Source of the DNA: Candidatus Aciduliprofundum sp.
GTDB taxonomy: Archaea > Thermoplasmatota > Thermoplasmata > Thermoplasmatales > Aciduliprofundaceae
Reading direction: 5' to 3'
Assembly: GCA_015520565.1 (NCBI GenBank)
Contig: WAPW01000103.1
Span: forward strand, 1-33,841
DNA length: 33,841 nucleotides
Positions 1 through 33,841 of the stretch are shown here, piece after piece. Within the stretch, counting starts at the first letter, position 1, and the number at the start of each line of letters is the position of its first letter. Position numbers and translations under genes: made by a program. The notes under the pieces are model-generated. The model had not been told where the DNA came from and searched no databases. It worked only from the letters and a program-made list of their open reading frames with translations.

Positions 1-255
1 CCGCGGTGGAGCATAATAAAGGCTATTGGTGACGACACGAAAGGTACGAATGAGATTTACGAAAAAATGAAAGAAGAAGGATTAGAAATGCCAAGATCCA
101 CGCTCTACTATCATCTTTCCTCTCTTTCGGATGCGGGCATAATTGAGATGGCTGGATACCGAGAAGAGGGAGGAGGAGCGCCTGAGAAGTTGTGGAAGTT
201 GAGAGTGAAAAAAATATGTGCGGACCTAATATCCGGAAAAATAACCGAAGAATGA
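1..255 (+). CDS. C-terminal part of a PadR/ArsR-like winged-helix transcriptional regulator (5' truncated by window edge)
   Basis: Frame 1 is open from base 1 (PRWSIIKAIGDDTKGTNEIYEKMKEEGLEMPRSTLYYHLSSLSDAGIIEMAGYREEGGGAPEKLWKL); typical winged-helix 'STLYYHLSSLSDAGII' recognition helix. Confidence 0.65.
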   Translation, partial: PRWSIIKAIGDDTKGTNEIYEKMKEEGLEMPRSTLYYHLSSLSDAGIIEMAGYREEGGGAPEKLWKLRVKKICADLISGKITEE

Positions 256-306
256 GGTGATAAAAATAATTTACCGATGCTTTATTCTCATTAATCAAAA
301 ATAAAA

Positions 307-1848
307 CTACTTTCTTTTAAGATAAAGTATCCCTATAACACCCACCATTATGACTATTGCAACAGAGATTATAACATATACATAATTTCCATGCACTGAA
401 ATTTCTCTTACTTCATTGCTTATTGTACTTTCCCCTCCAGGACCGACCGCAGAGACCCAGTAGACATGCTCTTTTCCATCAGATATATTATCTGTGTAAC
501 TAGTGAAGTGGCTTCCCACCTCAGCAATAAGCTTACCATCGCGGTATATTCTGTATTTTGATATCCCATCTCCCTTATAAATTGGGCTTTCCCATGAAAG
601 TTTGAAATGACCATTCACATTCTTGATAGTTAAATTACGGGGGGAAGATGGTGGTAGCGAGTAATTGAATGGGATTTTCTTAAGAGGGAAATAATCAACT
701 GCATGTGCAGAGCCGGGTATTTTGTACGGATAATCAACTATTCCATCATGGTTTTTATCGTTTGTATTATTTTTATTTGCCCAGCTATCCCAGTAATTAC
801 CCTTGGTTGAAGAGTTCCAGAAAGAGTAAGGCGCATAGGAATAGTTCCAATAGATGCTATCGGGAGTGCATCCATCATCTTTTGCTGTGGAATTTAAAAA
901 TATGTTACCCCATATGTAATTTGAGCCATCACCTGATAATTCTATCCCATAATCCTCAGAGTATGCAAACAAGTTGCCAGTTATCTCATTGTTATGCACA
1001 GGGGAATTTAAACTATCAATGTAAATGCTGTATTGGTTGTAAAAGAAGCTATTGTTTTTTACCACAATGTAATCGCTTCCAATATTCGAAACTCCTGAAG
1101 CTCTCCCAGCAAATGTGTTATTTTCTACCCATACATTGTAAGATCCAATGATATTTAATCCGCTTCCCAAAAAACGAATTTGTTCAATGGTAATATTCTC
1201 AGAATATCCAACAACCCCTGCATGAGAGTTAAAGTATGAATCCGAAATAGTTATGTTATCTGAATAAGTGCTCCAAAAATCAAATTTCATGTTCAGACCT
1301 GTGAGATTACTTGCCGAGATGTAGGAACTATGATATATCCAGAGTTCCGCACCATTGAGGTATGAATCATAGAAATATATGTTTGAAATTTTAATATTTG
1401 ATGAATTGAAGATGTAAATTAGCGTTAGAAAAGTATCTTTGTTGTAATTGCAGGAGCTTATGTTTTGAATCTCTGCATTTTTCACATTATTAAGTACTAT
1501 CCCCATCTCCCCATACCAATCTTTTTTGAAATCCGAGAACTTTGAGTTTTTCAAAATGAAATATGAAGAAGTGTTGCCGATGTATATTCCAGATGGCGAA
1601 TTTGAAATATTAATGGAAATAATATAAGGAGATTCTTCAGTACCTCTCCCTGAAAATCCATTTTTCTCAACAAAATTTTTTAAATCATGGTTGTTATCTA
1701 TCTTTATTTTGTAATGAAATTTATATACGCTAAAGTGAAATCCTTCATCACCTTTTACCTCTTGCAAAGTTTCAGAATTAATCCCCACACTTATAGTGAG
1801 TATCAATAATGATAAAACAATAAACAATGCAAGATAGCTTCTTTTCAT
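307..1848 (-). CDS. Secreted/anchored right-handed beta-helix (NosD/CASH-like) protein with C-terminal fibronectin type III-like domain and terminal TM helix
   Basis: N-terminal signal peptide, repeated N-rich beta-helix turns (NITISDSYF, NNSFFYNQYSIYI, GNLFAYSEDYGIEL), 'PSSPRNLTIKNVNGHFKLSWESP..YRIYRDG' FnIII, C-terminal VIISVAIVIMVGVIGILYLKRK. Confidence 0.75.
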   Translation of the reverse strand: MKRSYLALFIVLSLLILTISVGINSETLQEVKGDEGFHFSVYKFHYKIKIDNNHDLKNFVEKNGFSGRGTEESPYIISINISNSPSGIYIGNTSSYFILKNSKFSDFKKDWYGEMGIVLNNVKNAEIQNISSCNYNKDTFLTLIYIFNSSNIKISNIYFYDSYLNGAELWIYHSSYISASNLTGLNMKFDFWSTYSDNITISDSYFNSHAGVVGYSENITIEQIRFLGSGLNIIGSYNVWVENNTFAGRASGVSNIGSDYIVVKNNSFFYNQYSIYIDSLNSPVHNNEITGNLFAYSEDYGIELSGDGSNYIWGNIFLNSTAKDDGCTPDSIYWNYSYAPYSFWNSSTKGNYWDSWANKNNTNDKNHDGIVDYPYKIPGSAHAVDYFPLKKIPFNYSLPPSSPRNLTIKNVNGHFKLSWESPIYKGDGISKYRIYRDGKLIAEVGSHFTSYTDNISDGKEHVYWVSAVGPGGESTISNEVREISVHGNYVYVIISVAIVIMVGVIGILYLKRK

Positions 1849-1999
1849 AAAAATCTCTAAAACTTATGACTACAAAAACTTTACTTTATTATCAACCCAA
1901 TAAAAATACATCAAAAGTAGAATAAAGCCATATAAAAATTGCCAAATTGATACAAAAAATTTTTGAGATAAATAAGCATGGGCTCGGAAGGGTGATAAA

Positions 2000-2392
2000 A
2001 TGAGAGTTGCAATACCGAGCATAAACGATGGAGGATTAGACAGCGAGGTCAGCGACCATTTCGGTCGCTCCCCGTACTACACCTTCGTGGATATTGAAGA
2101 CGGAGAAATAAAAAATGTGGAAGTGCTTCCCGTGCCCTTCGAGGAGCATGGCCCCGGAGACCTGCCGAACTTCGTGAAGGAGCATGGCGGCGAGGTAGTG
2201 ATTGCGTACGGCATGGGCCACCGCGCGGTGGATTTTTTCCAGCAACTGGGCATAGATGTGGTAACAGGAGCTGGAGGAAGGATAAGGGATGTGATAGACG
2301 CGTTCATCCACAACATGCTTGAGGTGAACCCTTACTGGAAGGAGAAAATAGAGAAAGAAAAGAAGAGAAAGGGAGAATGCAAGGAGCATTAG
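2000..2392 (+). CDS. NifX/NafY-like dinitrogenase iron-molybdenum cofactor biosynthesis family protein
   Basis: MRVAIPSINDGGLDSEVSDHFGRSPYYTFVDIEDGEI...VVIAYGMGHRAVDFFQQLGIDVVTGAGG motif pattern of the Nitro_FeMo-Co family; RBS ggtgat upstream. Confidence 0.85.
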   Translation: MRVAIPSINDGGLDSEVSDHFGRSPYYTFVDIEDGEIKNVEVLPVPFEEHGPGDLPNFVKEHGGEVVIAYGMGHRAVDFFQQLGIDVVTGAGGRIRDVIDAFIHNMLEVNPYWKEKIEKEKKRKGECKEH

Positions 2393-3288
2393 CCTTTGCA
2401 TATCACATTTTTTCCTTTGCAGCGATCCGTCTCTAACTGAATTGTGGTATGCGTAATCCCGTACTTTTTTAATTTTTCATTTATTTTATCGATGAGCACC
2501 TGAGCCTCGCTCACGGGCATGTCTTCAACTTCTATGTGACACTCAAAAAGTACATCGCTTTCTCCAATTCTCCACGCATGGAAATGGTGTGCGTTCTTTA
2601 TACCGTCTATTTTTTCTATTTCTTCTTTGATCCTATCAAAATCTAAATTTGGCGCAGATTCCATCAGTATTTCAACGCTCTCCTTTATTATGCCGATTAC
2701 CTCGTAGATTATGTAAATTGCAATCAATATGGAAACAAGGGGGTCAATCCATAGGATATTGAAGAGTATTACAAGCAGCGCGCCTGTAACAACCCCAACA
2801 GAAGAGAGCGTATCGCTTAGAAGGTGAAGATAGGCGGATTTTACATTCAAACTATCCTTCGCGTGTGAATGTAAGAAAAGAACAGATAGTAGATTCCCAA
2901 TCAGGCCGACTATGGCAACGATGAGCATAATTACTCCGTGAATGGGATTCGGATGAACGAATCTTTCGTACGCTTCGTAAATTAAGAATATGGACACTGT
3001 AAGGAGAAACACCGAGTTACCTAAGGCAACCAAAATCTCGGCCCTTTTGTACCCGAATGTGTATTTTTTGTTTTTCTCCTTCTCTCCAATTTTTATAGCT
3101 TCGTAGCTTGCAATGAGCCCTGCTGAATCACCCAAATTGTGCACGGAATCGCTTAATAAAGCAATGCTCCCCGAAATTATCCCGCCGATGAGTTCAACGA
3201 TTGTTATTATGAGATTCAAAAATATTGATATGATGAGCTTTCCCTTTACTTGTGTGTGAGCATGATGATGCATGCTGGGAGAATGCAA
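2389..3288 (-). CDS. Cation diffusion facilitator (CDF/ZnT family) transporter
   Basis: LLSDSVHNLGDSAGL and HLLSDTLSSVGVV metal-binding TM motifs; His-rich N-terminus; C-terminal cytoplasmic domain. Confidence 0.92.
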   Translation of the reverse strand: MHSPSMHHHAHTQVKGKLIISIFLNLIITIVELIGGIISGSIALLSDSVHNLGDSAGLIASYEAIKIGEKEKNKKYTFGYKRAEILVALGNSVFLLTVSIFLIYEAYERFVHPNPIHGVIMLIVAIVGLIGNLLSVLFLHSHAKDSLNVKSAYLHLLSDTLSSVGVVTGALLVILFNILWIDPLVSILIAIYIIYEVIGIIKESVEILMESAPNLDFDRIKEEIEKIDGIKNAHHFHAWRIGESDVLFECHIEVEDMPVSEAQVLIDKINEKLKKYGITHTTIQLETDRCKGKNVICKG

Positions 3289-3362
3289 AACTAAAAATTA
3301 AATTTTGCCAAATGCGGAAAATACAAGATAAATTTGAAATAGGGTTTAGGCATGCCGAAAGC

Positions 3363-5170
3363 ATGTACGATGAGATATTTGAGCCAATAAAAATCGGAAA
3401 AAAAGAGAGCAAAAATCGTGTGATATTCCCTCCATTATCCACAAATTTCGGAAGAGAGGATGGCCATCTCAGCGAATTGTTCATCAAACATTACGAAACT
3501 CGCGCCAAGGGCGGCGTTGGATTGCTCATAGTGGAGAATTCATGCGTCTCTTACCCCGAGGGGAAGCACGGTGCCTACGAGCCTCGCATAGATTCTTGGG
3601 ATTTTTATGAGGATTGGAGAACTATAGCAAAGAGATTGAAAAAATACGACTCGCTCATTTCCGTAGAATTGACTCATCAGGGATGGGGAAAGAAAGGCGT
3701 TAATTTTTTGAGTGAAAAAAAAAAATAAATGATATCATAGAGGATTATGCTAATGCGGCAGAAATTGCCTGTAGAGCAGGTTTTGATATGGTGGAAGTAC
3801 AGGGAGCTCATGGTTTATTAGTGAATCAATTTCTCTCCCCCTTAACCAATACCCGGGAGGATTCATGGGGCGAGCGAACAAAATTTGCAATTGAAATAAG
3901 GAAGGAGATTGCAAAGCGGTGCGGCTGGGATTTCCCCGTAACAATACGCTTAGCAGTGGATGATTTCTTGGATGGGGGAATTACCCTAAAGGAAGGAAAG
4001 AGAATAGCGGAAGAGCTCCAAGATTATTATCAGATAATTCAAGCTGATATTGGACTCGGCCCCAAAGAACTGCGATTAGAGCCAATGCCTTTCCAGCAGG
4101 GATGGAGAGCGTATTTAGCAGAGAAGATTCGCCCGTTGAAGGTGCCCGTTGCGGCCGTGGGCATGATTCGAGAGCCCGATGTCGCAGTAGATATTCTAAG
4201 GAATAAGGCGGATATGATTGTGTTGGGAAGGACTTTGATTGCAGACCCAGACTGGTTAATAAAGGTTCGCGAAGGAAGAGCGAAAGAAATAAGAAAATGC
4301 ATAGGTTGCAGCGAGTGTATCAAAGCGAGGCATGATGAGGATGAAAGAATAAGATGCGGTGCGAACCCGCAGGTTGGAAGAGAGATAGAAATAAAAAAAG
4401 CGGAGGAGAAGAAGAGAGTGGTGATAGTGGGCGGAGGCCCCGGCGGTTTAGAAGCGGCGAGATTTGCGGCAATACGTGGGCATGAGGTTCATCTCTTTTA
4501 TGATGAATTCGGAGGAACATTGAACTTAGCGGCTCTTCCTCCGGGTAAAGAGAAGATAAGGTGGTTAATTGAGTACTATCGCGAGGAATTGAAAAAATAC
4601 GATAATTTGAAGATGTACCATAAAAAAGCTCTAAAGAACGATGTAATTGCTCTGGATCCCGATGCGATAATAATGGCCACCGGGAGCAAGCCGTTTCTCC
4701 CATGCCCGCCCCTCCGCGATTTCGTTTATCTCTACAATGATGTCCTCCGTGGCGAAGTCAAATTTGAGGGAAAGAGCATAGTTGTTGGCGGCGGCGGTCT
4801 TGTGGGCTGTGAAACCGCGAACATGCTCTCAGAGAATAATAAAGTGGTAATCGTTGAGATGATGCCCGAAATTGCGCAGGGAATGGAAACGCTCTCAAAG
4901 AAACATCTCATTAGGGAGCTCCAAGAAAAAAGTGTAAGAATATTAACAACCACCAGAATAGTGGATGTAGCCAGAGGTGAAATAATTGTGGAAAAAGAAG
5001 GAGAGCAGATGTTAATTGAGGCAGACGCAATGATTGCCGCCTTCGGCTCCCGACCATTTGTGCCGTTTCACATTGAAGATGTACCCACGCATGTTATCGG
5101 TGATGCAAAGAGTGTTCGCAACATCTATTCAGCTGTAAGCGAAGGTTTTAAAGTAGCTATAAGCATCTAA
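3363..5170 (+). pseudogene. NADH:flavin oxidoreductase / 2,4-dienoyl-CoA reductase-like (OYE TIM barrel + 4Fe-4S + FAD/NAD domain), reading frame interrupted at an A11 tract (frameshift or recoding)
   Basis: ORFs 3252..3728 and 3788..5170 join after a -1 shift at the A11 run 3715-3725: ...NFLSEKKK/INDIIEDYANAAEIACRAGFDMVEVQGAHGLLVNQFLSPLTN. Contains CIGCSECIKARHDEDERIRCGANP and VVIVGGGPGGLEAARFAA. Likely start ATG at 3363 (MYDEIFEPIKIGKK). Confidence 0.8.
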
Positions 5171-5580
5171 CTTTTCTCTATCTCTTCAATCTCTTTTTCA
5201 TGCTTTGCCATCTGCACTTGATATTGCTTTGCGGTTTCCAGCATCTGCTGTGCAAACTTCTCTTCTAACATCTTTTTCACCTTTGTGAATATTTTATTTT
5301 TCCTCGCCGCTTCCCTAGCAACCTCTGGTGAAGGAAATTCTATAGCACCCACAGGACAAAGATTCGCGCATGTTTGGCATCCAACCAAGCAATTGAATGG
5401 CTTTGCAACTATTGGCTTTTTGGAAACGAGATCATAGGAGTAAACTCCACGACCACATATAACGGCACAAAGTCCGCAACCAATGCACGCAGCTGGATCT
5501 ATTTTAGGGTACCATTTTATTTCTTTTCTCGGCACTCCAAACCAGTAATCGTATTTCTTATCAACCATTTTTATCACCAC
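5167..5580 (-). CDS. 4Fe-4S dicluster ferredoxin-like protein
   Basis: CIGCGLCAVICGRGVY and CLVGCQTCANLCPVGAI cysteine motifs. Confidence 0.85.
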   Translation of the reverse strand: MVIKMVDKKYDYWFGVPRKEIKWYPKIDPAACIGCGLCAVICGRGVYSYDLVSKKPIVAKPFNCLVGCQTCANLCPVGAIEFPSPEVAREAARKNKIFTKVKKMLEEKFAQQMLETAKQYQVQMAKHEKEIEEIEKS

Positions 5581-5692
5581 ATATGATAATTGCGATTATA
5601 AATATATGTTTTTCGTTTTTTTATGATTAAAAATAATCTTTATAATACGAATTTCGTCTAAAAATAGATAATAAATTAATGAAATTGAAAAA

Positions 5693-6196
5693 TTACAAAC
5701 CAACCCATTCACAAGGAACATAGGCCTTAGAAACCACATGGGTAACCGTTGAGATCACTCCCTCCATTTTCAATCTCTTATCCACAAACTCTTGGAGTTC
5801 TTTCATACTTAGGAACAGGCACTCGCAGAGCAAATCATACTCCCCCAGAATTCTATAAAGAGTTATCAACCTATTTTCCTTCATAAGGTCATTTGCAAGC
5901 TCTTCAATGTACCTTTTATCAACTTTTATGTAAACAAAAGCTTTAATGCTATTTTCAACGGTATGGCAATTTACAAGAGCTGCATAACCTTCTATTATTC
6001 CTTTCTCCTCTAGAATCTTTATTCTTCTCCTTACAGTGGCTTCACTCACTCCAAGTTTTTTTGCAAGCTCAAGATTTGAGATCCTCGCATTCTCCCTCAA
6101 AGCACATATTATTGAGAGGTCCAAATCATCCACTGGCAATATCGTCCTATCTAATGATTTCCACCTAGTTATGATATTACACCTTGAAGGCCTCAT
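5693..6196 (-). CDS. Lrp/AsnC family transcriptional regulator
   Basis: DLDLSIICALRENARISNLELAKKLGVSEATVRRRIKILEEKGII followed by RAM-like domain; ATG at 6196 preceded by ggtgat RBS (track ORF extends to 6205). Confidence 0.9.
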   Translation of the reverse strand: MRPSRCNIITRWKSLDRTILPVDDLDLSIICALRENARISNLELAKKLGVSEATVRRRIKILEEKGIIEGYAALVNCHTVENSIKAFVYIKVDKRYIEELANDLMKENRLITLYRILGEYDLLCECLFLSMKELQEFVDKRLKMEGVISTVTHVVSKAYVPCEWVGL

Positions 6197-6267
6197 AAAC
6201 ATCACCTTTCGTTATCCTTATTGCGCTTTTCGTATTTAAAATTTTCAATTTTTCAATTAGTATAAAA

Positions 6268-8049
6268 TTATAGCCCCCTTCTCTCTACCACCCTTATTCT
6301 TCCAGGAGGCAATATCTTGAGTGCTTCTTCCACTGAAATTCCATATATCTTTGATATCTCTTTGGCAAATTCATCCTTCTTTGTATCTCCCGGCTCTATC
6401 AAAATATACTTGGAAGTCCTAGCCCTTATGGAATCTGGTGGACCACACATAACCATTTTCACTTTTTGATATTCTATCTCTCCCACAGCCAGCTGCAATG
6501 GAACCTTGTGTATGTAATTTCTCTTCCCATGCACTACCCAAGCACCCCTAGCAACATACTCTCCGCTCTCACCCATCTTGCTGACTTGCGATGGATAAAC
6601 CCAGTATGCGCTTAGATTTCCAAATCCTGCGTTCCATGCCTTGCTCATACTCACAGCAAATTGAGCCGCCTCTTGCAAAGTTTTATCTCCAATCTCCTTG
6701 CCTTCAGATTTTATTACAACACTTGGAGCACCATGGATATCCGCATGCATATACAGATCCCCATTTCCAAGATGCTTCTTTACAACTTCTTCATTTGTCT
6801 TTGCATCCCTACCGGCTATAACCAATATGCCTTCAGAGCTTATGAACCATCTGTACTTCTCAAACCAGAACCTGCGGCGATTTTTCCTTATCTCCTTCTT
6901 TTTCTTCTCCTCTTTCTTCTTGACCTTTTTCAATTCCTCTCTTGCTTTTTCCAATGCCTCCTTTGCTCCCTTTATCTTTTCCCTCATCTTTTTTGCTCTA
7001 TCATAATAAAGGCCTGCGTTTTCTCCCACACTCTTATCCACATACAATTTTATTTTCTCCCCGTCCAATTCAATTTCCAAAATTTTCCCCTTTCTTTCGT
7101 AATCCAATTCTCCCCTTTTTGCCTTATCCAATATTCCCACAACCTCATTGAAATGTGCGTATATCAAATCTCCAATTTTCTTGCTCTTTTCTGCCTCTCG
7201 CTCAAAATTCTCAATGGATTTTTCTATATCCTCAATTCTTCTCTTCACCTTTAGAACTTCTGGACTCTCAACCTTGCTCTCTCTCTTTATGTAATTTTTA
7301 AGTGCATCATTGAAACTCTCAAATTTCTCCTCTGGCTCATCAAACATCTTGAGCTCTAAGGGCGAGAAAAATCCTGGGTAAATATAGCCCCCTGAAAATT
7401 CAAAAAGCTCTTCAATGGAATTTTTCAATTTTTCGCACTCTCCACCAACATTCTTTGCATTCTTATCAACTCCAGCCCTAATGCATACCTCCTCTGCATA
7501 CTTTCCAAGGTTGAACCTTCTTGCAAGGGTGCGAACAATATCATATTGGGATGAATTTATCTCATCGCATACCTTCTCTATATCCTTCAAAGGATGAAGG
7601 GATTGCGGAGGCGGCACATAATCTTCGCCTTTCATGATCCTTCTGTGCCTCCATTCCCTCTCTTTGTAAGCCCTCTCTATAATCCCATCCTTCGTGACTA
7701 TTATATTCCCATCTCCAAACAATTCAATTATTAGGGAATATCCATCTGGAACTTCAAAAATAACTATCCTGTCAAAATTGAGCTGGTAAAATTTTATTAT
7801 TTTCTTTCCAGAGAATCTTTTACGAAGGAACATGACGAATATGCTGGGCTCTAAAGGGGTCTCTCTATCTTCAAAAAAGAGCCAGCCACGAAGATTCACA
7901 TACAGGGGCTTCGTCTCCCCCTTATAAATTTTGAATAGAAATTCTCTCTCGCCAATTTGATAAATTTTCTTGAAGAATCCACCTTCTATAAACTCTCTAT
8001 TCTCTTGGAGCCAAGCATAGATGTCCAAGGATAGCATTGAATCCTTCAT
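6268..8049 (-). CDS. rqcH: NFACT family protein (archaeal RqcH/Rqc2-like; NFACT-N, coiled coil, NFACT-R)
   Basis: 593 aa; C-terminal 'NGDLYMHADIHGAPSVVIKSEGKEIGDKTLQEAAQFAVSMSKAWNAGFGNLSAYWVYPSQVSK' NFACT-R signature and N-terminal NFACT-N pattern. Confidence 0.85.
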   Translation of the reverse strand: MKDSMLSLDIYAWLQENREFIEGGFFKKIYQIGEREFLFKIYKGETKPLYVNLRGWLFFEDRETPLEPSIFVMFLRKRFSGKKIIKFYQLNFDRIVIFEVPDGYSLIIELFGDGNIIVTKDGIIERAYKEREWRHRRIMKGEDYVPPPQSLHPLKDIEKVCDEINSSQYDIVRTLARRFNLGKYAEEVCIRAGVDKNAKNVGGECEKLKNSIEELFEFSGGYIYPGFFSPLELKMFDEPEEKFESFNDALKNYIKRESKVESPEVLKVKRRIEDIEKSIENFEREAEKSKKIGDLIYAHFNEVVGILDKAKRGELDYERKGKILEIELDGEKIKLYVDKSVGENAGLYYDRAKKMREKIKGAKEALEKAREELKKVKKKEEKKKKEIRKNRRRFWFEKYRWFISSEGILVIAGRDAKTNEEVVKKHLGNGDLYMHADIHGAPSVVIKSEGKEIGDKTLQEAAQFAVSMSKAWNAGFGNLSAYWVYPSQVSKMGESGEYVARGAWVVHGKRNYIHKVPLQLAVGEIEYQKVKMVMCGPPDSIRARTSKYILIEPGDTKKDEFAKEISKIYGISVEEALKILPPGRIRVVERRGL

Positions 8050-8121
8050 ATCCCTTTAATTCCACAATAAGATAAAGATTTTTGGCACAAATTATTTAGG
8101 AAATCAATTCATCTCGCTTAT

Positions 8122-9252
8122 GTGAAATACGATGTTGCCATTGTTGGTGCAGGACCAATCGGCTCTTTCATAGCCAAGGAAATTGCCTCTATAGGATACA
8201 ATGTAGTCATTTTTGAGGAACACAGCGAGATTGGAAATCCCTCTCACTGCTCTGGATTATTCTCTACTCACATATTTGACATTGTAGGGAAAATAGGAAT
8301 TCTGCATCCTGCAAAAAAGGCAATAATATACGCGCCAGATGGGAGCAAACTAAGAATAGGGGATGATAGGGTAAGGGGCTATGTAGTGGATAGGGTAAAA
8401 TTTGATAGAGAGCTCGCCAAGATGGCTGGGGCAAAGGGTGCTGAAATACATTTAAAGGAGAGGGTTAAAAGGGTAAAATATCCAAGTATAAGAACAGGCA
8501 AAGGGGAGTATAAAGCGAAAATTATAGTGGGGGCAGATGGTATAAATAGCATTGTAAGGAAAGAAATGGGGATAAGAGCACCAAAAATTTTGGGAGCTGC
8601 CCAGATAATCGCTCCATCCCATTTGGATGAGGATACCGTTGAAATTTTCCTTGGCTCTTCCATAGCACCGGGATTCTTCGCTTGGAGAATCCCTCTATTT
8701 GATAACCTAGCCAAAATAGGACTTGCAAGCTACAAGAACTCTTGGCTATATCTGAAGAAATTAATGAAAAAATTAAAAGTGCAGCCTCTCTCAATCTCTG
8801 GAGGAGGAATACCCATAAACACTGTGGAGAGAACATACACAAGGGGAATGCTTATAGTGGGTGACGCGGCAGGGCAAGTGAAAGCAACAAGCGGGGGAGG
8901 CGTTTATCCCGGACTCATGTGTGCAAAATGTGCCATTAAGACAATAAAGGATGCATTAGAGAGGGGAGATTACTCTGAGAATGTTTTAAAGAATTACGAA
9001 ACTTGCTGGAGAAATGGAATAGGAAAGGAGCTAAAGTACGCATCATATCTGCACAAAATATACACGAAAATTAGGGATGATGAATTTAACAAGATAATTA
9101 ACATTTTGAATGATGAAAAGGTAATAAGGATAATAAACGAGGAAGGCGATATTGACTACCCATCAAGAGTGGCCATAAAGATATTCCGCAAAAAGCCATC
9201 CTTGATGAAGTACCTCAGTATTCCTGCAAGACCTTATCATAGACGGATTTGA
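8122..9252 (+). CDS. Geranylgeranyl reductase family FAD-dependent oxidoreductase
   Basis: YDVAIVGAGPIGSFIAKEIASIGYNVVIFEEHSEIGNPSHCSGLFS; GMLIVGDAAGQVKATSGGGVYPGL; GTG start. Confidence 0.88.
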   Translation: MKYDVAIVGAGPIGSFIAKEIASIGYNVVIFEEHSEIGNPSHCSGLFSTHIFDIVGKIGILHPAKKAIIYAPDGSKLRIGDDRVRGYVVDRVKFDRELAKMAGAKGAEIHLKERVKRVKYPSIRTGKGEYKAKIIVGADGINSIVRKEMGIRAPKILGAAQIIAPSHLDEDTVEIFLGSSIAPGFFAWRIPLFDNLAKIGLASYKNSWLYLKKLMKKLKVQPLSISGGGIPINTVERTYTRGMLIVGDAAGQVKATSGGGVYPGLMCAKCAIKTIKDALERGDYSENVLKNYETCWRNGIGKELKYASYLHKIYTKIRDDEFNKIINILNDEKVIRIINEEGDIDYPSRVAIKIFRKKPSLMKYLSIPARPYHRRI

Positions 9253-10069
9253 GAAGGGCGTCATCCACATGAGTGTATATTTGCGTAGTAGCTACGCTGC
9301 TATGCCCCAAGAATTGCTGTATAAACCTTATATCCACCCCCCTGCGCAGCAATGTTGTTGCAAGGGTATGGCGAAGAACATGGGGGGTTACTTCTTTCTT
9401 TATCCCCGCTTTTTTAGCATATTTCTTTACTATTCTAAACACCTGAACCCTGCTTATCTTATTGCTCTTCTGCGATGCAAATAGATACTCCATATCATCC
9501 TCTCTCGTGTAAAGATAATTTTGAAGCGCTTCTATCACCTTGGGGCTCACAACAACAATTCTATCTTTATCTCCCTTGCCAGAACGCACATAAACAATTC
9601 TTTCATTAAAATCCACATCTTCAATCTTTAAATTGCATAGCTCACTAACTCTCAATCCGGAATAGGCAAGGAGGGAAATTATAGCATAATCCCTAGGATT
9701 CTCACTTGAAACTTCAATCAATCTCTTTACCTCTTTCTCGCTAAGGTATTTGGGCATCTGCTTTGGCCTCTTTGGCGAGGTTAAATTCTTTGCCGTGTCT
9801 AAATTCTTGTACTTGAAATAAGAACGAATGGCCTTGGTAGCGAGATAAAGGGAATTCTTGCTGTACTTTCTCTTCGTAGAAAGATACATCTTGTACTTAT
9901 TCAAATCTCCCGGTATTATATCCTCAGCCCTCTTCTTAAAATACCTGAGCATATCGTCTATAAAATGGGCATACTCCTTAATTGTATTCTCGCTCCTCTT
10001 CTCTCCCCTCAAATACTCCTTGAATTTTTCAACTTCGTAATCAACATAATCTCCAAATTTGTCTGACAT
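9215..10069 (-). CDS. xerA: Tyrosine recombinase, archaeal XerA-like
   Basis: SAM-like N-terminal domain, catalytic R...HxLRHTLATTLLRRG...IQQFLGHSSVATTQIYTHV. Confidence 0.9.
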   Translation of the reverse strand: MSDKFGDYVDYEVEKFKEYLRGEKRSENTIKEYAHFIDDMLRYFKKRAEDIIPGDLNKYKMYLSTKRKYSKNSLYLATKAIRSYFKYKNLDTAKNLTSPKRPKQMPKYLSEKEVKRLIEVSSENPRDYAIISLLAYSGLRVSELCNLKIEDVDFNERIVYVRSGKGDKDRIVVVSPKVIEALQNYLYTREDDMEYLFASQKSNKISRVQVFRIVKKYAKKAGIKKEVTPHVLRHTLATTLLRRGVDIRFIQQFLGHSSVATTQIYTHVDDALLKSVYDKVLQEY

Positions 10070-10148
10070 TAGTCATACATATGACTTATGCTATTTAAAA
10101 CTTTCCCGTATTTTTGCAAATTGAGAAATTGTCCAAAAATTAAAAATA

Positions 10149-10736
10149 ATGGTACGCTTAATTATTAGCGTGGAAAAATTGATAGCACAGGCACAGGTGT
10201 ACTACATCGTTGGTTATGGAAGAGATCGCTCCGTTTATGATGACAAGAAGTGGATACTAGGCAGGGTTTATTTAACAGATAAGCGACTTCTCTTCAAAAA
10301 ATTGGATAGATTCATTGAGGTGAAATATGAGGATATTTTATCCATAGCTGAGAGGGATAAGTATCCGAGGATATCTCCACCCATGGGCTGGGCTCGTGGA
10401 AATATACTGGAGATAAAGCATTATGAATTTGGAGATAAAAAGCATATTTTAACTTCCCTCATATCCGCAAATTTTGATGTAACCCTAAAATTGAGAGCTA
10501 TCTTGACGAAGATGATTGGCGAGAAAGTTGTTGAAATAACTGAAATGCATAAGAAGGTGCTTCTTCTTTTATACACAGGAATGAAGGACAATATTCTAAT
10601 AAGCTACCTTCTAGACATTGAAATTAATGAAGTTGAGAAATTAATTGAAGATTTGAAATTCAGGGGCTTAATATCTTCGGATCTTCTCTTAACCGCGGAA
10701 GGCACGAAGGTTGTGGATGAAATAAGGCGTAGATAA
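10149..10736 (+). CDS. CheF-like (DUF439) candidate, or related archaeal wHTH protein
   Basis: N-terminal PH-like 'KKWILGRVYLTDKRLLFKKLDRFIEVKYEDILSIAERD' plus C-terminal winged-helix-like region; an archaellin gene lies elsewhere in the window. Confidence 0.45.
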   Translation: MVRLIISVEKLIAQAQVYYIVGYGRDRSVYDDKKWILGRVYLTDKRLLFKKLDRFIEVKYEDILSIAERDKYPRISPPMGWARGNILEIKHYEFGDKKHILTSLISANFDVTLKLRAILTKMIGEKVVEITEMHKKVLLLLYTGMKDNILISYLLDIEINEVEKLIEDLKFRGLISSDLLLTAEGTKVVDEIRRR

Positions 10737-10768
10737 AGATTAAAAAGGAAAAAAGAATATGCCCAATT

Positions 10769-11251
10769 ATGCTACTTGAAATAGATGGATGGAAAGTGGG
10801 GCTAAAATTTTCGGCCTCTCACTTCATACCCTCGCATTACAAATGCTCAAGATTACATGGGCATGATTACGGAATTAGATTAAGAATATTGGGGGAGCCA
10901 AAGGATTGCATATTATACGATTTCGTTGAAGTAAAAAAGGAAGTTAGGAACATTTGCGAAGAGCTTGACCACAAGCTTTTAATTCCCCAATCAAAGAAGT
11001 ATATAAAGCATCATATAAAGGATGAGCGCATATATGTGAGCTTTGGAGATAAGCACTATGTATTTCCAAAGAGCGATGTTGCCATAATTCCTGTGAATCT
11101 AGTAACTGCCGAGGAGCTAGCAAGATACTTCACAAAGAGAATTGCAGGAAGGATAAAATTCCCGAAAAATGTCAAAGGTATTGAGATTTGCGTGGATGAA
11201 GGTCCCGGGCAAGGTGCCTGTAATTACATACCCTTGGGTGATGAAAAATGA
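10769..11251 (+). CDS. queD: 6-carboxy-tetrahydropterin synthase (QueD/PTPS family)
   Basis: [23 protein letters not shown]; Cys placed as in QueD (CxxLHGH); overlaps queC start (11248). Confidence 0.88.
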
Positions 11252-11961
11252 AAGCTGTTGTTCTCCTCTCTGGCGGACTTGATTCTTCAACTGTTCTCGC
11301 CATAGCACTTGAGATGGGATACGAAGTCCATGCCCTATCCTTTGATTACGGCCAAAGGCATTCAAGAGAATTGGAGAGTGCAAAGAAAATTGCAAAATAC
11401 TTCAATGTGCCCCATAAGATAATAAAAATTGATTTAAGACAAATTGGCGGGAGCGCATTAACTGATAATATTGATGTTCCAGAAAGAAATATGGATGAAA
11501 TAGAAAAGGAGATACCAATCACCTATGTTCCCGCTAGAAACACCATTCTTCTCTCCCTCGCATTGGGGTATGCGGAAGTCATAGATGCAGATGCGATATT
11601 CTACGGAGCAAATGCCATTGATTATTCTGGGTATCCAGATTGCAGGCCTGAGTATGTGGAGGCATTTGAGCGTGTAGCAAATCTAGGAACAAAGAGAGGT
11701 GTGGAAGGAAAGCCCATAAAGATAATAGCACCAATAATCCATATGACCAAGGCGGAAATAATAAAGAAAGGCATGGAATTAGGGGTGCCCTACGAGCTTA
11801 CTTGGTCCTGCTATAAGGGAGGGAAAAAAGCATGTGGGAAATGTGATTCTTGCCTATTACGCTTGAAGGGATTTATGGAAGCGGGATACGAGGACCCATT
11901 GGAGTATGAAACTTATCCTGAATTTTACATAGAGTACTTGAAAAAGAAGGGGAAACTATGA
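11248..11961 (+). CDS. queC: 7-cyano-7-deazaguanine synthase QueC
   Basis: [17 protein letters not shown] (PP-loop), [15 protein letters not shown] zinc site. Confidence 0.95.
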
Positions 11962-12077
11962 TTGTGGGCACATGCTATATATGTGGAAAGCCAGCAACGC
12001 ATATATGTAAATTATGCGGTAGGCCTGTTTGCGATGAGCATTATGTACCATCCTTGGGCCTATGCGTGCGATGTGCC

Positions 12078-12107
<30 letters not shown>
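11958..12107 (+). CDS. Small (49 aa) Cys-rich zinc-finger protein, not in supplied ORF track
   Basis: ATGA overlap with queC stop; translation [49 protein letters not shown] with CxxC-x7-CxxC-x4-C-x2-H-x7-CxxC spacing (HIT/B-box-like). Confidence 0.7.
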
Positions 12108-14217
<2,110 letters not shown>

Positions 14218-15999
14218 TCATCTTATATGCCCAAGGGTAAACGAGCCAAGAGTTATACCACTCTTGCTTGCAGTTACCTCAATCCAATTCCTGCTCTGCA
14301 CCTCTGTAATTCCATGCACAGTCAAAAATATCTTATGCGCCTCTATCTTGAATTCTATCATTCCATCCATCGTATAACCAACCATCTGGATTTCACTCTC
14401 GCTATGAAGTCCTTTTTCCACAAGGTACAACGATACTGCATTATCTCTCTTTCTCTTCGTAGTAAATGGCTGCAAGAATCTAAGCAAAGCCTGAGAATCC
14501 AAATAAGCTATAATTGTTGACAAGCTTCTAAACCCTAAGCGGTAATACCCACTTTTTTCCTTTATTTTTTTAACTATAGAATCAACAGCTTTTGCTATAC
14601 CCTCTACATCATTCTGAAAATCCAAGTAAATGACCCCTTCTATTTCAGAGGTATCCCCTATACTTCTAGAATAAGCATCCACATAATAAACCAAGCCCAT
14701 TTTCTCATACTGCTCGTATGTGGGTAGAACATAGCTCATCTCTTCACGCAAACTATCCACCGTTATATCAGTAAGGACCCAAATTGCTGGAACTCCCTTT
14801 CGCAGGCCTTCCGCTATGAAAGAATAAACTAAAACTTCCTTATTGCTGTATGGTGGGCCATAAATTAAAATGTTAGAACCGATGGGAAAGCCCCCATACA
14901 ACAAATCATCTAATCTCCTCGTTCCTGTACGAACTTTCTTCTCTTTTAATTCAATTTTTACCTCCTCTGCTGCAAGCTCCACTTCCTGCTCCGCGAGTCC
15001 CTTCAATTTTGCGTTTATCTCCTGCTCTTTCATCCTGAGATAATTCTCCTTGGCACGAAGCTCTTCTTCTTTTCTCTTTATCTCATCCTGCAAATCTTCC
15101 AATCTTCTTTTGAGTATAATCTCATCCATATTTCCAATCTCTTGCTTCATCATTTGCAACTGCTTAATCTGGGCCTCAATTTTTTTCTCCCTATACGCAA
15201 TATCCTCTTCCCTACGGATTAACTCATCCTCCTTGTATTTAATCATCTCTTGAAGTTTTTTCATCTCATCCTCTTTTATTTTTATTTCATTTTTAAGCTC
15301 TTCTATCTTCCTATCCTTTTCCCCTATTTCTTTGCTAAGCTCGGCTATTCTCTCCGTTAAGGCCTTAACATCAGAATTCTTTATTGCTTCCTTTAATTTT
15401 TCAAACTCTTCAGAGGATACATTGCTCTTACCTTGTGCCTCTAACTCAAGAAGCTTTCTATTCTTTTCTCCCTCCAATCTTATCAATTCTTCCCTTAGCT
15501 CTATTTCCTTCTTCTTCAATTCCCTTATATCCTCAGGCAATGGCTTTGTAAGCTCTTCCTTCAAAGATTCTATTTCTTTTCTCAGAGTTTCAATTTCCTT
15601 TTCCAACTCTTCCCTCTTTGAAAATTCCACATCTAAAAGCGTCTTTAATTTCAAATTTTCCTCTATGAGCTGGTCTACATCCACATTCTCAGGCAAATTT
15701 TTCTTTGCCTCCTCAACCCTCTCCCTTATCTCCTCTGCCTCTTCCTCAGTGCCACCCTTCCTCTCTAACAATCCAAAGAGCGCATCATCATTCCCCTTTA
15801 GCCATTCATCCAAAATCTCCCTATCTTCATCCATAAGCTTAAAATCATCGCCAAGCAGCCATTTTTTAAGGAGAATTTCATTCTTTAATGCCTCATACTC
15901 CTCCCTAGAGTATTTCTTACCGCAAGATTTACAAGTGAGAGTTTTCTCATCAATCACTCCCCCGCACTGGGGACATATTACCTCAACTTTTTCTGACAT
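14218..15999 (-). CDS. Zinc-ribbon + long coiled-coil + RecA/KaiC-like ATPase-fold protein with degenerate Walker A
   Basis: N-term CPQCGGVIDEKTLTCKSCGKKY; ~250 aa E/K-rich heptads; C-term TGTRRLDDLLYGGFPIGSNILIYGPPYSNKEVLVYSFIAEGLRKGVPAIWVLTD. Confidence 0.7.
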   Translation of the reverse strand: MSEKVEVICPQCGGVIDEKTLTCKSCGKKYSREEYEALKNEILLKKWLLGDDFKLMDEDREILDEWLKGNDDALFGLLERKGGTEEEAEEIRERVEEAKKNLPENVDVDQLIEENLKLKTLLDVEFSKREELEKEIETLRKEIESLKEELTKPLPEDIRELKKKEIELREELIRLEGEKNRKLLELEAQGKSNVSSEEFEKLKEAIKNSDVKALTERIAELSKEIGEKDRKIEELKNEIKIKEDEMKKLQEMIKYKEDELIRREEDIAYREKKIEAQIKQLQMMKQEIGNMDEIILKRRLEDLQDEIKRKEEELRAKENYLRMKEQEINAKLKGLAEQEVELAAEEVKIELKEKKVRTGTRRLDDLLYGGFPIGSNILIYGPPYSNKEVLVYSFIAEGLRKGVPAIWVLTDITVDSLREEMSYVLPTYEQYEKMGLVYYVDAYSRSIGDTSEIEGVIYLDFQNDVEGIAKAVDSIVKKIKEKSGYYRLGFRSLSTIIAYLDSQALLRFLQPFTTKRKRDNAVSLYLVEKGLHSESEIQMVGYTMDGMIEFKIEAHKIFLTVHGITEVQSRNWIEVTASKSGITLGSFTLGHIR

Positions 16000-16001
16000 G
16001 C

Positions 16002-16226
16002 TTATCCTATGAGAGCCATACGAACTACATTATTGCCTCTCAATATAACTGTGCCTAATCTTCTTGTCATCTCTTCTGTCTTCTCCTCCGTGTCCATAAG
16101 CACCATGTTCATATAATCATCGTAGCCAACAAGCTTACCTTCTAGAATGCGATTATCCTTCAAGAGGAGCGAAATCCTCTTATTCAGAAAGTTCTCCAAC
16201 ATTTTTAACGGTAGTGTCATTCTCAA
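16002..16226 (-). CDS. LSm/Sm-like archaeal RNA-binding protein
   Basis: PLKMLENFLNKRISLLLKDNRILEGKLVGYDDYMNMVLMDTEE...RRLGTVILRGNNVVRM: Sm1 and Sm2 motifs. Confidence 0.93.
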   Translation of the reverse strand: MRMTLPLKMLENFLNKRISLLLKDNRILEGKLVGYDDYMNMVLMDTEEKTEEMTRRLGTVILRGNNVVRMALIG

Positions 16227-16263
16227 TCACCTATACCCAATTGAATATAAAATATAAATCTTT

Positions 16264-16440
16264 TTAGGTATAACCATACATATCCTCATCATCATCTTCG
16301 CTATTTTCCATTAGAACTTGGAGTAAGCTGCGGATTAGCTCCTTCATCTCGCTAACCTCTCTGCGCAAGGCCTTTACCTCACTCTCAAGTTTAGCCACAT
16401 CTTCAATCCTTGGTTTATTTGTTTCCTCAATACCATCCAT
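16264..16440 (-). CDS. Small (58 aa) acidic-tailed coiled-coil protein, not in supplied ORF track
   Basis: Minus-strand translation MDGIEETNKPRIEDVAKLESEVKALRREVSEMKELIRSLLQVLMENSEDDDEDMYGYT*; fills an otherwise empty gap between the LSm and METTL5-like genes. Confidence 0.6.
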   Translation of the reverse strand: MDGIEETNKPRIEDVAKLESEVKALRREVSEMKELIRSLLQVLMENSEDDDEDMYGYT

Positions 16441-16465
16441 GCTTTCCCATAGTTAATCCCAATAT

Positions 16466-17071
16466 TTAAAATCTCCTACGCACAATTCTGTAAAGCACTA
16501 CTCTCCTTTTTACCTCTTCTTTCCTGTGAAATTTGTACATATATGGTATGGGAAAATCATAGAATTTTTTATGGGTTACCTCTCCTCCCATCTCCACAAT
16601 TTTCCCCTCTATGAATTCGGCTGTGTTTGCATTATGAATGGTGTAAATCACATTGGCAACTTGCATCGCCTTTTCCAAAAATGGCAAATCTGCGTGTCTA
16701 TTCTGCGCTCCAAATGGAGGGTTCTGCACAACGGTATCAATTTTGAAATTAAATTCTTCAACACGCATATTCATTATTTCCGCAGAGCATTTATACTCCT
16801 CCAAATTTTTCCTTAAAACCATAATTGCCTCTGGATCTATTTCCACAGAAAAAATCTTGCGAGCACCTAAGATGCAAGAGCCGATGGTGAATATGCCTGT
16901 ACCCGCTCCAAAATCTGCCAAAATTTTATCCTCAATATCACCCAAAGAGTATGCGAAGAATAAAATGTCCGAGGCAATGGTGGCAGGGGTTAAGTATTGC
17001 TCCAAAGAGGCTTTAGGATTTTTGTAATTCTCCACGCCTTGAAGCATCATTTCTAGCTTTTTCTTCTTCAT
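16466..17071 (-). CDS. METTL5-family N6-adenine RNA methyltransferase-like protein
   Basis: LEQYLTPATIASDILF, DFGAGTGIFTIGSCILGA, VVQNPPFGAQNRHADLPFLEKA, KFYDFPIPYMYKFHRKE. Confidence 0.88.
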   Translation of the reverse strand: MKKKKLEMMLQGVENYKNPKASLEQYLTPATIASDILFFAYSLGDIEDKILADFGAGTGIFTIGSCILGARKIFSVEIDPEAIMVLRKNLEEYKCSAEIMNMRVEEFNFKIDTVVQNPPFGAQNRHADLPFLEKAMQVANVIYTIHNANTAEFIEGKIVEMGGEVTHKKFYDFPIPYMYKFHRKEEVKRRVVLYRIVRRRF

Positions 17072-17358
17072 GGCCCTGCCACTGCATTAACTAGCTTATG
17101 GGCTAACTGGGATGCATGTGCTGCCGATATCCCTCTCTTCTTTAGCTCCTCTGATACCCTATTAATGGCTCTATGCCATTTCCATGTAGAGCGGCTGTAC
17201 CTTGCCTCTACGAGAATCTGCACTATTTTACGGTCAACCTCTATCCCATATCTCTCCCTCAATCTAAGCTGCCAAAGCGGAATGAGAACATAGGGAACAT
17301 AGACCCTATCAATGTATCCTCCTTCACTAACCCTGTACCTTCTACTCATCGTTCCCAA
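17068..17358 (-). CDS. Small conserved-type archaeal protein of unknown function
   Basis: 96 aa ORF (likely ATG at 17349, MSRRYRVSEGGYIDRVYVPYVL...), abuts the METTL5-like gene with a 4-nt overlap. Confidence 0.6.
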   Translation of the reverse strand: MGTMSRRYRVSEGGYIDRVYVPYVLIPLWQLRLRERYGIEVDRKIVQILVEARYSRSTWKWHRAINRVSEELKKRGISAAHASQLAHKLVNAVAGP

Positions 17359-17404
17359 CTATGAGCTCATAAGATAAATATTTTTTGAAAAAATAAATTT
17401 GCAT

Positions 17405-18220
17405 CTACATGCATTCGCTTAGCTTATAAATCAAAACATCGGGAGTTTTAAAATCAACCATACTTTTGAATCCTTGCTCAACAAAGAATGTCAAAACATC
17501 CTCTTTTTCCTCTGGAAGCATAGCGCTTATGCTTTTCTTTCCTTGCTGAATCGCATAATAACTCATTGCTCTCATAATTCTCTTGAGCCCCTCTCCTGAA
17601 ATATCAAGAGGGAAAAATGATGGCTCTGTATCTTTAAGGGAATAGATAAATTTGTAATTTTCAATTTTTCCAATTCCAGCATTCCTGTTTAGCCAATTTA
17701 TAGAATCTTGCGTTTTATGCAAAAACTTCCAGCCATAGGGTATGTAATCTTCGCACCAAATATCCTCCATCCTTATATCTCCTTTTTCAAATCTCAACGG
17801 CTCAAAGGGTTCTCTGTAAGAGATATAGAATCTTTTTGATATTCTAAATCCATCATCCTCAGCCATCTTTCTGCTCTCCTTATTGAGCAAATGAGTTGCA
17901 AATTCAACGGTATCTATTTTCCCATCCCTGCATAATCTTTTCCCAAGATTCAAAATGTAATTATGCAATTTCTTACCATAGCCCCTGCCACGATATGATG
18001 GATGCACACGCAATCCTTCAAGCCATCCAACCCTATCAGGCAAAATGCTCAGCTTCACGGTACCCACTACAATGCCATTTATTTCCAAAACATAGAAATT
18101 CCCATCTTTGAGCCAAGAACGAAATGCTTTATGAATATAATCCTCCCCATCCCATGTGAGCTTTGATATTTCCAAAATGGAATTATAATCCTCTTCCCTA
18201 GCCAAGCGTATTGTTTCCAT
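17405..18220 (-). CDS. GNAT family N-acetyltransferase
   Basis: VGWLEGLRVHPSYRGRGYGKKLHNYIL (acetyl-CoA motif A). Confidence 0.9.
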   Translation of the reverse strand: METIRLAREEDYNSILEISKLTWDGEDYIHKAFRSWLKDGNFYVLEINGIVVGTVKLSILPDRVGWLEGLRVHPSYRGRGYGKKLHNYILNLGKRLCRDGKIDTVEFATHLLNKESRKMAEDDGFRISKRFYISYREPFEPLRFEKGDIRMEDIWCEDYIPYGWKFLHKTQDSINWLNRNAGIGKIENYKFIYSLKDTEPSFFPLDISGEGLKRIMRAMSYYAIQQGKKSISAMLPEEKEDVLTFFVEQGFKSMVDFKTPDVLIYKLSECM

Positions 18221-18282
18221 AGGAATAAAGATGCAAGCAATTATTTATCTTTTCGCAAAGAATTATTAATGGTAAAACATTC

Positions 18283-19116
18283 TTGGGCTCAATGTTCATA
18301 TATTATCCCGGGAGTTCATTCCCATCCATATCTATTACGGGCGAATTCTGCGCTTTAAAGTGCAAGCACTGCAATGGATACTACCTAAAAGGCATGCTTC
18401 CCATAACCACACCAGAAAAATTAATAGATTTTGCAAAGAAAAATGATGGAAAGATAAAGGGATTCTTGCTCAGCGGTGGATCAACAAAAGAAGGAAAAGT
18501 GCCCTTAAAAAAATTCGCTCCTGCAGTTAAATGGATTGTAGAGAATACTTCACTCATTGTGAATGTGCATACAGGGATAATTGATGAAAAGGATATTGAA
18601 TACCTTGAAGATATGAGCCCGCATCATATTTCATTTGATGTAATTGGCTCAACTGAAACTATAAAGAGGGTTATTGGAATAAATAGAACTAAGGAGGATT
18701 ATTTCCATGCACTTGACCTTTTAGATTCCTCCTCCCTAAATTACTCCCCCCATATAATTGCTGGCTTGGACTTTGGAGAGATAAGGGGGGAGTATAATGC
18801 ATTAGAAAAAATAAGAGGGCTGAAAAGATTTAGCAATCTCGTGCTAATCGTTTTAATCCCCACAAAGGGAACTCCTATGGAGAATGTTAAATTAAATCGC
18901 AAGGAAATTTTAAAATTCTTTGATTATGCCCTATCCACTATTAATCCTAAAAAAATCGTGCTGGGATGTATGAGACCCAGGAGCTTTTATGAACTTGAAG
19001 AACTTTGCGTTGAAAAAAACTGCAAGGGAATGGTTATTCCCTCATTGAGGACTATGAGAATGATAAGAGAGAAAAATATAGAGGTTATTCGCAAAGATAT
19101 GTGCTGCGTTTTTTAG
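18283..19116 (+). CDS. Radical SAM protein (CX3CX2C)
   Basis: FPSISITGEFCALKCKHCNGYYLKGM; later LLSGGSTKEGKVPL. Start may be ATG at 18292. Confidence 0.85.
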   Translation: MGSMFIYYPGSSFPSISITGEFCALKCKHCNGYYLKGMLPITTPEKLIDFAKKNDGKIKGFLLSGGSTKEGKVPLKKFAPAVKWIVENTSLIVNVHTGIIDEKDIEYLEDMSPHHISFDVIGSTETIKRVIGINRTKEDYFHALDLLDSSSLNYSPHIIAGLDFGEIRGEYNALEKIRGLKRFSNLVLIVLIPTKGTPMENVKLNRKEILKFFDYALSTINPKKIVLGCMRPRSFYELEELCVEKNCKGMVIPSLRTMRMIREKNIEVIRKDMCCVF

Positions 19117-19138
19117 GTTCTCAGAAAATATAAAATAG

Positions 19139-19471
19139 ATGAACGGGATTTACAAAAGGGTGATTTCCATGGAAGATGACTCAATAATGAATGCTTATTA
19201 CAATAATCAAATAGTTACCGCCCTAATAGGTGTGCAGGTTGATACTAAGGACATTGACAATTTCGCAAAGGAAGCAAGGGAATTTTCCAATGTGGAAGAT
19301 TTGTTTCTCGTCACTGGAGAGTATGATATAATAGTCAAAGTTAAATTCCCCTCTTATGAAGAGCTTAAGAATTTCATAATAAATAAGCTCTCAAAGATTG
19401 AGGGAGTATTGAAGACCGAGACAATGATGGTTGTAAATACTTACAAAGAGAGGGGAATAAAGTTTGAATGA
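19139..19471 (+). CDS. Lrp/AsnC ligand-binding (RAM) domain protein without an HTH domain
   Basis: ALIGVQVDTKDIDNFAKEAREFSNVEDLFLVTGEYDIIVKVKFPSYEELKNFIINKLSKIEGVLKTETMMVVNTYKE. Confidence 0.82.
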   Translation: MNGIYKRVISMEDDSIMNAYYNNQIVTALIGVQVDTKDIDNFAKEAREFSNVEDLFLVTGEYDIIVKVKFPSYEELKNFIINKLSKIEGVLKTETMMVVNTYKERGIKFE

Positions 19472-19757
19472 GGTGATTAGAATGTCGGATAAAGATAAGC
19501 TTTACCAAGAGATAGTTGGTATGATGATAGAGCTCAGTGAGGATACATCCTTGCCAAGAAATATAAGAAAAGGCATATCCAATGCCAAAGATATTCTCAC
19601 GAAGAAAGACCAAGCTTTGGATGTGCGCATTGCCAGTGCCATATTTGCTCTGGATGAAATTGCAAATGACCCAAACATCCCCGTGCATGGGAGAACGATG
19701 GTTTATATGATAATGGGAAAGCTTGAAACCTTGTCTAAAGAGATATCCTCACAGTGA
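19464..19757 (+). CDS. UPF0147 family protein
   Basis: LSEDTSLPRNIRKGISNAKDILTKKDQALDVRIASAIFALDEIANDPNIPVHGRTMVY: characteristic UPF0147 sequence. Confidence 0.9.
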   Translation: MNEVIRMSDKDKLYQEIVGMMIELSEDTSLPRNIRKGISNAKDILTKKDQALDVRIASAIFALDEIANDPNIPVHGRTMVYMIMGKLETLSKEISSQ

Positions 19758-19764
19758 GAAGCCT

Positions 19765-20379
19765 ATGAATTCTAATATTTTTTTAAATATTTTCATACCT
19801 CTTTTCGCTGTAATAGACCCGTTTGCTGCACTCCCTCTCTACATGTCTTTAACTGCTGGTTTAAGCGAGGCACAAAAAAGAAAGATAGTAAAAGAGGCCT
19901 CAATAACGGCAATAATCCTGCTTATATTTTTTGCATTTTTGGGAATTTATATTCTAGATTATATGGGAATTTCAATTTCTGCTCTAATGATTGCTGGTGG
20001 CATACTCATGCTTTTAGTGAGTATTGAAATGGTAAAGGAAGGAGACAAACCGAGAAGCACGAAGAAGAAAATAGCCATACATGAGGAAACGGGGGATATA
20101 GGAATAGTACCCTTGGGTACCCCAATGCTCGCAGGTCCCGGCGCAATATCCCTAGTTATCATACTAATGGGAAAATACCCCTATGCATGGGGCTCCATTG
20201 TAATCTCAATAATAAGCATAGTTGCCTTAACCGCCTTAATCTTTCTTGGCTCTAATTACATCTCCAGAATAATGGGTGAGAAGGGTTCTAGAGCTTTTAC
20301 CCGTGTCATGGGCCTTTTAGTGGCAGCTTTTTCCGTGCAGTACATTCTTGACGGAATTGCCCAATACTTCGGACTATAG
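19765..20379 (+). CDS. MarC family integral membrane protein
   Basis: FIPLFAVIDPFAALPLYMSLT...VPLGTPMLAGPGAIS; ATG at 19765. Confidence 0.9.
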   Translation: MNSNIFLNIFIPLFAVIDPFAALPLYMSLTAGLSEAQKRKIVKEASITAIILLIFFAFLGIYILDYMGISISALMIAGGILMLLVSIEMVKEGDKPRSTKKKIAIHEETGDIGIVPLGTPMLAGPGAISLVIILMGKYPYAWGSIVISIISIVALTALIFLGSNYISRIMGEKGSRAFTRVMGLLVAAFSVQYILDGIAQYFGL

Positions 20380-20430
20380 CCCGGTGGGAGCGATGGACTC
20401 TCATTGCTCAAGCCCACCGGTTTCCCGGGC
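20379..20430 (+). ncRNA. GC-rich structured element (ncRNA candidate or terminator-like hairpin) between marC and pus10
   Basis: CCGGUGGG(20381-88)/CCCACCGG(20413-20) 8 bp plus AGCGAUG(20389-95)/CAUUGCU(20402-08) 7 bp with one G-U, 6-nt loop, 4-nt CAAG bulge; alternative GCCCGG(20379-84)/CCGGGC(20425-30). Strand uncertain. Confidence 0.5.
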
Positions 20431-20479
20431 ATGATGATATTGAGAAAAACTAATTTATTCTTTACGGTTATGGTGGCCT

Positions 20480-21628
20480 ATGGAAAAAATAAAGATTGAA
20501 AGTGCAAAGCTTCCTTTGTGCGATCATTGTCTTGGAAGATTATACGCCATGCTAGGCCATGGCCTTAGCAACGATGAAAGGGGTAAGGCAATAAGAGTCA
20601 TCTATGCCATGGAAAACAATATAGATTTAGATTCCCTATATCCCGAGAATTGTGAGCTTTGCAATGGCATATTTTCAAGATTAGATGATTATGCAAAATA
20701 CATAGCAAACATGCTAAAAGATATAGAATATTACACATTTATGATTGGCTCAAGATTTCCACAAGATATTATGGATAAGGAGAAAAAATTGCAGGAAGAA
20801 TTTGGAAATTTAGGCGAGCCAATAAATAGGGAATTCAATAGAGAATTGGGAAAGAGAGTTATGAATATAACTGGAAAAGAGGCAACGATAAAGAGTCCAG
20901 ATGTAACTGTAATTGTGGATACCGAATATGATGATTTTAAAATTGAGATTAAGCCCTTACTGATTTATGGAAGGTACAGGAAACTCATAAGGGGAATTCC
21001 TCAAACAAAATGGCCTTCGGGTAAGTACAAAGAGAGCGTGGAGGAGATAATAGCAAAACCGATTATGGAAATTACAAAGGGAGAAGGGCACGCGCTCCAT
21101 GGGATGGGCAGGGAGGATATAGATGCCCTAATGTTAGGAAATGGAAGACCATTCATACTGGAGATAAAAATGCCTAAAAGAAGGAAAATTAATCTGGATG
21201 AGATTACAAAAAAAATAAACTCATCAGGAAAGGTAGAGGTTCTGAATTTGAGATTCGCATCCAAAGAGGAGATTGCAAAGATAAAATCCGCCGAGCCAAA
21301 GAAGAGGTATAAAGTGGGAATAAAAGTTGATGTATCTGAGGACGAATTAAAGAATGCATTAAACTCCCTAATTGGCAAAATCTCGCAAAGAACTCCAACG
21401 AGGGTCAAGCACAGGAGAGCAGATAAAATTCGTAGAAAAGAGGTTTATGAGGTAAAATTAATTGGAAAAAATGAGGATGCTTGGATTGTTGAGGTCTTAG
21501 CACAGAGTGGAACATACATAAAAGAGCTTATGCATGGTGACAATGGCAGAACAACTCCGAGCTTGGCAGAAAAACTTGGTAAAAAAGTAGAGGTGTTGTG
21601 GCTAGATGTTGTAGAAATATTAGATTGA
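20480..21628 (+). CDS. pus10: tRNA pseudouridine(54/55) synthase Pus10
   Basis: LPLCDHCLGRLYAMLGHGLSNDERGKAIR ... RYRKLIRGIPQTKWP ... GREDIDALMLGNGRPFILEIKMPKRR. Confidence 0.95.
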   Translation: MEKIKIESAKLPLCDHCLGRLYAMLGHGLSNDERGKAIRVIYAMENNIDLDSLYPENCELCNGIFSRLDDYAKYIANMLKDIEYYTFMIGSRFPQDIMDKEKKLQEEFGNLGEPINREFNRELGKRVMNITGKEATIKSPDVTVIVDTEYDDFKIEIKPLLIYGRYRKLIRGIPQTKWPSGKYKESVEEIIAKPIMEITKGEGHALHGMGREDIDALMLGNGRPFILEIKMPKRRKINLDEITKKINSSGKVEVLNLRFASKEEIAKIKSAEPKKRYKVGIKVDVSEDELKNALNSLIGKISQRTPTRVKHRRADKIRRKEVYEVKLIGKNEDAWIVEVLAQSGTYIKELMHGDNGRTTPSLAEKLGKKVEVLWLDVVEILD

Positions 21629-21970
21629 TAATGCTTCTTCAGGATGGTTTATCCACTCTTCCACATATGTTTCAATGCCCGCTATCTCCTTTTCAATTGG
21701 TATATCAGCAATCTTTGTGATGAATAGCAATGATGTTAAATGCACCCTGAATGGCAGTTTCCATTCTCCCTTTCCTGTGGATTTTAGGCCTTCTGCTATC
21801 TCCTTTAATTCTTCCTTGGCCTCATTGCTGAGCCACCCTATTCTTTCATAGTAGTCCAATATTTTGGCTAGTCCCTGATGGTCCACGAATTGTAGCATAT
21901 AGCCCAACCATCTCATAGCGATTATGTGCTTCTTTGGGTCATCACCTACCATTTCTAGTATCATTTTCAC
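21620..21970 (-). CDS. Archaellum accessory FlaD/FlaE-domain protein
   Basis: RWLGYMLQFVDHQGLAKILDYYERIGWLSNEAKEELKEIAEGL ... LPFRVHLTSLLFITKIADIPI resembles the FlaD/E domain; directly downstream of archaellin. Confidence 0.7.
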   Translation of the reverse strand: MKMILEMVGDDPKKHIIAMRWLGYMLQFVDHQGLAKILDYYERIGWLSNEAKEELKEIAEGLKSTGKGEWKLPFRVHLTSLLFITKIADIPIEKEIAGIETYVEEWINHPEEALSI

Positions 21971-21973
21971 CCC

Positions 21974-22852
21974 TTACCAGAGGTTTATGTACTTCGTTGT
22001 GTATGTTGAAGGTGTCTCAAATTCAACAAGGTTTGGCACACCATGCTTCGGTATGAGCTTTATCATCACTGAGCTCTGGGGCTGTAGATATAGTCCTATG
22101 GCTGATGCGTTTATGAATATCTTTATTATGTCTCCCGAGGTTATCACCTTATCCCTTTCCCAGTTAGATGGTGGCATATCCCTCGCAATTGCAACTCCGA
22201 ATGTCTTATTTGTCAAATCACTGAAAGTATGCGCATTCGGATCGTATGTGAGGGTAGCATCAGTGTATCCATCGCTTATCTCCACAAGTACGCTGAACAT
22301 GGATATGGGTGGACTTCCTGCCATCAAGCCCACTTTTATCTCAAGGTAATCAATTATTGGACTGTATCCTGAGCCATATGTTACATTTACCTTGGAGCTT
22401 ACCGTAGCATTAGGGAAGTGCAGCGTTATTTCTCCTGTATTGTAGTTAATAGTTCCTGTAACACCTGTATTGTTGTAACCACTTACAGGCACAAGGTTTC
22501 CTGTACCATCATCCTTAAGCTTAAATGTTCCATTAGTTACTATCACACTATTTGGATTGACTGGCACATGAGTTAAGTTCCCAACGAATGTATCATTTCC
22601 CACTTCTATATTGCCCAAGGATTCATTTTGATAAATTATATCATTCCTTATGCCTTGAATGGTTATCACTTTGAATCCAGTGGCAACATCCTGAGTGGCT
22701 ATGTTCCCTGTCTCCTCTGCCTGCTGCTGTAACTGGTACGCTGTTTGAATTAACACTGTGGCTGCAACTGCTGCAACAATGATCATTGCGATGAATATTA
22801 TTAGCGTGCCAACGCCCATCTCGCCTTTTTCTCTTTTGTATATCCTCTTCAT
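21974..22852 (-). CDS. flaB: Archaellin (archaeal flagellin)
   Basis: Class III signal peptide KREKGEMGVGTLIIFIAMIIVAAVAATVLIQTAYQLQQQAEETG; C-term MIKLIPKHGVPNLVEFETPSTYTTKYINLW. ATG at 22852 (track start 22858 is TTG). Confidence 0.92.
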   Translation of the reverse strand: MKRIYKREKGEMGVGTLIIFIAMIIVAAVAATVLIQTAYQLQQQAEETGNIATQDVATGFKVITIQGIRNDIIYQNESLGNIEVGNDTFVGNLTHVPVNPNSVIVTNGTFKLKDDGTGNLVPVSGYNNTGVTGTINYNTGEITLHFPNATVSSKVNVTYGSGYSPIIDYLEIKVGLMAGSPPISMFSVLVEISDGYTDATLTYDPNAHTFSDLTNKTFGVAIARDMPPSNWERDKVITSGDIIKIFINASAIGLYLQPQSSVMIKLIPKHGVPNLVEFETPSTYTTKYINLW

Positions 22853-22904
22853 CTTCAACTCTCCTGAGAGAGCCCTGTGCCCGCAGGTGATAGCTTAGAT
22901 ATAT

Positions 22905-22922
22905 GTTCTCACTTTTGAGAAC
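22905..22922. promoter_or_regulatory. Perfect inverted repeat GTTCTCA-N4-TGAGAAC, operator candidate upstream of archaellin
   Basis: GTTCTCACTTTTGAGAAC; on the minus strand directly upstream of a TATA-like ACATATATC for the archaellin gene. Confidence 0.4.
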
Positions 22923-22940
22923 AATTTTTGATAATTTGAT

Positions 22941-24131
22941 TTGATTTTAAATACCTTTTCTCATGAGTATCTATTAAGAAACAAATTGATGGCAAAATCT
23001 ATATGTGGCTATAACTTTCACTTCCCTATGGGCTCTGCTCTTCACTCCATAAAAGAAGTTGCCTCATTCATCTCAACACTCTTAATATTAATCATACTCT
23101 CCGTTCTATTTGGATATATGTTTTTTAGCATAGTATATGTGGTGCCTTATATTAACAATCCAAAATTTTTAATTCCAATTTACATAGTCATACCATTCCC
23201 CATAATACTAACATTTCTAAAGGGAATTGTTGCTTATGGATGGTACACTTTTTTAGTTATAGCTCTATCCATATCTGGAATATTGTTAGGCATATATGGT
23301 GTTGGGCCATATTTTAAAAGTTTCTTTAAAAATCCCTTTGGATATCGTAAAAATGTATTTCAGGAAATTAGCGAATTATACGCTCTCAACATATTCTTCG
23401 GCATGGTTGTAGTATACATTTTATTCTTAATTGGCTATGTCCCATATACACCTCCAGGTCTAGGAAAGATGAGCGTATGGATGCAGATGTTAGCATTTCT
23501 CCATGCATCCTTCTACGAGGAAGTAATAACTAGAACTATATTCTTAGGCATTCCTGTATTTTTAGTATATTTCTTCTCTGGGAAAAAGGTATCTCCTCTG
23601 AGAATTTTAGGGGGCTATGGAAAAATAACATCGGTAGAGGCAGTTTTTATAATAATATCTGCTGGCATATTTGCAACTGCTCACATACCTGCATGGGATG
23701 TATGGAAGGTTGTACCTACATTCGTTGGAGGATTAGTACTTGGCTACCTTTACATAAAATATGGCATCTACGCTTCAATCATGGTGCACTTTATGACGGA
23801 CTTTATAAGCGTGCCCATGGCAATGTATAGCGGGTATCAATTCTTATTTGGCATAATTCTCATAGTTCTCGCAATTGCTGGTGCAGCATTCTTCGTTTCA
23901 TATTCTATAAGAGCAATAAACTTTCTAAGGGGAAAGAGAGGAAATGAAAAAGAGAGGAGTTCTAAGGAATACCCTCATAAGGAGAGCTTCACTCCTTCAT
24001 GGACAAATTTAGTGTGCCCAAATTGCGGGGGCACGGTATTTCAATATGTAGATAAAAATACGGTAAGATGCGTTAACTGCGGAACCATAATAAAAATTGA
24101 AGATGATAAAGATAAAAAAGAGCTCATTTGA
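22941..24131 (+). CDS. CPBP-family intramembrane metalloprotease with C-terminal zinc ribbon
   Basis: SFYEEVITRTIFLG (EExxxR), FATAHIP, GLVLGYLYIKYGIYASIMVHFMTDF; C-term CPNCGG-x13-CVNCG. Possible start at 22989. Confidence 0.88.
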   Translation: MILNTFSHEYLLRNKLMAKSICGYNFHFPMGSALHSIKEVASFISTLLILIILSVLFGYMFFSIVYVVPYINNPKFLIPIYIVIPFPIILTFLKGIVAYGWYTFLVIALSISGILLGIYGVGPYFKSFFKNPFGYRKNVFQEISELYALNIFFGMVVVYILFLIGYVPYTPPGLGKMSVWMQMLAFLHASFYEEVITRTIFLGIPVFLVYFFSGKKVSPLRILGGYGKITSVEAVFIIISAGIFATAHIPAWDVWKVVPTFVGGLVLGYLYIKYGIYASIMVHFMTDFISVPMAMYSGYQFLFGIILIVLAIAGAAFFVSYSIRAINFLRGKRGNEKERSSKEYPHKESFTPSWTNLVCPNCGGTVFQYVDKNTVRCVNCGTIIKIEDDKDKKELI

Positions 24132-24504
24132 GCTTTCTGGTATCGGGAGCAATGATGTCTATCAGCTCTCTTAAATTCTCTCCCCTAACTGTTATTTTTA
24201 TATCGCCAAGGGGAACATTACCCACAGAGAAACTTATCTTACCCATAGTGGCCACTTGCTTATTTATGGAAAATACAACCTCATCATCGTACAAATTGCC
24301 AAGGAGCACACTTCTGGCTGCGTCCCTTATTCTCTCCTCCTTTAGTATCTTTCCAAAATTCTCTAAGCTCTTTGACCTTGCAATTATTTCTCCTGCCAAG
24401 AGCTCAAATTTCGCATCGGGAAAAATGCTCAAAATTGCATTTTTTATTTTTTCCACATCCTCTGTTGGATTTACCTCGGCCTCAATTATTATCTCTAAAC
24501 CCAT
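24124..24504 (-). CDS. UPF0201 family protein
   Basis: EIIIEAEVNPTEDVEKIKNAILSIFPD ... RIRDAARSVLLGNLYDDEVVFSINKQVATMGKISFS. Confidence 0.85.
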   Translation of the reverse strand: MGLEIIIEAEVNPTEDVEKIKNAILSIFPDAKFELLAGEIIARSKSLENFGKILKEERIRDAARSVLLGNLYDDEVVFSINKQVATMGKISFSVGNVPLGDIKITVRGENLRELIDIIAPDTRKLK

Positions 24505-25040
24505 ATAGCATGGCGCCTCCTCATATCCTCCTCAGTTTGCCCAAGCTTGTTCATCAAAGAAGAGATTATAGAATCAAGAAAAATCACAGCAGCATCTTCA
24601 AAAAGCGTGCCTAAAGGTGCTAAATCACCTCTTTTCTTTTCATACCTTATAACGAAGGTTAAATCAGCCTGCTTTGCTAATGGCGAGCTTGCGGATGAAG
24701 TGACTGCTATAACTTTGGCACCAACTCTATTGACTATGCTTTCCACAAGAAGCGTAGATTGTGTTCTACCCGTGTTAGATATTAAAACTACCAAATCTCC
24801 TTTATTAACCACTGGTGTTATCGTCTCTCCTATAAAATAGGCAACTAATCCTAACTGAACTAGACGCATTGCAAAAAATTTTCCAACTAAGCCACTTCTC
24901 CCGGAGCCGTAAACAAATATCTGCTTTGCTTTTGTTATCATATCCACCCCTTGATTTACCAATGAAATATCTATGGAGTTCAACGACTTCTCTATACTCC
25001 CAAGAATGTATTCATAAGAATCCTCAAACATGGCAATCAC
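24495..25040 (-). CDS. hxlB: SIS-domain 6-phospho-3-hexuloisomerase-like protein
   Basis: VYGSGRSGLVGKFFAMRLVQLGLVAYFIGETITPVVNKGDLVVLISNTGRTQSTL. Confidence 0.88.
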   Translation of the reverse strand: MIAMFEDSYEYILGSIEKSLNSIDISLVNQGVDMITKAKQIFVYGSGRSGLVGKFFAMRLVQLGLVAYFIGETITPVVNKGDLVVLISNTGRTQSTLLVESIVNRVGAKVIAVTSSASSPLAKQADLTFVIRYEKKRGDLAPLGTLFEDAAVIFLDSIISSLMNKLGQTEEDMRRRHAIWV

Positions 25041-26050
25041 TTCTTCTTGGCCAGTTTCCTTGCAAGAACCCTTTCCATTATAACACGCATGTAGGCAGCA
25101 TCATGCTCTAAAAGGGGCGATGAGGATATTATCGTAATATTGTACTCATTATTCAAAATCACATTTGCAAGGGTCTCAAATTTCAAGTCACCTTTCTTTA
25201 TTGGAGCTATCATGGTTTCGTTTCCATTTTCATAAAGCACTCCGGCAAAATGCACATAGTACTCATCTTTCCAGAATGGTGATATCTTTTCAAATACTTC
25301 CTCAAATTTCTTGGCATCTTTAAGAGAGCCATTTGTCCTAGCGTGAATATGTGCAAAATTCACAATGGGCAAAACTCCCTTAACTTTCTTGCATAGTTCT
25401 AAAATCTCATCTAAGCTACCAAAAACAACCTGCTTGCCGGATACTTCAAATCCAAGCTTTGGCTTTAACTTTAATCTCTTATACTCATTTTTCAACTTCT
25501 TTATATTGGAAACAACATTCTTCATAGCTGCCGCTTTACTCAAATCTCCATAGAGACCTATATGATTAACAACATACTTGGCTCCCATCTCATTAGCCAA
25601 GAGACCTCCCCAAATTATGTACTCCATTGATTTCTCAGTAAGCTCTCCATTGGAAACAAGGTCCATGTAGTATGGCGTGTGTAAACTGAGTTGTACATCC
25701 AATTCCTTAGCCAAATCTCCAAGCTTTCTCAATTCAACATAACTATTGGCAAGGTTCCAAAATAATTCCAGAACTATATCATCCTCTTCAAGGGCAACAT
25801 CTATACCAACTGGCTGGTAATTGCCCTCATCATCGGGGCGCAAAACATCCACTATCAACGAGGTTTCTATTTCCCTTGGCTTTAAGCCAACTTCATCATA
25901 CACGCTCCTCTCCTGCACATTTACCCTGAGAAATTGAATTTCCATAGCGTGGAGACCCATCCTGTGTGTGTCCTCTATGGCATCCTTGAGTGTGCGCCCT
26001 TTGCACGAAAGAGGTATTCCAGCAAGACCAAAACGATACATCTCTTGCAT
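25037..26050 (-). CDS. AP endonuclease 2 / endonuclease IV-like TIM-barrel protein
   Basis: FGLAGIPLSCKGRTLKDAIEDTHRMGLHAMEIQF ... LSLHTPYYMDL ... NHIGLYGD ... PIVNFAHIHARTNG. Confidence 0.75.
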   Translation of the reverse strand: MQEMYRFGLAGIPLSCKGRTLKDAIEDTHRMGLHAMEIQFLRVNVQERSVYDEVGLKPREIETSLIVDVLRPDDEGNYQPVGIDVALEEDDIVLELFWNLANSYVELRKLGDLAKELDVQLSLHTPYYMDLVSNGELTEKSMEYIIWGGLLANEMGAKYVVNHIGLYGDLSKAAAMKNVVSNIKKLKNEYKRLKLKPKLGFEVSGKQVVFGSLDEILELCKKVKGVLPIVNFAHIHARTNGSLKDAKKFEEVFEKISPFWKDEYYVHFAGVLYENGNETMIAPIKKGDLKFETLANVILNNEYNITIISSSPLLEHDAAYMRVIMERVLARKLAKKK

Positions 26051-26092
26051 GTATTGCGTATAAAGTAATAATATTTTCGCAGAAAAAAGAGA

Positions 26093-27704
26093 TTAGCGGA
26101 GGCCAACTATCTGGCCATCCTTTGTCAAATCTATGCTTTCCGCTGCAGGCTTGCTTGGCAATCCTGGCATAGTTGATATGTCTCCAAGCAATGGCACAAC
26201 GAATTTTGCTCCAGAAGATATCTTCAAGCTTCTAACTGTAACCACGAAATTCTCAGGCGCACCAAGGAGCTTTGGATTATCGCTCAAGGAATATTGTGTC
26301 TTAGCCATGCATACAAAGAAGTCATCAAAGCCAAGGTTGCTTATGAGTTTAAGGTCCTTCTTTGCCTTGTGGTCCCAGTCAACCCCATCAGCTCCATAAA
26401 TCTCGGTAGCTATGGCTTCAACCTTCTCTCTAATTGGTTCATCAAGATTATACACGAATCTCGGCTTCCTTGGCTCAATATCCTGCAGATATTTAGCGAT
26501 TTCAACTCCTCCTTCTCCGCCCTTGGCAAACACTTCGCTAACTGCAAACTTAACATTCATATCCTCCACGAGCTCTTGCAACTTGCTTAGTTCTCTCTCA
26601 GTATCATCAGGGAAATGATTTATGGCAACCACTGGCTCAAAGCCCAATTTGCGAACAATTTCAATATGCCTTTCCAAATTCCCTGCGCCTTTTTCCAGTG
26701 CTTCTACGTTCTCCTCCGCAAGATGCTTTTTCTTTACCCCACCATGATACTTCAAAGCCCTAACTGTGGCAACTAGAACTGCACCGCTGATATCAAAATT
26801 GCCCAAGCGAGATACTATATTCACAAATTTCTCAGCTCCCAAATCTGAGCCAAATCCTGCCTCTGTGACTAGATAATCAGCATAACGCATTCCTATTTCG
26901 TCAGCCAAGATAGAATTATGGCCGTGGGCTATATTTGCAAAGGGCCCCGCATGGATAACCGCAGGAGTACCCTCAGAAGTTTGAACTAAATTGGGGAGGA
27001 GAGCATCTCTTAGCACCGCAGCCATTGCCCCCACAACCTTAAAGTCCTTTGCAAACACGGGCGTCTTATCGTTTCTAAAGCCCACAAGTATGTTGGATAA
27101 TCTCTCCTTCAAATCCTCATAATCCTTGGCTATGGCAATTATCGCAGATATCTCGCTTGCAGATGTAATCTCAAAATAATCTTCTGCTATAGCACCACCA
27201 TTGTCTCCAAGACCTATTACTATTTTCCTCAACTCTCTTGCATTTAAATCAAGGACATGACCCCATCTTATCTTCTTTCTATCCAAGCATGGCTCTATAT
27301 TGTGAAATATGGCATTGTTAATGACTGAGGCGAGCAAATTGTGTGCAACTTGAATTGCATGAAAATCTCCTGTGAAATGAAGATTTATATCACTGCTTGG
27401 CTCCACGGTACTCTTTCCTCCACCTGTACCACCGCCCTTTATTCCAAAAACGGGGCCCAAGGATGGCTCACGGAGAGTAACTATACTCTTCTTACCAAGA
27501 TGCCAGAATGCCATGCTTGTGCCTATGGCAGTAGTGGTCTTTCCCTCTCCAAAGGGCGTGGGATTTATGGCGGTGACAAGAATAACTTTCCCCTTGCGCT
27601 CCCTTTTCCATATCTCCTCAAGGGGAATCTTTGCCTTGTAGTTTCCATAATGGATTATGTTCTCTATACCTATCTTTTTAGAAACTTCATCTATGGGTAA
27701 CATA
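26093..27704 (-). CDS. fhs: Formate--tetrahydrofolate ligase
   Basis: ITAINPTPFGEGKTTTAIGTSMAFWHLGKKSIVTLREPSLGPVFGIKGGGTGGG; ATG at 27704 (MLPIDEVSKKIG). Confidence 0.95.
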
Positions 27705-27755
27705 GTGAGAGGTATCAAATGCTTATATTTAAACAATATGCCACAAATTTGTGGC

Positions 27756-28949
27756 TTAAAACTTCTCTCCCATCGTTTTACCATCCCATTTATCTACAAT
27801 CCTAGATACTTCATCCCTAACATTCTCACCTTCAAGTGCTGCCACAATGAGAGTTGCTATCTCCTTCATATCCTCAGGCCCATATCCTTTCCAAGTGAGC
27901 TCAGCTGTGCCAATTCTTCCAACAGAATCCACTATAATTCCATTCTCCTCAAGCACTTTGCTCATCTGAGGTGGGCTCAGAGAGAATCTTTCTTTTAATG
28001 ACTCTTCCTCTATCAAAACTTGATGCGAACTCGTATATTCTGGCGAGTACTTTATACCAAGCCCCTCTTCTTCAAGCGCTTTCGCTAACGCTTTAGAATT
28101 CTCAGCTACCTTCTTTCCGTAAATTTTAGCCACAGGGTAGAATTCATAAAGAGCCATGGCAAGTGCTGCCACCCTATTTGTATGGTAATTATCCTGAGTG
28201 CGCCAAGTCAAATTTCTCTCAATCTTTTCGGCTATGTTCTCATCGTTCGTAAATATTATTCCCCCCTGTGGCCCCGGAAAAGATTTGTGTGTAGAGCCAT
28301 AAACTGCATCGCATTCCCCAATGCCCTCTTGAAATCCAGAGGGAAGGAGGCCCATAACATGGGAGGCATCATAAACTACTCTTGCTTCAATTTCTTCCGC
28401 TACTTCCAAAACTTCATCAAGATTGTAGGGAAAGAGAATGTAACTGGCGCCAAGAATTATTAACTTTGGCTTCTCTCTCCTTATTTTCTTCACATCTATT
28501 TTACGCATATTTTTTAGGGAAAGAGGTACAAATTTGAGAGAGAACATATCGGGCATATAGGGCTGAGAGTATCCATCATAGCCACCAAGTTCTGGGGGTA
28601 TGGCCATTATTTTATCTCCCTTCTCAGTTAGAGAGATAAGCACGGTCATAGCGGCAATATGCCCGGATATGGGCTTCACATTGGCAAATTTAAACCCAAA
28701 AATTTCCCTTGCCTTATTCTCAGCATACTCTTTTATCTCCTCTTGATACTTTGTGCCTCCATAGGCATTATGTACGAATGAGCCATGCACCTCTTGCTCA
28801 AAGACCATACTATAACGAGAAGCCATATCAGATGCCAAAGCTTTACGAACTCTGTAAGATAAGAAATTCTCTGAAGCTTGCATATTGAGCACTCTCTTTC
28901 TATACTCATCGTGAAGCTGAATTATACCCTGCGGGCTATTTTCATCCAT
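27756..28949 (-). CDS. glyA: Serine hydroxymethyltransferase
   Basis: NMQASENFLS, VHNAYGGTKYQEE, VVYDASHVMGLL, DAVYGSTHKSFPGPQGGII (PLP Lys). Confidence 0.95.
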   Translation of the reverse strand: MDENSPQGIIQLHDEYRKRVLNMQASENFLSYRVRKALASDMASRYSMVFEQEVHGSFVHNAYGGTKYQEEIKEYAENKAREIFGFKFANVKPISGHIAAMTVLISLTEKGDKIMAIPPELGGYDGYSQPYMPDMFSLKFVPLSLKNMRKIDVKKIRREKPKLIILGASYILFPYNLDEVLEVAEEIEARVVYDASHVMGLLPSGFQEGIGECDAVYGSTHKSFPGPQGGIIFTNDENIAEKIERNLTWRTQDNYHTNRVAALAMALYEFYPVAKIYGKKVAENSKALAKALEEEGLGIKYSPEYTSSHQVLIEEESLKERFSLSPPQMSKVLEENGIIVDSVGRIGTAELTWKGYGPEDMKEIATLIVAALEGENVRDEVSRIVDKWDGKTMGEKF

Positions 28950-28964
28950 ATCAATCCCACCTAC

Positions 28965-28978
28965 GCAAATGGATTTGC
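28965..28978. promoter_or_regulatory. Perfect inverted repeat GCAAAT-GG-ATTTGC, operator candidate for glyA
   Basis: Located 16 bp upstream of the glyA ATG, just after a TATA-like AATTATAATA on the minus strand. Confidence 0.4.
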
Positions 28979-29063
28979 ATATTATAATTCAAGTATAAGT
29001 TTATTACCATTTACAAAAATTATTTAAAGGAAAGGCCATTTACCTTCGCAAAGGTGATTACCC

Positions 29064-29786
29064 ATGGCAAGCAAAAGAGCGGAGAGAGCCGCTGCGAGAA
29101 AAGTTCGTGACAGATGGAGGTCAAAGGTCTGGTATACCATAATAGCTCCAGATACATTTAGCGCAAAAGAATTGGGAATGACTCCTGCAAATGAGCCAGA
29201 TAAGGTTATTGGGAGAATTGCAGAAGCCACACTATACGATTTGACTGGGGATTTCAAGAAGATGCATGTTAAGCTATACTTCAAAATAAACCGCATACAA
29301 GGCACAAACGCATATACAAGGTTCATAGGGCATGATATGACCACTGATTACATTCGCCGCATGGTTCGCAGAAGGAGGAGCAGAATAGATGCAATATTTC
29401 CCGTGCTCACAGCGGATGGTTACAAGCTCCGTGTCAAGGTAATTGCCGTTCCTGATAAGAGGATAAAATCATCCATAAAGAGCGAGATAAGAAAGAAAAT
29501 TATGGATTATCTTTTTGCAAAAGCCACCGAGATGACTTTCTCCGAATATGTAAAGTATCTTCTTAGCGATGATGTCCGCAAGGACCTATCCAAGGTTGTT
29601 AAGCCCGTTTATCCAGTTAGAAGGATTGAAGTGAGAAAATCCGAGGTTCTCGTATTCCCAGAGGAGAAAATTGTTGAACTTGAGAGAGATGAAGAGAAGA
29701 AGGAAATTGAAGTAAAAGCTCCAGAAGAGGAAAGCATAGAGAGCGGGGGAGAAGAACCTAGCGAAGAGATGCAAGTAGAGGAATGA
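29064..29786 (+). CDS. rps3ae: 30S ribosomal protein S3Ae (eS1)
   Basis: KVRDRWRSKVWYTIIAPDTFSAKELGMTPANEPDKVIGRIAEATLYDLTGDF. Confidence 0.96.
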   Translation: MASKRAERAAARKVRDRWRSKVWYTIIAPDTFSAKELGMTPANEPDKVIGRIAEATLYDLTGDFKKMHVKLYFKINRIQGTNAYTRFIGHDMTTDYIRRMVRRRRSRIDAIFPVLTADGYKLRVKVIAVPDKRIKSSIKSEIRKKIMDYLFAKATEMTFSEYVKYLLSDDVRKDLSKVVKPVYPVRRIEVRKSEVLVFPEEKIVELERDEEKKEIEVKAPEEESIESGGEEPSEEMQVEE

Positions 29787-29793
29787 TTTTTAA

Positions 29794-29900
29794 GCCGGGG
29801 TGGCTCAGCCTGGTGGAGCGTCGGACTCATAGGGTATATTAATCTCCACCTCTAATCCTGAGAAATCCGAAGGTCCCGGGTTCAAACCCCGGCCCCGGCA
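29794..29900 (+). tRNA. tRNA-Met (CAU), elongator type, with a ~33-nt intron at 37/38
   Basis: Acceptor GCCGGGG/CCCCGGC, D arm GCTC...GAGC, anticodon stem TCGGA/TCCGA, CAT at 29828-29830, T arm CCGGGTTCAAACCCCGG; intron 29832-29864. Confidence 0.93.
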
Positions 29901-30242
29901 TTAAAGCATAAATATTATTCCTCTCCAGCCAATGCTTAAAAATATCAAAGAGCTTATAAATATTATAACTCCTATACCAAAGAGAAGCAGGCTATCTTTC
30001 CAAGATATATTGTATATCTTATCAGTATCTTCTATATCATCAATGTCCACCTCTGCGGACCTAAATATTCTCCTTTTTCTAAACCTGAGGAGATTTATTG
30101 TTGGACTTGTGGAGAAACCTCCAATTAGCATTACAACTATGCCAACTATCAAAACAATATAAGGAGTTATGAAGAGGAGTATTCCTATGATTATTGAATA
30201 TTTTATAATTGATTTGGCTAGCTTTCTCTTGTCTATTTCCAT
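29901..30242 (-). CDS. Small multi-pass membrane protein of unknown function
   Basis: At least three hydrophobic segments (SIIIGILLFITPYIVLIVGIVVMLIGG; DSLLLFGIGVIIFISSLIFLSIG). Confidence 0.65.
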   Translation of the reverse strand: MEIDKRKLAKSIIKYSIIIGILLFITPYIVLIVGIVVMLIGGFSTSPTINLLRFRKRRIFRSAEVDIDDIEDTDKIYNISWKDSLLLFGIGVIIFISSLIFLSIGWRGIIFML

Positions 30243-30280
30243 TATTTATCCGTATATGGATATGAGATTTAACTCTTTGC

Positions 30281-31525
30281 TCATTCTTTAACAAAGAATG
30301 GAGGAGCCATTGCAAGCACTATAAATCCTATTATTATCAAAGCCGACCCAACTCCAAAAAGATCTGCAAAATAGCCCATTAAAAATGATAATGTGGCAGC
30401 AATAACAGTTTTTACTTGGGATTCTACACTCAATCCCGATGCCATTACTCTGCTCTTAATTCTATCTGATATGTACCCAACATTCATAGGCCTCCTTATG
30501 TTCTGAAATACATAAATTAATACAAAGAATATTATTGAAGCTATTAGCAAATTGAAATGATAAAATAATCCTGCAAATACTACAAGAAGAGCGCCAAATA
30601 TAAGAGTAGCGTTTATGGCCCTTCCGAGATTCCCAATTTTATTCACTATTTTGTAGGAATTACGCGATGAATATGAGGTTAGGAGGTATATAAAAAAGTA
30701 TATGATTCCTATAATTATTGCCGTTCTCTTCTCAGGGGCTAAAAATACAAATATTGGTATTCCGAGAGCAAAAACCTTCAAAACTGCCTGAAGATAATCT
30801 TTTGTTGCTTCATAGGATGCTGAGAATAGAGACGAGTTAAATATGGCTTTTAAAACTATTTTATCCTTAAACATACTCCGAAAATCCACAAATGTTCTTT
30901 TAAATTGCTCTCCAATCTTCCCCGATGTTTTTCTTATCTCACCATCAAGTATTTTTGGGTATGTGGCAAGATTTATGAAATTGAGCACATAGGGAATTAT
31001 GGTTATTATGAATATATCTCTATAATTGCCAGTGTAAAAAACTATAAAGCCTGCAAGAAGTGCATTAACAGCTGAGCCAAGCTGAGAGTATGAACGGGTA
31101 GCTCCATAGTACTCAACTTTCTTATCCGATATTCCATTTATTTTCAAATATTCCAATATCATAGCTTTATGTGTGCCTGTTCTGTAAGCATCACCTAAAG
31201 CATAGAGCACCATAGCTGCAGCTAAAGGAAAGAATGATTTAACTGAGAAGAATATTGAAAAAGAAACCATATAGGATGCCATGGACATGAGCATAGAGCG
31301 CCTCCTTCCAAAAGCATCAGCATAAACTCCCGTGGGTATTTCAAAGACATAGACAGATACAAGTTTTATGGCGTACAAGATTCCTATATCAGTATAACTC
31401 AAACCTGCAGAGTATTTGAGAAAGAGAAGAAGAAAGGGCTCAAATAATCTAAGATTCTTCAAAAAACCATAGGCAGCGAATTTATAAAACATTCTATCCT
31501 TTGGTATCACTGCATAATCATGCAA
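30281..31525 (-). CDS. Major facilitator superfamily transporter
   Basis: ~12 hydrophobic segments, MFS motif A-like VFEIPTGVYADAFGRRRSM. Confidence 0.9.
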   Translation of the reverse strand: MHDYAVIPKDRMFYKFAAYGFLKNLRLFEPFLLLFLKYSAGLSYTDIGILYAIKLVSVYVFEIPTGVYADAFGRRRSMLMSMASYMVSFSIFFSVKSFFPLAAAMVLYALGDAYRTGTHKAMILEYLKINGISDKKVEYYGATRSYSQLGSAVNALLAGFIVFYTGNYRDIFIITIIPYVLNFINLATYPKILDGEIRKTSGKIGEQFKRTFVDFRSMFKDKIVLKAIFNSSLFSASYEATKDYLQAVLKVFALGIPIFVFLAPEKRTAIIIGIIYFFIYLLTSYSSRNSYKIVNKIGNLGRAINATLIFGALLVVFAGLFYHFNLLIASIIFFVLIYVFQNIRRPMNVGYISDRIKSRVMASGLSVESQVKTVIAATLSFLMGYFADLFGVGSALIIIGFIVLAMAPPFFVKE

Positions 31526-31554
31526 AAGTTACTATTTTAATTTTACTTTTATTT

Positions 31555-31953
31555 TTACATCCAGAGGTAGTAATCTATTACTTTTTCCATATCTTTATGC
31601 TCATTCTTCTTCTTCATAAGATTTCTCAAACTCTTATTCTCTCCCAAATACCCAGATAGAATTATCGCAAGGCCCCTATTTTCTTTCATAAGTGTGTGAG
31701 ATTTATACCTTATTGATGCCCACTTGCCTTCCAAGGAGAACATCTCTTCTAGCAACTTATCAATATCCTCCCTAAGCTTTTCTATCTCCTCCCCACTTTT
31801 CTTTTTCTCCCTATATCCTTCAAGAGCCAACAATATAACTTTCTCTGGGGGTATATTATAGCGAGTTGATACTTCTTTTATTATATTTTCCGTATGTTTG
31901 TTTAGCTTAAATTTTTTCTTCTTTAACCTTCCCGCTTTCAACAGGACCTCCAT
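31555..31953 (-). CDS. Coiled-coil/helical protein of unknown function (second gene of fluoride-riboswitch operon)
   Basis: 132 aa; ATG at 31953 lies inside the 3' end of the upstream ORF (47-nt overlap); no TM segments. Confidence 0.7.
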   Translation of the reverse strand: MEVLLKAGRLKKKKFKLNKHTENIIKEVSTRYNIPPEKVILLALEGYREKKKSGEEIEKLREDIDKLLEEMFSLEGKWASIRYKSHTLMKENRGLAIILSGYLGENKSLRNLMKKKNEHKDMEKVIDYYLWM

Positions 31954-32254
31954 TTCCTCTCATCTCCCTCAAAAGTGCTTTATTTTCCTCTCCCAGCTCA
32001 TCAATCCAACGCTCCATTCTCTCTTGATCCTCCTCTGCCTTCTCACAAAACTTGGTAAGATCTTCAACTTCCTCTTTCATCCTCCTTATCTTCTCTTCCA
32101 GCTCTTTTTTCCTTTTTAACAGGGCCTCTTTATCGTTCATCTCAAAGTACCTATTCATAGCAGCTATTCTCTCATAGAGAAATCTATCAAAATCATCTTC
32201 CTTCATATTTCGTATCTTCTCAAACAATTCCTTGGGTATTTCTACCTCTAGCAT
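31907..32254 (-). CDS. Coiled-coil protein of unknown function (first gene downstream of fluoride riboswitch)
   Basis: MLEVEIPKELFEKIRNMKEDDFDRFLYERIAAMNRYFEMNDKEALLKRKKELEEKIRRMKEEVEDL...; AUG 5 nt after AAGGUGG SD (track start 32263 is GTG). Confidence 0.75.
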   Translation of the reverse strand: MLEVEIPKELFEKIRNMKEDDFDRFLYERIAAMNRYFEMNDKEALLKRKKELEEKIRRMKEEVEDLTKFCEKAEEDQERMERWIDELGEENKALLREMRGNGGPVESGKVKEEKI

Positions 32255-32270
32255 AGGGACCACCTTTTAA

Positions 32271-32318
32271 ACAAGGAGCCATCAGCCTTTCGGCATTAGG
32301 TGGGCCCCATCACCTTGT
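32271..32318 (-). promoter_or_regulatory. Fluoride riboswitch (crcB motif)
   Basis: Minus strand ACAAGGUGAUGGGGCCCACCUAAUGCCGAAAGGCUGAUGGCUCCUUGU: P1 GGGGCC/GGCUCC, P2 GCC-GAAA-GGC, pseudoknot AGGUG/CACCU, conserved GAUG and CUGAUGGC, closely paralleling the Thermotoga petrophila fluoride aptamer as I recall it. Confidence 0.92.
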
Positions 32319-32333
32319 AAATGCGAAGTAAAA

Positions 32334-32342
32334 ATAATATAA
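32334..32342 (-). promoter_or_regulatory. Putative archaeal TATA box for the riboswitch operon
   Basis: Minus-strand TTATATTAT, ~25 nt upstream of the 5' end of the aptamer, placing the TSS near the start of the riboswitch. Confidence 0.5.
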
Positions 32343-32417
32343 GTAATTATCGGATTTCTCTATCAAAATTTATCGTATTAAAGTGAAATATAAAATAGTA
32401 TAATTCAATACAACTCT

Positions 32418-32945
32418 ATGAAAGCAGGAGAGAACCCTCCAGAGGATGTGTATGTATTCATAGAGGTACCAAAGGGAAGCAATATAAAGTGCGAGTACGA
32501 TTTTGAGATGAATGTTATCAAGGTGGATAGAGTTTTACACACAGCATCTTTCTATCCTTTCAACTACGGGTTCATTCCGAATACAATGGAGGAGGACAAT
32601 GACCCAATTGATTGCTTGGTAATATCCTACGATGCTTTTCCCCATGGAGTATTGGTAAGAGCTGTGCCCGTGGGCATGCTAGTCACAGAGGATGAGCACG
32701 GAGTGGATAGAAAGATAATAGCAGTACCACATCCCTCCGTAGACCCTAGAAACGAAGAAATAAAGGATATTGATGATGTGCCTCAGAGCATTCTTGAGCA
32801 GATTCAGCATTTCTTTAAGCATTATAAAGAATTGGAGAAGAACAAGTGGGTAAATATAGTTGGTTTTGAAAATGCAGAAAAGGCCAGAGAAGCAATAAGA
32901 AAGGCCATAGAGAGAAAGAAAAAGGGTAAATATGGCAAAGATTAA
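32418..32945 (+). CDS. ppa: Inorganic pyrophosphatase (family I)
   Basis: FIEVPKGSNIKCEYDFEMNVIKVDRVLHTASFYPFNYGFIPNTMEEDNDPIDCLVIS. Confidence 0.96.
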   Translation: MKAGENPPEDVYVFIEVPKGSNIKCEYDFEMNVIKVDRVLHTASFYPFNYGFIPNTMEEDNDPIDCLVISYDAFPHGVLVRAVPVGMLVTEDEHGVDRKIIAVPHPSVDPRNEEIKDIDDVPQSILEQIQHFFKHYKELEKNKWVNIVGFENAEKAREAIRKAIERKKKGKYGKD

Positions 32946-33615
32946 AATCTGCCCGATTTGTGGAAGTACGCATATCCACTATGTTGCAGGCATGATAACT
33001 GGGGAGAAGTATAAATGCGAAGATTGTGGGTACATAGGCTCCCTTATTGTTGAGATTGATGAAGAAGATTATGAAAAATGGTTAGAAGAGATGAAGGCGA
33101 GGAATATGGAAGTTGAGATAAAGGCAAAAATTAAAAATAGGGATGAGATTGAGAGAAAATTAAAAGACATAGGCGCAGAATTTATAAAAGAGGTTGGGGA
33201 GAAAGATGAGTACTTTAACCATCCCTGTCGTAATTTTGCCAGCACGGATGAGGCACTACGCATAAGGAACGATTACACACTGACTTACAAGGGGCCAAAG
33301 GTAGATAAGGATACAAAGAGCAGAGAAGAGATAAATTTGAAAATTGAAAATCTAAAAGATGCTAGAAAACTTTTAATCTCCCTCGGGTTCAAATCCGTTG
33401 CGAAGGTGGTGAAGAGAAGAAGGTACTATAAAATGGGTGAGATAAACATATCCGTGGATAATCTGCCGGAGCTTGGTGATTTTGTAGAGGTTGAGTGCAT
33501 AGGCGAGTACGAGCCATGCAAAAAGAAGGTAATGGAATTTGCCAAAGAGCTAGGACTCAAGGATTTTATAAGAAAATCGTACTTAGAACTAGTGCTTGAA
33601 GCTAGAGAGGAATGA
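32932..33615 (+). CDS. Zinc-ribbon + CYTH domain (class IV adenylate cyclase/triphosphate tunnel metalloenzyme) fusion
   Basis: N-term CPICGSTHIH...YKCEDCGYIGSL; then MEVEIKAKIKNRDEIERKLKDIGAEF (CYTH ExExK) ... EALRIRND ... TYKGPK ... SREEINLKI. Confidence 0.88.
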   Translation: MAKIKICPICGSTHIHYVAGMITGEKYKCEDCGYIGSLIVEIDEEDYEKWLEEMKARNMEVEIKAKIKNRDEIERKLKDIGAEFIKEVGEKDEYFNHPCRNFASTDEALRIRNDYTLTYKGPKVDKDTKSREEINLKIENLKDARKLLISLGFKSVAKVVKRRRYYKMGEINISVDNLPELGDFVEVECIGEYEPCKKKVMEFAKELGLKDFIRKSYLELVLEAREE

Positions 33616-33841
33616 CATATATTTTTTCTCCATTTTTCAGAGCTTCTACCACTTTCTTTCCATTCGCCGTGCTCTTTCTTAAATTTATAAAGCCCTGCGA
33701 GGATACGGTCACATCAAATAATCTCTGTGTACCAGCAAACACTGATACTTTCTGATGTGCAAGATGCTCGCCCACATGCAACCGAATAATCTTCTTTTTC
33801 ATCTCTACCTCAACTTCTATTCTCTCTTCCCTTATTCTCTC
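33602..33841 (-). CDS. Unknown protein, 5' end beyond window
   Basis: Frame open through the window edge upstream of the listed ATG (ERIREERIEVEVEMKKKIIRLHVGEHLAHQKVSVFAGTQRLFDVTVSSQGFINLRK...). Confidence 0.5.
   Translation of the reverse strand, partial: ERIREERIEVEVEMKKKIIRLHVGEHLAHQKVSVFAGTQRLFDVTVSSQGFINLRKSTANGKKVVEALKNGEKIYVIPL

Follow-up and report, generated by a model that had tools for sequence, protein, structure and literature searches.

A predicted translational fluoride riboswitch ahead of an apparently undescribed pair of overlapping coiled-coil genes in archaea

Introduction

Which genes are under the control of a fluoride riboswitch in an archaeon that seems to have none of the proteins expected behind it? 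Fluoride riboswitches are known mainly as controllers of exporters, and Fluc/CrcB and CLC-F are the proteins linked to them in other organisms. The window analysed here, a stretch of 33,841 nucleotides corresponding to contig C103, belongs to an archaeal genome of 1.51 Mb (99.6% complete; G000 hereafter), and neither the proteins of the window nor those of the whole genome gave a match to CrcB (PF02537) or CLC (PF00654). An earlier note on this DNA had described a fluoride switch heading an operon of two coiled-coil ORFs, an MFS transporter and a small membrane protein, and had proposed that the pair and the MFS protein form an undescribed module, with the latter as a candidate exporter. Its remark that no CrcB/Fluc or CLC gene lies behind the switch is borne out, both at the locus and genome-wide. 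The reading that we favour, and hold to be rather probable, is that the riboswitch turns on translation of a two-gene unit, ORF1-ORF2, in a fluoride response other than export, from which the MFS gene is separate.

The comparisons covered the genus of the window (G000-G003), its family (f1, 18 genomes), 61 genomes of its order, against which RF01734 was run, and, for the pair, 390 genomes sampled across the phylum. A search of genome contigs with a narrow alignment returned four named loci with close homologues, from Aciduliprofundum sp. and DHVE2 group archaea, which belong to heat- and acid-loving lineages. HF crosses membranes at low pH, and the pair would give direct access to the question of how cells without known exporters cope with fluoride under such conditions; it is small and testable, its link with fluoride recurs in three families of archaea, and Aciduliprofundum boonei is in culture.

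The riboswitch and its genes

A fluoride riboswitch aptamer (RF01734) lies at 32266-32323 on the minus strand, upstream of the pair as previously claimed, and is matched end to end by the covariance model (32.6 bits, E=6e-7). This is slightly below the Rfam gathering score of the family (34), so the element is absent from a default scan; the orthologous switches in G001, G002 and G003 exceed that score in the RF01734 search, which makes the membership of the window element very likely. Its core spans 32275-32314 (minus strand), and the element has a P1 stem (GGTG/CACC), a short P3 stem-loop (GCC-GAAA-GGC) and a pseudoknot between the P1 loop and the 3′ strand, which reads GGGGCC:GGCTCC in the window and GGCGTC:GACGCC in the f1 copies linked to hydrogenlyase-like (hyf) operons, and an identical core was found at 10 orthologous loci. 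In secondary structure, pseudoknot, consensus bases and position in a 5′ leader the element resembles the crcB motif, from which it differs in that its target genes are apparently undescribed. Judged from its sequence, the riboswitch at 32266-32323 (minus strand) is very likely genuine and is predicted to bind fluoride.

About 10 nt past the aptamer core follows GGTGGTCCCTATG, comprising the Shine-Dalgarno and the start of ORF1 (31907-32254, minus strand), the first gene of the pair, which begins with ATG and encodes a coiled-coil protein of 115 aa with homologues in 13 of the 61 genomes. ORF2 (31555-31953, minus strand; 132 aa) overlaps it, as had been noticed, by 47 bases that include the ORF1 stop codon. 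In the non-overlapping parts, compared with G001 and G003, ORF1 has a pN of 0.08-0.10 against a pS of 0.69-0.77, and ORF2 a pN of 0.16 against a pS of 0.76-0.82; because of this low pN relative to pS, both are genuine protein-coding genes under strong purifying selection. The term operon is supported for the overlapping pair only, and a continuous transcript from the switch through the MFS gene, as first proposed, is not.

Divergent from the riboswitch operon lies a gene for an inorganic pyrophosphatase (PF00719; 32418-32945, plus strand), a member of a fluoride-sensitive enzyme family that is also close to the pair in G003. As a target of the riboswitch it was ruled out, being on the opposite strand.

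Translational masking

The Shine-Dalgarno region of ORF1 (GGTGGTCCCT; 32255-32264, minus strand) is complementary to the aptamer strand at 32298-32310. In the switches ahead of the pair, one aptamer strand (GGGGCC-CACC) supplies the pseudoknot and the 3′ arm of P1 and is complementary to GGTGGTCCC at the Shine-Dalgarno, with duplex energies of -13 to -16 kcal/mol (-16 kcal/mol in the window), and in the hyf class of f1 the corresponding strands are GGCGTC-CACC and GGTGACGCC, at about -12 kcal/mol. Complementarity between the pseudoknot strand and the Shine-Dalgarno occurs in 23 of 23 f1 riboswitches; in every f1 comparison the cognate strands outperform at least 26 of the ~30 swapped ones, and the unconstrained MFE folds of all 23 f1 leaders have 4-5 of the 5 Shine-Dalgarno bases paired. 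Moreover, the masking helices of the pair and hyf classes differ by two compensatory base-pair changes (G-C to C-G and C-G to U-A), which are directly visible in the sequences. Part of the complementarity arises because P1 reads CACC and the Shine-Dalgarno GGTG, and masking and pseudoknot use the same aptamer strand.

The leader sequences indicate that the window switch most likely acts on translation. Without fluoride, the aptamer strand would pair with the Shine-Dalgarno of ORF1 and hide the ribosome site, whereas with fluoride the pseudoknot would be stabilised and the GGGGCC/CACC strand held off the Shine-Dalgarno. The freed site would allow the translation of ORF1 and, via the gene overlap, that of ORF2 too. 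In this apparent masking the window switch would differ from the crcB motif of bacteria, which commonly use a terminator. Masking does not hold as a general rule across the order: outside f1 the complementarity is mixed, weak or absent.

The MFS neighbour

Behind the pair, on the same strand and in agreement with the first description, follow the MFS gene (PF07690, E=2e-19) and the gene for a small membrane protein of 113 aa (29901-30242, minus strand; no family match). The MFS start, formerly given as TTG 31525, is more likely GTG 31510, because a start with the motif (V/L)IPKDRMFYKF is common to linked and unlinked orthologues (as GTG/TTG-ATACCCAAGGA or nearly so); the predicted protein would thus have 409 aa (30281-31510, minus strand).

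A single operon, with the MFS protein as an exporter of fluoride or a means of relieving its toxicity and the pair as accessory proteins, would account for the common strand, for the gap of ~45 nt to the corrected MFS start with no terminator-like site (in a terminator scan unsuited to archaea) and for a gene order kept in the four genus members; an unrelated MFS_1 gene also overlaps ORF2 of the pair in G027. However, the MFS gene adjoins the pair only in G000-G003. Outside the genus its orthologue lies elsewhere and the pair keeps its riboswitch, the two being on different contigs in G006, G007, G010, G011, G012, G015 and G016. The earlier note had named homologues never associated with fluoride riboswitches as a refuting result, and the MFS orthologues outside the genus are indeed away from the switch. 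The MFS gene also has its own TATA-like box (TTAAAATA; 31533-31540, minus strand), a candidate separate promoter 22 nt upstream of the start. A TTAAATA-like box ends at exactly this distance in all four genus members and 21-24 nt from the start in the unlinked orthologues of G006, G011 and G013, and none of these seven genes shows a Shine-Dalgarno at its start; leaderless promoters of archaea are expected to look like this, with a box at a fixed distance and no Shine-Dalgarno. Furthermore, if the switch works, as it seems, on the translation of ORF1, this alone would leave a gene ~740 nt downstream uncontrolled, and the closest curated MFS models, those of tetracycline/multidrug efflux or LacY-like proteins, are matched far below their cut-offs. 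For these reasons we consider the single operon very unlikely, and the MFS protein neither as a module part nor as a fluoride exporter finds support; judging by the putative promoter and the gene order, it is probably a neighbouring, separate transcription unit outside the fluoride unit.

The small membrane protein goes with the MFS gene and not with the pair: it follows the MFS gene in G001-G003, and also in G011, where the latter is unlinked. The profile search for PDB relatives of the MFS protein gave none, and the sigma-70 and terminator scan, whose models are unsuited to archaea, performed at or below chance. In G027 (distant family f4) the MFS_1 gene that overlaps the end of ORF2 (L111:7124-8302) did not turn up among the orthologues of the window MFS. 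At the other end of the cluster, the 3′ end of a tRNA gene (29794-29900, plus strand; Rfam 56.4 bits), which has an intron following its CAU anticodon, abuts the stop codon, on the opposite strand, of the gene for the small membrane protein; ARAGORN, in bacterial mode, gives no call for it.

Targets across the order

The covariance search detected RF01734 in 46 of the 61 genomes, and the DNA at all 63 listed matches was extracted and the downstream genes sorted. The first gene (NADHdh family, PF00146) of a formate-hydrogenlyase-like (hyf) operon follows 29 switches and the coiled-coil pair 24 (11 in f1, 11 in f3 and two in f4, in G020 and G027), while the other 10 precede a MutS_V (MutS-like) gene, which in the fully read loci has a second, similarly sized ORF behind it. 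The apparent targets in the order are thus a hydrogenlyase-like complex, proteins of the MutS type and a pair without a name, and no exporter is among them: neither CrcB nor CLC is found downstream of any of the 63 switches in the 61 genomes.

An association of crcB RNAs with mutS and formate hydrogen lyase has already been reported (Weinberg et al. 2010, PMC2864571), and the order of the window uses both (29 hyf-like and 10 MutS-like loci), to which the pair, lacking a family name, is added as a third target class. The hydrogenlyase and mutS links being published, it is the pair that is apparently an undescribed target family of a known riboswitch, and no description of it in this role was found in the titles and abstracts of the open-access literature. 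The undescribed module suggested in the earlier note is thereby reduced to its coiled-coil part, with 24 of the 63 switches in three families; among archaeal genomes with RF01734 the pair recurs, and the MFS gene is linked in the genus only.

The pairs of f3 and f4 are taken to be true homologues of those in f1, because an ORF2 HMM built from f1 members only and run on 4228 ORFs ranks these riboswitch-linked genes among its top matches; directly behind f1 come the f4 genes, at E 5e-12 and 2e-11, and the f3 genes are found at E 2e-6 to 0.1. The ORF1 HMM is weaker, and outside the family its three best matches, at E 0.002-0.02, are genes in position one, from a g13 genome, G027 and G019. The genus g13 (family f6) has the pair with no detected riboswitch. 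In the survey of 390 genomes of the phylum, convincing matches to the pair are confined to the order, and the three matches outside it are weak, two of them being ribbon-helix-helix (RHH) proteins.

Within a genome, the targets of the switches are hyf, one of the other two (the pair or the MutS-like gene), or hyf together with one of these, and no genome among the 61 (63 switches) has both pair-linked and MutS-linked switches. This exclusivity would fit a structural complex that shields nucleic acid or an enzyme sensitive to fluoride and takes the place of the MutS-like genes found elsewhere in the order. However, the split between pair and MutS follows phylogeny and may simply reflect descent, so that we regard this explanation as unlikely.

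As for the exporters themselves, CrcB is present in two of the 18 f1 genomes (G014 and G017) and CLC in none. The two CrcB-bearing genomes, 79% and 71% complete, respectively, gave no match to the fluoride riboswitch, a coincidence that is no more than suggestive. In families f3, f4 and f6 a CLC protein is mostly present, and none of the 63 switches precedes one. Compared with systems based on Fluc/CrcB and CLC-F, the genome of the window lacks both proteins and the pair is without transmembrane segments. The unit probably belongs to a fluoride response other than export, in archaea mostly devoid of Fluc and CLC. The bolder proposal, that ORF1-ORF2 represents a fluoride-resistance complex of a new class, induced by a translational riboswitch and replacing Fluc/CLC-F in this archaeal lineage by means other than export, is tentative and on balance doubtful.

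Several minor observations concern these loci. The f1 CrcB genes (L181 and L182, at G014:C145 and G017:C46) are beside a conserved small upstream ORF, and a CrcB-like match in G002 (E 4e-4, 50 aa) was dismissed as apparently antisense to a rubrerythrin-like ORF. In family f6 (L136, L139 and similar loci) the switches lie ahead of two adjacent ORFs of ~500 aa, the first of which matches MutS_V but shows no clear domain for mismatch recognition. The genome of the window contains two more fluoride riboswitches, L009 (C71:10104-10165) and L010 (C64:23560-23620), both ahead of a hydrogenlyase-like operon and with the pseudoknot strand (TGACGCC) repeated past the aptamer, over the Shine-Dalgarno; their similarity may reflect a mixed or duplicated assembly.

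The proteins of the pair

The AF2 model of ORF1 (pLDDT 83) has helices at residues 8-15, 19-39 and 42-100, and a fold search with it returned no structural relatives. In the model of ORF2 (pLDDT 88), two strands (2-7 and 11-16) are followed by helices at 19-32, 36-44, 54-112 (59 residues) and 120-131, the long helix being the conserved core of the family (WAxxRY...KENxxLAIxLxG); profile searches of the PDB with ORF2 gave generic coiled coils only. No transmembrane segments are shown in either protein, and the two are not recognisably homologous (hhalign probability 0.8%).

The N-terminus of ORF2 (residues ~1-50) shows a different affinity. Residues 11-52 match phrog_3887 "transcriptional regulator" (E 9.5e-6), PSK_trans_fac is matched by four of the 24 ORF2 members (best E 1e-4), and the Foldseek matches include CopG, KacA, MatP and AmrZ, every one at E >1 (for CopG, with a TM of 0.66-0.70 over the target length). 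Pfam lists no RHH model for the ORF2 of the window. ORF2 thus seems to resemble RHH regulators (CopG/Arc, RHH_1, PSK_trans_fac, phrog_3887) in a predicted strand-helix-helix arrangement at ~10-50 with weak but repeated matches, and MatP in its domain order, RHH then coiled coil. On the other hand, it differs from RHH regulators in its scores below the curated cut-offs, in a conserved core that is a coiled coil, in its constant partner ORF1 and in the absence of the RHH part from f3 and f4. From these profile and model likenesses we consider the N-terminus RHH-like, below formal membership of the RHH superfamily. The initial description of the small ORFs as coiled coils agrees with their helical models.

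ORF1 and ORF2 probably form one hetero-oligomeric coiled-coil complex, as their co-occurrence and overlap suggest, in which ORF2, and perhaps ORF1, would carry a DNA-binding-type N-terminal domain in f1. DNA binding would not be the core function of the pair, because the f3 proteins, which are shorter (~51 and ~66 aa, with a 4-base gene overlap at many loci), lack the RHH part.

The pair promoter

Upstream of the aptamer, at 32338-32351 (minus strand), lies the TATA-like promoter element GATAATTACTTATA, a candidate operator that is conserved at the promoters of pairs that have a riboswitch and of those that have none. Most f1 pair operons share the 14-base consensus G(A/T)TAATTA(C/T)TTATA, either upstream of the aptamer or, in riboswitch-less paralogous pairs, upstream of the Shine-Dalgarno. 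Exact matches to GWTAATTAYTTATA across whole genomes are pair promoters only in G000 (2/2), G001, G002, G003 (2/2), G006, G010 (2/2) and G011; as exceptions, one further site occurs in G007, and in G012 three sites lie away from its pair, and the backward pattern, used as a control, has a single match in nine genomes. Since ORF2 is RHH-like and the element is almost confined to pair promoters, autoregulation by the RHH-type protein is likely, and the complex would probably act at GWTAATTAYTTATA to tune the promoter of its own genes. However, this sequence overlaps with the TATA box and might be just a conserved core promoter.

An RHH-like protein with a dedicated promoter element could also be a fluoride-induced transcription regulator of other fluoride genes, in a two-step regulon. 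In contrast with this idea, the exact and one-mismatch genome scans revealed no convincing wider regulon: with one mismatch allowed, a single further site is shared by all four genus members, in the interval between asnS and a divergently oriented gene, and the element is absent from hyf promoters. It is also absent from the f3 and f4 pairs, the versions without the RHH domain, and we see only a minor chance for such a regulator.

Two small overlapping genes with an antitoxin-type RHH-like domain, an apparent autoregulatory element and paralogous copies are likewise reminiscent of a toxin-antitoxin or defence-type module that has captured a fluoride riboswitch. However, PADLOC, Pfam and NCBIfam gave no convincing match of the pair to a toxin or defence family beyond coiled-coil noise, there is no toxin-like fold, and 24 riboswitch associations in three families argue against a chance capture, all of which makes this origin highly improbable.

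One of the paralogous copies is in the genome of the window itself (L119, G000:C96:2064-2757), where it has the same promoter element and no riboswitch, and similar extra copies occur in G003, G004, G006, G010, G011 and G016, some of them directly upstream of the riboswitch-linked pair.

Follow-up and report, generated by a model that had tools for sequence, protein, structure and literature searches.

A fluoride riboswitch upstream of a coiled-coil gene pair in Aciduliprofundum and its probable action at the translation start

The aptamer and its relation to known fluoride riboswitches

Known fluoride resistance depends mostly on exporters of the CrcB/Fluc and CLC families. The crcB motif, or fluoride riboswitch, corresponds to the Rfam family RF01734 (Weinberg 2010, PMC2864571), and the structure of the Thermotoga petrophila aptamer is available (PDB 4ENC). 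Its recorded targets include formate hydrogen lyase genes (PMC2864571, PMC11139923). In the papers that cite the work (Speed et al. 2018, via PMC8241225 and PMC11077080), the fluoride-responsive riboswitch of Thermococcus kodakarensis is presumably translational, and by the account in PMC8241225 only one natural archaeal case had experimental backing as of 2021. The riboswitch described here lies on the minus strand of a stretch of 33,841 nucleotides (the window) from a deep-sea-vent type of archaeon of the Aciduliprofundum/DHVE2 group. It shares with the T. kodakarensis switch, as presented in those papers, the archaeal host, the fluoride class and a translational reading, but the latter is tied there to fluoride export genes, whereas the switch in the window is tied to a pair of coiled-coil genes. 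The formate-hydrogen-lyase riboswitches are resembled by two stronger copies in the same genome, which are linked to a hydrogenase-like operon, while the window copy has other targets.

A first-pass annotation, made from the letters alone, had proposed a crcB-type riboswitch on this strand. The covariance model, orthology and compensatory changes all bear this out, and the sequence quoted for 32318-32271 is exact. The search with RF01734, which had been suggested as a check, gave a significant full-length match (32.6 bits, E 4.5e-7 in a permissive 800-base scan; E 2.0e-7 genome-wide), though below the Rfam gathering cut-off of 34 bits. Being 1.4 bits under this value, the aptamer is missed by routine Rfam scans: at the gathering threshold, a tRNA was the sole match in the whole window and the riboswitch went unreported. 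The genome has three RF01734 matches; besides the window copy there are two at 47.7 and 44.4 bits, and the best candidate after these three is at 14.9. Furthermore, the orthologous leader in G001, a complete genome from this genus, scores 46.1 bits, the highest among the family orthologs. Given these stronger copies and this ortholog, the low score most likely reflects the short P2 (three pairs only) and linker of the window copy rather than a doubtful identity. The orthologous leader is kept at 11 loci of the Aciduliprofundum/DHVE2 family, and 14 of the 18 genomes of this family have an RF01734 match. The window aptamer is an ordinary member of the known riboswitch class, for which fluoride binding is predicted from sequence. 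In a wider survey of Thermoplasmata, 157 of 400 genomes had a match (E <= 0.001). In 49 of these 157 no match exceeded the gathering score; hence, many archaeal fluoride riboswitches seem to go unreported at the Rfam cut-off.

All three helices of the first-pass annotation are present, but its names for P1 and the pseudoknot were swapped relative to Rfam (Table 1). The conserved GAUG and CUGAUG segments that it pointed out are also found. The pocket and linchpin residues A6, U7, G8, A40, U41, G42 and U48, which we take to be correctly placed in T. petrophila numbering, are all in the window aptamer. The AUG, GAU and linchpin A/U columns are invariant in the alignment and present in the window. 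The linchpin of the fluoride aptamer is A40-U48 (PMC8752731). The likeness to RF01734 thus covers P1, P2, the pseudoknot, the conserved segments, the linchpin and the position in a 5' leader. The differences are the short P2, the score under the cut-off, the undescribed gene pair as target, and the base after the conserved CUCCU, which is U where the consensus of the covariance model has A; this U is common to the family members.

Compensatory changes add to this picture. In an alignment of 31 aptamers from several Thermoplasmata families, all 310 pair cells of P1 and the pseudoknot are standard pairs, and 7 of the 10 pairs show compensatory changes. Changes on both sides were observed in 53 cells, against 14 in shuffles, and none of 500 shuffles was as high, a result that should not be read as a probability since the aligned aptamers are related. 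Sliding the register preserves this relatedness, and in that control pairing drops to 35-60%.

Table 1. Features of the riboswitch locus, in window coordinates
Feature	Position	Strand	Remarks
Fluoride riboswitch aptamer	32266..32323	-	Full-length RF01734 match
P1 5' strand AGGUG	32311..32315	-	Partner 32298-32302; P1 100% paired in 31 sequences
P1 3' strand CACCU	32298..32302	-	In the alternative fold, pairs with the Shine-Dalgarno
Pseudoknot 5' strand GGGGCC	32303..32308	-	Compensatory changes at 5 of 6 pseudoknot pairs
Pseudoknot 3' strand GGCUCC	32275..32280	-	Alignment of 31 aptamers
P2 hairpin GCC-GAAA-GGC	32285..32294	-	Sequence and covariance model
Expression platform AGGUGG-U-CCCUAU	32253..32265	-	Shine-Dalgarno, spacer and start-codon AU; complementary to 32310-32298
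TATA-like box CTTATATT	32336..32343	-	Sequence; AT-rich box at similar spacing in relatives
P1p, 115-aa helical/coiled-coil protein	31907..32254	-	ATG at 32254; putative direct target of the switch
P2p, 132-aa protein	31555..31953	-	Predicted beta-hairpin and two helices, then one long coiled-coil helix
MFS-family transporter	30281..31492	-	PF07690, 70.3 bits

The TATA-like box placed upstream by the first-pass annotation is indeed there, as CTTATATT, and ends 21 nt before the GG of P1. AT-rich boxes occur at comparable sites in relatives, where the automatic scoring chose unclear ones in several cases. This box is presumably the promoter. A scan for bacterial promoters returned a single promoter-like site, the number expected by chance. 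The aptamer is followed by a ribosome-binding site and then by the ATG at 32254, which places it in a 5' leader; the GTG start listed for the first gene at 32263 falls inside the Shine-Dalgarno. About 100 bases away, and divergent from the riboswitch operon, there is a gene for a family I inorganic pyrophosphatase (32418-32945, plus strand), an enzyme type sensitive to fluoride. A plus-strand riboswitch for this gene was considered and discarded: the permissive RF01734 scan gave no match on that strand.

Predicted pairing of the aptamer core with the translation start

How could such an aptamer control its genes? The stretch between the aptamer and the ATG, GGTGGTCCC, is invariant in 11 leaders (group A), whose encoded proteins are down to 28% identical. 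In this group the core AUGGGG-C-CCACCU can pair with AGGUGG-U-CCCUAU, which comprises the Shine-Dalgarno and the first two bases (AU) of the start codon. Group B leaders have an equivalent pairing in other letters, AUGGCGUC-C-ACC with GGUGACGCCAU, and other Thermoplasmata have further versions, such as those at loci L129 (GGCUCACC with GGUGAGCU) and L047 (GUCCGCCAC with GUGGCGGAC). Across 71 leaders, matching each core with its own start gave -719.6, compared with a permuted mean of -575 (SD 20), and none of 5,000 permutations was as good. Keeping one leader per genus and core gave a z of -5.4 (0 of 20,000 as good), and keeping one per distinct pseudoknot hexamer left 2 permutations of 20,000 as good. 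Within the family, crosses of A cores with B starts were weaker, with a mean of about -12.5 instead of about -17.5 kcal/mol.

In most of the 23 family leaders, which are few and related, the fold predicted to be lowest in energy contains the competing helix, hereafter the off helix. In these leaders, the Shine-Dalgarno was paired to 0.96 when folding was free and to 0.71 when P1 was imposed at 37 C; the corresponding values at 70 C were 0.91 and 0.51. Even with P1 imposed, it thus stays about one-half to two-thirds paired through other local folds, in an energy model that includes neither the pseudoknot nor the fluoride ion. In the window leader, the off helix has an energy of -16.6 kcal/mol, and the pseudoknot (-9.5) and P1/P2 (-10.8) stand on the other side; in this model the competing folds appear close in energy, as a switch requires. 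Folds and permutation tests together predict that the aptamer and the ribosome-binding-site pairings are mutually exclusive.

The covariation of core and start argues for a switch at translation that is off when fluoride is absent and on when it is present. We consider it likely that a fluoride riboswitch stands 5' of an operon encoding the coiled-coil pair (joined in this genus by an MFS transporter), and that it acts most likely on translation by sequestering the start. Without fluoride, the core AUGGGG-CCACCU would pair with AGGUGG-CCCUAU and hide the start from the ribosome-binding site through the spacer to the first two bases of the codon. In the presence of fluoride and Mg2+, the core would be held in the aptamer by P1 and the pseudoknot, the start would be freed and the operon expressed. 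The direction, off without fluoride, we infer from the fact that the ligand stabilises the aptamer. Translation of P2p could be coupled to that of P1p by the 47-nt overlap of their genes.

Such a covarying start-site pairing provides a concrete, mutable model of how an archaeal fluoride riboswitch may act. Many leaders outside the Aciduliprofundum/DHVE2 family and groups A and B have no complementarity between core and start. Hence, other platforms must exist, and the start-site platform is not universal. Beyond what is known of the class, these sequences point to a start-site-sequestering archaeal platform, through its covariation, and to a conserved and apparently undescribed gene pair behind fluoride riboswitches, in a lineage where known exporters are for the most part not seen.

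The gene pair and the known fluoride exporters

The MFS gene starts some 30-60 nt past P2p (an upstream TTG at 31525 is possible) and is the probable third gene of the operon; the order of pair and MFS gene is the same in G001. Searches of P1p and P2p against Pfam and NCBIfam gave no family above cut-off, and a sequence search of the PDB returned only generic coiled coils. AlphaFold placed a long helix in both proteins (pLDDT 81-83, with pTM only 0.38-0.42), and Foldseek found no significant fold match to these models. Several ribbon-helix-helix proteins were among the weak Foldseek matches to P2p, all with E above 1; the N-terminal domain of P2p, considered as a possible ribbon-helix-helix regulator, had no Pfam match. 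The pair appears to be undescribed.

The association of the pair with the riboswitch recurs. Each of the ten best-scoring P2p copies in the family is directly behind a riboswitch, whereas more distant paralogs are not, and a pair is found behind the aptamer in three Thermoplasmata families (f1, f3 and f4). In f3, it follows an RF01734 match in G262, where an MFS gene comes next, and in G111. In f4, the aptamer is followed by two very short coiled-coil genes. The second protein scored against the P2p profile above all 2,000 shuffles in the five cases tested, narrowly in two of them; the homology of the first to P1p was mostly no better than that of shuffled sequences. For P1p, the link across families is drawn mainly from position, together with the length pattern.

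CLC (PF00654) was not found in any of the 18 family genomes, nor CrcB (PF02537) in the host genome, which is rated 99.6% complete; absence from draft genomes is no proof. CrcB does occur in G005 and G008, which are incomplete and have no RF01734 match. The host thus has three fluoride riboswitches and no detected CrcB or CLC, and one of the three would control proteins of no described family. A fluoride switch on the pair, in a genome where known exporters were not seen, makes the two proteins good candidates for a component of the archaeal fluoride response that has not been described. The switch itself points to the stress, so that a part in fluoride tolerance is open to direct testing; whether the pair has such a role, be it direct or regulatory, seems to us evenly balanced. 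More tentatively, and with slightly less than even confidence, we suggest that the pair could be a new and widespread fluoride-response module of Thermoplasmata, replacing or supplementing exporters under start-sequestering switches in at least three families, possibly with the adjoining MFS transporter.

Alternative readings and other riboswitch targets

The riboswitch could instead act by transcription termination, with fluoride blocking a terminator close to the aptamer's U-rich 3' end. Many crcB RNAs overlap predicted terminators (PMC2864571), and relatives carry CUCCUUUU after the pseudoknot, but the window has CUCCUUGUUU at this place. A scan limited to bacterial-type sites, as distinct from archaeal T-tract terminators, returned no terminator-like site. 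Termination is in our view unlikely, and the covarying complementarity to the ribosome-binding site also speaks against it. The modest score raises another question: could the window copy be a decayed descendant that no longer functions in its host? It scores 32.6 bits, under the cut-off, compared with the 46.1 of its G001 ortholog. Yet its pocket, P1, pseudoknot positions and off helix are all intact, and it differs from its orthologs mainly in the short P2 and the linker, both variable, so that decay seems very unlikely.

A third reading, the least probable of these, keeps the fold and changes the ligand, for example to another small anion, in the Aciduliprofundum/DHVE2 family. The unusual targets (the coiled-coil pair and the hydrogenase), the known exporters not found in the host genome and the one otherwise conserved base that differs would be in line with such a change. 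However, the pocket residues are unchanged, and other Thermoplasmata have the same aptamer before CrcB and Na+/H+ exchanger genes. We retain a fluoride switch acting at the translation start as the preferred reading.

The two groups of leaders in the family have different targets: group A leaders precede the P1p/P2p pair, and those of group B a gene in a hydrogenase-like operon that encodes a membrane subunit of the NuoH/HyfC type. The two stronger copies of the host genome also precede such a NuoH/HyfC-type gene. They lie on contigs C71 (10104-10165) and C64 (23560-23620) of this genome (G000), where different riboswitches stand before nearly identical operon starts (L183, L184); other genomes of the genus have one such locus. 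The two loci could result from a duplication or from a mixture of strains (3.95% contamination). Elsewhere, Pfam identified the targets at single loci as CrcB (L047) and MutS domain V (L118, L162), and a Na+/H+ exchanger gene follows the aptamer in L153.

Other arrangements were seen in passing. At L048 (G326), the riboswitch is five bases upstream of a gene whose 498-aa product has a GTPase domain of the dynamin family (assigned by Pfam for L048 only), and similar 498-aa proteins follow the aptamer in L056, L115, L142, L159, L160 and L161. We found no description of a dynamin-family GTPase as a fluoride riboswitch target. In several DHVE2 genomes, a transporter gene lies upstream of the riboswitch-linked pair; it is of CitMHS type in L083 (222-1295; Pfam, this locus only), with genes of similar appearance in L087 and L089. 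Sometimes another copy of the pair, one that has no riboswitch, stands between this gene and the riboswitch-linked one. In G005, which has CrcB and no RF01734 match, the pair (L088, 248-2077) has no riboswitch in front of it and instead overlaps the end of a gene whose product looks like DnaJ. Finally, the tRNA gene of the window (29794-29900, plus strand; Rfam, 56.4 bits), unreported by ARAGORN in bacterial mode, carries inserted bases behind the CAU of its anticodon region, which are probably an intron.
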